Origin: Steroidobacteraceae bacterium
GTDB taxonomy: Bacteria > Pseudomonadota > Gammaproteobacteria > Steroidobacterales > Steroidobacteraceae
Reading direction: 5' to 3'
DNA length: 64,000 bases
Assembly: GCA_017853175.1 (NCBI GenBank)
Contig: JAFMKA010000001.1
Location: 84,576 to 148,575, forward strand
In this document: positions 1-64,000 of the stretch, piece by piece
How the letters are laid out: each line of letters starts with the position of its first letter
How positions within the stretch are numbered: the first letter of the stretch is position 1
The notes under the pieces: generated by a model
Told to the model about the DNA's origin: nothing
The model's database searches: none
What the model saw: the letters and a program-made list of their open reading frames with translations, nothing else
Position numbers and translations under genes: made by a program

Positions 1-2
1 AT

Positions 3-341
3 GGCGACAGCGGATTGATCACGAAAGGCTCAAAAGATGACGAGTCGTGGGCGTGGTTTCAGGGGCCGCAAGGAACTGCTCGAAAATTTCCATCCGCGCG
101 ACTCCCGCCGCACGAGACGGCCTACGCCATGACAGTTCATCGTAGCCAAGGGTCGGAGTTCGATCGAGTGCTCATCATTTTGCCGAACGGGAATAATCCC
201 TTCGTCACTCGAGAGTTGCTTTATACGGCGGTGAGCCGCGCTCGGCGCGACGTCGAAATCTGGAGTGACCCTCAGACGCTTCGCGAGGCCTGCTCACGCA
301 AAGTAAAGAGACACTCGGGGCTCATCGATCGATTGAGTTAG
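3..341 (+). CDS. recD: RecD (exodeoxyribonuclease V alpha / RecD-like helicase) C-terminal fragment, truncated by window start
   Basis: AYAMTVHRSQGSEFDRVLIILP...TRELLYTAVSRARRDVEIW matches C-terminal SF1 helicase motifs V/VI; frame is open to the window edge. Confidence 0.8.
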   Translation, partial: GDSGLITKGSKDDESWAWFQGPQGTARKFPSARLPPHETAYAMTVHRSQGSEFDRVLIILPNGNNPFVTRELLYTAVSRARRDVEIWSDPQTLREACSRKVKRHSGLIDRLS

Positions 342-1252
342 TCCGTCGTCCATAATCGCGCGGCACCCCGTACCCCCGAAGAATCTCCCCATCGCGCTTG
401 CAAGATTCGAGTGGCGAAGGCGTCCGAAAACACATGTCGCCTCATCAATGACGGCAGCAAAGCGTACAGCTCAGTGACATTGGCCATGCCACCTCCCAAG
501 ACGATGACCTCAGGATCGACAAGATTGACGATGCAAGCGAGTGAACGCGCCAGTCGCTCGGCATAACGCTCAAACGCGGCGACTGCATCTCGCTCTCCAC
601 GACGAGACGCCGTAATGATCGCTTCTCCGGTTGCTCGAATACCGGTAGCTTCAAAATAATCTCGCTGCAGACCAGAGCCGGATATCCACAACTCCTGGCA
701 CCCGATCTGACCACACCAGCAACGGGGCGCGCCCTTCACCTCTTCCACGGAAGGCCAAGGCAAGGGGTTATGTCCCCACTCCCCGGCAATACCGTTGGCC
801 CCATGAATCAATTTTCCGTCGATGACGAGACCCCCGCCGCACCCCGTACCGATAATCACGGCGAATACGGACTGCGCGCCGGCGGCGGCGCCATCGACGG
901 CCTCGGAGAGCGCGAGGCAATTGGCGTCGTTACTGAGGCGCACACGCTTTCCTAGCGTGCGCTCGAGATCTTGCGCGAACGGCTTACCGTTCAAATAAAT
1001 CGTATTGGAGTTTCGAAGCAACCCAGTTTTAGGAGAGATCGAACCGGGAGCACCGACACCGAGACGATCTACTTCAGCCGTTTCATTCTCGATGGCACGA
1101 ACCAGATCGCGCACCGAGTGGAGCGCAGAGTCGTAATCGCCAGGCGTTGGCAGGCGCTTACGAACGATCGGCGTGCCAGCCTCATCGAGTGCTGCGACCT
1201 CGATCTTCGTGCCCCCGAAATCTACTCCCACCCTGATTGAAGCTCCGGCCAT
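338..1252 (-). CDS. ROK-family sugar kinase (fructokinase/N-acetylglucosamine kinase-like)
   Basis: VGVDFGGTKIEVAALD phosphate loop; GTGCGGGLVIDGKLIHGANGIAGEWGH; Cys-rich CWCGQIGCQELWISG ROK zinc motif; start set at MAGASIRV. Confidence 0.88.
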   Translation of the reverse strand: MAGASIRVGVDFGGTKIEVAALDEAGTPIVRKRLPTPGDYDSALHSVRDLVRAIENETAEVDRLGVGAPGSISPKTGLLRNSNTIYLNGKPFAQDLERTLGKRVRLSNDANCLALSEAVDGAAAGAQSVFAVIIGTGCGGGLVIDGKLIHGANGIAGEWGHNPLPWPSVEEVKGAPRCWCGQIGCQELWISGSGLQRDYFEATGIRATGEAIITASRRGERDAVAAFERYAERLARSLACIVNLVDPEVIVLGGGMANVTELYALLPSLMRRHVFSDAFATRILQARWGDSSGVRGAARLWTTD

Positions 1253-1286
1253 GGCGCTATTACACCCGCATCCAGAGGCTCCGTGC

Positions 1287-1324
1287 AAAAAAAACGGCGA
1301 CGCTTTCGCGCCGCCGTCTTTTTC
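1287..1324 (-). terminator. Putative Rho-independent terminator downstream of katG
   Basis: Hairpin acggcgacgc...gcgccgccgt (one mismatch) with an A run on the + strand (T run on the - strand), between the katG stop and the ROK start. Confidence 0.6.
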
Positions 1325-1346
1325 CGGCGTTACCGAACTGGAGAGA

Positions 1347-3620
<2,274 letters not shown>

Positions 3621-3657
3621 TTAAATCGATTTTGTCGATCTTAGTAATCGACGTTTT

Positions 3658-4605
3658 CTATCGCCGTGCGGCACCGCGCGAGTGCGAGGTCATGAGCCGC
3701 AAGATCGCGGGTCGCGACGGGGCAGAAACCTGCGCCCCACGCCGGGTAACCGACCGCGCAGCGGCGGCGTTTGCAAATCGCACGGCCTCGCGAAGCGCGA
3801 GTCCCTCCGCCAAAGCGACAGCCAAAGCGCCGTTGAACACGTCGCCCGCCGCCGTCGTGTCGACCGCCTTAACTCGATAGCCGGCGACGCGCTCGTTCGT
3901 CGATCCGCTCGAGACGTAAGCCCCTCGCGAGCCGAGGGTGATGATGACCGTCTCGACGCCTCGGTCATGCAGTCGTCGGGCAGCCCGAGCTGCACTCGCA
4001 TCGCTGCTCACACGTACGCCGGTCAGCGACTCCGCCTCCGACTCGTTCGGCGTCAAAACCGACACATTTCTTAGAAGCGCTAATGGCAGCGGCATGGCGG
4101 GCGCAGGATTCAGTATGACGCGAGCTCCCACCTCGCGCGCCATACGCGCTGCTGCGAGTACCGAAGCCAACGGTGTTTCGAGCTGCAGTAAAACGACTGC
4201 CGCACCAGAAAACGCCTTTTTTGATCGGGAAATTTGTGTGGCAGATAGGCTCGAATTTGCTCCGGGCGATACCGCGATGCTGTTCTCACCGGTCGCCGAG
4301 ACGAATATCAGCGCGACACCGGAGGTCTCCCCATCGACTCGGGAGACCCCACGGACGTCGACCCCTTCTTTGACGAGGCTCGACAGTGCACGGTCACCGA
4401 AGTCGTCACGACCGACGCACCCAACGAATTGGACCTCGCCTCCCGCCCGACTCGCCGCAACCGCCTGGTTTGCCCCTTTGCCTCCCGCAACAACGTCGAA
4501 CCGCCCCCCGAGCACGGTCTCGCCGGGTCGAGGCAAACGAGGCACTCGGACCACCATGTCCGTATTACTGCTGCCCACCACGACGATCTTGTTTCTTCTC
4601 GCCAT
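3658..4605 (-). CDS. rbsK: Ribokinase (PfkB family)
   Basis: VVVGSSNTDMVVRVPRLPRPGETVLG; GGKGANQAVAA; DTTAAGDVFNGALAVALAEG PfkB signature. Confidence 0.9.
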   Translation of the reverse strand: MARRNKIVVVGSSNTDMVVRVPRLPRPGETVLGGRFDVVAGGKGANQAVAASRAGGEVQFVGCVGRDDFGDRALSSLVKEGVDVRGVSRVDGETSGVALIFVSATGENSIAVSPGANSSLSATQISRSKKAFSGAAVVLLQLETPLASVLAAARMAREVGARVILNPAPAMPLPLALLRNVSVLTPNESEAESLTGVRVSSDASAARAARRLHDRGVETVIITLGSRGAYVSSGSTNERVAGYRVKAVDTTAAGDVFNGALAVALAEGLALREAVRFANAAAARSVTRRGAQVSAPSRPAILRLMTSHSRGAARR

Positions 4606-4631
4606 TCCGAGCGCCCCTGCATCGATCGTTT

Positions 4632-4654
4632 CTGTTGTTGTTTTTTAACAACAG
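4632..4654. repeat. Inverted repeat CTGTTGTT-N7-AACAACAG in the rbsK/TBDR divergent intergenic region
   Basis: 8-nt perfect arms read directly. Confidence 0.6.
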
Positions 4655-4742
4655 CTGCTGCTTTTCGGTACAGATACCTAGTCCAAAATTCTGGGACTTC
4701 CGGTACCCTTAAATAGCTCTACTTTCCAATAAGGGGACAGGC

Positions 4743-7187
4743 ATGTCATCCAAGTATTCAAAGTTGATTCATTGGGCCGTCGGGGCCGCCATCGGAGCCG
4801 CAGGATTTGCGGGGCCGACGTGGGCTCAAGACACCGGTCTCGCGCTCGAAGAGGTGGTCGTCACCGCCCGTAAGGTCGAAGAGTCCCTCCAAGACGCTCC
4901 GATCTCCGTTACGGCATTCACCAACGAAGCCATCACCGAGCGTGGTATCACCGATCTGAACTCGCTCGCAGAGTTCTCGCCGGGTCTCAGCTTCTCGCAG
5001 GCCTTCGGTCGCCAGAACGATCGCCCGGTCATCCGTGGTCAGGGCAACGTGCTCGCCAACGTGCAGTTCGGTGTCGAGTCCGGTACCGCCTACTTCATCG
5101 ACGGCGTGTACTACAACGGCGATATCCAAGCGCTCGATTTCGACATGCTGCAGCGCGTGGAAGTCATCAAGGGCCCGCAGAGCGCGCTCTATGGTCGTAA
5201 CACCTACGCCGGCGCCATCAACTTCGTGACCCGCGATCCGCGTGGCGACGAGTGGGGCGGTACGGTCAAAGCGACGGCCGGCAAGTTCGGCGAGCGTCGC
5301 GCATCGCTCAATGTTGATGGTCCGATCGCTGAGGGCATCCTCAGAGCGCGCTTTGGCGCTCGCATCAATAATTACGATGGCGAGTACACCAACCAGGCCA
5401 CCGGCAAGCTCGTGGGTGATGAGCAGGACAAAACGTTCAACGCCACCTTCGTGCTGACGCCGACCGAAGATCTGACCATGCGAGCGTTCGTGCAGTATCG
5501 TCAGCAGAGCGACGGTCCGCTCGCACTGTTCTTGCAAGGCGCCAACTTCAATAACTGCAAACCGGGCTTCCGTTCGATCGGTTATCGCGGCCTAAACGCG
5601 ACGACGGGTGCAGTAGCGACTTCGCCTGCGTCAGGTCAGTTCGCTCCGGTCAATAACACCAACCAGTACTACTGCGGTGTCATCGCCGCTCGACCTGAGT
5701 TGATTTGGCTAAACACGGACGCGATCGGCACGACCGCCAAATTCCCGAATAACACTTTCCGTGACGGCACGGCTTTCGATGGCGTCGACGCTAAGGAAAC
5801 CTTCTCGAGCTTCAGCGTCGAGTGGACCATGCCTACCGGTGCGACGGTGCGTTCGCTCTCGGGTTACCGCACTAACCATGATCGCTTCGGCACCGACTCC
5901 GATCACTCGGAGGCTTTCACTTCATTGGGCCCGACTTCAGAGCCGCTGTTCGCCAATACGAACCGTAACGATCGCCGCGAGTGGTCGACGGAACTCAAGA
6001 TGTCCTCGCCTGAGGACGCTCGATTCCGGTACACCGTCGGCGCGTACTACTACAACATCAAAGACGCCGAGAAAGACCTCACCTACGCGAGCCCAGAGTT
6101 TGGCGTGATCAACGCGAACGCCAACGTCACGGGCATCGAAAACCGAGCGTCGTTTGCTTCAGTGTCGTACGACCTGACGGAGCAGCTCTCGGCCACGCTC
6201 GAAGTTCGTCGCTTCACCGAGATTAAGACTCGTCGTGAGTTCAATGCGGCGGGCGCGTCTTCGCTGTATGTCGAGGGTGGTTACAACGACACCACACCTC
6301 GCTTTACGGTCGACTACCGCTTGTCCGATGACGTGCTGCTGTACGGCATCCTCGCCAAGGGTGTGCGTCCGGGTGGCATCAACGGATCGGCAGGTGCATC
6401 CATCGGTCGCCCCACCTACGATCAGGAAACTTCGAACAACCTCGAAGTGGGTGTGAAGAGCACGTTGATGGATGGTCGAGTGCGCTTCAACGCCGCGGCC
6501 TATTACATCGACTCGAAGGACGTTCAGGTCACGCAGGCGCTGCCTGCGGCAAGCGGCGGCAATGCGGTCACCTCGATCGCCGTCAACCAGGCGAAGGCCG
6601 AAACGACGGGGCTCGAGGTTGAAGTCACGGCAGCGATCACCCAGTACCTCACCGGTACCGTGGCGCTCGCCTACACGAACGCGGAGTTCAAGCAAGGCTG
6701 TGACGACTTCGAATACGTACTCAACTCCGGTGGGTTCGCGTACCAGCCCTCGTTCTTCGGTTCGGCGCTTTGCAACATCGCCGGCCGTCGTCTGCCGCTC
6801 ACCCCGGAGACCCAGGGCAACATCGTGTTGACCTACGAGCGCCCGATGTCCGATAGCCTGAGCTTCGTGGCCTCAGGTACGTTCACCCACGAAGGCAGCA
6901 AGTTCGTACAGTTGCACAACCTCGCCGAAACGGGCGACACCAACATGCTGGGCTTGCGTCTCGGCGTGAAGAGCGACGACTGGTCGGTCACGGCCTACGG
7001 TCGCAACCTCACGGACGAAGACACCATCCCGCTCGCCACGCGCTGGTTCGATCTGCGCTATGGATCAGGCCCCCGTGGTCTCGCTGGTGTAGCGCCAACC
7101 GGATACGACAGCGGTTCGCCGCGTGCGCTCTTCGCTGCGCTGCGTAAAGGCCGCACCTTCGGCATCGAGGTCAGCTACTCGTTCTGA
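4743..7187 (+). CDS. TonB-dependent receptor
   Basis: Signal peptide; EVVVTARKVEESLQDAPISVTAFT TonB/plug start; RVEVIKGPQSALYGRNTYAGAINFVTRDP plug motif; C-terminal aromatic residue GIEVSYSF. Confidence 0.93.
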   Translation: MSSKYSKLIHWAVGAAIGAAGFAGPTWAQDTGLALEEVVVTARKVEESLQDAPISVTAFTNEAITERGITDLNSLAEFSPGLSFSQAFGRQNDRPVIRGQGNVLANVQFGVESGTAYFIDGVYYNGDIQALDFDMLQRVEVIKGPQSALYGRNTYAGAINFVTRDPRGDEWGGTVKATAGKFGERRASLNVDGPIAEGILRARFGARINNYDGEYTNQATGKLVGDEQDKTFNATFVLTPTEDLTMRAFVQYRQQSDGPLALFLQGANFNNCKPGFRSIGYRGLNATTGAVATSPASGQFAPVNNTNQYYCGVIAARPELIWLNTDAIGTTAKFPNNTFRDGTAFDGVDAKETFSSFSVEWTMPTGATVRSLSGYRTNHDRFGTDSDHSEAFTSLGPTSEPLFANTNRNDRREWSTELKMSSPEDARFRYTVGAYYYNIKDAEKDLTYASPEFGVINANANVTGIENRASFASVSYDLTEQLSATLEVRRFTEIKTRREFNAAGASSLYVEGGYNDTTPRFTVDYRLSDDVLLYGILAKGVRPGGINGSAGASIGRPTYDQETSNNLEVGVKSTLMDGRVRFNAAAYYIDSKDVQVTQALPAASGGNAVTSIAVNQAKAETTGLEVEVTAAITQYLTGTVALAYTNAEFKQGCDDFEYVLNSGGFAYQPSFFGSALCNIAGRRLPLTPETQGNIVLTYERPMSDSLSFVASGTFTHEGSKFVQLHNLAETGDTNMLGLRLGVKSDDWSVTAYGRNLTDEDTIPLATRWFDLRYGSGPRGLAGVAPTGYDSGSPRALFAALRKGRTFGIEVSYSF

Positions 7188-7215
7188 TCTCTCCGTACAT
7201 TCAACGGAAACGAAG

Positions 7216-7246
7216 AGGGCCGGCAAATGCCGGCCCTTTTTGTTTT
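7216..7246 (+). terminator. Rho-independent terminator after the TBDR
   Basis: agggccggc-aaat-gccggccct, 9-bp perfect stem followed by tttttgtttt. Confidence 0.85.
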
Positions 7247-7286
7247 AAGCTTGCCGCCTCGAACGTACGTCAGGAGACGTCACCAA

Positions 7287-8783
7287 ATGAGTCGCTCACC
7301 CTGCCTGATCGAGCAGGAAGACCGTTATGACGACGGCATCTTTCGCATCGGTAGAAAACACGGTTTCTTACCGCAACGCAGCCCGCTTACGCGCTTACCA
7401 GAGTCGTTCGCTCCGATTCAGTCACTACTCGACGAGATGCCAATATGGCTCGACGTCGATAGCGGTCGCCAAGGCATCCTCGCCACACCCGGACTGATTG
7501 CCGAGCGCGTCGCAACGCTGCCAAACCTCGTCGATGAGGTCGCGAGAGTCGTTGCTACGTCGCAAGATAAATCTAAAGATCACCGTGACGCGTCACGACT
7601 GGTGCAAGCCTTGTTTCGGGGATATGGATTTCTGACGAGCGCTTATCTGCTCGAGTCGGCGCATCACGGCACGCGGACGGGCGGCGCATACGGCAAGGCT
7701 CGCAACATATTGCCCGCCGCGCTCGCGCAGCCGCTCGTCATGACTGCTGATGCGCTTGGCATGCCGCCGTGGCTCGACTATCACCACTCTTATTCGCTCG
7801 GCAACTTCGTACATCGCGACTCTACGCTGCACGGCGAAGATCTCTGGCACTGGAAGAACCTCGAGATGGCGTGTCGCTTCAGCGGCACCACCGACGAAAC
7901 TGGCTTCATCATGCTGCACGTGCAAATCAATCAGCACACGGCGGCCCTGCTCGGTGCTTTTCAAGACGTATTACGCGATGCACAGCTTCGTGGCGAATCG
8001 GAAAATCCTGCGGGCCCGTGGCAGCGACTGCTGCGCGCACTCGAGCACATCAACCGCTCACGTCGGGAGATGTGGCGAGCGAGCCGCCCCGAGCGTTACA
8101 ACGACTTTCGCGTCTTCATCATGGGCATTACCGGAAACGAGGCGCTATTCGGACCGGGTGTGGTGTATCAGGGCGTCAAGAAATTCGGTGAGAAACCCAT
8201 GCAGTTCCGCGGTCAGACCGGTGCTCAAGATGACATCGTCCCCGCCTGTGACATCCTTCTCGGTATCGACGATACCTACCCCACGAATGATCTCACCGAT
8301 TACCTGCGGGACCTACGACAGTATCGGCCACCCGTAGTGCAAAAGTGGTTCGAGGACGTGCGCAAAGATCGCGACGCCGTAGCGCTCGACAAGTTCGTAG
8401 CGTCTGAGCCTGGCGTAGCCTTGATCGCTGCAGCCTGTGTCGAGCAGATCACGCTCTTCCGAATCGGGCACTGGCAGTTTGTTCAGAAATATATTTTGGC
8501 TCACACACGCCACGCGACAGCGACCGGTGGCACGCCCATCACCTCGTGGTTGCCCAACCAGATCGACGCCTGCTTCGCACGCATGGACCAACTACTCAAG
8601 TATGCCGACCCCTCGAAACTTTCGGCATCCGAGCGACGTTGGCATGCCAACATGACCCAAAGAACAGACGAGCGTCGCCGCATTTTGGCCGAACAGCGCG
8701 CCTTACTCGAAAATCCGGCTTTCGACCCACGAGAGATCTACGCACGCAACGCCGGTCACGAAGACGTGGCCATAGCAGGATGA
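7287..8783 (+). CDS. Indoleamine 2,3-dioxygenase-like heme dioxygenase
   Basis: QFRGQTGAQDDIVPACDILLGI and FRIGHWQFVQKYILAHTRHATATGGTP resemble the IDO C-terminal motifs (proximal His region and ATGTGGTP); RBS aggaga before ATG 7287. Confidence 0.78.
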   Translation: MSRSPCLIEQEDRYDDGIFRIGRKHGFLPQRSPLTRLPESFAPIQSLLDEMPIWLDVDSGRQGILATPGLIAERVATLPNLVDEVARVVATSQDKSKDHRDASRLVQALFRGYGFLTSAYLLESAHHGTRTGGAYGKARNILPAALAQPLVMTADALGMPPWLDYHHSYSLGNFVHRDSTLHGEDLWHWKNLEMACRFSGTTDETGFIMLHVQINQHTAALLGAFQDVLRDAQLRGESENPAGPWQRLLRALEHINRSRREMWRASRPERYNDFRVFIMGITGNEALFGPGVVYQGVKKFGEKPMQFRGQTGAQDDIVPACDILLGIDDTYPTNDLTDYLRDLRQYRPPVVQKWFEDVRKDRDAVALDKFVASEPGVALIAAACVEQITLFRIGHWQFVQKYILAHTRHATATGGTPITSWLPNQIDACFARMDQLLKYADPSKLSASERRWHANMTQRTDERRRILAEQRALLENPAFDPREIYARNAGHEDVAIAG

Positions 8784-8805
8784 CCTTTCCACTTCGCGCC
8801 TCATC

Positions 8806-9183
8806 ATGCCTCTACTGATTTGGAGAATTCTCGGGTTCACGAGTGTCGGTATCGGCATCATCAACGCGTTCATTCCGTTGATGCCGACCACCGTCTTTCT
8901 TCTGATCGGTGCCTGGGCGCTCGGCAAGGGTTCTCCCGCTTGGCGCGCCAAACTGCTTGCTCATCCAAAATTTGGTCGCGCCCTTCGCGACTGGGAAGAC
9001 GGTAAGCGCGTCAGTCGACGTGGAAAGCATCTCGCCGCCGCAGGCATGTTGATCAGCTGGGTAGTGTTGGTGGTCTGGCGGGGGTTCACCCCCTGGACCA
9101 TCGGCGTCGGTGTACTGCTCGCAGCGATCACGATTTGGTTATGGACGAGGCCCGAGCCGAGAGAAGAGCCCAAAGCGTTTTGA
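8806..9183 (+). CDS. YbaN/DUF454 family inner membrane protein
   Basis: ILGFTSVGIGIINAFIPLMPTTVFLLIGAWALGKGSP...HPKFGRALRDWEDGKRVSRRGK typical DUF454. Confidence 0.85.
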   Translation: MPLLIWRILGFTSVGIGIINAFIPLMPTTVFLLIGAWALGKGSPAWRAKLLAHPKFGRALRDWEDGKRVSRRGKHLAAAGMLISWVVLVVWRGFTPWTIGVGVLLAAITIWLWTRPEPREEPKAF

Positions 9184-9216
9184 TCTAAGCAAAGGCTTGA
9201 TCCGCTCGGAACTATT

Positions 9217-10386
9217 GTGGTTCCGAACGACTCAAAGCGCCCTATGAGTCGACTCCTCACACTGATCCGCTCCGATGTGGGGGCTGGACTACTCTTGTTA
9301 CTAGCCGCATTAACGGCCATGGTGCTCGCGAACTCGCCGTTGGCAGATATCTATTCGAGCACTTTAGACACCCGAGTCAGACTCGGCATCGCCGAATGGT
9401 CGCTCGAAAAAAACCTACTGCTTTGGATCAACGATGGCTTGATGGCCATTTTTTTCCTTTTGGTCGGTCTGGAAATCAAGCGCGAGCTTATGGACGGAGA
9501 ACTGTCCGATCCTCGCCGCGCCGCCTTGCCTGTCGCCGGCGCGCTAGGCGGAATGATGGGGCCTGCGCTCATTTACGCGTTGATCAACAAAGATAATCCG
9601 GCGACTCTCGCCGGATGGCCGATCCCTGCGGCGACCGACATCGCCTTCGCGCTTGGAATCTTGGCACTCGTCAAAAATCACATTGCACCGGGTCTGCGCG
9701 TTTTCCTCCTGGGTGTCGCCATCATCGATGATCTCGGCGCCATCATCCTCATCGCAGTTTTATTCACGGCAGACATCAGCAGTCAGGCCCTGACCCTCGC
9801 TGCAGTTTGCGCGGGTATCTTGGCGCTGTTCAATCGATTCGGAGTCACGCGCTTATGGCCCTACCTGCTCGTCGGTCTCGTGTTATGGGCTTCGGTATTG
9901 AAGTCGGGCGTTCATGCAACGCTCGCCGGTGTCGTGATCGGCGTGATGATCCCGAAGAAGGCCATGCCTAAACTCGAGCATGCCCTACATCCGTGGGTAA
10001 TCTTCGGAATCATGCCGATCTTCGCATTGGCGAATGCAGGGGCATCGCTCGACGGAGTGGGTCTACATACCTTCACGGAACCGGTGGCACTCGGAATCGT
10101 GCTCGGTCTCTTCTTCGGAAAACAACTCGGCGTCACCCTAGCGTGCTGGCTAGCCGTGCGGTTCGGAATCGCCCAGCTACCGACCGGCAGTTCATGGCGA
10201 ACTCTTCACGGTGTCGCCATCATCACCGGTATCGGATTCACGATGTCGCTCTTCATTGGTTCACTCGCTTTCAGCAGCGGTGAATACGACACTGCGGTGA
10301 GGCTCGGGGTACTCACGGGCTCAGCACTATCAGCCTTGGTCGGCTGCACTTGGCTCATCTTATCCAGAAAAAAACATGAGTGTTGA
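9217..10386 (+). CDS. nhaA: Na+/H+ antiporter NhaA
   Basis: WINDGLMAIFFLLVGLEIKRELMDGELSDPRRAALP; GWPIPAATDIAFALGILALV; VAIIDDLGAIILIAVLFT. Confidence 0.95.
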   Translation: MVPNDSKRPMSRLLTLIRSDVGAGLLLLLAALTAMVLANSPLADIYSSTLDTRVRLGIAEWSLEKNLLLWINDGLMAIFFLLVGLEIKRELMDGELSDPRRAALPVAGALGGMMGPALIYALINKDNPATLAGWPIPAATDIAFALGILALVKNHIAPGLRVFLLGVAIIDDLGAIILIAVLFTADISSQALTLAAVCAGILALFNRFGVTRLWPYLLVGLVLWASVLKSGVHATLAGVVIGVMIPKKAMPKLEHALHPWVIFGIMPIFALANAGASLDGVGLHTFTEPVALGIVLGLFFGKQLGVTLACWLAVRFGIAQLPTGSSWRTLHGVAIITGIGFTMSLFIGSLAFSSGEYDTAVRLGVLTGSALSALVGCTWLILSRKKHEC

Positions 10387-10409
10387 TCATTGGGTGGAAT
10401 CTCTGCGCG

Positions 10410-10958
10410 ATGGGAACGAGGATTCGATTCAATCGTGGTAACTTTAACACGGTGTCGCGCGCTCTCATCATCGTATTCACCCTGCTGCCGCAGCTCGCCC
10501 TCGCTCACGGAGTAAAAGTCACGGTCTCTGCGGGCGAAGAAGCCATCGTGGGTCAGGTGACGTATGCCGATGGATCTCCGCTAGTTGACGCCACGATCAA
10601 ACTAAGTCGGCCTGACTCATCGGCCGCTGACAGAACGCTCGGGCAGGGTCGCAGCAACGACGAAGGGCGTTTCGCGTTTCCGACGCCGCGCGATGGAGGC
10701 GAGTTACTGATCACGGCCGACGACGGAATGGGGCATCGTGGAAGGGTCCTCGTCATGCCAGCGGAGAAAGTTCCGAGTGCACTGGCACCCACTCGCCCCG
10801 CGCCCGATGCGCCCGTTGTCGTACCGCGCGTCGCAGATAGCTCAGACAGCTCATCAAATTGGGCTCGCTGGGTGAGCGGCCTCGGCTATCTCTCGGGTCT
10901 CTTCGGCGTAGTGTCTTGGTGGATGTCGCGCCGCGGAGCGTCGCGCACGAGGGACTGA
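10410..10958 (+). CDS. CbiL-like periplasmic/membrane accessory of a Ni/Co ECF transporter
   Basis: Signal peptide, LAHGVKVTVSAGEEAIVGQVTYADGSPLVDATIKL domain, C-terminal TM; immediately upstream of cbiM. Confidence 0.65.
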   Translation: MGTRIRFNRGNFNTVSRALIIVFTLLPQLALAHGVKVTVSAGEEAIVGQVTYADGSPLVDATIKLSRPDSSAADRTLGQGRSNDEGRFAFPTPRDGGELLITADDGMGHRGRVLVMPAEKVPSALAPTRPAPDAPVVVPRVADSSDSSSNWARWVSGLGYLSGLFGVVSWWMSRRGASRTRD

Positions 10959-10962
10959 CCTC

Positions 10963-11571
10963 ATGCACTTGGCCGATGGTGTACTGGGTCTACCGACGTT
11001 AGTCGGCTCTACGATTTTGGCCACAGCCGGAGTCGCCATCGGTCTACGTAAGTTGACCCCGCGATCGTTACCGAGTGCCGCCCTCTTCGCCGCCGTATTC
11101 TTCATCGTGGGAACCATTCATATCCCGATAGGCGTCGGCAGTGTTCATCTCATTCTCAATGGTCTGATCGGACTGCTGCTCGGATGGCTCGCCTTCCCGG
11201 TGATCTTCGTCGCCTTAGTGTTGCAGGCCTTGCTGTTTTCGTTCGGCGGGTTCGCGGTCCTCGGTGCGAATACGCTACTACTCGCAGCACCCGCCGTTGC
11301 GACCCATTTTGCGCTACGGCCCTTCATTGAAAGCTCTCTAAAGTCGCAACGTAAATTGATGAGTCTCGGGTTGCTCGCTGCGACGATCGGTATCGGCGGC
11401 GCCGCAATCATTGCCGTGACTATGTTGTGGAGCACCGGCCAGCAGGCCTTGCTCAATCTAATGGTTCTCTTCGGGGTCGCGCAGATCCCGGTTTGGATCA
11501 TCGACGCTGCCGTCAGTGCGCTGGTGGTTGCCACGCTCGGCCGCAACTTACCTCAAGTGTTCGCCAAATGA
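10963..11571 (+). CDS. cbiM: CbiM/NikM-type ECF substrate-binding component (Ni/Co)
   Basis: N-terminal MHLADGVLGLP metal-binding motif, HIPIGVGSVHLILNGLIGLLLGW; multi-TM; gene order M-Q-O. Confidence 0.85.
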   Translation: MHLADGVLGLPTLVGSTILATAGVAIGLRKLTPRSLPSAALFAAVFFIVGTIHIPIGVGSVHLILNGLIGLLLGWLAFPVIFVALVLQALLFSFGGFAVLGANTLLLAAPAVATHFALRPFIESSLKSQRKLMSLGLLAATIGIGGAAIIAVTMLWSTGQQALLNLMVLFGVAQIPVWIIDAAVSALVVATLGRNLPQVFAK

Positions 11572-12302
11572 GTCACGAACATCGACCAGATGGTCGGTTG
11601 CGCTTGGCCGCAGCCTTGTTGACCGGATTTTCGGTCTCGCTGATCCAATCGATCGACACGCTGCTCATTTTATTGCTCTTCTCTGTAGCAGCAGCCATTG
11701 CCGTCGCCATATGCAACGAGCGCTTTCCTCGCAAAGTTCTCAAGCGTCTGGTCATCGTGAATTTCTTTGTGATCTGGATCTGGGTGACTCTACCCATCGA
11801 CTGGCTGACGCTCAGTTGGCGCGCGTCTGGCGCCCAGTTAGCGCTACAGCTTACATTGCGCATCAATGTCATCGCACTCACGGTCAGCACACTGCTTTAC
11901 CGAATGAGCGGTATCGATCTCGCGCGTTCGGCGGTCGGACTCGGTGTGCCGCAGTCGCTCGGTACCCTGCTCGCGCTCGCCGTTCGGTCGATTGCGTTAC
12001 TGGAGAGTACGCGATCTCGACTCGAGCAAGCCACGCGCGCTAGAGCTTACAGAGCCACCGTGAGTCTTCGAACGATACGCGTGAGCGCACAACTCGTATC
12101 ATGGCTCGTCGTTCACGCCCTGGTACGGAGCGAGCGCATCCGGATCGGGCTGACCGCGCGCGGCTACACCACCATGCGATGGCCGACGCGACAACATAGC
12201 CACTGGCATTCGCTTCCGATCTCAGAGTGGCTTCTGTTTTTGGGCGTCTTGGCTGCGATCGTCTCGGCATGGCTCTTACCGATTGTTTGGAACGTAAAAT
12301 GA
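11568..12302 (+). CDS. cbiQ: CbiQ/NikQ-type ECF transmembrane component
   Basis: ATGA overlap with cbiM; multi-TM; SRLEQATRARAYRA coupling motif. Confidence 0.8.
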   Translation: MSHEHRPDGRLRLAAALLTGFSVSLIQSIDTLLILLLFSVAAAIAVAICNERFPRKVLKRLVIVNFFVIWIWVTLPIDWLTLSWRASGAQLALQLTLRINVIALTVSTLLYRMSGIDLARSAVGLGVPQSLGTLLALAVRSIALLESTRSRLEQATRARAYRATVSLRTIRVSAQLVSWLVVHALVRSERIRIGLTARGYTTMRWPTRQHSHWHSLPISEWLLFLGVLAAIVSAWLLPIVWNVK

Positions 12303-12949
12303 CAACGTTGCTCCGCTTTGAAAACGTGGTGGTTCACCGCGCAAAAAGAATCGTGCTAAACGGGGTCGACTTGAACGTCGGCGATGGCGAACGAGTCGTC
12401 ATTCGCGGCGGGATTGGTGTCGGAAAGACCACCTTGCTATTGACCGCGCTTGGGCTCATCGAGCGCGCTTCCGGCAACATTACCCTCATGGGGCAACGCT
12501 GCGACGACGATGCAGATTTTGCAAAACGTCGAGGCGAGGTGGGATTACTCTTTCAAGATCCTGACGATCAACTAATCGGGCCCACGGTACTCGAAGATAT
12601 TGAATTTGGCCCCCTTAACCTCGGATGGAGCGCAGAACGCGCACATCACGCCGCTGACGTCGCACTTGACCAAGTCGGGCTCAATGATCTTGCCGAACGT
12701 CCCGTGCACGAGCTCTCTGGGGGTGAAAAGCGTTTAGTCGCCCTCGCCGGCTTGTTGGCGATGGCACCTCAGTTATTGCTGCTCGACGAACCTACTGCAT
12801 CACTTGATGAGTCGACATCGAAGCACCTGCTGAAGATTCTTCAGGCGAGCAAACTCTCGATGTTGATTGCCACACATGACCCGCTCTGCATCGATACTCT
12901 GGCAACACGCAGCGTGTCACTGCAGGCCGGAAAGCTACAGAGCGATTAA
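12299..12949 (+). CDS. cbiO: CbiO/NikO-type ECF ATPase
   Basis: RGGIGVGKTTLLL Walker A, LLFQDPDDQLIGPTVLEDIEFGPLNLG, ELSGGEKRLVALAGLLAMAPQLLLLDEPTASLD. Confidence 0.92.
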   Translation: MTTLLRFENVVVHRAKRIVLNGVDLNVGDGERVVIRGGIGVGKTTLLLTALGLIERASGNITLMGQRCDDDADFAKRRGEVGLLFQDPDDQLIGPTVLEDIEFGPLNLGWSAERAHHAADVALDQVGLNDLAERPVHELSGGEKRLVALAGLLAMAPQLLLLDEPTASLDESTSKHLLKILQASKLSMLIATHDPLCIDTLATRSVSLQAGKLQSD

Positions 12950-15060
12950 AATCTGTAACTGAGCCCGACGTCGATGCTGCGCTCGGGGCCGACGTATATG
13001 CCCTGACGTAGGCTCGCGATGTATCGCAAATCGGCGATGTTCTTCACCGCAGCGCTGAACTCCAAATGCTCATCGACTCGATACAGAACGCTGACATCGG
13101 CGATGGTGTAGCCATCAATTCGCCCAGTGAAGAATCCGCTCAAGTTTTCGTTGATCGCGTGCGTGTTTAGCGCGTCGGTGAATTGAGCGCTCGTGTGATG
13201 CCAGTGCAGAGCAGTTCGTACAGGGCCCCTCTCAAACGACACCGAAAAATTGGCAATTAACTTAGGGGTATACGGAATTCGATTTCCGCTCGGCGTTGTC
13301 AGCACGCCCGAGCGCGAATAGCGATCTCCGATAAACTCGGCATCGGCGATATAAGTGAGGTTCGTGTTCCAGGACCATCCAGAGCTAAGCGCCGCGCCAA
13401 GTCCAAACTCCAGACCCTGATGCAGGGTCTTTCCACCATTGGTGACCTGAAACTGGCTATTACTGTTCGCGGGGATGATCTGGTTATCAAAATCCATCCG
13501 AAACACGGCCGCTTCATAGCTCCAGATGCCCGTCTGCCCTCGCAGGCCCGCTTCCTTATTCACCGATCGCTCGGCTTGCAACGCCTGATCCTCGAGACCA
13601 TTCAGGGCATCGCCGTTTAATGCGGGAGAAAACGCCTGATAGGCATTCGCGAAGAGATGAAGCCCGTCGGAGATCCGCCAGGTCATCCCGATTCCGGGAA
13701 GCCATTCGGTGTTTTCGGTTTTGACTCGATTTCCAAGCAAGGGAGACCGCCGGAGGTCTTCGCGACGCTGCTCGTAAATCTCCGTACGCAGTCCGGCTGT
13801 CACCGAAAGGTCGCCGGTTAAGGAAATGCGATTTTGAAGGTGCAGCGACCAGCTCCCCGCGGAGTCGATGACGTCGCGGCTGATACCGCCGCTTCGAGGC
13901 GTCGCCCGGGTCGCACCGACAGTCGTATCGCGCATTTCTTCAAACATATAACGCAAGCCGAGTTCGGTATCGCTGTCGAGCCCCAATATCTCGTGGGTCA
14001 CGAATAGCCGGCTATCGATGCCGACGCGCTCGAAACGTCGGTTATTACCGTTCAAGCTATCGGTGTAGACCCAGCGTCGCGCAGCAGCGGAGGCTTGGTT
14101 ATCGGTCGAGTAGCGCCAGTAATCGCGGAACATCTCACTGCCGAAGATCAGCGTAGTGAGTCGAAGCTGGTCGGAGAGTTGCCAATCGTGACTCAAATCG
14201 ATTGAGTGCCGACCGGTCAGAAACCAGTCATCGGGAGCAGGGTTACGATCGACACCGGCGAGATATTCCGACAGAAATAATCCGCGATACGAAATATTCG
14301 CGTCGTTTGCGTAGTCGGTGTACTTGAATCCGATGCGATGCCCTTCGCGAAGTTCGACGCCGACTTTCAGCATGACATCACTCATGCGGAACCCTTTATC
14401 CATGAACCCATCACTGTCGGCACGATTGACTACGACGCCGAAGGTGGCCTCCCCATGAGCGGTATCGGTTTCGGCACCGGCCTCGAGGCCCCATTCACGC
14501 GTGTTGAACGACGCGGCATGCAACTCGGCCCGGATGCCCGGTTCAGGGTTCTTCGTCTGGTAATTGATGACGCCGCCGACTGTACTCGGCCCGAAGCGAA
14601 GCGATCCGGCACCACGCAGTATTTCGATTCCGCTCATTCGCTCGATGCGCGGGTTGTAGTAACGGCCGTTCCCGACGAACAGACCGGGCGCCACCGGCAC
14701 GCCGTCTTCCAGAATGAGTGTTTTGTAGTCCGCGGAGCTCAATCCGCGAATGCCGATATTCGCGACGATCGCCGTCTCCTCCTCGGGCTTGATCGACACG
14801 CCGGGGACATGACGTAACGCCTCTTCGGTCGACCTCGGCTGCTGCAGGCGTAGCTCCTCGGCGGTCACCAAGGTGCTCGCAGCAGGCTGTCGCTCGCGTG
14901 CGTCTCCCGAAGTGCCGATGACAAGGATGGTCGGCAGAGCGCCCTGCGCGCTCTCATCGCTCGCGGCGTCGTTATTCGTCCCGAGGGCCACCATCGGGCT
15001 CAACAGAAACCACCCCGCCGCGGCGCGTCGTCCTTTGGAACTCACTCTACGCATGCACAA
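12946..15060 (-). CDS. TonB-dependent receptor, FecA-like
   Basis: NIGIRGLSSADYKTLILEDGVPVAPGLFVGNGRYYNPRIERMSGIEILRGAGSLRFGPSTVGGVINYQT plug motif; IDVGLSYRF C-terminus; alternative start at 15054. Confidence 0.9.
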   Translation of the reverse strand: MCMRRVSSKGRRAAAGWFLLSPMVALGTNNDAASDESAQGALPTILVIGTSGDARERQPAASTLVTAEELRLQQPRSTEEALRHVPGVSIKPEEETAIVANIGIRGLSSADYKTLILEDGVPVAPGLFVGNGRYYNPRIERMSGIEILRGAGSLRFGPSTVGGVINYQTKNPEPGIRAELHAASFNTREWGLEAGAETDTAHGEATFGVVVNRADSDGFMDKGFRMSDVMLKVGVELREGHRIGFKYTDYANDANISYRGLFLSEYLAGVDRNPAPDDWFLTGRHSIDLSHDWQLSDQLRLTTLIFGSEMFRDYWRYSTDNQASAAARRWVYTDSLNGNNRRFERVGIDSRLFVTHEILGLDSDTELGLRYMFEEMRDTTVGATRATPRSGGISRDVIDSAGSWSLHLQNRISLTGDLSVTAGLRTEIYEQRREDLRRSPLLGNRVKTENTEWLPGIGMTWRISDGLHLFANAYQAFSPALNGDALNGLEDQALQAERSVNKEAGLRGQTGIWSYEAAVFRMDFDNQIIPANSNSQFQVTNGGKTLHQGLEFGLGAALSSGWSWNTNLTYIADAEFIGDRYSRSGVLTTPSGNRIPYTPKLIANFSVSFERGPVRTALHWHHTSAQFTDALNTHAINENLSGFFTGRIDGYTIADVSVLYRVDEHLEFSAAVKNIADLRYIASLRQGIYVGPERSIDVGLSYRF

Positions 15061-15079
15061 AACGATATCTCGGATTCAT

Positions 15080-15098
15080 GCAAATAACAATCATTCGC
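15080..15098 (-). promoter_or_regulatory. Candidate Fur box upstream of the FecA-like TBDR
   Basis: gcaaataacaatcattcgc matches 13/19 positions of GATAATGATAATCATTATC; about 20 bp upstream of the TBDR start. Confidence 0.45.
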
Positions 15099-15292
15099 GT
15101 TTAGATCGACTCGTCATTGCCCCTCTGTCAGTGTAATAGCGCACAACCCCCTGAAATCATTATTAAAAATTTGTTCCGATCGATGTCCTGGCCCACTCAG
15201 GGCGTGAGGGCTTCGCTGCGATTCTGTTGCCCTCGAGTTCGAGGCAACGGAATCAATCCAACATCGGCGGAAGTCGAAGACGAGGTAGCAAC

Positions 15293-17242
15293 ATGAGCAA
15301 AAAGGTCAAATCGGATCCCCCGGCTGCGAGCGTCGTTCGCAAGGGTTTAACGGAGTCTGCCGCCAGCGCGACGCCCTACTCGGGCGCACCGGGCGGCGTG
15401 AAGATCGGGACGGTATCGAGCAGCAACGGCACCCCCTTCGTGGTGGGCGTCTATGCGGAGGCCACCTCAGGCGGTGTGCAGTTCTGGATTCAAGTGGAAT
15501 CCGGTACCGGCGACTTGCGTGGCTTCTTTCTGGATGTCGGAACGCCCGGCGGGTCGGTCACTCGAGCTGGCAGCAGCAGCAACAACATGAATGGCACAGG
15601 CTCTTCATTCGACTACGGCGTCGAGATTGGCTCGTCTGGTTCATCGGATTACGTCACGAAGGCGACATTCACGCTCTCCGACATGGGCGGGATGAGTCTT
15701 GCCGAATTACTCGATGGCGCGACTTTCGGAATCCGCGCGACTAGCGTCGGGATGAACGGCACGAGCGTGAAGCTGATCGGAACTGCCGAGTTCCCCGAGG
15801 TGACCGTCAGTATCGTCTCGAACGGTGACGTACTCGAGAACGCGCCTGCCCAGTTCACGTTGAATCTCAGTATGTCCGTCGGCGAAGACATGCTCGTGAC
15901 GCTGAGCAACGGTGCCATGGTGACGATTCCTGCCGGTAGCTCCAGCGTGATGTACACGAATGGAACGCAAGGCGATGACGTGTATATCGACCCGGGCACG
16001 ATCAGTGTGTACATCGCTTCAGCCGTACCGGCCGCCCCGATCATGGCCGCGGTCATCGTCGATTCCGACCCGGCCGTGGTCAACGTGACCGATACGATCG
16101 ATCCCGTCATCGTTCGTCTCGAAGCCACGCCCTCGACGAGTGAAGATGGCGGCTCGATCATCTACACGGCGCGTATCGAGAAAGTCTCTGACAGTTCATC
16201 GGTAAACGCCGCGAATGACATCACCGTCACGCTGACGAATGGGGAGGTGATCGTGATCCCAGCAGGCTCGAGCAGCGCGAGTTCGGATCCCGTACCCGTC
16301 AATCGCGACGACGTCTGGATCGAAACCGATGCCATCACCAACAGCATCGTGAGTGCAACCGAAGCGAATAGCGGGTCTTCCGGAGCCTTCGAGAGTCTCT
16401 CGTTCGATGGCTCTACCGTCAGCACCGCGATTCTGGATGATGTTGATCCGGTGACCGTCGGAATTTTCACAGCGGATGGCGATCGAAATCCAGGAGATCC
16501 GGCATATTTCGTCATTCGACTCGATCAGCCGCTCGATAGCCCTTTGCTGGTCAATTTGTCGACGGGTGATTCGATCACTATTCCCGCCGGAGCTACCGAG
16601 CAGGCCTATACGTTCGAAGATCCGCCGCCGGGCGATACGACGGTATCGATCACCAGCGCAGGCGTCGTCGGCAAGGCTTTCGAGAGCCTGACGATCTTCC
16701 CGAGTAGCGCGACAGTCACGGATCCGCCGTTCAGCGATGACAACTTCCCGACACTGAGCAACAACATCTCGCATATCACGATTTATTTCTCGGCCGCTGC
16801 GGGGTCTGGATTAGAAGCGAGTGACACGCGCGGTGGCACATCATCGGGCGGACAAGTCGGCCCCGACGGACTCTACACAATCAAGATCGACTGGCTCGAC
16901 AACGACCCCTCGATCAAAGATCTTGATGATGCATGGACCGATATCTATGCGCGCTTGCTCGAACTGAACCCGGCTCTCGAGGGTAAGGATGTTCTTGGCG
17001 TGGCGATCAAAGCCGGCACAGGCGAATCGTTCTACGCTCTCGATGGCGACCCCGACGCCGACACGATCCCGCAACGCACGGTGAACGGCGAACTCGTCAA
17101 TACGCTGGTTCTCAATAGTGGTGTCGATACGGTGTACACCAGCGATACCAATGATGATGGGCGTAACGACTTCTTCGTTCCGGCGGGAAGCTTTGGATTC
17201 GCCGAGACCGGTCAGTCTTCGAGCATGATTGGGTTACCGTGA
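15293..17242 (+). CDS. Putative type I secretion substrate with Ig-like/LapA-BapA-type repeats
   Basis: No signal peptide; repeated MLVTLSNGAMVTIPAGSSS / ITVTLTNGEVIVIPAGSSS / LLVNLSTGDSITIPAGATE modules; overlaps the T1SS ABC gene by 4 bp. Confidence 0.7.
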   Translation: MSKKVKSDPPAASVVRKGLTESAASATPYSGAPGGVKIGTVSSSNGTPFVVGVYAEATSGGVQFWIQVESGTGDLRGFFLDVGTPGGSVTRAGSSSNNMNGTGSSFDYGVEIGSSGSSDYVTKATFTLSDMGGMSLAELLDGATFGIRATSVGMNGTSVKLIGTAEFPEVTVSIVSNGDVLENAPAQFTLNLSMSVGEDMLVTLSNGAMVTIPAGSSSVMYTNGTQGDDVYIDPGTISVYIASAVPAAPIMAAVIVDSDPAVVNVTDTIDPVIVRLEATPSTSEDGGSIIYTARIEKVSDSSSVNAANDITVTLTNGEVIVIPAGSSSASSDPVPVNRDDVWIETDAITNSIVSATEANSGSSGAFESLSFDGSTVSTAILDDVDPVTVGIFTADGDRNPGDPAYFVIRLDQPLDSPLLVNLSTGDSITIPAGATEQAYTFEDPPPGDTTVSITSAGVVGKAFESLTIFPSSATVTDPPFSDDNFPTLSNNISHITIYFSAAAGSGLEASDTRGGTSSGGQVGPDGLYTIKIDWLDNDPSIKDLDDAWTDIYARLLELNPALEGKDVLGVAIKAGTGESFYALDGDPDADTIPQRTVNGELVNTLVLNSGVDTVYTSDTNDDGRNDFFVPAGSFGFAETGQSSSMIGLP

Positions 17243-18954
17243 TCGGCTCACCCTTGAAACTTCTTCAAGGTGAGCTGGCTGACACGGTCGCAGGCTTGCG
17301 TCGTGGTCTGATGGCACTAGGCATTTTCAGTGGTTGCATCAACCTTCTGCTGCTGATGCCCGCCGTCTACATGCTGCAAGTCTACGACCGTGTCCTCACC
17401 AGCCAAAACAAAGGGACGCTTCTGGCATTGTCGGCTCTGCTGGTTGCGCTCCTCGCGGTCGAGGCCCTGCTCGATCTTGTCCGCTCCCGATTACTCGGCG
17501 CCATGGGCCGAAAATTGGACGATCAGCTCGATGGGCAGGTGTTCGACGCAGCCTTCAGGCGCTCGTTGAGTGGTCAGATCGGAAGTCCAAATGAAGCCTT
17601 CAATGATTTAGCAAAGCTTCGAGAGTTCGTTGCGGGTAAAGGACTGCTGGCGATCTTCGATGCGCCGTGGGCCCCCATATTCTTATTGGTGATATTCCTG
17701 CTCGATTCGACTCTCGGACTCTTCGCGACGATGGCGATGCTGACTTTAGTCGCGCTGGCGTGGTACAACCAACGCAGCACCGGAGCGATGCTATCTGATG
17801 CCGGTCGGTTAGCGGCCGTCGCACAAGACGAAGCGACCACTCGCTTGCGAAACATCGAAATCATCACAGCGCTCGGAATGCTCGGCCGTTTCCGCGATCG
17901 CTGGCTCGGACATCAACATCGTCTTCGAAATATTTCTACCGATCTCAGTAATCGTGCCGCGTTACTCGGTAGCGCCAGCCGTTATGCACGAATGCTGCTG
18001 CAATCTGGGATTCTCGGTGTGGGCGCTTGGCTGGTACTCGATGGCCAATTGACCGCCGGCGGCATGATCGCAGCGTCCATACTGCTCGGACGCGCATTAT
18101 CTCCCTTCGAATTGCTGATCTCGAATTGGAGTTCGATCGCCAAAGCCAAGGAGTCCGCGATTCGACTCTCCACGTTGCTCGCACTGCGCGCGTCCGTACC
18201 GTCACACGTCGTGCTGCCTCGTCCGAATGGGCGTGTCTCGGTAGAGAGTCTGGTGGTCGGGCCTCCCGGCTTTCGAACACCGACGGTGCGAAATGTGTCC
18301 TTCGATGTCGAACCTGGCGCCTTGGTGGGCATCGTGGGGCCGAGCGGATCGGGCAAATCGACCTTGGGCCGTGCGTTACTCGGTATTTGGTCACCGCTTT
18401 CGGGAGTCGTCCGAATTGACGGCGCAGCAATTCATCAGCTCGAGCGCGAGGATATCGGACGATGGCTCGGATATCTGCCGCAAGATGTCGAACTATTCGA
18501 CGGCACGGTCGCAGAGAACATCGCCCGATTCGGTGTTCTCGATTCGACAACAATAATCGACGCCGCTCGGCGTGCGGGCGTTCACGACATGATCTTGAGA
18601 ATGCACAAAGGCTACGAGACCCCGATTGGCCCCGCCGGCACGGTGCTTTCGGGGGGACAGCGTCAAAGAATCGGTCTCGCTCGCGCCTTATTTGGCGATC
18701 CCGCGCTCATCGTTCTCGATGAACCCAACGCCAGCCTAGATGAAGCCGGTGACGAGGCGCTGCTTGCCGCACTCCGGAAAATGAAAACCGAGCAGCGCAC
18801 TGTTTTCGTGATCTCGCATCGCGTCAACGTCCTTCGACTCGTGGATCAAATCATCGTCATGGACGCGGGAACGCTGAAGTTAGTGGGATCTCGCGATCAT
18901 GTGTTGAAGGCTGCTCACGAAGCGCGCGTGCTGTCGAAGGCCGTCGGAAGTTGA
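17239..18954 (+). CDS. Type I secretion ABC transporter/ATPase (PrtD-like)
   Basis: Fused TM (NLLLLMPAVYMLQVYDRVLTSQN) and NBD (GPSGSGKSTLGRALLG; LSGGQRQRIGLARALFGDPALIVLDEPNASLD); no C39 peptidase-like domain. Confidence 0.92.
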   Translation: MIGSPLKLLQGELADTVAGLRRGLMALGIFSGCINLLLLMPAVYMLQVYDRVLTSQNKGTLLALSALLVALLAVEALLDLVRSRLLGAMGRKLDDQLDGQVFDAAFRRSLSGQIGSPNEAFNDLAKLREFVAGKGLLAIFDAPWAPIFLLVIFLLDSTLGLFATMAMLTLVALAWYNQRSTGAMLSDAGRLAAVAQDEATTRLRNIEIITALGMLGRFRDRWLGHQHRLRNISTDLSNRAALLGSASRYARMLLQSGILGVGAWLVLDGQLTAGGMIAASILLGRALSPFELLISNWSSIAKAKESAIRLSTLLALRASVPSHVVLPRPNGRVSVESLVVGPPGFRTPTVRNVSFDVEPGALVGIVGPSGSGKSTLGRALLGIWSPLSGVVRIDGAAIHQLEREDIGRWLGYLPQDVELFDGTVAENIARFGVLDSTTIIDAARRAGVHDMILRMHKGYETPIGPAGTVLSGGQRQRIGLARALFGDPALIVLDEPNASLDEAGDEALLAALRKMKTEQRTVFVISHRVNVLRLVDQIIVMDAGTLKLVGSRDHVLKAAHEARVLSKAVGS

Positions 18955-20249
18955 ACAGTCAAGGATGTCTCATGGAACAGGAAATCAAAAACGGGTGGTA
19001 CATCGTTCTCGTCGGTTTCATCGGATTTCTGCTTTGGGCAGCTTTCACGCCTCTCGACCAAGGCATACCTGCGACGGGAGTGCTCGCGAGTGAATCGAGT
19101 CGTAAGCAGGTGGCCCATCATGCCGGCGGTATCATCGAACAGATTGCCGTCAAGGAAGGACAGTCGGTCAGAAAAGGGCAAGTGCTGTTGACGCTCGATG
19201 AGACCCAATCGACTTCTGCGCTCAAGGCGGCCGAGTCACAGTGGTGGACCGCATTGGCGACCGAGGCTCGACTGCTCGCTGAGGCCAACCAGCAGATCGC
19301 TCTACAGATACCAGATGCTCTAAAGGCGGACTTGAGCAACCCCGATTTGAACGCGATTCTCGACACCCAACGAGACGTGCTCCGCACTCGAAGATCGGCT
19401 GCAGCCGGTGAGATACGCCTCATCAGAGAATCACAGCGCGGACTCGAGACTCAACTCAACTCGCTTCAGACGCTGAAGTCGAGCAGAGAGCGCCAAGTGG
19501 CGCTCTTCAGTGATCAAATGGCCTCCGCGCGCGCGCTACACGCCCAGGGCTATGTATCGAAAAATCAGACACTCGAAATCGAACGCCAGCTCACCGAAGT
19601 GCAGAGTCGGCAAAGCGAAGACCTCGCCAATATCAATGGTATTCAAGCGCGGCTTTCCGAACTCAAGATGCGCGAGTCGCAGTTCTACGTGACCCAGCGG
19701 CGTGAAATTGAGGCCGAGCTTGCCGAAGTACGCCTAGAGCTCGGCGCCCTGGCCGAACGCGTGGCGATGCTACGTGACGTCAATCAGCGCCAAGTCATTC
19801 GGGCCCCGGTGTCGGGAACGGTCGTCGCCCTCGCGGTCACGACGATCGGGGGTGTGATCAAGCCTGGCGATCGAGTGCTCGACATCGTTCCAGACGGAGA
19901 TGATCTAATCGTCGAGGCTCGCGTTGAGCCGAGGTATGTCGATCGGGTTCGGGTGGGTCTGCCTGCCGACCTACGCTTTGATGCGTATCTCTCGTCTCTC
20001 CGCCAGCCGATGGTGACCGGCGACGTCAAAGTCGTTTCGGCAGACGCGATGCACGACGAACGAACGGGGCTCGCCTTTTACAAAATCAGGGTGGGTATTC
20101 CGTCTTCGGAACGACAGCGTCTGAACGGGCTGAAGATGCAACCCGGCATGCCGTGCACGGTGATGATCAAGACGGGCGAGCGCTCATTACTCACCTACCT
20201 CGCTCAGCCAGTGCTAAGACGATTTTCGGGCGCGCTGGCTGAGAGCTGA
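18951..20249 (+). CDS. Type I secretion periplasmic adaptor (HlyD/PrtE family)
   Basis: Single N-terminal TM, HHAGGIIEQIAVKEGQSVRKGQVLLTLDET lipoyl half, coiled coil, RAPVSGTVVALAVTTIGGVIKPGDRVLDIVP; alternative ATG at 18972. Confidence 0.9.
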   Translation: MNSQGCLMEQEIKNGWYIVLVGFIGFLLWAAFTPLDQGIPATGVLASESSRKQVAHHAGGIIEQIAVKEGQSVRKGQVLLTLDETQSTSALKAAESQWWTALATEARLLAEANQQIALQIPDALKADLSNPDLNAILDTQRDVLRTRRSAAAGEIRLIRESQRGLETQLNSLQTLKSSRERQVALFSDQMASARALHAQGYVSKNQTLEIERQLTEVQSRQSEDLANINGIQARLSELKMRESQFYVTQRREIEAELAEVRLELGALAERVAMLRDVNQRQVIRAPVSGTVVALAVTTIGGVIKPGDRVLDIVPDGDDLIVEARVEPRYVDRVRVGLPADLRFDAYLSSLRQPMVTGDVKVVSADAMHDERTGLAFYKIRVGIPSSERQRLNGLKMQPGMPCTVMIKTGERSLLTYLAQPVLRRFSGALAES

Positions 20250-20618
20250 TCACTTTAAGAGGCTTTGACACTCGGGCCGACGTGCCTGCTTCTTAAAGAA
20301 AATCGACGATCGGCCCGCAGACACTTTAAAGGTAACGCTGGATCGAACTTGGACTCCTGATGCCGATCATGGGGGGTTCAAGCCGATTTTCGATGGCATA
20401 GGCTCGGAACTTTTGTGCGAGAAGCGTGCGGAGATTCCAATTGATGCCGCGCTAAAGAACGGCTGGCGAATCTCGATCATCAGACTCGCTGACCATCCCT
20501 TATCCCCTGCAACCGAGGATTTCCTCGACTGCCCCAGAATCGCCGCAAAGCGGTGACACCCCTAACGCGATACGATAGTCGCCAGTGACAGTGTCTTAAA
20601 CGGTTTCCGGGAATCCCC

Positions 20619-21806
20619 ATGCGAACACTCAGAATTTCTTTGATGGCGGCAGGCGTTCTGCTGGCTCTCGGTGCTCTCTGGTTCATTAACCTCGACAAGG
20701 AAACTCGAAACCTGTTGGCGGCCCTGCCCACCAACTCTGATGTATTAAGTTGGCCGCAAGATCAACGTCACGCCGCGTTCCGCGCAATGGACCGCCTACC
20801 TCTGCTGGCAAAAGCCTCGGTCGTCACCGCCTCACCCAACCCGGTCTCTCTTCCACCGGGCACGCCACTCGAGATTCCGGGTATCGAAGACTACATGGCG
20901 AGTCAGCACACGGCCGGCTTGGTGATCCTCCAAGACGGAAAAATTCGATTCGAACGCTACGGCGAAGAGTTCGATGTCGACGGTCGTTGGACCAGCTTCT
21001 CAGTCGCAAAATCGTTTACCTCTACCTTGGTCGGAGCCGCCATTCAGGACGGCTACATCGAAAGTCTCGAAGACAAGGTGAGTCGATATATTCCGGATCT
21101 GCGCGGGTCCGCATATGACGATGTCACCATTCGTCAGCTGCTCACCATGAGCTCGGGCGTAAAGTGGGACGAAGATTATGAAAACCCTGATGCGGACGTC
21201 GCCAAATTCAACAAGGCCAAGCCCGACGACAATATGGACGCCACCGTCAGCTATATGCGCAAGCTTCCTCGCGCTCATCCACCCGGGACGGTCTGGCACT
21301 ACAACACCGGCGAGACCAATTTAATCGGCGTACTGGTGTCCTCCGCAACCCAAAAGCCCTTGGCGCAGTATCTACAAGAACGAATTTGGCATCCGGCCGG
21401 AATGGCGGCGACGGCGACGTGGCTGCAGAGCAAAACGGGACACGAAATCGCCGGATGTTGTCTGCAAGCGGCTACCCGAGACTTTGCCCGATTCGGGCTG
21501 TTCGTTCTGGCGAACGGCAATGTTGGCGGACGACAGATCGTCCCCACGAACTGGTTCGCCGAAGCCGTTCATAAACAAATGGATATCGGCGTCTCGGGCA
21601 AAGGCTATGGCTTTCAGTGGTGGACCTACGACGACGGCGCCGTCGCAGCGCAAGGCATCTTCGGTCAAGGAATTTTCATCGATCCGCAACGTCGTTTGGT
21701 GATCGCGAGTAACTCCAATTGGACGAGGGCGACGCTTGGCCCTGAGCCTAAGGCTCGAGAGGAGTTCTATCGAAAAGTTCGTGCGCTAATCGACGCCGAG
21801 CCGTAA
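20619..21806 (+). CDS. Serine hydrolase, beta-lactamase/transpeptidase-like family (class C / 6-aminohexanoate hydrolase-like)
   Basis: TSFSVAKSFTSTLVGAAI (SxxK), HYNTGETNLIG (YxN), C-terminal FGQGIFIDP. Confidence 0.88.
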   Translation: MRTLRISLMAAGVLLALGALWFINLDKETRNLLAALPTNSDVLSWPQDQRHAAFRAMDRLPLLAKASVVTASPNPVSLPPGTPLEIPGIEDYMASQHTAGLVILQDGKIRFERYGEEFDVDGRWTSFSVAKSFTSTLVGAAIQDGYIESLEDKVSRYIPDLRGSAYDDVTIRQLLTMSSGVKWDEDYENPDADVAKFNKAKPDDNMDATVSYMRKLPRAHPPGTVWHYNTGETNLIGVLVSSATQKPLAQYLQERIWHPAGMAATATWLQSKTGHEIAGCCLQAATRDFARFGLFVLANGNVGGRQIVPTNWFAEAVHKQMDIGVSGKGYGFQWWTYDDGAVAAQGIFGQGIFIDPQRRLVIASNSNWTRATLGPEPKAREEFYRKVRALIDAEP

Positions 21807-21809
21807 CGG

Positions 21810-22142
21810 TCAATTTTCTCGCTGAGCCGGCTTCATCTGCGTGACGATCAGTCGACCCTGATCGCGGACCACCGTAAAAAGTATGGCTTCACCGATCTTG
21901 AGGGTCTCGAGCATCGAGACGTCACGAACACCGAAGACCATAGTCATCGGCGACATATTCACGCTCTTGATCTCTCCGTGACGCAAGGTGACTCGTAAGT
22001 TCTCGAGATCGATTTTCCGAACCTCTGCCGCGACCCATTCGGGTTCGTCAGCCGATAGCGGAGACGAAATCCCGATCAGTAGCGCGAGAAAAAACACCCG
22101 GATAAAAAAGGGGGTACGAGCACGAGCGATAAACTGAGTCAC
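21810..22142 (-). CDS. CusF-like periplasmic copper-binding protein
   Basis: Signal peptide; RKIDLENLRVTLRHGEIKSVNMSPMTMVFGVRD...GEAILFTVVRDQGRLIVTQM CusF fold pattern. Confidence 0.78.
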   Translation of the reverse strand: MTQFIARARTPFFIRVFFLALLIGISSPLSADEPEWVAAEVRKIDLENLRVTLRHGEIKSVNMSPMTMVFGVRDVSMLETLKIGEAILFTVVRDQGRLIVTQMKPAQREN

Positions 22143-22174
22143 ATCGTTTATTCCTTCGGCAAATTACAAAGATA

Positions 22175-23506
22175 TCAATGATCGGAGTGTGATCTGATGG
22201 GCTTGGGCGGCGTGCCTTGATACTCGTACGCTACCGACCCCGGCGGGTGCTTGAACCAACCCGGATCCGAATAATCGTCGCGCTTCTGTCCGCGTCGCAC
22301 CTTAACGACGCTAAACATGCCTCCCATCCCGAGCGCGCCAAAAGGTCCGAAGCCCGTCATCATCGGAATAGTATTGTCGGGCAGAGGCATCTCCATTTCG
22401 CTCATTTCTTTCATGCCACGCTCACCCATGACCATGTAGTCCGGAATGAGCTTGTTGATCTTGCCTGCTAGCGTCGACTGATCGACTCCGATCATCGTCG
22501 GTACATCGTGTCCCATGGCATTCATGGTGTGGTGACTCTTATGGCAATGAAATGCCCAGTCGCCCTCTTCGTCCGCCAAAAACTCGATTTGCCGCATTTG
22601 CCCGACGGCGATATCTTGCGTGACCTCATAGGTTCTAGTCCCGATCGGCGTCGGACCACCATCGCTACCGGTGACTAAGAACTCATGGCCGTGCAAGTGA
22701 ATCGGATGATTGGTCATCGTCAGATTCCCGATACGGATGCGCACCTTGTCCATATGCCTCACGACCAAAGGGTCGATGGCCGGGAACACACGGCTGTTCC
22801 ATGCCCAGACATTGAAATCGAGCATGGTCATGATCTTCGGCGTGAAGCTGCCCGGATCAATATCGAACGCATTCAAGAGGACGCAAAAATCGCGATCGAC
22901 TTCGCTAATGAGCGGATGCTTCTCGCGCGGGTGCGTCACCCAGAACCCCATCATCCCCATGGCCAGCTGAACCATTTCGTCGGTATGCGGGTGATACATA
23001 AAGGTTCCCGGACGCCGAGCCATGAACTCGTAGACGAATGTTTTTCCGGGTGGAATGCCGGGCTGGGTTAACCCCGTCACGCCATCCATTCCAGACGGCA
23101 ATCTTTGCCCATGCCAATGGACGCTCGTCATTTCAGGAAGATTGTTAGTCACGAAAATACGAACTTTGTCGCCCTCAACCACCTCGATGGTGGGCCCAGG
23201 GCTCTGTCCGTTGTAACCCCACAGGTTACCCTTGAAGCCCGGTGCGAACTCACGAACGACGGGCTCAGCGACCAAATGAAATTCTTTGACACCTCGATTC
23301 ATTCGGAACGGCAAAGTCCATCCGTTCAACGTGACGACAGGCCGATAAGGACGTCCCGCACTCGGCTGTAACGGAGGTCGGGTCGCGGCCGAAGTCTCGA
23401 TAACTGGCTCAGGCAAACGCGCCAATGCGGCGCGCGCGACGCTGGTCGCGGCTAAGGCGCCGCCGGCGATACCTGCGAAAGCGAAAAAATCTCGTCTGGA
23501 TCTCAT
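22175..23506 (-). CDS. Multicopper oxidase with Tat-like signal
   Basis: MRSRRDFFAFAGIAGG Tat-like signal; HWHGQ, HPHTDE, HPIHLHGHEF and HCHKSHHTMNAMGHD copper ligands. Confidence 0.93.
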   Translation of the reverse strand: MRSRRDFFAFAGIAGGALAATSVARAALARLPEPVIETSAATRPPLQPSAGRPYRPVVTLNGWTLPFRMNRGVKEFHLVAEPVVREFAPGFKGNLWGYNGQSPGPTIEVVEGDKVRIFVTNNLPEMTSVHWHGQRLPSGMDGVTGLTQPGIPPGKTFVYEFMARRPGTFMYHPHTDEMVQLAMGMMGFWVTHPREKHPLISEVDRDFCVLLNAFDIDPGSFTPKIMTMLDFNVWAWNSRVFPAIDPLVVRHMDKVRIRIGNLTMTNHPIHLHGHEFLVTGSDGGPTPIGTRTYEVTQDIAVGQMRQIEFLADEEGDWAFHCHKSHHTMNAMGHDVPTMIGVDQSTLAGKINKLIPDYMVMGERGMKEMSEMEMPLPDNTIPMMTGFGPFGALGMGGMFSVVKVRRGQKRDDYSDPGWFKHPPGSVAYEYQGTPPKPIRSHSDH

Positions 23507-23508
23507 AT

Positions 23509-24957
23509 TCAGTGTTCCCCGCTACGGGTGGAGTCTGCCGCGCTACGGGGCGACATCATTTCAACACTCTGGGGTTTGCCTACCAGTGAGGCCCGAAGGG
23601 CGGCATCTGCCAACCAGAACTGCTGTTGTGCAGAGATTGAAGACATCACCGCCGAGATTTGCTCTCGAGAATCAGCCAGAAGCTCGAATACGCCGATCAG
23701 CATTCCGTTATAACGAAGTAGATTTTCTTCGGAGATTGTCTTGCGTAACGGGACGATTTCGTCGCGGTGATGTATCGCAAGTTCATACGCGGCTTTATAG
23801 GCAGAGTAATGCTCTCGAAGATGCGATCCCGCAGCCCGGCGTACCGACTCGTAGCGATTAAGCGCCGCCTGGGTTTCAGCGTTCATAGACGCTCTCTCGA
23901 GATCTCCAGCATCAAATATGGGAAGTCGCAATTCGAGTTCGTAACCCGTTGCATCGGGGGTACCATCTCGGCGAGCGGCGATTTCGACGTCGAGCCAACT
24001 CGTGACTCCCGTCAAACCTTGCTGGGCGCGGGCGGCCTCGAGCTGATAACGCGCCCACTGCAAATCGACGCGGGCACTCTTCGCAAGCTGACTGACGTCC
24101 TCCGCGGTTAGCGCATGACTAGGGATCGATGGCAAGATTTTGGGTAAGACAAGTTTCTTCGCTGCTTCATCGTCTAGGCCGAGTTCTCGAATCAACTCCT
24201 CTCTTCGGGCGACCGCTTCTTGACGTGCGAGGGTCAATTGAGTGGTGGCATCGGCATAAAACGCCTGTTGTCTCGCCCGGGCGATGCGGTTGAAATTCCC
24301 CGCCGCTTCCATGCGCCGCGCCAGCTCTGCACTCGCCTCGGCACTTTCGAAAACCTGCGCTGCGTAGTCCGCGATCTGCTGTGTGGCAACCGCACGAACC
24401 CAGCTCTTACGGACTTGAGTGATTTTCTCGACCACCTTGCCCGACAGTTGCCACTCTCCGGCGAGACACCGCTGAGCGGCGATCCGCTGCTTTTTCGGCA
24501 GCATGAGGAGATCAATCGCGCTGATCGAGATCAGCCGACCGATCTCGAGTTCATCGCCGACCCGAATGCGCTCTAGGGAAAGCGCCGGATTCGGCATCCG
24601 GCCGATCTTCATGTCTTCTGCCGCTCGAGCCCAGTGTTCATTGAGCATGATTTGAAAGGCGGGGTTATTCATCAGCGACAGACGAACGGCCGACTCTTGA
24701 GTAAGCGGCTGCTCCAGAATTTCAAGAATTGCTGTCGTATCGGCGCGAGCACTTTTTAAAAGGCGCAGATTTCCGCCTGTGAACTCAGAGTACTCGCGAT
24801 TGACGGTCGCGATCTGATCATTGATGTCGACCGCGGCGCAACCCGACAGGATAAGCACAGAAATAAAACCGACGAGCCTCCCCACCGACACGACCCATCG
24901 CGGTTTTTTTATAGATTCCGTCTTATTGTTGAGCGCGGAAGATCCCACGGGAGTCAT
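23509..24957 (-). CDS. TolC-family outer-membrane efflux lipoprotein (CusC/CzcC-like)
   Basis: LSGCAAVD lipobox; AVRLSLMNNPAFQIML; long helical repeats typical of OEP. Confidence 0.85.
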   Translation of the reverse strand: MTPVGSSALNNKTESIKKPRWVVSVGRLVGFISVLILSGCAAVDINDQIATVNREYSEFTGGNLRLLKSARADTTAILEILEQPLTQESAVRLSLMNNPAFQIMLNEHWARAAEDMKIGRMPNPALSLERIRVGDELEIGRLISISAIDLLMLPKKQRIAAQRCLAGEWQLSGKVVEKITQVRKSWVRAVATQQIADYAAQVFESAEASAELARRMEAAGNFNRIARARQQAFYADATTQLTLARQEAVARREELIRELGLDDEAAKKLVLPKILPSIPSHALTAEDVSQLAKSARVDLQWARYQLEAARAQQGLTGVTSWLDVEIAARRDGTPDATGYELELRLPIFDAGDLERASMNAETQAALNRYESVRRAAGSHLREHYSAYKAAYELAIHHRDEIVPLRKTISEENLLRYNGMLIGVFELLADSREQISAVMSSISAQQQFWLADAALRASLVGKPQSVEMMSPRSAADSTRSGEH

Positions 24958-25574
24958 CCCTTGAAATCTTTGGCAACGATATAGACCTCTCTCGATTCGG
25001 GACGAGAGGCTTTTGGCTTGCGAATCGAGACTTTCTGAAAACTCTTCCGAAGCTCTTTCACGTAATCGTCTGATCCTTGGCCTTGAAACATCTTCGCAAT
25101 GAAGGCTGCTCCGGGCTTCAGGGCGAGCCGCACCGTATCGAGCGCGAGCTCGAGAAAATAGATCGAACGCGCTTGGTCGGCGGAGTCGATACCGCTTAAG
25201 TTCGGCGCGATGTCAGAGATGATCAAGTCGAACTTCTCACCTTTGAGCCAGTCCTGAATCTGCTTCACCACCTCATCACTCGTGAAGTCACCCTGGATGA
25301 AATCCACGCCTCTGATCGGGTCCATCGGAAGAATGTCGGTCGCCAGAACTCGACCTTTGGCGCCAACTGCTCGGGCGGCAACCTGAGACCACCCCCCCGG
25401 AGCCGAACCCAGATCCATCACCCATTGACCCGGGCGCAGGAGACGATCTTTCTCATTGAGTTCGATCAACTTATAGGCCGAGCGGGATCGATAGCCCTCT
25501 TTCTGGGCGAGTTTGACGTAGGGGTCGGTCACGTGTCGGCGCAACCAACTGCCGCTGCTCTTGGAACGGGCCAT
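24954..25574 (-). CDS. rlmE: 23S rRNA Um2552 2'-O-methyltransferase RlmE/FtsJ
   Basis: YRSRSAYKLIELNEKDRLLRPGQWVMDLGSAPGGWSQVA...ISDIAPNLSG...KMFQG. Confidence 0.95.
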   Translation of the reverse strand: MARSKSSGSWLRRHVTDPYVKLAQKEGYRSRSAYKLIELNEKDRLLRPGQWVMDLGSAPGGWSQVAARAVGAKGRVLATDILPMDPIRGVDFIQGDFTSDEVVKQIQDWLKGEKFDLIISDIAPNLSGIDSADQARSIYFLELALDTVRLALKPGAAFIAKMFQGQGSDDYVKELRKSFQKVSIRKPKASRPESREVYIVAKDFKG

Positions 25575-25598
25575 GATGGCGATAGACTATCGAAAATC

Positions 25599-26342
25599 AT
25601 GACGTTCGACGATCTAAAGAAACTACGACTCCGAGAGCACCGCGATCAGACGGGCCTTTATTTCGCTGAGGGCGAGCACCTAGTCCTCGAATTGCTCCGG
25701 GCGCTGCCCGACACCCCCAAACTCCGTGCGACACAGGTGTTCGTCACACACGAGTACGAATCCGAAAAGCTACCCCAGCCGTGGCCTAGTCAGCTGCCCC
25801 TGCAGCGTTTGAGCGCGCGGCAAATGGCCGCACTGAGCGATACCCGCAGTCCGCAGGGCATCATCGCAGTGGTTCCCATGGTAGAGCCGATCTCGCCTCG
25901 CGCAGGCGAGCGGGTTTTCTATCTCCATGAAGTTCAAGACCCCGGGAACCTCGGGACCATCTTGCGCACGCTGGCATGGTTCGGGAATTTCAGATGCCTG
26001 CTGTCGCCGCAAAGCGCCGATTTGTACAACCCGAAGGTCGTTCGGGCCAGCATGGGCGCAATATTTCATGTGCCGATCGAGCGGGAAGTGACTCCCGAAA
26101 CCTTACGAGCGCGCTACCCGCGGCTGGCCTTGCTCGACTTAAATGGCCAACCCATCAGCGCGACGACCTTCCGGACATTCGATGCGTACGTATTCGGCAA
26201 CGAAGCGCGCGGCTTACCCGCTGAAGCCCTCGAACTTTTAAAGGGTGACACCTATTCGATTCATGGCGCACGCCAAATCGAATCACTCAATCTCGCTGCT
26301 GCCGTGAATATCTGCGCTTACGAACTGACGCGCCCTCAGTAA
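25599..26342 (+). CDS. TrmH/SpoU-family RNA methyltransferase
   Basis: DPGNLGTILRTLAWFG, FGNEARGLPAEAL, IESLNLAAAVNICAYEL SpoU motifs. Confidence 0.9.
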   Translation: MTFDDLKKLRLREHRDQTGLYFAEGEHLVLELLRALPDTPKLRATQVFVTHEYESEKLPQPWPSQLPLQRLSARQMAALSDTRSPQGIIAVVPMVEPISPRAGERVFYLHEVQDPGNLGTILRTLAWFGNFRCLLSPQSADLYNPKVVRASMGAIFHVPIEREVTPETLRARYPRLALLDLNGQPISATTFRTFDAYVFGNEARGLPAEALELLKGDTYSIHGARQIESLNLAAAVNICAYELTRPQ

Positions 26343-26361
26343 GCGCTCAGATCGTCAGAGG

Positions 26362-27105
26362 TCAAAACCCTTCGTCGGCGCGTAAAAATCGCCATTGCCC
26401 CACCGGTAAGGCGCCGAGTAATACTCGACCCGTCCGAATGCGCTTTAAACCGGTGACCTTAAGCCCCGCCGACTCGCACATACGACGAATTTGCCGCTTT
26501 CGTCCTTCGCGTAAACCAAAACGCAACTGGTCTTCGTTCTGCCAAGCGACTTGAGCAGGCTTCAGCTTGACTCCATCTAGCATCAACCCGTGCCGCAATG
26601 TGCGGAGCCCGTCCTCTGAAAGGACGCCCTGCACGCGCACGAGATATTCTTTTTCGACGTCGTTCCCACCGATCAGCTGCTTCGCAATCCGACCGTCTTG
26701 CGTATAAACCATGAGCCCCGTCGAATCGATGTCTAGCCGCCCTGCGGGAGCTAAACCGCGAAGCTGCTTCGGATCGAATGACCGACCGGAGTCGTCCCCC
26801 TTCCAGCGATTTTCAGGTCGAATCAGGACCGTCGCAGGTTCGTAACCGTCCTCAGCCTGACCCGACACATAGCCAATGGGTTTGTTGAGAATGATGGTCA
26901 CGAGCTCGTTTTGCTGCTCGCGAGCACGACAATCGATATCGATTCGTGCGGTGCGACTGACCCGAGTGCCGAGCACGTCGACGATTTGGCCATCCACACG
27001 AACCCAGCCATTGACGATCCAGTCCTCGGCCTCACGACGCGAGCACAGTCCGAGCTCGCTTAGGCGTTTGGATAGGCGGGGTTGATCTTCGGGCTCAGTC
27101 GTCAC
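26362..27105 (-). CDS. RsuA/RluB/RluF-family pseudouridine synthase
   Basis: S4-like N-terminus RLSKRLSELGLCSRREAEDWI; LAPAGRLDIDSTGLMVYTQDG catalytic motif; EGRKRQIRRMCESAGLKVTGLKRIRTG. Confidence 0.9.
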   Translation of the reverse strand: MTTEPEDQPRLSKRLSELGLCSRREAEDWIVNGWVRVDGQIVDVLGTRVSRTARIDIDCRAREQQNELVTIILNKPIGYVSGQAEDGYEPATVLIRPENRWKGDDSGRSFDPKQLRGLAPAGRLDIDSTGLMVYTQDGRIAKQLIGGNDVEKEYLVRVQGVLSEDGLRTLRHGLMLDGVKLKPAQVAWQNEDQLRFGLREGRKRQIRRMCESAGLKVTGLKRIRTGRVLLGALPVGQWRFLRADEGF

Positions 27106-27161
27106 GCCGCTATTGTGACAGAGCCAGAGTCAATAACGGTCTGTGTCGATCTCCGTCGCAC

Positions 27162-28037
27162 TTATAACGCATTCAGCGGAATCTTCACGTAGGCCGTGCC
27201 GTTGGATTCTTTCGGCGGCATCTCACCGGCTCGGATGTTGATCTGCACAGCCGGAAGAATGAGCATGGGCATGTCGAGTGTGGCGTCTCGTTGGGTTCTC
27301 ATCTGTACGAACTGCGCCTCGCTGATGCCATCATGTACATGAATATTGCGGGCCCGTTGCTCGGCGACCGTCGTCTCGAAAGTGACTGCGCGAGTTTTCG
27401 GTGGATAGTCGTGACACATGAAAAGACGCGTCTCTGGGGGCAAGCTCAGTAGTTTTCGCACAGACGAATAAAGAGTCTTCGCATCGCCGCCCGGAAAATC
27501 GCAGCGAGCGGTTCCGACGTCTGGCATGAAAATCGTATCGCCTGCAAATACCGCATCGCCGACCTGGTACGCGACACACGCCGGCGTATGACCCGGTACT
27601 GCGATTACGGTTGCAGAGAGTTCGCCGATACGGAATTGCTCACCGTCTTGGAGTAGCACGTCGAACTGCGAGCCGTCTGCTCGAAACTCTGTCTCAAAGT
27701 TGAAGATGTCTTTGAAGACTCTCTGTACGGCGGTGATGTGCTGACCGATGGCGATCTTGCCTCCGAGGCGCTTCTTCAAATAGGGCGCTGCAGTTAGGTG
27801 ATCGGCATGTGCGTGGGTTTCGAGAATCCAATCGACGACGAGTCGGTGCGTGGTGACATAGTCGATGACCTGATCTGCAGAGGTCGTCCGTGTTCGCCCC
27901 GCCTTGGGGTCGTAATCGAGGACCGAATCGATGATGGCACAGCGTGTCCCCGGGCCTGCGTGAACGACATAGGTCACCGTTGCCGTCGCCGGGTCGAATA
28001 AGCCGTGCACTTCAGGCTTGAGCGGGGAAAGGTTCAT
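27162..28037 (-). CDS. MBL-fold persulfide dioxygenase/sulfurtransferase-like protein (Blh/ETHE1-like)
   Basis: ILETHAHADHLTAAPYLKKRLGGKIAIG; VPGHTPACVAYQVGDAVFAGDTIFMPDVGTARCDFPGGDA. Confidence 0.88.
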   Translation of the reverse strand: MNLSPLKPEVHGLFDPATATVTYVVHAGPGTRCAIIDSVLDYDPKAGRTRTTSADQVIDYVTTHRLVVDWILETHAHADHLTAAPYLKKRLGGKIAIGQHITAVQRVFKDIFNFETEFRADGSQFDVLLQDGEQFRIGELSATVIAVPGHTPACVAYQVGDAVFAGDTIFMPDVGTARCDFPGGDAKTLYSSVRKLLSLPPETRLFMCHDYPPKTRAVTFETTVAEQRARNIHVHDGISEAQFVQMRTQRDATLDMPMLILPAVQINIRAGEMPPKESNGTAYVKIPLNAL

Positions 28038-28065
28038 ATAGCGCTCCTACATTTAATAAGATAAT

Positions 28066-28094
28066 AATATATTGACTCGTATATTGATTGTCAA
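28066..28094 (-). promoter_or_regulatory. Near-consensus sigma-70 promoter for the MBL-fold gene
   Basis: On the - strand TTGACA-N17-TATATT (TGTCAA at 28089-28094, AATATA at 28066-28071). Confidence 0.75.
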
Positions 28095-28095
28095 T
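28083..28095. promoter_or_regulatory. Palindrome ATTGA-TTG-TCAAT, candidate BigR/SqrR-like operator overlapping the -35 element
   Basis: 5-3-5 perfect inverted repeat between divergent blh-like and arsR-family genes. Confidence 0.55.
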
Positions 28096-28145
28096 TAAAG
28101 TCCCCCCATACAGACATCATCAAGAGCCCGGAGATCTTCATCACC

Positions 28146-28478
28146 ATGGCCACCGATACACTCGACCTCGAAGAGATGCGATCCTCCGCGAGCAGCGCTT
28201 GCGATCTAATGAAAGTGCTGTCTAACCCCGATCGACTGCTCATTCTGTGCCAGTTGTCCCAACAGGAAATGTGCGTGAGCGAACTCGAAGACAGCCTCGG
28301 TATCGTCCAGCCCACCCTCTCCCAACAACTCACGGTCTTGCGCAATGCTGATCTCGTCACGACCCGTCGAGACGGAAAAAATATTTTTTACGAGTTGACT
28401 AGCGTTCCCGCACTGGCGGTCATGAATACGCTCTACCAACATTTCTGCGCCACCAAATCAAAGAGGCGAGCCCGATGA
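28146..28478 (+). CDS. ArsR-family regulator, BigR/SqrR-like
   Basis: LSNPDRLLILCQLSQQEMCVSELEDSLGIVQPTLSQQLTVLRNADLVTTRRDGKNIFYEL; Cys in LLILCQL and HFCATK positioned like the SqrR/BigR redox pair. Confidence 0.85.
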   Translation: MATDTLDLEEMRSSASSACDLMKVLSNPDRLLILCQLSQQEMCVSELEDSLGIVQPTLSQQLTVLRNADLVTTRRDGKNIFYELTSVPALAVMNTLYQHFCATKSKRRAR

Positions 28479-28909
28479 TCATCGACTGGACCCACTTCAC
28501 TCCCTGGACGGCGCTGATCGGCGGTGTCGTGCTGGGCATCGCCTCGGCGGCGTTCATTTTGCTGAACGGGCGCGTTCTGGGAATCAGCGGAATTCTCGGC
28601 GGGCTCTTGGCGCCTCGACGTGGCGATATCAACTGGCGCGTGTTCTTCTTAGCCGGGCTGATTCTCGCGCCCGTGACTCTTTCCTGGCTTATCCCAGGTG
28701 TCGTCGCTGCGCCAAGAATCGAGGCGAGCAATCTCGCCATTGTGGCGGCGGGGCTGCTCGTCGGCTTGGGAACACGCTACGGATCAGGATGCACGAGTGG
28801 TCACGGCGTTTGCGGGTTGTCGCGACTGTCGCCGCGCTCGTTAGTCGCCACGATGGCGTTCATGGCATCGGGCTTCGTCACCGTCTACGTCATTCGTCAT
28901 TTGATTTGA
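28475..28909 (+). CDS. YeeE/YedE-family (sulfur transport) membrane protein, first half
   Basis: TALIGGVVLGIASAAFILLNGRVLGISGILGGLL...GLGTRYGSGCTSGHGVCGLSRLSPRSLVAT. Confidence 0.88.
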   Translation: MIIDWTHFTPWTALIGGVVLGIASAAFILLNGRVLGISGILGGLLAPRRGDINWRVFFLAGLILAPVTLSWLIPGVVAAPRIEASNLAIVAAGLLVGLGTRYGSGCTSGHGVCGLSRLSPRSLVATMAFMASGFVTVYVIRHLI

Positions 28910-28923
28910 GAGAGGGATCCACC

Positions 28924-29373
28924 ATGACCCGAGTTTCCGAATTTTTCATCGGCCTACTTTTTGGTTGGGGGTTACTCATTTCAGGCATGACCGACCCTGG
29001 CAAAGTGCTGGGCTTTCTCGATCTGGCAGGCGCATGGGACCCTTCCCTCGCCTTCGTGATGGGCGGGGCGATCCTCATCGGCGTCGCAGGGTTCGCCGTG
29101 GCCAAGAAGCGCACCACCAGTTTCCTGGGCTCTGCCATGCACTTACCCACGTCTCGCGACATCGACCGCCGATTAATCATCGGCTCGCTGATGTTCGGAG
29201 CCGGCTGGGGGTTGGCCGGCTTTTGTCCGGGCCCTGGGTTAGTCACGATGGGCTCGGGTGAGCCCAAGGCGGTACTGTTCGTAGCCGCGATGATTGGCGG
29301 AATGGCTCTGTTCGAGGTGCTCGATCGGCGAGAGAGATCCCTCTCGATACAGCCGGGTCGAGGTCAAAAATAA
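28924..29373 (+). CDS. YeeE/YedE-family (DUF6691-like) membrane protein, second half
   Basis: FFIGLLFGWGLLISGMTDPGKVLGFLDLAGAWDPSLAFVMGGA...FGAGWGLAGFCPGPGLV. Confidence 0.88.
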   Translation: MTRVSEFFIGLLFGWGLLISGMTDPGKVLGFLDLAGAWDPSLAFVMGGAILIGVAGFAVAKKRTTSFLGSAMHLPTSRDIDRRLIIGSLMFGAGWGLAGFCPGPGLVTMGSGEPKAVLFVAAMIGGMALFEVLDRRERSLSIQPGRGQK

Positions 29374-29404
29374 AAAAGGTCGCTTCCCTTTCGAGCCGCG
29401 ACCT
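29372..29404 (-). terminator. Rho-independent terminator after the third TBDR
   Basis: aggtcgc...gcgacct 7-bp stem flanked by an A run on the + strand (T run on the - strand). Confidence 0.7.
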
Positions 29405-29438
29405 CGAAGCTACCGTTTTTAGGTAGTTTCCTCGGGAC

Positions 29439-32249
29439 TTATCGGGATCCGCCGAAGCGATAGGCAAAGCGAACTCCGACAATCCGCGGATCCGGCATGC
29501 CCACACCCACCGTATTGGCGGGTGAGAAATTGCTCGGGTCAGCGAGTGCCTGAGCCACATCGCCCGGATTCGCACTTCCGCTCTGAACCGTGTCGTCATC
29601 CGTGATGTTATTCACGAACAACTGCACATCCCACTTATCCGACGTGAGACCAACGCGAAGATTGCCGATCATGTAGCTATCGAACTCTACGAGGTTGTAG
29701 AAATCGAGGAAGCGCTTCGATTGATATTGAGCATCGCCCTCGATGAAGAAGCGAACCCCCGTAGCGCCAAACATGTCAGCAACCGGCTGAGACCAGCGAG
29801 CGAGACCCACGACCGAGTGCTTCGGCGCTCTTTCGAGCTGACGACCCTTCAAGTTGTGAAAGCAAAGCTTCGCATTAGCCGCAGTATCAAACTTGCGAGC
29901 ACAACCGCCGACACGGACTGCGTCCGTCGCCGAAGCGGAGGTGAACGGGAAGTCAATAAACTCAGTGTCGAGGAACGAGTAGTTGACACCGATAAGCAGA
30001 TTGTCGGTCGCAGCCCACTGAGCGTCGAGCTCGAGACCGCGCACTTCGGCCTGACCCGCGTTCAATAACCGTCCAACCAAAATACCGGACGGCGTTACGA
30101 GCTGAGCGCCCACCTGTTTGTCATCGTACTTGACGAAGAAAACAGCCGGATTGAATCGAAGACGACCATCCGCAGACTGCAACTTCGCTCCGAGCTCGTA
30201 CTCCTGAATCTTTTCGTCTTTGAACGAAAACTCATCGTACGCGCCGTCGTAGTCGGCGTCCTGCCAAGAGCCCGCCGTCACGGTCGATACGCCACCCGGC
30301 TTCACACCCTCGGCATACGTCAGGTAAATGAGCGTGTCGTCAGCCGGTCGGAATTCGACCGTAGCGCGGGGCGTGAAGAAGTCATGCTTTGTTTTGAGCG
30401 ACACCTGAACACCAGGAGCCTGCTTCACTCCCGTACCCGGCGCCGAAGGCGCATAGGGATTAAAGAACGGGTACAGGTAGTTCACCGACGGGAAGCCAAT
30501 CTGGAACCCGGGGAAGCTCGGGTCTTGGCATTTGATGATCTGACCCGGCGGGCCGAAAATGAACGGAGTATCAAGCGACGGAGAGCAGTTGACGCCAATT
30601 ACGGTTTCCGTCTCTTCGCTATATCGCCCTTCGACACTCAAACGCCACCGCTCGCTCAGGTCGAACTCGAGCATTCCGAACATAGACTGATGATCGATCT
30701 CGCGCGCATTAAGCCGCGGAATCGCTGTCATCAAGCCGAGCACTTCGTTCGCTGTCTTGGTGCCGCAGCTTGCAGGAATAGGCGGCTGTCCAGGAAAGAA
30801 CGTATTCGACGGAATCGGCGTCAGACAGAAGATATTGATAGAGCGAGTGACTTGATCTGCTTGCTCATGCCAATACAGCCCACCCACCATGAAGTTGAAT
30901 GCGCCGTCGAAATCGGAACGGAATCGAACTTCTTGGCTGAGCTGCTCGGTGTCATTCGCGTTATCGAATCGCGCCGCTCGTAAGGAGAGATCAACCCCGT
31001 TCGTCACACCGGAATCGAAGTCTCCATCTTCAACAAAGCTGAAGTTGGCATCGGTATAGCCCGTCAACGATGTCACCGTACCGAAGTCGAGATCCCAACT
31101 AAGAACCGCGGAAAGCCTCAAAATCTCTCGAGTACTACCTTCGTAGTCCGTGCCGGTACTCGGATTACGATCCAATCTAACCGCGAGCTTATCGGCTGAC
31201 GGGACTAATCCCGCCGAAGAGTAGACGTGATTACTTCCATAAAATGTGCCCGGGTAAGCAGGATTTCCAGAACCCGGTGGTAACGTGAACCCCGGCGGTA
31301 ATACGGTCGTACCCGAATAAACACGAGCACTACCCGACGGGCACGAACCACGAACCGCTGCGACGGCAGTGCCGGTGCCAACTTGTAGACAGGTCGATCC
31401 GTCTGTTGGTCTTACGGATACCAGCGTGACCGGCATCTGCGCCGTAGGAGACTGACCAAATCGATCATCCGTATATTCGGCGCGAAGTTTGGCGCTGAAT
31501 TTTTCCGTACGCTCCCACTTACCCGTGAGCGCGAGCCCCCAGCCGTCGCCGTCGCCCACTTTATTTCCAGTGACCTGGTTTTTATACACACCATCCTGAT
31601 TCCAGACCACGGTATTGAGTCGAATACCGAACGTATCGCTGAGCGGCCCAGACCAAGACGCCGTCAGATCATAACGACCGTAGTCGGCAAACGATCCACG
31701 TATATCGCCCTCGGATTCCTTCGATGGATCTTTCGTCACGTATTGCACAGCGCCTGCGAAAGCACTGCGTCCGTATAGAGCGGACTGCGGTCCCTTCACG
31801 ATTTCGATCGCCTGCAGGTCGAGAAGCTTGTTGGTCGCCAGAAGCGAACCGCCGCCAAACTGAATACTTTCGCTCGAAGTGTCGATGCCATCGACCAGTA
31901 CCGCCACATTCACTCGACCACGCGTGGGCGATAGACCACGAATCGAAATTTTGTTGTCGGTAGCCGAGTAGCCCTTGTCGTAAATCAAGGAGGCGTCGAG
32001 TCGCGCAATGTCACTGACATCAGAAATCCCGAGCTTTTCGATCTCTGCGGAGCTGATCGCAGAGATCGACATCGAGACATCTTGAAGATTCTCCTCTCTC
32101 TTTCGAGCGGTTACGACAACTTCTTCTAAGGCAACGACTTCGTTTGCAGCGGCAGGAACGGAGACCCCTACTGAGACACCGCCAATCGCCAGCGCAGAAA
32201 ACGCGCGTACGACTCCCCTACCCCAAAAAGGGCGAATGAAATTGCTCAT
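29439..32249 (-). CDS. TonB-dependent receptor (936 aa)
   Basis: EEVVVTARKREENLQDVSMSISAISSAEIEKLGISDVSDIARL; IEIVKGPQSALYGRSAFAGAVQYVTKDPS; C-terminal VGVRFAYRFGGSR. Confidence 0.92.
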   Translation of the reverse strand: MSNFIRPFWGRGVVRAFSALAIGGVSVGVSVPAAANEVVALEEVVVTARKREENLQDVSMSISAISSAEIEKLGISDVSDIARLDASLIYDKGYSATDNKISIRGLSPTRGRVNVAVLVDGIDTSSESIQFGGGSLLATNKLLDLQAIEIVKGPQSALYGRSAFAGAVQYVTKDPSKESEGDIRGSFADYGRYDLTASWSGPLSDTFGIRLNTVVWNQDGVYKNQVTGNKVGDGDGWGLALTGKWERTEKFSAKLRAEYTDDRFGQSPTAQMPVTLVSVRPTDGSTCLQVGTGTAVAAVRGSCPSGSARVYSGTTVLPPGFTLPPGSGNPAYPGTFYGSNHVYSSAGLVPSADKLAVRLDRNPSTGTDYEGSTREILRLSAVLSWDLDFGTVTSLTGYTDANFSFVEDGDFDSGVTNGVDLSLRAARFDNANDTEQLSQEVRFRSDFDGAFNFMVGGLYWHEQADQVTRSINIFCLTPIPSNTFFPGQPPIPASCGTKTANEVLGLMTAIPRLNAREIDHQSMFGMLEFDLSERWRLSVEGRYSEETETVIGVNCSPSLDTPFIFGPPGQIIKCQDPSFPGFQIGFPSVNYLYPFFNPYAPSAPGTGVKQAPGVQVSLKTKHDFFTPRATVEFRPADDTLIYLTYAEGVKPGGVSTVTAGSWQDADYDGAYDEFSFKDEKIQEYELGAKLQSADGRLRFNPAVFFVKYDDKQVGAQLVTPSGILVGRLLNAGQAEVRGLELDAQWAATDNLLIGVNYSFLDTEFIDFPFTSASATDAVRVGGCARKFDTAANAKLCFHNLKGRQLERAPKHSVVGLARWSQPVADMFGATGVRFFIEGDAQYQSKRFLDFYNLVEFDSYMIGNLRVGLTSDKWDVQLFVNNITDDDTVQSGSANPGDVAQALADPSNFSPANTVGVGMPDPRIVGVRFAYRFGGSR

Positions 32250-32319
32250 GACGTATGACCCCCAAGTTGAGCTTCTATTTTTTAGCGGACAGTTTTTACA
32301 CTTCGCGCCTTATATCTAT

Positions 32320-32331
32320 GACCCCGGGGTC
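32320..32331. promoter_or_regulatory. Perfect 12-bp palindrome GACCCCGGGGTC upstream of the 936-aa TBDR
   Basis: Read directly; about 70 bp upstream of the TBDR start; tatgacccc also repeated at 32254-32262 and 32317-32325. Confidence 0.4.
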
Positions 32332-32437
32332 GAGACTGCTCCGCAAGGGAATAGACCGTCAATACATACTAAAAAGAAGACGCCCTGCTTATCCGCTAGA
32401 TGAGCAGCTCTTTTCGTGGTCTCGGCGCAACGACCTG

Positions 32438-33310
32438 TTATTGGGGCGGTGCCGATTGGCTAGGCAGCGGGCGCCGAGCGATCACGACGATCCCCGCAAC
32501 AAACAAGAGTAACGAAATTGTATTGAATACCGGGTATTCAAGCGGATAGAGCCACACTTCGCGATACGCGCCAAAATGCGCAGGCATTTCCGCAGCACCC
32601 CAAACGACGATTCCCGCTCCGACGCCATAACGTAACGCCGATGCTGCGCGAACCTGCTGAGTCGTCTTATAGACCAAATAAATCGACCACGCGGTCCAAA
32701 GTGTATACACCGCCATGATGATTTGAATTCCCGAGCCCTGAGTTCCGAAATAAATCATATAAAGCCAAAACAGATAACAGAACCAGGTCACGAAGATCAC
32801 CTCCATAGCGGTGATCCGAGCGAAACTGCGCTGATTGTTCGGCGTGGGCATCCCCGGTGAAAAACGTAAGTTGCGATGAAAAAATCGCATGAAATTGCAT
32901 TTGGTTTGTAGATTGAAAACGCCGTAGAGGAGTAACAACCCCATCATGATGCTGGCAGTCGCTTGAAGCATATTCGCCTGAGGAGCTGCGGCGTAGCCAT
33001 CAACCTCGACTTGAAACGGAGGCACGCTGTAGAGAACCGAGAAGAACTTAAACGCGTACTCAAACCACCCGATCCAAATAAACCATCCGCCAAGCATCCC
33101 CATCCAGGAGGATTTCAACTCATCTTGCTTAAGACCTTTCCAGACGATCAGCAATCCGATGACGCCGACAACGAGCGCGACGGGATACACCGCCTCACCA
33201 AAACCCACTTCCATCAGCTTGTATACGGTGTGCCCGAGTGGCTGGGTCAAAAATCCGACCATCAGCCCCAACAGCCCGATAACAGGCTTTCGGTAAAGTG
33301 ATGCGCTCAT
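32438..33310 (-). CDS. Uncharacterised multi-TM membrane protein
   Basis: At least 7 hydrophobic segments; not assigned to a named family by eye. Confidence 0.75.
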   Translation of the reverse strand: MSASLYRKPVIGLLGLMVGFLTQPLGHTVYKLMEVGFGEAVYPVALVVGVIGLLIVWKGLKQDELKSSWMGMLGGWFIWIGWFEYAFKFFSVLYSVPPFQVEVDGYAAAPQANMLQATASIMMGLLLLYGVFNLQTKCNFMRFFHRNLRFSPGMPTPNNQRSFARITAMEVIFVTWFCYLFWLYMIYFGTQGSGIQIIMAVYTLWTAWSIYLVYKTTQQVRAASALRYGVGAGIVVWGAAEMPAHFGAYREVWLYPLEYPVFNTISLLLFVAGIVVIARRPLPSQSAPPQ

Positions 33311-33450
33311 CTTCGATTCCCCCCGATAGTCACATCAGAGTCGGAATCATGCCTCGCGAAACGCCCTAGTCTCTTTTGATCTGCCGCAAAAACCGACTAT
33401 CGGACAGCACCTGCGCCCGAGGGATCTAATTGAGGCCCAATCAGCCGCGG

Positions 33451-34776
33451 TTATCCGAACTGGCTCAATACTCCGGCGATCGTCGCGGTCATAAACGTCG
33501 CCAAAGAACCGCCGAGCACCGCTCTCATTCCGAAGCGCGCAATGTCGCTGCGTCGCTCAGGCGCAAGCCCTCCGATACCGCCGATCTGAATGGCGATCGA
33601 AGCGAAGTTCGCAAAGCCGCAGAGTGCATACGTCGCGATCAAGGTTCCCTGCGCTGACAACGCGACGCCTTCGACGCGACCGTTGATGATATCGGCGAGA
33701 CCGATATAGGCCACGAATTCGTTCAACACGAGTTTTTGACCGATCAACGAACCCACCACCGTGGCGTCCTCCCACGGCACACCGATCACCCAAGCGATCG
33801 GCGAGAGGACGTAGCCGAGGATCACCTGCAACGACAATACGATCGGCCGACCTGACGCTTCGCTCAGCAAGCCATCGATCGTGACACCCGAGTCGCCCCA
33901 GCCGACGCTGCCCAACCACTGGAGCGGTGAGTTGATGAGCGCGATCAACGCGACGAAGGCAAGCAGCATCGCACCGACATTGAGAGCGAGTTTCAATCCA
34001 TCGCCTGCTCCCGCTGCAGCAGCGTCGATCACACCCGTCGTGGAACGCTCGACCTCCATACGCACTTGTCCGCGCGTGAGCGGGTCGCCGGTCTCGGGAG
34101 CGAGCAATTTCGCGATCACGATCGTGGCCGGTGCGGCCATGACGCTCGCCGTCAATAAATGCTTCGCGTAGTACGCCTGCTGAGCCGGATCGGTGCCACC
34201 CAGCATGGCCACGTACGCCGCGAGGACGCCACCGGCGATGTGAGCCATGCCACCCACCATCACCGTCAGGAGTTCAGACTGGGTCATTCGTGCGATGTAC
34301 GGGCGCACCGTCAGCGGAGCTTCGGTTTGACCGATGAAGATCGAGGCACAAACGCAGGTCGTTTCGGCACCCGACACCCGCATGACCCGAGTAATTCCCC
34401 AGGCAAGGCCTTTGACGATCGCCTGCATCACGCCGAGGTGATACAGAACGCCCATCAAGGCCGCAAAGAAAATGATGGTGGGCAACACCTGGACCGCGAA
34501 GATCACCCCGAATTTTTCGGAGCGCGCGAGGTCGCCGAAAATGAAAGCAGACCCTTCGCGGGTAAAATCGAGCAACCGGACGAACACGCCGCCCAAGGTA
34601 TCGAAGACATCGCGCCCGCCGGGTACGAGCAGTACGAGCATCGCGAACAGAATCTGCAAGGTGACGCCGGTCAATACCAGTCGCCAATCAACGGCTTGCC
34701 GATTGGTCGAAAAGAGCCAGGCGATGCCGAGCAGTATCGCGAGTCCGAAGAGGCCAAATCCGATGGTGCTAATCAT
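33451..34776 (-). CDS. NupC-family concentrative nucleoside transporter
   Basis: [79 protein letters not shown]. Confidence 0.92.
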
Positions 34777-34867
34777 TCGCTCCCCCTATCGCACGATCGT
34801 AGGGGGTCGGACGAGACTTTACAAATCCGGCGAGCCAATCGCCCGAACACCCCCTAATGCGCAAACG

Positions 34868-36392
34868 CTATTTCAACAGCACGCGCAACGCAGCCTTCTG
34901 GGTCTCGGTCAGCTGAAGTTTATCGAGCTCGACGATCGCCGCGTCGACCGGCAAGGAGTGCAAACGCTGTTGAATCATGCCGAGTTCGGCCGAGGCAGAG
35001 TTCAGCACCGCGGCGACGGATCCGGTCAAACCCTGACGAGCAAGCGCGCGCATCTTCAGGGTTTCGAATTGCTCCATGGTGAGGTGCAAGCGCACTCGCT
35101 CTTCCTCGAGGGCCCGCTCCTCTTCGGCGGTTATGATGCCGTCCGCAAGAGCGTCTTCGACCTTCTGAATCATCTCTTCGCGCTGTCGGTGCAACTGGTC
35201 CGAAAACGCGGAACCGAGAATGCCCGCTGGCAACGCGACGATGCCGATTCCGAGTAGAGCGAGCAACATCGTAAACGCCTGACCAATTGGGGTAACCGGT
35301 GAAATATCACCATAGCCCACGCTCGCCAAGGTGATCACCGCCCAATACATCGCGCGAGGCATGGTGTCGAACTTCTCCGGCTGAACGGGATGCTCGAACT
35401 CGTAGACGATTGCTCCCGCCAAAATCGTAATCAGAAAGGTCACGAACATCGCTGCGAAAAATGCTCGCTGCTCACGCTGCATGACGTCGCTGAAGGTTTT
35501 CATCGCGGTGTTATACCGAGTGAGTTTCAATACGCGCAGCACGCGGAGAATACGCACGAAGCGCAGGTCGAGGCCGCCTCCAGTGATCAAGCTGACATAC
35601 CAGGGTGCGATGGCGATGAAATCGACCAGAGACGTGGGCTTCGTGAACCATCCCGCTCGTGACGACATCGCCGGCTGTTCGGGGTTTGCTTCCGGCGCGG
35701 AGTACAACCTGAGGAGGAACTCGATGGTGAAAACCGCGACCGAGATGTCATCGAATAGTCGAAATTGATAAGCAAGCGGAATATGAATGCTCGGTACGGT
35801 TTCGAGTATCACCGAAAATACACTCAGCACGATGAAGATGACGAGAATCAGGTCGAGTTGTTGATGAAGACGACCTGACGTCGGAGTGGTATTCAGTAAC
35901 GAGTAAACTTTCTGTCGAAAAGTTCGATCTCTATTTTCACGCAGAAACTGCTGCAGAGCCGGAATGAAGTCGCGCAGCAATTTCAGCAGACGCAACAACC
36001 GAAGCGCTCGTAACGCGCGCAGATCAAGGTCGATGACCCCAAGCAGATGCAGCCAGTAAGGCCCGATCACCAAAAGGTCGATCAGCGCAAAAGGCGTCAT
36101 CGCCTGTCGCAAAGCCGGGGTTCGCTTGCCACGGAATGCCGGGTCGCCCCCCCGCCGCGAATAGCCTCAGTACATACTCAAGCGTGAAGATATAAATCGA
36201 AATCCGATCGAACGTGCCGAATAGAGCCTCGTTGCCCGTGTAGATCGGAAAATGCTCCATCGCGAGCGCGACGAGATTTGCGATGATGAGCCACGTGATG
36301 AATGAATCGATTCGTCTTGCCGTCACCGAACCGTTTTCAAGGTCAAATAGCTTGCGGAACGTGGAATCACGCAAAGAACCGAGCATGCTCAT
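34868..36392 (-). pseudogene. Tandem voltage-sensor K+ channel (VSD1-VSD2-pore) read as two ORFs (36024..36392 and 34868..36112) because of a 1-nt frameshift at a 7-C tract
   Basis: ORF 36392- encodes S1-S2 of VSD1; ORF 36112- encodes S3-S4 of VSD1 (LRALRALRLLRLLKLLRDF), VSD2 (S4 LRFVRILRVLRVLKLTRY) and pore TLASVGYGDISP; removing one C from 36147-36153 joins the frames as AAGGDPAFRGKRTPALRQAMTPFALIDLL. Confidence 0.8.
36147..36153. repeat. Homopolymer C7 (G7 on coding strand) at the frameshift site
   Basis: gggtcgCCCCCCCgccgcg read directly. Confidence 0.95.
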
Positions 36393-36483
36393 ATGAGTCC
36401 CCTCACCGAATTATTTTTTCGGTTTTTTATTGTTTAGTTTGTGAGAGCGCCTAAGAAATCGGGTGTCGAGGCGCGGCGAGATC

Positions 36484-36861
36484 TCAAGCCTTGCGATCGA
36501 CCAGAATGCCTGTCAGGCGTTCGATATTTCGGGAGATCTGCAAAGCGACCTCAGGAGGAATCTGACGGACGGTCTCGCCAGAATTTCGATCTTTGACTTG
36601 CACGATCACGGTATTGGTCGATTGATCGATCGCTACGTTGACCGACGCGCCACGATCAGAAAGACGCTCATTGGCCGCATTGATGGCTTCGCGAAAATCT
36701 TCGCGAAGAGATTCGAGAGTGGCGATCGAAGATTGTTCGGCGTCGACGCGCGGCTCGTTCTCTGAGCGCTGATTGGTCGGGACTGCAGCGGACGTCTTCT
36801 CCACCGCACTGGCCCGACCGACATCGGGCGAAAATCCGGACACGGCTCGCGCGCTTTCCAT
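36484..36861 (-). CDS. flaG: FlaG-family protein
   Basis: VNVAIDQSTNTVIVQVKDRNSGETVRQIPPEVALQISRNIERLTG. Confidence 0.85.
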   Translation of the reverse strand: MESARAVSGFSPDVGRASAVEKTSAAVPTNQRSENEPRVDAEQSSIATLESLREDFREAINAANERLSDRGASVNVAIDQSTNTVIVQVKDRNSGETVRQIPPEVALQISRNIERLTGILVDRKA

Positions 36862-36939
36862 GCCGGGAAAATAGCTCCAAGACGTCTGCTGTGTCCACTC
36901 CGCGATTGACGCAATCTTGTTGCCTCATCGCATCGGCGA

Positions 36940-37122
36940 TCATTCTCCGGGTTCGTTATTCCGACGGCGCCAGAAGTACCCGAGCAGAACCGCACTAATT
37001 ACTGTTGCTCCTGCTGCGATCATGGCATCCGACAGGCCATTGATCTGCGCGTAATACGCGAAGACGGCACAGCAGAGGACAATTCCGAGAGACAGGGCAG
37101 CTTGGCCAGCGTGGCGTCTCAT
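36940..37122 (-). CDS. Small (60 aa) two-TM membrane protein
   Basis: MRRHAGQAALSLGIVLCCAVFAYYAQINGLSDAMIAAGATVISAVLLGYFWRRRNNEPGE; start inferred. Confidence 0.5.
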   Translation of the reverse strand: MRRHAGQAALSLGIVLCCAVFAYYAQINGLSDAMIAAGATVISAVLLGYFWRRRNNEPGE

Positions 37123-37159
37123 ATTTATATGGGAGATTGATCTAACGGTGACGCTTGAG

Positions 37160-37600
37160 TCAGGGGCGCATTTCGCGCCAGGCATTACGCTCCTCGAGAC
37201 CGGCGCAATAGCGCGCGCCCTCAAGGAGGATCTCCGCAGACCCGTAGGGTTTATCCCGAAGCAGTTGCTGTAGATCGGATTCCACCTTTTCGTTCACGCG
37301 CATCTTGTCCCCTCCCGGGGTCAAATCACCGATGACCCGATCCTCGATCATGCGACGAGCCGGACTAAGCGTTGCAGCCACCCCGTCGCGTTGGGCTCCG
37401 ACGCCCGAGTAGCGGTCCTGCGCCAAAATGATGATCTTGTAGCACTGAATCAGCGCCTCGATTTTTCGGTCACTCATTGAGAGCCCCGCAGGTGGTTGGT
37501 CAGGCCAACGCCGCTCGGCCGTTGATCGATCGGAATTCGACCCGCAGGCTGAAAGCAACACCACGCCGACGAACATCATGAGTCGAAGCATGCTCGTCAC
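37160..37600 (-). CDS. Hypothetical lipoprotein
   Basis: MTSMLRLMMFVGVVLLSACGSN lipobox; ATGA overlap with the upstream gene. Confidence 0.7.
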   Translation of the reverse strand: MTSMLRLMMFVGVVLLSACGSNSDRSTAERRWPDQPPAGLSMSDRKIEALIQCYKIIILAQDRYSGVGAQRDGVAATLSPARRMIEDRVIGDLTPGGDKMRVNEKVESDLQQLLRDKPYGSAEILLEGARYCAGLEERNAWREMRP

Positions 37601-38079
37601 TCGCTCAACGCCACTTGTGCACCACCCGCCTGCGGAATGGCGACATACGTAATGTTGGCGTTGACGCTCTGCCCACCATCGAACGCCACGTCGAATTTGA
37701 CCTCTGCGCGACAGCGGTGCGTGGCGATCATGTCATCTTTAAAGAGCGTCTGTACCTTACCCGCTTTCGCCGTGATGTTGGTTTCTGCCCAAGACTTGCA
37801 CGCGGTGACGCATCCGGCCGTACTGCCACTTGCATCGGTAGGGCACTGCGCGGCCACCGCCGGGATTTTTCCGTAAAGACGAGCGGCGCATTGCGAAGAC
37901 AGATCGGTCACCACTCCGCGCTTAGCGAGCGTGAGCATCTTGTCGATCACCTCGGCGTCCTCGCAGGAGACTTCTCGGCTACATCCTGTAATTAGCAAAA
38001 ACATGATGAGACAAAAACCTGTGCAGGCTGCCCGCCAGGACTGTCGCGACAAGGTGTCGCCCACTCGAGCGATAGTCAT
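37597..38079 (-). CDS. Hypothetical Cys-containing lipoprotein
   Basis: CLIMFLLITGCSREVSCEDAEV lipobox; ATGA coupling to both neighbours. Confidence 0.7.
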   Translation of the reverse strand: MTIARVGDTLSRQSWRAACTGFCLIMFLLITGCSREVSCEDAEVIDKMLTLAKRGVVTDLSSQCAARLYGKIPAVAAQCPTDASGSTAGCVTACKSWAETNITAKAGKVQTLFKDDMIATHRCRAEVKFDVAFDGGQSVNANITYVAIPQAGGAQVALSE

Positions 38080-38798
38080 ATCACTGCTCCTGCCTCTATC
38101 CAATGAAATCGATGCGGGGTGATGTACCACGGAAAATAGTGCCGAAGCACCCCGACCGGCAACACGTCGCCCGTTCCGTGGTCCGTCCACTCGCCGCTGA
38201 AACCGAGCCGCTGCAGCATACCCCCGTCCATCGGCTCGTGACTCGTGAACGACGATATGTCGACACGCTCGTCTTTGGACACTCGAGCCGAATAGCGATC
38301 ATGAAAACTCGCCCAGGCTCGATCGGCCAGCCACATCGGCAGCTGGGCCAGACGAGCTTCGTAGTCGTCACGCTCCAAGCCCAACTGACCGAGAACGTTA
38401 CAGAAGAGAACTACCGCCTCGCGGTCGTCGTGCAGTAGTTGCGGCAGGCAGCTGACGAAGTCGGCGTGACGCCACTCGAATTTGATCCCTCGACGCTCGA
38501 GCTCACGCCCGTGACGCAATGCGAAAAAAAATGGCGCGGAGGTATCGAGATCGATCAAGGTCAGTCGACTGAAGAGGTGTAGAAACGGGCCGGGTAGGAA
38601 CCAACCCGCACTCGGCCCGACGATGATCAGATGCGAAGCGCGGGGGTGCCACCCCTGCAAAAATGCTGCGATGGCGGACCGAAAGGGGTCATGCAGTCGG
38701 CGGTGCTTAAGCGCGCGAAAGTGCCATTGGAGTCCTCCGCTTCGGCGTAGCGAACTCGGCGCGGCGCGATGGGCATCGTATTCGTGACCTGACGTCAT
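38076..38798 (-). CDS. Putative class I SAM-dependent methyltransferase-like protein
   Basis: SHLIIVGPSAGWFLPGPFLHLFSRLTLIDLDTSAPFFF resembles motif I/II of Rossmann methyltransferases; weak. Confidence 0.5.
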   Translation of the reverse strand: MTSGHEYDAHRAAPSSLRRSGGLQWHFRALKHRRLHDPFRSAIAAFLQGWHPRASHLIIVGPSAGWFLPGPFLHLFSRLTLIDLDTSAPFFFALRHGRELERRGIKFEWRHADFVSCLPQLLHDDREAVVLFCNVLGQLGLERDDYEARLAQLPMWLADRAWASFHDRYSARVSKDERVDISSFTSHEPMDGGMLQRLGFSGEWTDHGTGDVLPVGVLRHYFPWYITPHRFHWIEAGAVI

Positions 38799-38838
38799 CG
38801 GGCCTCAAGATATCTGGCGATTGGAGTAGGAATCAACC

Positions 38839-39777
38839 ATGAACAAGATCGTTCCCCGAGCCTTTACGGCAGCCCTGCTGGTCATGACCGGCGCCCTGTC
38901 GACGACTCATGCCGAGGCTCGCTCGACGTCGTCTCCTGCAACCAACGCGGGCGGCGCCTGCGTGGTGGCAACCGATGACAACATCGCCGATCTCTTTCGG
39001 AAGTGGAACCTCGCCCTCTCGACCCTCGACTCGGCACGCGTCGCCTCGCTTTACTGGCCGAATGCCGTGTTGCTGCCCACCGTCTCTAACGTACCGAGAA
39101 CCGACACGGCCTCGATCACGGATTACTTCGATCACTTTCTGAAGAAGTTTCCACGCGGCACCATCGTCAAGCGCATCACCCATCATGGCTGCAACGTCTC
39201 GGTCGATGCCGGCCTGTATGATTTTTCGGTGATGGATGCGGCAGGTAACGCCTCATCGGTATCGGCGCGTTACACCTTTGTGTACACCTATAAAAATAGG
39301 GAGTGGAAGATTCAGCATCATCACTCCTCAGCGATGCCCGAACCGGTCGGTGCCGCCACGTCAACGTCCGATCATCACGATGCCGCGTCACACGAAGCCG
39401 CTCACGAAGAGGGTGCTCACGAGACCCATTCAACGGCTGAAAAAAAAAGCGCCCCCGCCGCCGCTGAGTCGGTTGGCAAACGCTCCGGCGAGCAACTTCG
39501 TATTCAGCTTCAATCGGCAACGCGCACACCGTCGTCCTATCTGAATGCAGAGCAGCGACGCAAAGTCGGACGAGAAACCGTAGGACTCAAGGTCTGCGCC
39601 ACCTCGCGTGACGGTGAGCGCTCTTTTGAAGTGTCGGACGCCGCGCCGCACGATGAGGCCAACGAGGCCGCTGTTGCTTGGGCCAAAGCTTCGCGATGGT
39701 CTGTCTCAGGAAACCCGTCGGCAGAAAAACCGGCTTGTGCTCAAGTGGTCGTCCGATTCACGGACATGGGGATTTAA
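38839..39777 (+). CDS. Exported SgcJ/CaMKII-association-domain-like (NTF2 fold) protein with His-rich linker and C-terminal TonB_C-like domain
   Basis: Signal peptide; LFRKWNLALSTLDSARVASLYWPNAVLLPT...ITDYFDHFLKKFPRGTIVKR; C-terminal QLRIQLQSATRTPSSYLNAEQRRKVGRETVGLKVCATSRDG...AVAWAKASRW. Confidence 0.7.
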   Translation: MNKIVPRAFTAALLVMTGALSTTHAEARSTSSPATNAGGACVVATDDNIADLFRKWNLALSTLDSARVASLYWPNAVLLPTVSNVPRTDTASITDYFDHFLKKFPRGTIVKRITHHGCNVSVDAGLYDFSVMDAAGNASSVSARYTFVYTYKNREWKIQHHHSSAMPEPVGAATSTSDHHDAASHEAAHEEGAHETHSTAEKKSAPAAAESVGKRSGEQLRIQLQSATRTPSSYLNAEQRRKVGRETVGLKVCATSRDGERSFEVSDAAPHDEANEAAVAWAKASRWSVSGNPSAEKPACAQVVVRFTDMGI

Positions 39778-39789
39778 ACCCCCCTTGCG

Positions 39790-40323
39790 TTAATCGAGCG
39801 AGTCGAATTCTCGAGGCAGTCGATAGGTCTTTTTGAAGTCGACTAAAATCTTCTTCGCTTTCTGGCGTTCTTCAGTGGTGAGCAAGCGCTCGACCATCGC
39901 GGCGTTTTTTTCTACGGTCGAAACGAAATCTTTCTCCCAACCTCCGGCCGTTGCGCTCGAGATCGACATCCACACATAGGCCTTGAAAGGGTTGGGCTCT
40001 ACCCCTTTCCCGTAGGCGTAACGCAGACCGATTTCTGCTCGCGCTCGCGGGTTGCCGCGCTGCGCCGCGGTCAGATACCAGCGACTGGCGAGTCGCTCGT
40101 TTTTCTTGACGCACAAACCTCGTGCGTACAACTCGGCGAGACCGAAAGGTGACGTGGAGTCACCCGACTTCTCGCTTTTCATCCAGGCATCACGAGCTTC
40201 GCAGTATTGACCTGAGCGAAATAAATCAAAGCCGCGAATGAATTGCGCCTCGGCGACTGCAGGCAACGTCACGAACGCCAACGCGATCAGAGCGGCCGCA
40301 AAACGCCGATAGTCGTTCGTCAT
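39790..40323 (-). CDS. Sel1-repeat/TPR-like exported protein
   Basis: GLAELYARGLCVKKNERLASRWYLTAAQRGNPRARAEIGLRYAYGKGVEPNPFKAYVWMSIS. Confidence 0.85.
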   Translation of the reverse strand: MTNDYRRFAAALIALAFVTLPAVAEAQFIRGFDLFRSGQYCEARDAWMKSEKSGDSTSPFGLAELYARGLCVKKNERLASRWYLTAAQRGNPRARAEIGLRYAYGKGVEPNPFKAYVWMSISSATAGGWEKDFVSTVEKNAAMVERLLTTEERQKAKKILVDFKKTYRLPREFDSLD

Positions 40324-41372
40324 TTGGCAGGTCTCGTACCGTCACGGTAAAGGACGGTGATACTGATTCGACGGTTGCGAGGGTCTGCCGGATTTTCCGG
40401 ATTCACGGGCTGCGAATCGGCGACGCCTTCGATCCGAGAGAATCGAGAGTTGTCGACACCGATCGAGTTGAGGTACTGACGAGTCGAGTCGGCGCGATTC
40501 GCCGACAGACTCCAGTTGTTGTTACCGGCGGAGTTCTTGAACTGCAGGCTGTCGGTGTGTCCACGCACGGCAATCTCGTTGGGGATGCCCTTCAGACTCT
40601 CACCTACTTTCTCGATGAGTGCAACCGCCTCACCCGAAAGCTGGTTGGTTCCCGAACCGAACATCGAAAACCCGGCGTCATCCAGAATCTCGATGCGTAA
40701 CCCTTCCTTCTCACGAACGAACTTCACGACCGAAAGCAAATCAGACGTTTTTTGATCTGCGCCGATTTGCTTCTCGAGCGTGTCCTGCAGGTTCTCGAAA
40801 TTCTTTTCATCTTGCTCGGCAGCAATCTTGCGCTTCTCTTCCTCGCTAAGACCTTGCGGCAACGCTTGATCTTCCGAGGTGACTTCCTCCTCTTCTGTTC
40901 CGGGCGCCGTCAGTTGCTGGATGCCCGTCTGGGTCAGCGTAAGCGGAAGGGCTTTTGGATCGATCAACGACATACCACCAAAAAACCCAGTGGAACCACC
41001 CGACATATCGACGCGGGGTGCATTGGTGGGCTGAAAGTACTCGGCAATGCTCTTACGCTGATCGGCGTTGGTAGCGCCGAGCAACCACATGAGCAGGAAG
41101 AAGGCCATCATCGCCGTCATCATGTCGGCGAGCGCGATTTTCCAGGCGCCGCCGTGGCCACCTGCATGCCCCTCATCAATGATTTTTTTGATGATGATGG
41201 GCTGAAGAGGCGCGCCCCCTTCAGGCGCTGCCGGCGGCGCTTGGGCCCCGGCGTCTGCCGGCGCTGCAGTATCGGCCGGAGCAACAGCCGAGTCTCCGAC
41301 TTGAGTCGGATCGTCGGGAGCCGCCGCGTCCGGCGCGACCGCCGCAGGAGCGTTACTTGCCTCGGAGGCCAT
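40320..41372 (-). CDS. motB: Flagellar stator protein MotB
   Basis: PIIIKKIIDEGHAGGHGGAWKIALADMMTAMMAFFLLMWLLG; OmpA-like AVRGHTDSLQFKNSAGNNNWSLSANRADSTRQYL. Confidence 0.95.
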   Translation of the reverse strand: MASEASNAPAAVAPDAAAPDDPTQVGDSAVAPADTAAPADAGAQAPPAAPEGGAPLQPIIIKKIIDEGHAGGHGGAWKIALADMMTAMMAFFLLMWLLGATNADQRKSIAEYFQPTNAPRVDMSGGSTGFFGGMSLIDPKALPLTLTQTGIQQLTAPGTEEEEVTSEDQALPQGLSEEEKRKIAAEQDEKNFENLQDTLEKQIGADQKTSDLLSVVKFVREKEGLRIEILDDAGFSMFGSGTNQLSGEAVALIEKVGESLKGIPNEIAVRGHTDSLQFKNSAGNNNWSLSANRADSTRQYLNSIGVDNSRFSRIEGVADSQPVNPENPADPRNRRISITVLYRDGTRPAK

Positions 41373-42216
41373 CGAAGACTTCCGCGAAAGTGGGTGCTGA
41401 GTGATGGTCGATCGCAGCGCGAGCCGACTCGATGATCAAGGGAACCGGATCACCACGGATATGACCGATCAGCGTGAACTTCGCCACGGCGTAGATCTGG
41501 CCTTCTTCATCGATGATCTGCGCGAGGCGAGCGGCCAAAGGACCCACGATACCGTAGGCCATGAACACGCCGAGGAAGGTTCCGACGAGCGCACTACCAA
41601 TGAGTGCACCAAGAACTGACGGCGGCTGATCGATCGCCGCCATGGTCTTCACGACGCCCAGCACGCAGGCCACGATACCGAGCGCCGGCAGCGCGCCTTC
41701 GAGGTTCGCAAGCGCCTGCGCGGGTTTGAGCGCTGAGTGATGATGAGTCTTGATGGCGACAGTGAGATTGTCGGCAACCGTCTCAGGGTTCGGCGGCTGG
41801 TTCGACGTGACGAGCAGTCGAATCGTGTCGCAAATCATGCCGATCAGCGCGTGATCTTTGAGGAGCTTCGGGTACTCACCGAAAATCGAACTCGCTTCCG
41901 GATTCTCGATGTGAGGCTCGAGCGCCACGGCACCCTCAGCCTTGAGCAACTTGAATAGCTTGGTGATGAGCGTGATGGTGTCTTGGAATTCCTGCTTATG
42001 ATAAGCGGGGCCACTCAGACACTTGCCGATGCCCCCGCCGACACCCTTGAGAATCTCAAGACTGTTACCGATCACCATCGCGCCGATACCGGCTCCGAGG
42101 ATGATGCCCATCTCGGTCGGCGCCGCCTCGATGATGGGTGCCATAGGGCCGTGGTGAAGAATGTAAAACCCGAAAACACAGCCGAATAGGACGACCAACC
42201 CGATGATTACGAACAC
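41353..42216 (-). CDS. motA: Flagellar stator protein MotA
   Basis: PALGIVACVLGVVKTMAAIDQPPSVLGALIGSALVGTFLGVFMAYGIVGPLAARL. Confidence 0.95.
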   Translation of the reverse strand: MFVIIGLVVLFGCVFGFYILHHGPMAPIIEAAPTEMGIILGAGIGAMVIGNSLEILKGVGGGIGKCLSGPAYHKQEFQDTITLITKLFKLLKAEGAVALEPHIENPEASSIFGEYPKLLKDHALIGMICDTIRLLVTSNQPPNPETVADNLTVAIKTHHHSALKPAQALANLEGALPALGIVACVLGVVKTMAAIDQPPSVLGALIGSALVGTFLGVFMAYGIVGPLAARLAQIIDEEGQIYAVAKFTLIGHIRGDPVPLIIESARAAIDHHSAPTFAEVFDGLRGK

Positions 42217-42256
42217 GTTCTATCTCCCGGCCGGGGCATTTTGCCCAGCTTGACGA

Positions 42257-43033
42257 TTAACCACGCAATTCCCCGTTTTTACTTGACGACTGTCGAGGGC
42301 GGGGAGCCCCCGTGCCGTTGGCGTTGGCATCGCCGTTGATCAACGCGCGCAACTGTTTGGCGATCGACGTCAGCATTTGGCTGACCCGCGATTCGCTCAC
42401 CGAAAGCACTGCGCCGATTTCGCGCAAAGTGAGTTCCCGATCGTAATAGAGCGCCACGACGGTCTTCTCACGTTCGGATAATGAAGCAATACCCTGCTTG
42501 AGGGCGATACGAATGCTGTCTTCGTCAGCCACTTCATCCGGTGTCGGCTCTTCGCTCGCAAAGTTGATCTCTTCGAGCGTGACCGAACCTGCAAGACCCT
42601 GATTACGTCCGCGAAGCTCGTGATAACGACCTACGTCTAATCCGAGCTCGTCGGCAATTTGACGATGAGTCGCCGGCAAGCCTTTTTCGTTTGCAATTCG
42701 GGTGGCTGCCGCGCGCGCCTCGACGGCGACCTTCACGGTACTGCGCGGCGCCCATGCCGCACGTCTGATTTCGTCGAGCATTGCGCCGCGAATTCGGAGT
42801 TTGGCGAACGTTTCGAAATCGTTCCCGCGCTCGGGGTCAAAGGACTCGATCGCCTCCATCAAACCCACGATGCCAGCCTGGACGAGATCTGAGTGCTCGA
42901 TAGCAGCAGGCAAACGTCCACGGAAATGCGCGGCGACGCGCTTCACCAACTTGAAGTGTGCAGCGAAGTCGGCGCTCGCGTTCGGCGCCGTCGACGAAGC
43001 GACTTCAGAGTATGCGTCGCCTAATCTTTTCAT
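42257..43033 (-). CDS. fliA: Flagellar sigma factor FliA (sigma-28)
   Basis: DLVQAGIVGLMEAIESFDPERGNDFETFAKLRIRGAMLDEIRRAAWAPRSTV; LSEREKTVVALYYDRELTLREIGAVLSVSESRVSQ. Confidence 0.95.
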   Translation of the reverse strand: MKRLGDAYSEVASSTAPNASADFAAHFKLVKRVAAHFRGRLPAAIEHSDLVQAGIVGLMEAIESFDPERGNDFETFAKLRIRGAMLDEIRRAAWAPRSTVKVAVEARAAATRIANEKGLPATHRQIADELGLDVGRYHELRGRNQGLAGSVTLEEINFASEEPTPDEVADEDSIRIALKQGIASLSEREKTVVALYYDRELTLREIGAVLSVSESRVSQMLTSIAKQLRALINGDANANGTGAPRPRQSSSKNGELRG

Positions 43034-43857
43034 TGGCTGCCCGTCCTGGCGGTTCCACCAACCAACTTCAGAAAGGCTCGAGAATTTTCATTATCGACTT
43101 TCAAACCTTCGAAACGCATCGCGATTTGATTGATTGCGGCAGTCGTCAAGCTACGCGGCGCGGCCTTGATGAGCGTTTCGCGACGACGTGTCGCCATCAT
43201 CACTTCCGATTCGTGAGGGACGATGCCCCCGAGTACGAGGTTCAACTCGAGGAAGCGCATCGCCACCTGTTGCAGCCGCTCGAAAACCTGCTGTCCACGC
43301 GGCACCGAAACAACGTCGTTGACGACGATCTCGAAGTTCCGATTGCCGAAGTCCTGGTGCATCACTTTGATGAGCCCATACGCATCGGCGAGCGAAGCCG
43401 GCTCATCGCGCACGACTACGACGATCGTGTCGGCGAGTCGAGCGAGCATGGTGACATGTTTACCGATTCCGGCACCGGTATCGATGATTACGAAATCGGC
43501 AGCTGGGGTCAGAGTACCGAGGGCCTGTACGACTTGCGTCATCTCGAGCGTACCCATCTCCGCCATGTCGCGCTTACCCGAAGACCCCGGTATGACCTTG
43601 ATACCCGCTGGTCCATCGAACAGCGTCTGCGAAAGAGTGCAGCGCCCTGCCACCGCGTCGGAGATATCGAACTGCGGTTGGATCCCTAACAGAACATGTA
43701 CGTTGGCCAGACCCATATCGCCATCGAACAGCCACACCGAGTGACCACGCGTTGCGAGGGCCGCCGCGACGTTGAGACTGAGGAACGTCTTGCCTACGCC
43801 CCCTTTCCCACTCGAGAAAGCGATGAATCGGGTTTTTCTTTCGCCGGAGTCGCTCAT
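43030..43857 (-). CDS. flhG: MinD-like ATPase FlhG/FleN
   Basis: FSSGKGGVGKTFLSLNVAAALA; DGDMGLANVHVLLGI; position between flhF and fliA. Confidence 0.93.
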   Translation of the reverse strand: MSDSGERKTRFIAFSSGKGGVGKTFLSLNVAAALATRGHSVWLFDGDMGLANVHVLLGIQPQFDISDAVAGRCTLSQTLFDGPAGIKVIPGSSGKRDMAEMGTLEMTQVVQALGTLTPAADFVIIDTGAGIGKHVTMLARLADTIVVVVRDEPASLADAYGLIKVMHQDFGNRNFEIVVNDVVSVPRGQQVFERLQQVAMRFLELNLVLGGIVPHESEVMMATRRRETLIKAAPRSLTTAAINQIAMRFEGLKVDNENSRAFLKLVGGTARTGSQ

Positions 43858-44930
43858 TCGATACCTTCCGGCGCGACTTCGAGCGTGAGTTCGAGCGCAT
43901 GGCGCACGGGCCCGCCGAGCGTATCGGCGGTCGGATGAATGAGAGAGGCGGTCGGATCGGCCGACACCGAAAGCCCCGCTAAGCGTAGCCCGCGCTCAGC
44001 CATGCTTCCGAGCAAGCCTAACGGCACCTCGGTCGATGACCAATGAGTGAGAATCACGCCGGCGATCGGGCCCGTGCACTCGAACCATCGTGCGGCAGTG
44101 AGGCGGTTAAGGTAAGCCGGGATACACAGATACAGATCGTAGCCGGCCAACTCCGGACGATCGGTCATCAAATCATCTCGGCTATAGCCACCGGCATCGA
44201 CCACGAGAGCGCCAGAGGCGACACCGCCCCAACTCGACTCAATCTGCGCCGCATCGGCCATGGCAAAGAATTTTTCGCGGGCACCCGGACGCGGATCGCG
44301 TGAGGCACTGACGACTGCCGGCAAAGATTTCGCTTTCGCGATCGACCGAGCGGCCTGCATCGCCGCGGTGGTCTTGCCACCCGCCGCCGGACCGACGAAT
44401 ACCGCAGTTCGGTCGCCGAGCGCAGCGCCCTCGGCGCCGCGATTGAGATCTTCCAGCAAGCGACTGCCCATCGACACCGAGTCGAGACCCGCCGCGATCA
44501 GTTGACTCGCATAAGCCGCCGAAACGCCCTGCTCGAGCAACGCCATTTTTTGCTTCAATCCGTGAATGCTGCCGCTGCTCGACGCAAGTCGCATCTCGAG
44601 CGCTTGGAGTTCTTTGCGGATCAGTCCGACGATCGCCTGCCCGTCATCGGCATCGACCGTCGCCGACGCGACAGGGGCCGCTGCCGTGAATACAGGCTTC
44701 GGGCGAGCCAGCATTTCTTCCTGCAGCGTTGCCGCGAAGGCCTCTCGCGCCTCCGCATCGACGATCGGCGTCTCTTCGTCTGCCATATCGTTGGTGCACA
44801 CGAGTAATTCGTGTGAGTTCCCGACGCGGCTTGAGGAAATCAGCAACGTGTTCGGTCCATACAAGCGACGTGACCGCTCACTCGCTTCGTTGAAGGTACC
44901 GGCAACCACTCGTTCGATACGCATGAACAA
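43854..44930 (-). CDS. flhF: FlhF-like SRP GTPase family protein with degenerate G motifs
   Basis: N-terminal RIERVVAGTFNEASERSRRLYGPNTLLISS; VFVGPAAGGKTTAAMQAA; syntenic with flhA/flhG. Confidence 0.88.
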   Translation of the reverse strand: MFMRIERVVAGTFNEASERSRRLYGPNTLLISSSRVGNSHELLVCTNDMADEETPIVDAEAREAFAATLQEEMLARPKPVFTAAAPVASATVDADDGQAIVGLIRKELQALEMRLASSSGSIHGLKQKMALLEQGVSAAYASQLIAAGLDSVSMGSRLLEDLNRGAEGAALGDRTAVFVGPAAGGKTTAAMQAARSIAKAKSLPAVVSASRDPRPGAREKFFAMADAAQIESSWGGVASGALVVDAGGYSRDDLMTDRPELAGYDLYLCIPAYLNRLTAARWFECTGPIAGVILTHWSSTEVPLGLLGSMAERGLRLAGLSVSADPTASLIHPTADTLGGPVRHALELTLEVAPEGIE

Positions 44931-44936
44931 TCCCCG

Positions 44937-47048
44937 TTAAGCCGCTGCAGTCTGCCGCGCTTGCACTGTGATACTGGTGTTGACTCGGAGGTTCGTGTCC
45001 TCCGGGAGTTCTGAATACGAAAGCACCGACAGCCCCGGAATCCGCGGCCGCAGAATACGTGACAACCAAGGTCGGAGCGTCGGCGACGTCACGAGCAACG
45101 CAGGTCGATCGCTATTCAACTCATCTTGCGACGCCTTGCTCACAGAACGTAGTAACCCCTCGGCGAGCTCAGGCTCCACCGGCACGTTGCCACCCTGACC
45201 ACGACGCGCCGTGGCATGCAGCACCTGCTCGAGCTCGGGTGCCAAGGTCATCACCGAAAGCTCATCGCCATGCTGTGCGTACTGCTGAACGATCATGCGA
45301 CCGAGCGCGATACGAGCCACGCCCGTGAGTTCATCGATGTCCTGAACTTTTTCGGCAACCGGCGCGATAGCGAGCAAAACACCACGAAGGTCGCGGATCG
45401 ATACGCCCTCGGCGAGCAAGTTCTGTAGAACTTGCGTGAGCGTACCAATCGACAATTTCTTCGGAATCAATTCTTCGACGAGTTTTGGCGCCGCGGCAGC
45501 CAGCTTGTCGACGAGCTGCTGCGTCTCATCATGACCTAACAGCAGATTACAGTTTTCCTGCAGGATTTTGTTGAGGTGCGTCGCGATCGTGGTGCTCGCA
45601 TCGACTACGGTGTAGCCGAGTGAGCGGGCGTAGTCACGCTGCGCCGGATCGATCCATACGGCATCGAGACCGAAAGTGGGGTCTTTCGTTCGCAGACCCT
45701 GCAGTTCGCCATGAACCACGCCCGAGTGAATCGCGAGCTCGCGAGTCGGCTTGACCTCGCCGCGCCCGATCACCACACCATTCACCATGATCTGATAGGC
45801 CTCGGGTCGCAGATCGAGGTTGTCGCGAATGTGAACCTGCGGAATGAGAAAGCCGAGTTCGTAGGTCAACTTCTTTCGAATTCCGCGGATGCGCGTGACC
45901 AGCGAACCCCCTTGCTGAGCGTCGATCAGCGCGACGAGCGCATAACCGACCTCGAGACCGATGGCATCAGCCTGCTGCACATCTGACCACGACAATTCTT
46001 TCGGAGCAGCCGGAGCCTCCTCGGACTTCTTCTCCGCGAGCTTCACCTTCTCGCGTCGACGCATCAGCAGCCAAGCGGCGCCCGCGGTGATCGCCGCGAG
46101 CGATAAAAACGCGACGTGCGGCATGCCCGGGATGACGCCGAGCAGCGCGAGGATGCATGCGGTCAGCCACCAGGCTTCGATATTGTTGAACTGATTGGAC
46201 GTCTGCTGATGCAGCGACTCTTCGCCGGATACGCGGGTCACGATGATCGCCGTCGCGACCGACAGCAACAGCGAGGGCACCTGGGCGACGAGTCCGTCAC
46301 CGACCGCAAGGGTGGTGTAACGCTCGAGAGCCATGCTCATAGACATCCCGTGCTTCATCGTACCGACGAGAATGCCGCCGACGATGTTGATGAGCAGAAT
46401 CAAAATACCGGCAACCGCGTCACCACGAACGAACTTGCTGGCACCGTCCATCGATCCGTAAAAATCGGCTTCAGATGAAATCTCGCGACGTCGTACCCTC
46501 GCCTGCTCCTGGTTGATCAGCCCCGCAGCGAGATCGGCATCGACGGCCATTTGCTTACCGGGCAAGGCATCGAGGGTAAATCGCGCGGTCACTTCGGACA
46601 CTCGTCCCGCACCTTTGGTGACGACGACGAAGTTGATGATGACGAGGATTGCGAAGACAACGATGCCGACGATGTAATCACCGGCGACAAGCACCGAACC
46701 GAAGGCTTCGATCACGTGACCTGCCGCATCGGTACCTTCGTGACCGGAGCTGAGCACCACTCGGGTCGAGGCCACGTTGAGCGCAAGGCGCAACAAAGTT
46801 GCGAAAAGCAGTACGGTCGGAAAGACCGAGAAGGAAAACGGCCGCGCGGTCGCGATCGCCAAAAACAAAATCACGAGCGACAAGGCGATGTTGAACGTGA
46901 AGAAAAGATCGAGGAGCAGCGGCGGAACCGGAAGCAGCAACATCCCGAGAAGCAGTAGGAACCCCAACGGGATCGCCACGGCCTCAAGCGGCAACTTCTT
47001 GCCGAATTGTCGAAGGTTCGACACCATGTCGAACGGGATATCTGCCAT
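44937..47048 (-). CDS. flhA: Flagellar export protein FlhA
   Basis: VPPLLLDLFFTFNIALSLVILFLA; TKGAGRVSEVTARFTLDALPGKQMAVDADLAAGLI FHIPEP motif. Confidence 0.97.
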   Translation of the reverse strand: MADIPFDMVSNLRQFGKKLPLEAVAIPLGFLLLLGMLLLPVPPLLLDLFFTFNIALSLVILFLAIATARPFSFSVFPTVLLFATLLRLALNVASTRVVLSSGHEGTDAAGHVIEAFGSVLVAGDYIVGIVVFAILVIINFVVVTKGAGRVSEVTARFTLDALPGKQMAVDADLAAGLINQEQARVRRREISSEADFYGSMDGASKFVRGDAVAGILILLINIVGGILVGTMKHGMSMSMALERYTTLAVGDGLVAQVPSLLLSVATAIIVTRVSGEESLHQQTSNQFNNIEAWWLTACILALLGVIPGMPHVAFLSLAAITAGAAWLLMRRREKVKLAEKKSEEAPAAPKELSWSDVQQADAIGLEVGYALVALIDAQQGGSLVTRIRGIRKKLTYELGFLIPQVHIRDNLDLRPEAYQIMVNGVVIGRGEVKPTRELAIHSGVVHGELQGLRTKDPTFGLDAVWIDPAQRDYARSLGYTVVDASTTIATHLNKILQENCNLLLGHDETQQLVDKLAAAAPKLVEELIPKKLSIGTLTQVLQNLLAEGVSIRDLRGVLLAIAPVAEKVQDIDELTGVARIALGRMIVQQYAQHGDELSVMTLAPELEQVLHATARRGQGGNVPVEPELAEGLLRSVSKASQDELNSDRPALLVTSPTLRPWLSRILRPRIPGLSVLSYSELPEDTNLRVNTSITVQARQTAAA

Positions 47049-47129
47049 TTTTATTTCAACTAAATCAATAAGTTACAAGCATTCCACCCGAGCGTTACCC
47101 GGCAAACGGATACCGCCCCCTTATTGATC

Positions 47130-47145
47130 TGCAACCAACGTGCCA
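47130..47145 (-). promoter_or_regulatory. Sigma-54 (-24/-12) promoter for flhA
   Basis: On the - strand TGGCAC-GTTGG-TTGCA matches consensus TGGCAC-N5-TTGCA; about 82 bp upstream of the flhA ATG. Confidence 0.85.
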
Positions 47146-47212
47146 TACGGATTTTCGGCAGTGCTGCGAGCGCGCGCTCAAGCCTGGGTTCGACGGGCCG
47201 ACTCTACGAGAC

Positions 47213-47794
47213 GTGAGCAGTCGTATCGCACCAATACTGACCGTCTCAGCCGCGCTCGTCATGAGCGGCTGTGCGTCCCTGTCCGTAAAGGACCCTTTGG
47301 CACCACCAGAGCGTCCCGTCCGCGTGAGCGTGACGAACGGAAAGTCGTGGGAGCGTTTCACGCCTCGATCGGTGCTCTTGCACCGACGCGGCGCGGGTCG
47401 CCAGGACATCACCGTCGCGACGGTGACACCGCTTGAAGAGCCTGCCTCGATCGAGCGTCACGCACCCGCTCAAGTGCTGACTGACCTTACGGCCTCCGGT
47501 TTCGCATCGATCACCGCTCAGTCGGGCAGTGATGCCGCGCAGCGACGATTGCAAGCCGCTCGAGCAGCCAAGCTCGACGCGTATCGAAATCTTGCCGAGC
47601 AGCTCTATGGCGTCGAGTTCGCCAGTGACTCGGTCGTCGCCGATAGCCGTGTGCGTGAAGATCATATTCGAGTGCGGATCTCGGGTGTGATCGCCGGCGC
47701 TGAAGTCATCATGCTCGAACCGCTGGGCAACGACTCTTACCAAGCGACCGTGCGTCTGCCTGCGGCAAAAGTTGCGGCGCTGACCGGCCGGTAA
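47213..47794 (+). CDS. LPP20/FlgP-like lipoprotein
   Basis: LVMSGCASLSV lipobox; QAARAAKLDAYRNLAEQLYGVEF LPP20 motif; adjacent to an FlgT-like gene. Confidence 0.7.
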   Translation: MSSRIAPILTVSAALVMSGCASLSVKDPLAPPERPVRVSVTNGKSWERFTPRSVLLHRRGAGRQDITVATVTPLEEPASIERHAPAQVLTDLTASGFASITAQSGSDAAQRRLQAARAAKLDAYRNLAEQLYGVEFASDSVVADSRVREDHIRVRISGVIAGAEVIMLEPLGNDSYQATVRLPAAKVAALTGR

Positions 47795-47813
47795 GCGGCC
47801 TGGAACTAAAGCC

Positions 47814-48806
47814 GTGAATCACCTCGATACCCGACACTTTCGACGACACGCGGCGGCAACCTTCGGTCTGATCGTTGCACTTCTCGCCACGCCCTCCCCT
47901 GCGCAGCCACGCGACGACCGAATGGCGGATGCCTCGCAGCAGCGTGATGCCGAGAGACTGCAACGCTGCATCGAATCGCAGCTCGCTCCGTGGCAAGTGG
48001 AATCGACCGCGAGCACCGACGGTCGGGTGGGCGACACCGTTCGAGTCACACGTTGGGGCAACGCGCCAAAAGTTGACTGCAGTAATCGTGTTCGCTCGTC
48101 CGAGGAACACTGCCAAAGTCCCGGCGATCTCCAGCGTGTGGTTCGACTCGAATTTGACACGGGTGAAGCGCACCCGGCCTGGTCTGCGAATGATCGTGCT
48201 CGACTCGAGGATTTGATCCCGACGACTCTCGAGAACATCGCAGGCAACGTTCAGCTTCAGTACGGCGATCCGCGAAGCGCCGAGTTTACCGGCGAAATTC
48301 TGCGGGTCCGCCTCGACTATCGAGGCATGTCGGCCTTGCAGCGTGATGTCGATGAGTGGATTCGTGGCCCGCGCGAGTTGCAGGTCACTCTGACGCTCGT
48401 AGACCCCAGCCGCAGGAATCGCGTGCTCGCGGTTCGCACGGTGACGCTGCAACAGAGCCCACAGTTTCGCGAACGCTACGCGTCCACCTCGAGCACACGA
48501 TGGATGCGACAACTGCTCGAGCGTATCGAAGCTACCGCAAACGATGTTCTCGCTCCCGTGGCCTGCGATACACCGTGGCTCGATGTCACGGCCGATCGCG
48601 GCAAGATGTGGCTGAACACGGGGCGTTACACGGGGCTGCACGAAGGTCACTCGGTGTTGCTCGTACCGACGACCGATTCAGCGCTCGCGAGCCGTTGGCC
48701 TATCGCGAGAATCCGTACCCTCGTGAATGGAAGTCGCGCTGAGCTCGAGATCACTCGCGGGTCACGCGACTTATGCGAGCTCGGCTGTCGAGCGATTCTT
48801 CTCTAA
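47814..48806 (+). CDS. FlgT-like flagellar H-ring assembly protein
   Basis: Exported; repeated domain pattern and C-terminal TGLHEGHSVLLVPTT...WPIARIRTLVNGSRAELEI; partner to FlgP-like gene. Confidence 0.6.
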   Translation: MNHLDTRHFRRHAAATFGLIVALLATPSPAQPRDDRMADASQQRDAERLQRCIESQLAPWQVESTASTDGRVGDTVRVTRWGNAPKVDCSNRVRSSEEHCQSPGDLQRVVRLEFDTGEAHPAWSANDRARLEDLIPTTLENIAGNVQLQYGDPRSAEFTGEILRVRLDYRGMSALQRDVDEWIRGPRELQVTLTLVDPSRRNRVLAVRTVTLQQSPQFRERYASTSSTRWMRQLLERIEATANDVLAPVACDTPWLDVTADRGKMWLNTGRYTGLHEGHSVLLVPTTDSALASRWPIARIRTLVNGSRAELEITRGSRDLCELGCRAILL

Positions 48807-48807
48807 G

Positions 48808-49671
48808 TTAGCCACCCTGCTTTCGGATCGCCGGCACTCCGGACTGCAGTTCGCTACCGCGACGCTCGATGAGATCGCGAAGCGAAGCGATTTCTTTCTT
48901 TAAGCGTTCGAGTTCTGCAACCGTCGCCTTCAGATCTTTGGCCTGCGCATCGGAGAGCACGGCTACCGCGCGTTCTTTAGCAGGCTTTTTGTCAGAGTCA
49001 CCCTGCTTCTCGAGCGCCGCAAAACGCGCATCGATACGTGCGATGCCGCTTTCTAATCCACTGATCGATTTCTCGAGTTGAGCGAGGCGTTTTGACTCCT
49101 CGCTTTGGCGTGCCGCACCGGCTCGCGGGGCTTCGGCAACGGCGCCGCGCAGCGAGGCGAGCATCTCGTTCAATCGCCGAACCTCCAGTTGCTGCAGCGC
49201 GAGGCGATCCGTTTTGACTTGCTCACGGAGCGTCACCACTGCACGCTGGGTCGTGTCGTCGGCGATCTTCTGAAACTTCTCGAGATTAGATTCGAGCGTG
49301 GAGAGCTCTTTGAGCGTCTTCTCGACTTTTTCGAGGTTCTCCGCTTGTACTAAGATCGCGGCATCCAGTGCAGCCGAGCGTTCGTTGAGTTTTGAAAACA
49401 CCATCGCAACGACGACGGCCATCACGACACCCACGCTCAACATGATTGCGCCGAAGATCGCCGGAGCATTGCGAACCGCTCGCGTGGTCTCGAGATTGGT
49501 CTCGACCACATGAGATAGCCGAGAAATCGCCTCATGTGTCGACTGGGCGCTGTCGTTGGCAGCGTCTGCCGCATCGAGCACGAGCGAAGTCAGTGTCTCG
49601 AGAGGGCTATCGCTCGCGGCGTTCTGGGGGTTCTTGACCTCAGGCTGTTCACTCATTTGACTGATCTCCAT
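48808..49671 (-). CDS. Uncharacterised coiled-coil single-TM protein
   Basis: TM APAIFGAIMLSVGVVMAVVVAMVF followed by a long heptad-rich region. Confidence 0.7.
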   Translation of the reverse strand: MEISQMSEQPEVKNPQNAASDSPLETLTSLVLDAADAANDSAQSTHEAISRLSHVVETNLETTRAVRNAPAIFGAIMLSVGVVMAVVVAMVFSKLNERSAALDAAILVQAENLEKVEKTLKELSTLESNLEKFQKIADDTTQRAVVTLREQVKTDRLALQQLEVRRLNEMLASLRGAVAEAPRAGAARQSEESKRLAQLEKSISGLESGIARIDARFAALEKQGDSDKKPAKERAVAVLSDAQAKDLKATVAELERLKKEIASLRDLIERRGSELQSGVPAIRKQGG

Positions 49672-49698
49672 GACGACGGCGTGAAGACATCACGCCGA

Positions 49699-50181
49699 TC
49701 ATTTTCCGTTCTCGCCACGAAGCCGCCGCGTACGGGCGACCGTGGCATTGATTCTTTCGCGCAGGCTATCGGAGAAGGTCATCGCTTCAGCAATGCGATT
49801 GACTTCTGCAAGCATGGCCTCGGCTTTCTGATGCGCTTCCTCGATCTGCGACTGACGCTGTTCCACCGACTGCACTAAGGCGTCCACTTTGGCTGCGGAG
49901 GCTTCAAGACTCTCGAGTGTCTCATCAACTTTCGCCCTGGGATCGACCTCTTCCTCTATGGGCGCGCGCGTGATGGGCGTCAGACCCGAATCGACATCGA
50001 CCACGTCTTGCGCCGTATGAAAGTCTTCGGCGCCGCGCTCGACGGCCACATCAGAGACCGCAGAGTTAGTTCCCGAGTTCAGTCGCTGGACGGGCATATC
50101 ACCGGACTTAAATACTCCCGTGACTTCTCCATGCGCTGCGCCCGAATCGCTATGGTCCATGTCTGTCGGCAACTTCGTCAT
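49699..50181 (-). CDS. Uncharacterised C-terminal coiled-coil protein
   Basis: KVDETLESLEASAAKVDALVQSVEQRQSQIEEAHQKAEAMLAEVNRIAEAM; no TM. Confidence 0.65.
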   Translation of the reverse strand: MTKLPTDMDHSDSGAAHGEVTGVFKSGDMPVQRLNSGTNSAVSDVAVERGAEDFHTAQDVVDVDSGLTPITRAPIEEEVDPRAKVDETLESLEASAAKVDALVQSVEQRQSQIEEAHQKAEAMLAEVNRIAEAMTFSDSLRERINATVARTRRLRGENGK

Positions 50182-50185
50182 GGCT

Positions 50186-51199
50186 TCATCCTCCAGTCTT
50201 GCGCTTGGGTGCTACAGCGGCGCGCGCCACAGCTGGCTCCACACGACACGCGCCGAGTCGCCACACTTGGGTACGTGCAGCAGCCGCAGCCGATTCACTC
50301 GCGAACGGCCCGACCTGCAGACGGAACCGGCCGGACTCATTAGTCACACGCGTCGGCGTGGTACGGCCGATACGCGCGATCAGAACGTCGACGGACTCAC
50401 GATCGCCGTGAAGACCGCAGTCGTAAACCAACGACGACGATTTCGAGGGCGTCAAGAAGGCGCTTTGTACCGCATAGCCGATTAACAAGACGGCTACGAC
50501 GGCCGCGACGGCCTTGACGGGCATGGTCAGCCAACGACGTGGCGACGTCACATCAAATCCGCGAGTCTCCGCTCTCTCGCGCGCGAGCTCCGCAAGTACA
50601 TCGGGTATCGCGGCCGCGGTCGGCGCTGCGACCTTTGGTGTTGCAACCGCGGGTGTTGCAACCGCTGGCGTAGCGACCGGAGGCGGCATCGGCACCGACG
50701 GAATAACCGGTGCGTCCATGTCGGCGGAAAGCTCGATTTCACTTTCGCCCAAGCCGTCGATATCCCAGATCATCGCGAGGTCGGTGACCTCGGAGATCGG
50801 CAGTCGCTGCAGACCCGCTCGCGTGCATCGTGCAAGCAGTAGCGTTCTGAAGGGACTACCGCGAAGTCCTTGAACGATTCGGCGCAAGGATGCCGCTTCG
50901 ACAGACGATAGCGACTCCGCATCATCGATGATCAAAAGATGTGGGGGATTTTGTTTGCCGCTCGCCAACAATGACTCGAGCGGAATTTCCGCCAGCAGCC
51001 GATTGGCCGACTGAAGCAAAGATTCGGCATCGCCGGGCGCATGAAACTCGACTCGGGCTCCGCCCTGACGTAAATCACGAACGAAATCTCGCGCACTCGC
51101 AGAGAGCGACTCACTCGATGCCGAGCAGAGCAGCAGAAGCGGTGGCGTGCCGCTCAGCACGCACTCGCGCGCTACGGCTGCGTTATCAGTTGCCGTCAT
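50186..51199 (-). CDS. DamX-like protein: degenerate ATPase-like N-domain, TM, SPOR domain
   Basis: HLLIIDDAESLSSVEAASLRRIVQGLRGSPFRTLLLA (AAA-like Walker B region), TM VKAVAAVVAVLLIGYAV, SPOR-like RFRLQVGPFASESAAAAARTQVW. Confidence 0.65.
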   Translation of the reverse strand: MTATDNAAVARECVLSGTPPLLLLCSASSESLSASARDFVRDLRQGGARVEFHAPGDAESLLQSANRLLAEIPLESLLASGKQNPPHLLIIDDAESLSSVEAASLRRIVQGLRGSPFRTLLLARCTRAGLQRLPISEVTDLAMIWDIDGLGESEIELSADMDAPVIPSVPMPPPVATPAVATPAVATPKVAAPTAAAIPDVLAELARERAETRGFDVTSPRRWLTMPVKAVAAVVAVLLIGYAVQSAFLTPSKSSSLVYDCGLHGDRESVDVLIARIGRTTPTRVTNESGRFRLQVGPFASESAAAAARTQVWRLGACRVEPAVARAAVAPKRKTGG

Positions 51200-52353
51200 G
51201 GGCCTTTCTCCGTCATCGGTTTACCGAATTCGTCGAACATAAATTCTGGAGCAAGCGTCGTCTTCGGCAGCTCCGGCGTCTCCAGACCCGGCGTCAACGC
51301 GCTGAGTCGGAAGACATACGCGAGGATCGCCGCAACGGCTCGATAGAGCCCCTCGGGAATCGGCGAATCGACTTCGGTCGTAAAGTAAATCGCACGCGCG
51401 AGCGGTGGCGCGGACACGAGCGGCACACCCGCGAGCTTCGCGCGTTCTTTGATCGAGGCGGCAATCTCACCCCGTCCCTTGGCAAGCACCATCGGCACGG
51501 CATTTCGCATTTCGTCGTAGACGAGTGCGACGGCGAACTCGGACGGGTTGACGATCACGACATCGGCATCCTTGACCTTCTCGAGCATCTTGCCGCGACT
51601 GAACTCGCGCTGCTTACGACGAATCTGACGCTTCACCTCGGGTCGTCCCTCGATGTCCTTCATTTCATCGCGCACTTCCTGTTTCGTCATTCGCAGTCGA
51701 CGCAGGTAGCTCCAACGCTGATAGGGCACATCGAGTAAGGCGATTGCCGCCGCCGCCGCACTCACTAGCGTAAAGGTGATCAGCGCGAGCCAGGCGCCGT
51801 CGGCGATCATCGGTTCGAGCGCATCGCGCGACATCGCGAGCATCTCGGTACGTCGCGACCAGAGAACTGCGCCGAGCACGGCAGCGATCACCAGAAATTT
51901 CAGTAAATTTCGAAGCAGCCCCATCCAGGCTTGAGCGCCGAATATGCGCTTGAGGCCACTCAACGGATTGAGCTTGCTCAATTTGGGCGCAGCCGCTTTG
52001 CCTGAAAAGTTGAAGCCGCCATTTAATGCGGCAGCGATGAGCACCACGACGATCGAGGTGACGAAAATCCATCGCACTGCCCAGAAGCCCTCGATCAAAC
52101 GAGAACCCATGAGCATCGGCAGATCTTCCGGATTTTCAATTTGATCACGGGAGAACGTGAGGCCCGATTTCAACAAAGTCGAAAATCCGCTGATGATTTC
52201 CCCACCGAGAAAAATCACCAGTAGGCAGATCACGAGCACTTCGACCGCGCCACCGAAGTCGGGTGAACGGGGAAGCTCGCCGCGCTCACGGGCCTGCGTG
52301 AGCTTCCGCGCGGTAGGTTCTTCTGTTTTTTCTTCGCCTTGCTCTTCGGCCAT
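51196..52353 (-). CDS. flhB: Flagellar export protein FlhB
   Basis: EEPTARKLTQARERGELPRSPDF; DVVIVNPSEFAVALVYD (NPTH variant). Confidence 0.95.
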   Translation of the reverse strand: MAEEQGEEKTEEPTARKLTQARERGELPRSPDFGGAVEVLVICLLVIFLGGEIISGFSTLLKSGLTFSRDQIENPEDLPMLMGSRLIEGFWAVRWIFVTSIVVVLIAAALNGGFNFSGKAAAPKLSKLNPLSGLKRIFGAQAWMGLLRNLLKFLVIAAVLGAVLWSRRTEMLAMSRDALEPMIADGAWLALITFTLVSAAAAAIALLDVPYQRWSYLRRLRMTKQEVRDEMKDIEGRPEVKRQIRRKQREFSRGKMLEKVKDADVVIVNPSEFAVALVYDEMRNAVPMVLAKGRGEIAASIKERAKLAGVPLVSAPPLARAIYFTTEVDSPIPEGLYRAVAAILAYVFRLSALTPGLETPELPKTTLAPEFMFDEFGKPMTEKGP

Positions 52354-52356
52354 GAC

Positions 52357-53133
52357 TCAGGCCTCCCCGAGTAGCCGAGGGCGAATGTACGCTCCGGCCT
52401 GCTGCCACAGCTCGACGATGCGCTCGGCGATCGCCGGCATGAGTACGAACAGTAGCCCGAATCCCACCAAAAGGCTCACGGCAAAGCCCACGGCGAAAAC
52501 GTTCAGAGAGGGTGTCGCGCGTGACAACGCGCCGACACCGAGATTGACGGCCAGGAGCGCAAGTAGCAACGGCGCTGCGAGCAACGCCGCTCCCTTGAAG
52601 ATGATGATCGAAAATTCGAGTAGCGAAGGGATGTCGACGAGTCTGAACTCGCCGGGCGGCATGGCACGCACGCTCTCGGTGATCATGCTGATCATGATCG
52701 TGTGCCCACCGGCCGTCAGAAACACCAACAACGCGAGCAAGTTGAGAAACTGCGACAAAATCGGCGTCGATCCGAGTGTCGGGTCAAAGGACTGCGCAAA
52801 GCTGATGCCGACCGACATCGAGATCTGTTCGCCCGCGGTCACGACGGCGGCATTGACGAACTGCAGGGCGAGCCCCATCGACACTCCGATCAGCGCCTCG
52901 CTCAATACCAACAAAAGATTCGGCTCGCCGTAAGGGAGCCCGGGATTAGAAAGCGATGACGGAAACACCGGCATGACCACCATGCACAGCACCGCCGAGT
53001 AGATCACCCGAATTCGCCCGGTACCGGCTGACTGACTGAAAATCGGCGCAACCAAAAAGAACGCCGTCAGCCGCGTCAGCGGCAGCAGCATCGACTGCAG
53101 CCAGTTCAGGGTGAGTACACCGAGGTCGAGCAT
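52357..53133 (-). CDS. fliR: Flagellar export protein FliR
   Basis: Gene order; RLTAFFLVAPIFSQSAGTGRIRVIYSAVL; GEQISMSVGISFAQSFDPT. Confidence 0.95.
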   Translation of the reverse strand: MLDLGVLTLNWLQSMLLPLTRLTAFFLVAPIFSQSAGTGRIRVIYSAVLCMVVMPVFPSSLSNPGLPYGEPNLLLVLSEALIGVSMGLALQFVNAAVVTAGEQISMSVGISFAQSFDPTLGSTPILSQFLNLLALLVFLTAGGHTIMISMITESVRAMPPGEFRLVDIPSLLEFSIIIFKGAALLAAPLLLALLAVNLGVGALSRATPSLNVFAVGFAVSLLVGFGLLFVLMPAIAERIVELWQQAGAYIRPRLLGEA

Positions 53134-53137
53134 GGCA

Positions 53138-53407
53138 TCAGAGCCCGACGTCCGGGATTCGCTCGAATATCCGTCGGGCGAAATCGATCAACAACTGAAG
53201 CTGCCATCCGCCGATCAGCAAAGTGAGCAACATGACCGCGATCAGTTTCGGTAGAAAACTCAACGTCATTTCGTTGATGGACGTCGCCGCCTGAAAGATG
53301 CCGACGACCACACCCACGAGTAGCACGGTGACCAGGATGGGACCTGCGACGAGCCCGCCGACCCACATGGCTTCACGAACCAGATCGACGACGCCAGTCT
53401 CGTTCAT
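53138..53407 (-). CDS. fliQ: Flagellar export protein FliQ
   Basis: GPILVTVLLVGVVVGIFQAATSINEMTLSFLPKLI. Confidence 0.95.
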   Translation of the reverse strand: MNETGVVDLVREAMWVGGLVAGPILVTVLLVGVVVGIFQAATSINEMTLSFLPKLIAVMLLTLLIGGWQLQLLIDFARRIFERIPDVGL

Positions 53408-54174
53408 GGTAGCGGGGCTGCGAAGCTCGCAGCGAGTGATCCGAGAATTAACGCCCAGCCGTCCACTAAGACGAACAGCAGGAACTTGAAAGGCAGTGCG
53501 ATCATGACCGGCGACACCATCATCATGCCCATCGACATGAGGACGCTCGCGACGACGAGGTCGATGACGAGAAACGGTATGTAGATGAGAAAGCCGATCG
53601 TAAAGGCCGTACGAAGCTCACTCGTCAAAAACGACGGTAACAACACACTGAGGGGTGTATCGAGCGGCGCCTTCACCGGCGGCGTCTTCGCGAGGTCCAT
53701 GAAGAGTTTGAGATCCGACTCGCGGGTTTGAGCGAGCATGAATTTCTTCATTGGATCGACGGCGCGCTCGAGTGCCGTCTCAAAAGGAATGCTCTCGGCG
53801 ACATAGGGTTGCAACGCGACACGCTGCACTTCGTCCAGCGTCGGGGCCATCACGAAAAAGGTCAGAAACAGCGCAAGGCCGACGATAACTTGGTTCGGAG
53901 GCGTCTGCGCCGTTCCGAGAGCCTGACGTAAGAGACCGAGGACGATGACGATACGCGTGAAGGCCGTCATCGAGAGGATGATCGCCGGCAGCAACGTCAG
54001 CAGCGTCATCAACCCGAGCGCTTGTAGCGTCAAGCTGTAGGCCTGACCTCCGCCCGCGATCGGCTTTGTACGCAGTAATTCGATGGCGGTTGCATCCTGA
54101 GCCAGAGCGACCGGCGCCGCAACGCAGAACATCACCGTCAAGAGCGGCCACGCGAACCTCGTGAACGATTTCAC
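53404..54174 (-). CDS. fliP: Flagellar export protein FliP
   Basis: TAFTRIVIVLGLLRQALGTAQTPPNQVIVGLALFLTFFVM. Confidence 0.97.
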   Translation of the reverse strand: MKSFTRFAWPLLTVMFCVAAPVALAQDATAIELLRTKPIAGGGQAYSLTLQALGLMTLLTLLPAIILSMTAFTRIVIVLGLLRQALGTAQTPPNQVIVGLALFLTFFVMAPTLDEVQRVALQPYVAESIPFETALERAVDPMKKFMLAQTRESDLKLFMDLAKTPPVKAPLDTPLSVLLPSFLTSELRTAFTIGFLIYIPFLVIDLVVASVLMSMGMMMVSPVMIALPFKFLLFVLVDGWALILGSLAASFAAPLP

Positions 54175-54443
54175 GAACGAGGCTCCTGTTCACTAGAGTC
54201 GTCGGCGTCTGCGGTGGCGATTTTTGAAATCGAACTCGGTGTCACACCGAGCAAATGATCTTGCCCGGCAAAACGAACGACGACCAACTTCTCGCGCGTA
54301 CCCAGTGACGCATGAGCGGTGATGCTAAGCGTGCTGCGCGAGGCGCCCTGAGTGCCGAAGCGGAAACGCCGCAGCATCCAGATGGCGAGCGCCAACAAAC
54401 CGCCGACGAGCAGCAAAGCGCTGATGTAACGAATAGGATCCAT
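54171..54443 (-). CDS. fliO: Flagellar export protein FliO
   Basis: Small single-TM; LGTREKLVVVRFAGQDHLLGVTPSSI. Confidence 0.88.
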   Translation of the reverse strand: MDPIRYISALLLVGGLLALAIWMLRRFRFGTQGASRSTLSITAHASLGTREKLVVVRFAGQDHLLGVTPSSISKIATADADDSSEQEPRS

Positions 54444-54461
54444 CTGCGAATGATCTCGATC

Positions 54462-54773
54462 TTAAAGATGCTTGACGCGGTCTTCCGGATCGACCACCTG
54501 AGTCAATCGGATTCCGTAGCGTTCGTTGACCAACACCACTTCGCCACGAGCGATGACGGTGTTGTTGACACAGACATCGAGCGGCTCACCGGCCACGCGA
54601 TCGAGCTCGACCACGCTGCCCTGCCCGAGACGCAGCAGGTCGCGGATACGAAGCAATGAGCGCCCGACCTCAACCGAAACACTCACCGCGACGTTCTGGA
54701 TCAACTCCAGCTGAACTGCAGACTCCGCTCCGCCGTCACCCTTCGAAATATTGTTTGTCGCTGACTCGTTCAT
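54462..54773 (-). CDS. fliN: Flagellar switch protein FliN
   Basis: VAVSVSVEVGRSLLRIRDLLRLGQGSVVELDRVAGEPLDVCVNNTVIARGEVVLVNERYGIRL. Confidence 0.96.
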   Translation of the reverse strand: MNESATNNISKGDGGAESAVQLELIQNVAVSVSVEVGRSLLRIRDLLRLGQGSVVELDRVAGEPLDVCVNNTVIARGEVVLVNERYGIRLTQVVDPEDRVKHL

Positions 54774-55891
54774 GCTGCCGTTGCTCCTACAATTTTTCCT
54801 GTTTGCGTCGCTGCACGCTTTCTTCGCGCAGCCGCGTTATTACCCACTTCCGACTCATCGGCGTGCTCGGCACCTGCGCTATCGGACCCGTTCTTGTTTT
54901 CTTCCGGAGGATCGAGAACACGCTCGATGCGAATTGCCGCGTTACCATCGGCCGTACCGTACTCGGCATCGAATACGTGTGAGGACTGGACGAGCACCTT
55001 GACGCTCGGCGGCGGCTTGAACCACAGCGTATCGCCCGCTCTAATCGAGGCGAGATCGAGCGCCGACACGCGAAGCGTGACGAGCTGCGCCACCATCTCG
55101 AGCTCTGCATCCGATACCGCGTCTCGCAATTGGTCGGACCACCGGGCCGCGAGCTTCTCGTCTCGTTCGCCCGCCTGTAGACGGCCGCGCAACAGCAATC
55201 GAATCGGCTTCAACGCAGAAAACGGGTACATCACCGTCAGTTGACCGCGAACGTCGGAACCTAACTCGAGTTCGAATCGACTGACGACGACGGTCTCACG
55301 GTCTTCACCCACCTGCGCAAACGCAGGGTTGATTTCGCGGCTGACGAATTCCGGATTGAGTGCATAGACCGGTGCCCAGGCCTCGCGAAGGTTGTCGAAC
55401 ACCGACTCGAGCAACAACTGAATGATGCGCTCCTCGGTCGGCGTGAAGCCTCGCAAAGGCGAGAGTTCGAGAGATCCGCCACCGCGACCACCGAAGAAGC
55501 TGTCCACGGCGCCATAGACGATCGACGGCTCGAGCGTCACAAGTCCGTAACCACGCAAGGGCGGGAAACGAACGATGTTGACGTTACAGGGCGACGGCAA
55601 AGTCTTGAGATAGGCGCTGAAGGTCATGACGTCGAACGGCATCACTGTCACCTTGACCGCCTGCCGAAGCAAGGTCAGGAGACTGCCGCGGAACTGCCGC
55701 GAGAAACGATCATTGATCATCTCGAGCGCAGCGAGTTGGCCGCGAGAAGTGGTGTCGTTAGCGATGAGGCTATACGGCTGCACCTCGGAGGACGACGTGT
55801 CCCCGGCGCTCGTGTCGACGTCGCCGCTCTGCATGGCCTCGACCAGCGCGGAGACTTCCTCTCGACTGAGGACTTGACCAGACGTAGACAT
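54770..55891 (-). CDS. fliM: Flagellar switch protein FliM
   Basis: VLSREEVSALVEAM; GYGLVTLEPSIVYGAVDSFFGG. Confidence 0.96.
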   Translation of the reverse strand: MSTSGQVLSREEVSALVEAMQSGDVDTSAGDTSSSEVQPYSLIANDTTSRGQLAALEMINDRFSRQFRGSLLTLLRQAVKVTVMPFDVMTFSAYLKTLPSPCNVNIVRFPPLRGYGLVTLEPSIVYGAVDSFFGGRGGGSLELSPLRGFTPTEERIIQLLLESVFDNLREAWAPVYALNPEFVSREINPAFAQVGEDRETVVVSRFELELGSDVRGQLTVMYPFSALKPIRLLLRGRLQAGERDEKLAARWSDQLRDAVSDAELEMVAQLVTLRVSALDLASIRAGDTLWFKPPPSVKVLVQSSHVFDAEYGTADGNAAIRIERVLDPPEENKNGSDSAGAEHADESEVGNNAAARRKRAATQTGKIVGATAA

Positions 55892-55902
55892 GATTTTCTT
55901 TG

Positions 55903-56586
55903 TTACTGGAATACGAAATGAGTGAACATCACTTCGTCGATACCGCCGAAGTCTTCGTTACGAATCAGCACGTCGTTCATGGCATCGCGCAAGGCTTCGG
56001 CTAATTTTGAGCGACCCTCGACTGAGGTCATCTCTTCCTCGCCGAACTGGCTCGAGGTCGCGATGATGGCAGCCTCGATCGCGATCTGATGCTTCGTGAC
56101 CCGCTCGACGATCTTGTCGCCGTAGAACGTCTTGTACGCAACCTTAAACTGGACGAACTTCTTCGAGTTCGGCACGTTGAGCGTGAAATCACGCTCTTTG
56201 CCGTCAGCGCCGGTGATGGGCTTGTACGTCGCCGCGAACTTCTCGCTCTCGGGAACTTCAGCCGCCGATTTTTCTTCACCACCGCCCGCTTCGCCGTGCT
56301 CGCCCGCGGCAGCCTCCTCGCCGTGGCCACCCTCTTCGGCACCACCACCGTGCTCGCCACCACCGTGCTCGTCACCGTGCTCGCCAGCTTTCGCCTCGGC
56401 TGCAGGGGGATTGAAGAAACCCGTGAAGTAGAGAGTCGCTCCCACTGAGGCACCGATCAGCGCAATCGCGCCGGCAGCGATCATCACGAAGAAAATCAGT
56501 TTTGATTTCTTGCTCGGAGCTCCCTCTTCGCCCGCCGGAGCGGCCGCCTCTGGAGCTTTCTTCTTGTCGTCCTTTTTGTCTGCCAT
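55903..56586 (-). CDS. fliL: FliL with His/Gly/Glu-rich insert
   Basis: Single TM, C-terminal ITTEL-like region; gene order fliK-fliL-fliM. Confidence 0.9.
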   Translation of the reverse strand: MADKKDDKKKAPEAAAPAGEEGAPSKKSKLIFFVMIAAGAIALIGASVGATLYFTGFFNPPAAEAKAGEHGDEHGGGEHGGGAEEGGHGEEAAAGEHGEAGGGEEKSAAEVPESEKFAATYKPITGADGKERDFTLNVPNSKKFVQFKVAYKTFYGDKIVERVTKHQIAIEAAIIATSSQFGEEEMTSVEGRSKLAEALRDAMNDVLIRNEDFGGIDEVMFTHFVFQ

Positions 56587-56620
56587 CGCTGTGTACCGTC
56601 AGTAAAAAGTAGGAGAGGAA

Positions 56621-58318
56621 TCAAACGAACAAATCGACCGCGCCCGATGCAGGGTTCTTACCCGGCATCATGCGCGAAGCGCCCACCTCGGCAACCGAAT
56701 CAACGTCGTTGACTCGCCCGCGCAAGGAGGCCTGAGAGAACATTTTACGGGCAGGCTCGCTGAAGGCACGCGAGCCCGATTGGCCAAACGTCCAGCCAGC
56801 GAGTTGCAGGCCGGCAGACTCGAGCGACTCTCGCAGTCTCGGCAGGCCAGATTCGAGGAGCGCACGCACTTCCCCGTTCGCGACACCGACATTGGCTGCA
56901 ACAGTATTGCCACGCATCGTCAGATCGATATCCATCGCCCCGAGGTTGGCGGGATCGAGTTGTAAGCTGACGCTCCAATTCTCATCCCGAATCTGCCCGA
57001 GAACGCGCTGTGCCACCGCATCGGCAAACGCCTGTACGCGCTCACCGAAAGAGAGTTTGGGATCGGGCGTGCTCAATACCGCTGAGGTATCACCGACGAC
57101 GATCGACGCTGCCGATACACCCGTGGCGGAATTGAGAATCGACGACGTCGGTGCGACCAACGACGACCATTCGGCGCTCTCAGCGATCGGCGATGCCGAT
57201 ACACCCGTGGCGGAATTGAGAATCGACGACGTCGGTGCGACCAACGACGACCATTCGGCGCTCTCAGCGATCGGCGATGCCGCCATCGCGAAACTCATCT
57301 CCGGAATGACCGCGTCGCGCGGCGCATGTTTGGGTGAGCGTTCGCCGAGGCTGCCCTCGCCACCACTGGCCGACATCGACGCGGCGCCCGCTCCTGTCAT
57401 TGCAGCCATGTCTCGCAACACCGCCAAGGGCTCGGCCGATGACGCTCGCTCAGTCTTCATCAGACGTTGCGGTAATCCCTCCGAACTCGACAGCGATACG
57501 GCATCACGTGCGTCGATATTGCGCAGCTCGATGGCCGCATCAGCTGCCGGCATCACTGCCGATATCGTCACAGCCCGCGTACGCAATTGACCCATCGTCG
57601 ATGCGACGGCGGGCATCGCTTCGGACGCGGTCGGTACGGTGTCGGTCAGCTCCGACTGCAAGGGCGCCGCAGCGACCATCGCGCCGTTTTCGGCAGGCTC
57701 ACGCGCCTCAGTCATCATCGTCGCCGACGATAATCGTGAGCGCCAAAGCAGAAGATCTTCATCGGCAATCGGCGAAGCGTGGGTCGCAACAGGCGTCTCA
57801 GGAATCGTGTCGACGTGTTCGAGGTTCGGATCAACGACCGCCGCTGCTTCGGAACGCGCCGCCATGGTGACGAGCGTCGGCGTCAAAATCGTCGGAACAG
57901 CCGTAGGAACAGCCGTAGGAATCGCCGTCGGAACCTCGGGGTCTACAGCGACAGCCATCGACTCGACCTCCGCCTCGGGAGCCGTCTCGCTCAAAAGTAA
58001 GCGAGCGAGGTCGCGATCGATTCCCATATCGACGGCGAATTCTTCGAGCTTCTGGTCCGAAACCGGGACTAATTTCAGTCGCGCCGGGAGCGAAGCACGG
58101 CCCGGCGAATCCGGCAAACCCTTGCCGGTATCCTGGGCTTCTTCGGCCCCCATCGTCTCATCGGGCGACTGCTCCGAGGCCGAAGCCTCGCGCATGACCG
58201 CCGAAAACGAAGGGCCGTCTGCCCCCGAAAAAGAGACTTCACCCAGCTTTTCCAGCGGGTTTTTGCTCGTCGGGGTCGAGGAGCCGATCGCGTTTAAGAG
58301 TGCTTCTGGGACAGCCAT
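56621..58318 (-). CDS. fliK: Flagellar hook-length control protein FliK
   Basis: C-terminal LQLDPANLGAMDIDLTMRGNTVAANVGVANGEVRALLESGLPRLRESLESAGLQL. Confidence 0.92.
   Translation of the reverse strand: MAVPEALLNAIGSSTPTSKNPLEKLGEVSFSGADGPSFSAVMREASASEQSPDETMGAEEAQDTGKGLPDSPGRASLPARLKLVPVSDQKLEEFAVDMGIDRDLARLLLSETAPEAEVESMAVAVDPEVPTAIPTAVPTAVPTILTPTLVTMAARSEAAAVVDPNLEHVDTIPETPVATHASPIADEDLLLWRSRLSSATMMTEAREPAENGAMVAAAPLQSELTDTVPTASEAMPAVASTMGQLRTRAVTISAVMPAADAAIELRNIDARDAVSLSSSEGLPQRLMKTERASSAEPLAVLRDMAAMTGAGAASMSASGGEGSLGERSPKHAPRDAVIPEMSFAMAASPIAESAEWSSLVAPTSSILNSATGVSASPIAESAEWSSLVAPTSSILNSATGVSAASIVVGDTSAVLSTPDPKLSFGERVQAFADAVAQRVLGQIRDENWSVSLQLDPANLGAMDIDLTMRGNTVAANVGVANGEVRALLESGLPRLRESLESAGLQLAGWTFGQSGSRAFSEPARKMFSQASLRGRVNDVDSVAEVGASRMMPGKNPASGAVDLFV
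57111..57278. repeat. Exact tandem duplication, 2 x 84 bp, inside fliK
   Basis: Copy 1 57111-57194, copy 2 57195-57278; encodes SPIAESAEWSSLVAPTSSILNSATGVSA twice. Confidence 0.97.
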
Positions 58319-58320
58319 GG

Positions 58321-58830
58321 TTACGGAGTTTTATTGCCGGTTGATGAGGACAACCGGGAGGTTGCAACTTGGATGCCAAGTTGGCTCTGACTGATCCGCT
58401 GCGCCACGTCGTCGAGGTTTTTTTGCTCCGTTTTTTCGGCCTCACGACGGGCCTCTCGCCCGACCCTATCGGCCACATGCTCGAGGGCATCGGCAAAGCG
58501 TCGCTTCTCCCGAACCTCTTCCATGGCCGCCTCGAGCAGAAACTCCGCCTGAGCCACTTCGTTTTGCTGCTTCTCGGACAGCTCAGTGAGCCACCCTGAA
58601 AAATTCCGATAGAGCCGCAGACTGCCAACCGTCTGCCCAGCGCTTTCGCGCTGCTCCACCAACTGCCCGTAATCGCCGAGATAGCGTTGCACTGTCTCGA
58701 GTCGACTTTGCTCGGTGAAAAGACTCCGTCTGCGATCTGCCGCGGCGCCCTCGGCCACGGCTGCGAGCGTCTCGCCGATGCGAGCGATGCGCTCGAGTCG
58801 ATCGGCTCGCTGACGGCTGCGGGCACTCAC
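58321..58830 (-). CDS. fliJ: Flagellar protein FliJ
   Basis: Coiled coil, gene order fliI-fliJ-fliK. Confidence 0.85.
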   Translation of the reverse strand: MSARSRQRADRLERIARIGETLAAVAEGAAADRRRSLFTEQSRLETVQRYLGDYGQLVEQRESAGQTVGSLRLYRNFSGWLTELSEKQQNEVAQAEFLLEAAMEEVREKRRFADALEHVADRVGREARREAEKTEQKNLDDVAQRISQSQLGIQVATSRLSSSTGNKTP

Positions 58831-60146
58831 GAGAGTACCTCGCTCAGTTGCCTGAAGCCGCCTTCGTAATCGACCCGCTCGTCGACATCCTGTTGCAGGA
58901 ACGCCTGAAGCGCCCCGCGGCGCTGCAGCGCCTCATCGAGTTCCAGATTCGTCCCCGAGCGATACGCACCCACAGACACGAGATCTTTATTTTCTTCCCA
59001 GGTCGCCATCAAGCGACGGAACTTCCGAACCAGCGTACGTTGCTCGCTCGTGATCAAGCGAGTCGCCAAGCGCGACACCGACACGTTGATATCGATCGCC
59101 GGATACTGCCCCATCGCCGCGAGCTCGCGCGATAGCAGTACGTGGCCATCGAGAATGGCGCGGGCGGCATCGACGATCGGATCGTTCGCATCATCACCCT
59201 CGGCCAAAATCGTATAGATGCCCGTGACACTGCCGCCACTGGCTACGCTGCCCGCGCGCTCGATGAGCTCGTTGATCAAAGAAAATACGGATGGCGTATA
59301 ACCTTTGGTCGTCGGTGGCTCGCCGACGGCGAGTCCGACTTCACGCTGGGCATGAGCGACACGGGTCAGTGAATCCATGAGGAGCAAGACGTTCTTGCCC
59401 TGATCACGGAAGTACTCGGCAATCGCGCAGGTGTAATGCGTCGCGCGCAATCGGATCACCGGCGAGCAATCGCCCGGCGCGGCCACGACGACCGCTCGCT
59501 TACGACCTTCCTCGCCCAACGTCTCGGTGACGAAGTCGAGCACCTCACGTCCGCGCTCACCGATCATGCCGATCACCACGACATCGGCCGCGGTGAAGCG
59601 AGTCATCATGCCGAGCAGCATGCTCTTGCCGACACCACTGCCCGCGATCAAACCCACACGCTGTCCCTGGCCGATGGTCAAAAAAGAGTTGATGGCGCGG
59701 ACGCCTACATCGAGCACCCCATTAATCGGTGCCCTGTGCAGAGGGTTTTTGCGCTCACCGCGCAGCGTGACGTAAACCGAAGGTTCGATGTGTTCGCCAC
59801 CATCGAGCGGCTGCCCGAGTCCATCGACGACCCGACCGAGTAGCCCATCACCCACGCCGACACGCGCGGTGTGCGTGATCACGCGGACTCCAGTGCCTGG
59901 CAGTAATCCCTGAACTGTGGCGAGCGGCATGAGCATGACTTCTTCGCCATTGAAGCCCACCACCTCGCAGGTGATGCCTTCGCCCTGCTCGGCCATGACC
60001 TCGCAATAGGCGCCAAGCGGCGCTCGGACGCCGCGCGCACCGAGCAGCATGCCCGTCACACGAGTCAAAACGCCACACACTCCCGGCGGCGGTAGGCTGA
60101 TCGCCGAGAGTCGGTCACCCAGCTTTTCGATCAACGACGCGCTCAC
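58827..60146 (-). CDS. fliI: Flagellar export ATPase FliI
   Basis: GLIAGSGVGKSMLLGMMTRFT; VLLLMDSLTRVAHAQREVGLAVGEPPTTKGYTPSVF. Confidence 0.97.
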   Translation of the reverse strand: MSASLIEKLGDRLSAISLPPPGVCGVLTRVTGMLLGARGVRAPLGAYCEVMAEQGEGITCEVVGFNGEEVMLMPLATVQGLLPGTGVRVITHTARVGVGDGLLGRVVDGLGQPLDGGEHIEPSVYVTLRGERKNPLHRAPINGVLDVGVRAINSFLTIGQGQRVGLIAGSGVGKSMLLGMMTRFTAADVVVIGMIGERGREVLDFVTETLGEEGRKRAVVVAAPGDCSPVIRLRATHYTCAIAEYFRDQGKNVLLLMDSLTRVAHAQREVGLAVGEPPTTKGYTPSVFSLINELIERAGSVASGGSVTGIYTILAEGDDANDPIVDAARAILDGHVLLSRELAAMGQYPAIDINVSVSRLATRLITSEQRTLVRKFRRLMATWEENKDLVSVGAYRSGTNLELDEALQRRGALQAFLQQDVDERVDYEGGFRQLSEVLS

Positions 60147-60970
60147 GCAGGCGCCTCGCGCAAAAGATCGGCGGCTGCCGCAAGCACCGCTTCTTTCGCG
60201 AAGCGCACGCGATTTTCGAATCGATCGTCCACCACTTTGTTGTCGCTGCTCGCGATCGCCCCGGCACGCGGCACAAGCGGGTCGGCGACCAAAGTAATCG
60301 ACGAGGGCTTGAACGACGCGCGCTCGAGTAGCGCGAGATCTTCAGGGTTCAAGCGTACTTCGAGTATCGCCATCGACGCAGAGGACTCTGCATCGCCGTT
60401 GTTCGGCTGAATCGCCGAGGTGACGGCCTCGAGGTAACGCTGCAGTCCCGCAGCATCAGACAGAACCTGACGCGCGAGTTCGCTACCGATGTGAAAACTG
60501 GCCTGAGCGAGCGGAACGATCGAGCGTCGCTCGAGCTCGGCCTGCGCCTCGCTCACCGCACGACCGGCGGCATCGAGTGCGGCGATGGCGTGATCGAGCG
60601 CCGCGACGAGTTCAGCCTTGCCCGCTTCGCGACCGCGCTGCTCCGCTTCGGCCACCCGGCGCTCTACTTCTTCGGCCGATTCGCCAATGCTCGTAAACTC
60701 GGTCGAAGCTTCAAAAAGCTCGGCGCTGCCCTCGCCATATGAAAAGCTCTCGGCCACGGCACCCTCTGCGGCACCGAGTTCCATGACCGCGCTCGATGCG
60801 CCCATGTCCTCTTGCTGTCGCGCATACTCGCGAAGCAGAAACCCTGCTCGCTTGGCTGCGAAATCCCTCGCGGAAAACTGAGTGGCCGCGCCCGGGTCGG
60901 GCCTTCTAATCGAGTTGGCCGGGACGAAGGGCGCCGCTTTGCGCGCCCGTGTACTTCCTGATTCGATCAC
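60143..60970 (-). CDS. fliH: Flagellar assembly protein FliH
   Basis: Gene order; C-terminal ILEVRLNPEDLALLERA. Confidence 0.88.
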   Translation of the reverse strand: MIESGSTRARKAAPFVPANSIRRPDPGAATQFSARDFAAKRAGFLLREYARQQEDMGASSAVMELGAAEGAVAESFSYGEGSAELFEASTEFTSIGESAEEVERRVAEAEQRGREAGKAELVAALDHAIAALDAAGRAVSEAQAELERRSIVPLAQASFHIGSELARQVLSDAAGLQRYLEAVTSAIQPNNGDAESSASMAILEVRLNPEDLALLERASFKPSSITLVADPLVPRAGAIASSDNKVVDDRFENRVRFAKEAVLAAAADLLREAPA

Positions 60971-60985
60971 CGCGTTACATCCTCA

Positions 60986-62038
60986 TCAGACGTAATCGGC
61001 GCCACGACCCGAGAGCATCATTTCGCCGGCGTCTGAGAGTTTGCGCGCGGTACGCAGAATCTGCTTTCTGGCCTCTTCGACATCCGAGAGTCGCATCGGC
61101 CCCTTGCTGTCCATCTCGTCGACGAACATTTCGCGGGCACGACCCGACATGTTGGAGAGAAACTTGTCCTTGAGGATGTCATCGGCACCCTTGAGCGCCT
61201 GCATCAGCAACTCAGACGGCACGGCACGCATCAGCGTCTGGATGCTGCGATTATCGCATCCCGAGAGATTCTCGAACGCGATCATATTGTCCTGAATTTT
61301 TTGAGCAAGATCGGCATCTTTTGAAGTCAGGCGACTCATCAGCCCCTGCTCGATCTCCGACTTGACGTAGTTCATGATCTTCGCGGCCGCTTTCACGCCA
61401 CCGACACTCGAAGACTTGAGCGAAGAGTTCGAAGAGAACTGCTTGCGCATGATCACTTCGAGCTCTTGCATCGCCGTCGGCTGAATCGTCTCAAGGGTTG
61501 CGACACGCGAGATGACCTCAGGTCGCACCGTCTCGGGCAAGAATCTCAGCACGTCGGCCGCCACGTCATAGTCGAGGAACGACAGCACGATCGCGATGAT
61601 CTGCGGGTGTTCGCTCGAGATCATCTCCGAGATCGATCGCGCGTCCATCCATTGCAGCACTTCGAGACCGCGATTGGCCGAAGCCGGCATGATTCGGCTG
61701 AGCACGCTACTCGCCTTGTCCTCACCAATGGCGTTACGCAACACGCTCTCGAGATAGTCGATGCCGCCGCCGATGTTCGTCTGCTTCTTGATGGTCGCGA
61801 TGAAGCCGTCGAGCACCACACTGACGGCCTCCTGCGAGAGATCAGCCACCGAGATCATCGCGGCGCTCAAATGCTGTACTTCTTTAGGAGCGAGGTGACG
61901 AATGACGCTCGCGGCCTCTTCTTCGCCGAGCAGCATGAGCATGACCGCAGCGCGCTGTGTATTCGAGAGCGCCGCCACTTCCATGGCGATCTGCTCAGGG
62001 TCGACCGTGTTGACCGCTACCGCGGTTGCTTCTGCCAT
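60986..62038 (-). CDS. fliG: Flagellar switch protein FliG
   Basis: MLMLLGEEEAASVIRHLAPKEVQHLSAAM; EHPQIIAIVLSFLDYDVAADVLRFLPE. Confidence 0.97.
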   Translation of the reverse strand: MAEATAVAVNTVDPEQIAMEVAALSNTQRAAVMLMLLGEEEAASVIRHLAPKEVQHLSAAMISVADLSQEAVSVVLDGFIATIKKQTNIGGGIDYLESVLRNAIGEDKASSVLSRIMPASANRGLEVLQWMDARSISEMISSEHPQIIAIVLSFLDYDVAADVLRFLPETVRPEVISRVATLETIQPTAMQELEVIMRKQFSSNSSLKSSSVGGVKAAAKIMNYVKSEIEQGLMSRLTSKDADLAQKIQDNMIAFENLSGCDNRSIQTLMRAVPSELLMQALKGADDILKDKFLSNMSGRAREMFVDEMDSKGPMRLSDVEEARKQILRTARKLSDAGEMMLSGRGADYV

Positions 62039-62051
62039 GTCCGTGCTCCCG

Positions 62052-63956
62052 CTAGGTCAGGTCGCGGCCGATCAGGTTCTTCAGCACCAGCGCCACACGC
62101 TTGGAGTCTTGCGACACCATCATGCGCACCACCGTGACCTTATCGTCGTAGCTGTTGGCGGTATCGAGAAGATCCGCCGAAATACCCTTCTTCTTAGGCT
62201 TCATTCGAGCCTTGAGTTCTTCGAGCGTCTCGCCTTCGCGAAGCTCGACCTCGCCCTCTGCAGGCCCGGCGGACTCCGCCGCGACTCCGCCCATCGATGC
62301 CTGACCCGCGCCGCCCATCACGGCATCACCGGCCGTAGCGAGTGCGAGACCGTCAGCGCCGCTGAGCGGGCTCGGTCCGGCCGGAGGCGCGACGAGTCGA
62401 TTGATCAGAGGTCGTACGATCAGCAAGCCGAGCAAGGCGATCGCGAGCGCGACGGTCAAATATTTTCCAGCGTCGATCACCTGCGGACGCATGTAGATCG
62501 GCGGCTCGACTTCGACAACGGGCGGCTCGAAGTTCGTGCTGATGATATTGACGACGTCTCCACGTGCCGCATCAAAGCCCACAGCACCTTGAACCAGAGT
62601 GGTCAGCCGAGCAATTTCGGCAGCCGGCAGAGGCTTACGCGCCGGCGGAGCCGTCGCGCCAGGTGCCGCGATGGCATCATTGATCGCCACGCTGACCGAC
62701 AGCCGTCGCATGCGCGGGGCCGGATCGACGACATACCGAACACTGCGGTCCATCTCGAAGTTGCGACTTTCGCTGCGCTCTTGGCCACGAACCACCGGCT
62801 CACCGGCGGGCGGCGTCGCCGCTGCGGGGGCTGCGGCTGCAGGCGCTGCAGCCGCATTCGGATCAGCTGGCGCATTGGCGGCCGCTGTCGCCGCGACGGG
62901 CGGTGGCGGTTCGTTCGATAACGACCCCGGAACGCCGGACGAACGCGGCTCGGTGGTACTACTCTCTTTCAGCTGCTCGGAACGCACGCGCGTACCGGCA
63001 TTGTTCGGATCGAAGTTTTCAGTGGTTTGCTCGATCACCGAGAAATCGAGATCCGCATTGACCTGAGCACGCACATTCGCCGCGCCGAAGATCGGCGTCA
63101 GCATCTGATTGATGCGATCGACGTAGTCCGCCTCAAACTTCTGTCGAAGCTCGAGTTGCTTGGCGTTGAGATCCTTCGCACCCGCCGGCTCGGTGAGCAG
63201 ACGGCCGAACTGATCGACCACCGACACGTTGGCCGGAACCATATACGGAATGCTTGAAGACACCAGATGGATGATCGCCTGAACCTGCCCATCGCTCACG
63301 GCGCGACCGGCGAACGGCGTCACGATCACCGAGGCTTTCGGGTCGGCTCGATCACGGACGAATGCGCTCTGACGCGGCAAGGCGAGATGCACCCGAGCAT
63401 CTTTGATGGAGTTGATCCGACGAATACTTTGGGCGAGCTCTTCTTCTACAGTCGCGTTATAGCGAGCTTGCTCCATGAATTGGCTCGTACCGAGCGGCAT
63501 GGTTTCGTTGAGCATCGAAGACCCGGTGGTGGAGTCCTTCGGCAGCCCCGCTGCCGCAAGCATGATGCGCGCTTCGTGAAATTCACTGGCCGGCACGACG
63601 AGCGAACCCGTTGCCGGGTCGAGCTGAACACCGATGCCGTTTTTCTGGAGCAGCTGCTGGGCGGCTTCCTTATCGGCATCCGCCATTTCCGGGTAGAGCG
63701 CGCGCGGCGGAGGCGTCGACATCGACACGTACGCGACGACCGCCAGCAACAGCACGAGCGCGATACCCACGTACGGCAACGCCGTCCTGACGATGGGCTG
63801 TTGTAGAAAATTCGTGACCGCTCCCGACGAAGCCGCCTCGGTCGGCGCCAGATCCGTCGAACGCATGGCATCACGCGAGGTGGATACCATCACCCCGGCT
63901 CCCGCGCCTTCGTTATCCAGGCGCGACCTCAAAACATCCGCTTCGACCGCTGCCAT
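62052..63956 (-). CDS. fliF: Flagellar MS-ring protein FliF
   Basis: LPLGTSQFMEQARYNATVEEELAQSIRRINSIKDARVHLALPRQSAFVRD. Confidence 0.97.
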   Translation of the reverse strand: MAAVEADVLRSRLDNEGAGAGVMVSTSRDAMRSTDLAPTEAASSGAVTNFLQQPIVRTALPYVGIALVLLLAVVAYVSMSTPPPRALYPEMADADKEAAQQLLQKNGIGVQLDPATGSLVVPASEFHEARIMLAAAGLPKDSTTGSSMLNETMPLGTSQFMEQARYNATVEEELAQSIRRINSIKDARVHLALPRQSAFVRDRADPKASVIVTPFAGRAVSDGQVQAIIHLVSSSIPYMVPANVSVVDQFGRLLTEPAGAKDLNAKQLELRQKFEADYVDRINQMLTPIFGAANVRAQVNADLDFSVIEQTTENFDPNNAGTRVRSEQLKESSTTEPRSSGVPGSLSNEPPPPVAATAAANAPADPNAAAAPAAAAPAAATPPAGEPVVRGQERSESRNFEMDRSVRYVVDPAPRMRRLSVSVAINDAIAAPGATAPPARKPLPAAEIARLTTLVQGAVGFDAARGDVVNIISTNFEPPVVEVEPPIYMRPQVIDAGKYLTVALAIALLGLLIVRPLINRLVAPPAGPSPLSGADGLALATAGDAVMGGAGQASMGGVAAESAGPAEGEVELREGETLEELKARMKPKKKGISADLLDTANSYDDKVTVVRMMVSQDSKRVALVLKNLIGRDLT

Positions 63957-63960
63957 GGCG

Positions 63961-64000
63961 TTACACCGTCATGTTCATGATTTCTTTGTAGGACTCCAGG
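63961..64000 (-). CDS. fliE: FliE C-terminus (partial, truncated by window end)
   Basis: Reverse-strand frame ends LESYKEIMNMTV*; position directly upstream of fliF. Confidence 0.8.
   Translation of the reverse strand, partial: LESYKEIMNMTV

Follow-up and report, generated by a model that had tools for sequence, protein, structure and literature searches.

Flagellar genes of the window

The window, that is, the whole stretch of 64,000 nucleotides that was analysed, lies on contig C38 of a MAG (81% complete, 1.92 Mb) of an uncultured bacterium whose group is found in lake metagenomes. Its minus strand carries a flagellar cluster composed of fliF, fliG, fliH, fliI, fliJ, fliK, fliL, fliM, fliP, fliR and flhB, three conserved unknown genes, and flhA, flhF, flhG, fliA, motA and motB. 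The order flhA-flhF-flhG-fliA is that of gammaproteobacterial polar clusters. On this strand, flhA is located at 44937-47048, fliA, encoding sigma-28, at 42257-43033, directly downstream of flhG, and motA together with motB at 40320-42216. The product of fliM (54770-55891, minus strand) has the N-terminus LSREEVSALV, which resembles the EIDAL-type motif; in other systems, this FliM motif binds FlhG/CheY.

The flhG gene (43030-43857, minus strand) encodes a MinD-type ATPase of 275 aa with the N-terminus MSDSGERKTRFIAFSSGKGGVGKT. Its deviant Walker A motif GKGGVGKT (residues 17-24, 43786-43809) is preceded by 16 residues (43810-43857) in which DQAxxLR, the motif of the N-terminal enhancer helix, is absent. 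This agrees with the first-pass annotation, which had counted about 15 residues before Walker A and no such motif. The same annotation stated that no upstream start existed because the open reading frame was maximal. This reason was not quite right, since the frame is open for approximately 46 codons further 5' (321 aa from stop to stop). However, the additional stretch lies inside flhF and contains neither an ATG, GTG or TTG codon nor DQAxxLR, and therefore the conclusion that the helix is missing stands, and a helix hidden by a misplaced start was rejected. The flhG ATG and the end of flhF (43854) share 4 bases, an arrangement to be expected if the gene is coupled within an operon. DQAxxLR was also absent in relatives, in each of the 11 divergent FlhGs that were scored, so its absence is due neither to chance nor to misannotation. 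Walker A of the form KGGVGK[TS], the MinD-type sequence and the location immediately after flhF within a flagellar cluster are those of FlhG/FleN proteins. The helix is reported for FlhG and reported absent in Pseudomonas FleN, and in lacking it the window protein resembles the FleN type; its top PDB match was FleN 5j1j (E 6.5e-56, alignment starting at residue 9).

The adjacent flhF gene (43854-44924, minus strand) encodes a divergent SRP-type NTPase of 356 aa starting from the ATG at 44924, and an ORF caller may choose the TTG at 44930. The conserved N-terminal segment MRIERV...FxEASE (residues 1-44, 44793-44924) is located where S. putrefaciens FlhF has its FliG-interacting domain, from which its function may be deduced (PMC11236974). 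The G1/P-loop GPAAGGKTT (residues 178-186, 44367-44393) is kept. The segment RDPRPGARE (residues 209-217, 44274-44300), the counterpart of DTYRIGAxE, has kept the catalytic-type Arg and lost the aromatic residue. G3 is DAGG (residues 243-246, 44187-44198) in place of canonical DTAG, and G4 is THWSS (residues 293-297, 44034-44048) in place of canonical TKLDE, that is, the guanine-specificity motif TKxD is lost. In database comparisons, the protein gave no Pfam SRP54 match and reached 31.8 bits (E 1.4e-7) against TIGR03499, for which the cut-off is 174. By hhalign, its profile was aligned with canonical FlhFs over 334 columns with a probability of 99.6%. The AlphaFold model built from 4 sequences was of low confidence (pLDDT 55), and its Foldseek matches to the NG folds of FtsY, Ffh and FlhF were thus taken as supportive evidence only. 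Based on its sequence, with an N-terminal domain and an NG region homologous to FlhF/FtsY/Ffh, the protein is an FlhF by descent and position and a putative GTPase.

Alignment of 11 divergent FlhFs demonstrated that GPxxxG[KR]TT (Lys in 10/11, replaced by Arg in L107), R212 of DxYR, D243 of G3 and RDxRxGxRE are kept, and that the N-terminal MRIERV, [TS]HW at G4 and W232-G233 are shared, whereas G4 itself (TKxD to [TS]HW[DES]), the DxYR aromatic residue and the TAG of G3 are lost. The earlier claim of a loss of the FlhF G motifs was therefore too strong; it holds for G4 and fails for the P-loop, the Arg of DxYR and the G3 Asp. At the last G4 position, the outer members G012, G078, G021 and G040 have Asp, G316 has Glu, and the window's subclade has Ser. 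According to this alignment, G4 decays stepwise within the clade ([TS]HWD, THWE, THWS), all members of which are already helix-less. The flhF gene evolves faster than flhG and flhA, with dN/dS of 0.115-0.124 (four pairs) versus 0.011-0.066 for flhA. A value of about 0.12 reflects purifying selection and thus a functional derived protein; the possibility that flhF/flhG are pseudogenes was rejected, because the genes are also open in all relatives.

The divergent FlhF/FlhG pair was found in 7 of 100 genomes of the window's GTDB family. Three of these (G012, G021 and G040) additionally contain a canonical FlhF/FlhG in a separate flagellar cluster. The divergent FlhA proteins are 79-94% identical within the clade and approximately 51% identical to the canonical FlhA of the genomes that have both, and in the tree a long branch leads to a clade of their own with full support. 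The best match outside the clade was 59% for FlhA among 369 genomes of the class and 43% for FlhG among 289 genomes of the phylum, and no close outside source of the system was found in these two samples. The divergence of FlhA, its separate long-branched clade and the coexistence with a canonical system indicate that the pair belongs to an old, separate flagellar system. In the window's MAG (81% complete), no second, canonical FlhF was found, and the divergent system was the only one detected.

Loss of the FlhG helix and its association with FlhF motifs

The strict DQAxxLR motif was found in none of the 60 pairs from the window's family, including 49 canonical ones; relics of the helix, scored by pattern (e.g., TQASGLTR and MQTAGLRR), occurred in 13 of these 49. 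Nevertheless, G4 retains [KR] and Asp in 48 of the 49 helix-less canonical pairs. The one that differs, with THLDE, is the canonical FlhF of G012, a genome also carrying the divergent system. This protein (L012, G012:C10) has VESR in place of DTYR as well, a case of parallel erosion in a genome with the divergent system. Outside this family, 124 pairs from 77 families of the class were scored, and the strict motif was present in 81 of them; the helix was absent in many other lineages with intact FlhF. Parsimony gave 12-13 helix losses and about 6 losses of the DxYR aromatic residue in the sampled class. FleN of Pseudomonas, like FlhG of the window, lacks DQAxxLR according to a 2025 paper (PMC12713375). 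Because canonical pairs without the helix have an intact G4 and Pseudomonas FleN already lacks the helix, the joint loss of helix and G4 that had been proposed for this locus was rejected. Loss of the helix is nothing unusual, and it seems to come before the erosion of FlhF, as judged by parsimony and likelihood on gene trees built from FlhF and FlhG themselves. In a 2025 review, the helix counts as a regular component of the FlhF-FlhG switch (PMC12826062); it is treated as a defining part, yet it is missing in a large share of the sampled Pseudomonadota.

In a first survey at the class level, the DxYR aromatic residue was present in 80/80 scorable strict-helix pairs versus 13/28 helix-less pairs. 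Among 227 pairs, it was kept in 109/110 pairs with the helix, in 33/106 canonical helix-less pairs and in 0/11 pairs of the window's clade; the sole pair with a helix and without the aromatic residue (L240) has the altered motif DQEVGLK. A Pagel-type test of the helix against this residue gave p 9.8e-7, and p 6.4e-6 when the window's family was left out. The data comprise MAGs and gene trees with few independent events by parsimony, and the coupling might be an artefact of the tree, with a few helix-less clades that happen to have changed DxYR. The helix state is indeed clade-structured, and strict parsimony, with its approximately 6 aromatic losses, gave the weaker p 0.0018. However, this explanation is highly improbable given the likelihood result without the window's family, the comparison with other FlhF columns described below and the repetition of the pattern in other classes of the phylum, where the residue was present in 16/16 pairs with the helix versus 0/13 without it. 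For that phylum sample, the motif was widened to [DN]Q[AVE]xx[LIM][RK] within 110 residues, the earlier limit having been about 40 residues from Walker A. The sample had at first seemed discordant, as the distance from the helix to the Walker A that follows it is 40-60 residues in some FlhGs, and since the widening was made post hoc, after inspection of the data, the replication is good and not blind. The DTFR group in the sample of other classes represents one related set of families.

To compare the DxYR aromatic residue with other positions, the 93 FlhF columns whose conservation among lineages with the helix is 97% or higher were scanned. The residue (position 234) ranked first of the 93, in the window's family as well as in other families, and a second aromatic residue, located 11 residues after it, ranked second. 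In a likelihood test of each column, on a tree built without the DxYR region and with the window's family removed, position 234 had an LR of 21.9; the next column had 11.6, and the median was 0.9. In helix-less lineages, the other highly conserved columns were on average 94% conserved, versus 50% for the DxYR aromatic residue. This difference makes it improbable that the covariation simply marks weak constraint, with FlhF drifting under relaxed selection where flagellar placement hardly matters and no new mechanism involved. Such drift would fit the faster evolution of flhF relative to flhG and flhA and the FlhF identity within the clade, which falls to 34% where that of FlhA is near 79% or above, but it is also at odds with the low dN/dS of flhF and with the clade-specific invariants RDxRxGxRE, [TS]HW and W232-G233.

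The G4 Lys was kept in 81/81 strict-helix pairs, and its replacement by Arg or His, as well as loss of the catalytic Arg (G896, G758, G700), was observed solely in helix-less pairs. No FlhF with eroded GTPase residues beside an intact helix was found among the pairs surveyed. Within the sequences compared, the association is real and one-way: erosion of FlhF motifs is nearly confined to pairs without the FlhG helix. Since 33/106 helix-less canonical FlhFs keep the aromatic residue, the release is permissive and not forced. The co-evolution of FlhF and FlhG suggested by the first-pass annotation thus holds as an association (227 pairs, p of about 1e-6), one-way and centred mainly on the DxYR region rather than on G4; the correlation that it proposed to look for, between loss of FlhF G4 and loss of DQAxxLR, was seen in one direction, as many intact FlhFs are helix-less. 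The GTPase-independent control that the annotation also suggested is a prediction. The one-way coupling is new, whereas loss of the helix is by itself frequent and had been reported earlier for Pseudomonas.

Several eroded FlhFs from other classes were also recorded beside helix-less FlhGs: L323/L338 (G896, G758) have a P-loop Arg and no catalytic Arg, L324 (G700) has Lys in place of the catalytic Arg, and L325 (G921) has THLDA at G4.

Possible role of the DxYR residue and of the derived pair

In canonical FlhF, the Arg after the DxYR aromatic residue lies 29 residues past the P-loop Lys, which is the spacing of K222 and R251 in P. aeruginosa FlhF, where R251 has been called the catalytic-site Arg. 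In V. alginolyticus FlhF, the R334A substitution, the counterpart of R251, abolished GTPase activity, and flagellation was normal (PMC6092412). Similarly, the title of a study on P. aeruginosa describes FlhF R251G as GTPase-dead and still placing the flagellum. Loss of FlhF GTPase harms motility in P. aeruginosa, so hydrolysis is not dispensable everywhere. R334A and R251G are changes made in the laboratory to a GTPase that is intact in other respects, whereas G4 of the window FlhF has been replaced naturally. The DxYR aromatic residue is present in both PDB FlhFs and may contact the FlhG helix.

Compared with the canonical polar switch of Shewanella, Vibrio and Bacillus subtilis, the window's pair has the same domain order of FlhF (FliG-interacting N-terminus, NG fold) and the same MinD-type ATPase in FlhG, but FlhG lacks the enhancer helix and FlhF lacks TKxD and the DxYR aromatic residue. 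The pair is probably a derived and functional FlhF/FlhG module that belongs to a second flagellar system of old origin; in this module, the helix would have been lost first, and FlhF residues would then have been released. The association on the tree is observed, and the order of events would be as follows. Once the enhancer helix had gone, FlhF residues involved in the GTP hydrolysis that it stimulates would have been released, above all the aromatic residue before the catalytic Arg in DxYR, and in the window's lineage G4 would then have decayed too. The most likely mechanism is that the N-terminal domain of FlhF acts as an adaptor capturing FliG/FliF, that the NG domain serves as a polar tether to a landmark, and that nucleotide binding is at most structural, without hydrolysis triggered by FlhG. 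FlhG would retain its MinD-type ATPase and set the flagellar number via the FliM N-terminus and transcription regulators, as in FleN-type proteins. In S. putrefaciens FlhF, FliG is bound by the N-terminal domain, and binding of HubP by the NG domain does not depend on nucleotide (PMC11236974). A FimV/HubP C-terminal domain is present in the window's genome; the FleQ N-terminal domain was not found in the MAG, which says little at a completeness of 81%.

Retention of the P-loop, the Arg and the G3 Asp counts against this explanation, since FlhF may still bind and hydrolyse GTP or a different nucleotide. Accordingly, it was considered whether the GTPase still works with the altered G4 (THWS) and is stimulated via a different contact by FlhG or by another protein, such as FliG or a FipA-like one. 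Stimulation of this kind may hold for Pseudomonas FleN, as Pseudomonas-like pairs keep DxYR (MGMHPVQVIAVT, DSYR/DSFR), and the outer members of the window's clade retain the G4 Asp ([TS]HWD). A working GTPase is nonetheless rather unlikely for the window FlhF, because the G4 Asp is gone in its subclade and L107 has Arg in place of the P-loop Lys. Unlike the window FlhF, Pseudomonas-like FlhFs keep DxYR/DxFR, DTAG and TKxDE.

If the derived-module explanation is taken further, the aromatic residue might be the FlhF-side partner of the helix, and repeated helix loss might turn the switch into a GTPase-eroded and eventually nucleotide-independent scaffold. This extension is tentative, and belief in it falls somewhat short of even. 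If it is true, the window's clade would be the most advanced case, and the eroded FlhFs of G896/G758 and G921 would be others in further lineages. The coupling predicts which FlhFs are helix-activated and singles out one residue, and natural GTPase-eroded FlhFs provide a means of asking whether flagellar placement needs GTP hydrolysis, a question on which species disagree.

Other genes of the divergent clusters

The three unknown genes that separate flhB from flhA (48808-51199, minus strand), one of which encodes a SPOR domain, kept their order in every divergent cluster examined there, with 23-57% identity, and look like accessory parts of the divergent flagellum. Two small genes at 47213-47794 and 47814-48806 (both plus strand) face the flagellar operon; their products are secreted or lipoprotein-like with no Pfam match, and it may be guessed that they are possibly parts of an outer flagellar ring. 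In G021 (L079, 4890-6968), MotA/MotB near the divergent cluster are 34-38% identical to those of the window, whereas the identity in other clade members is 78-96%; this divergence suggests replacement of the stator. Finally, two public MAG contigs, L015 (CAMAQZ010000077.1), labelled Klebsiella pneumoniae, and L014 (RFZO01000045.1), labelled Actinomycetota, carry the gammaproteobacterial divergent flagellar cluster described here. Both labels look wrong; L015 has 7,627 bases, as does G049:C77, and the proteins of the two are identical.
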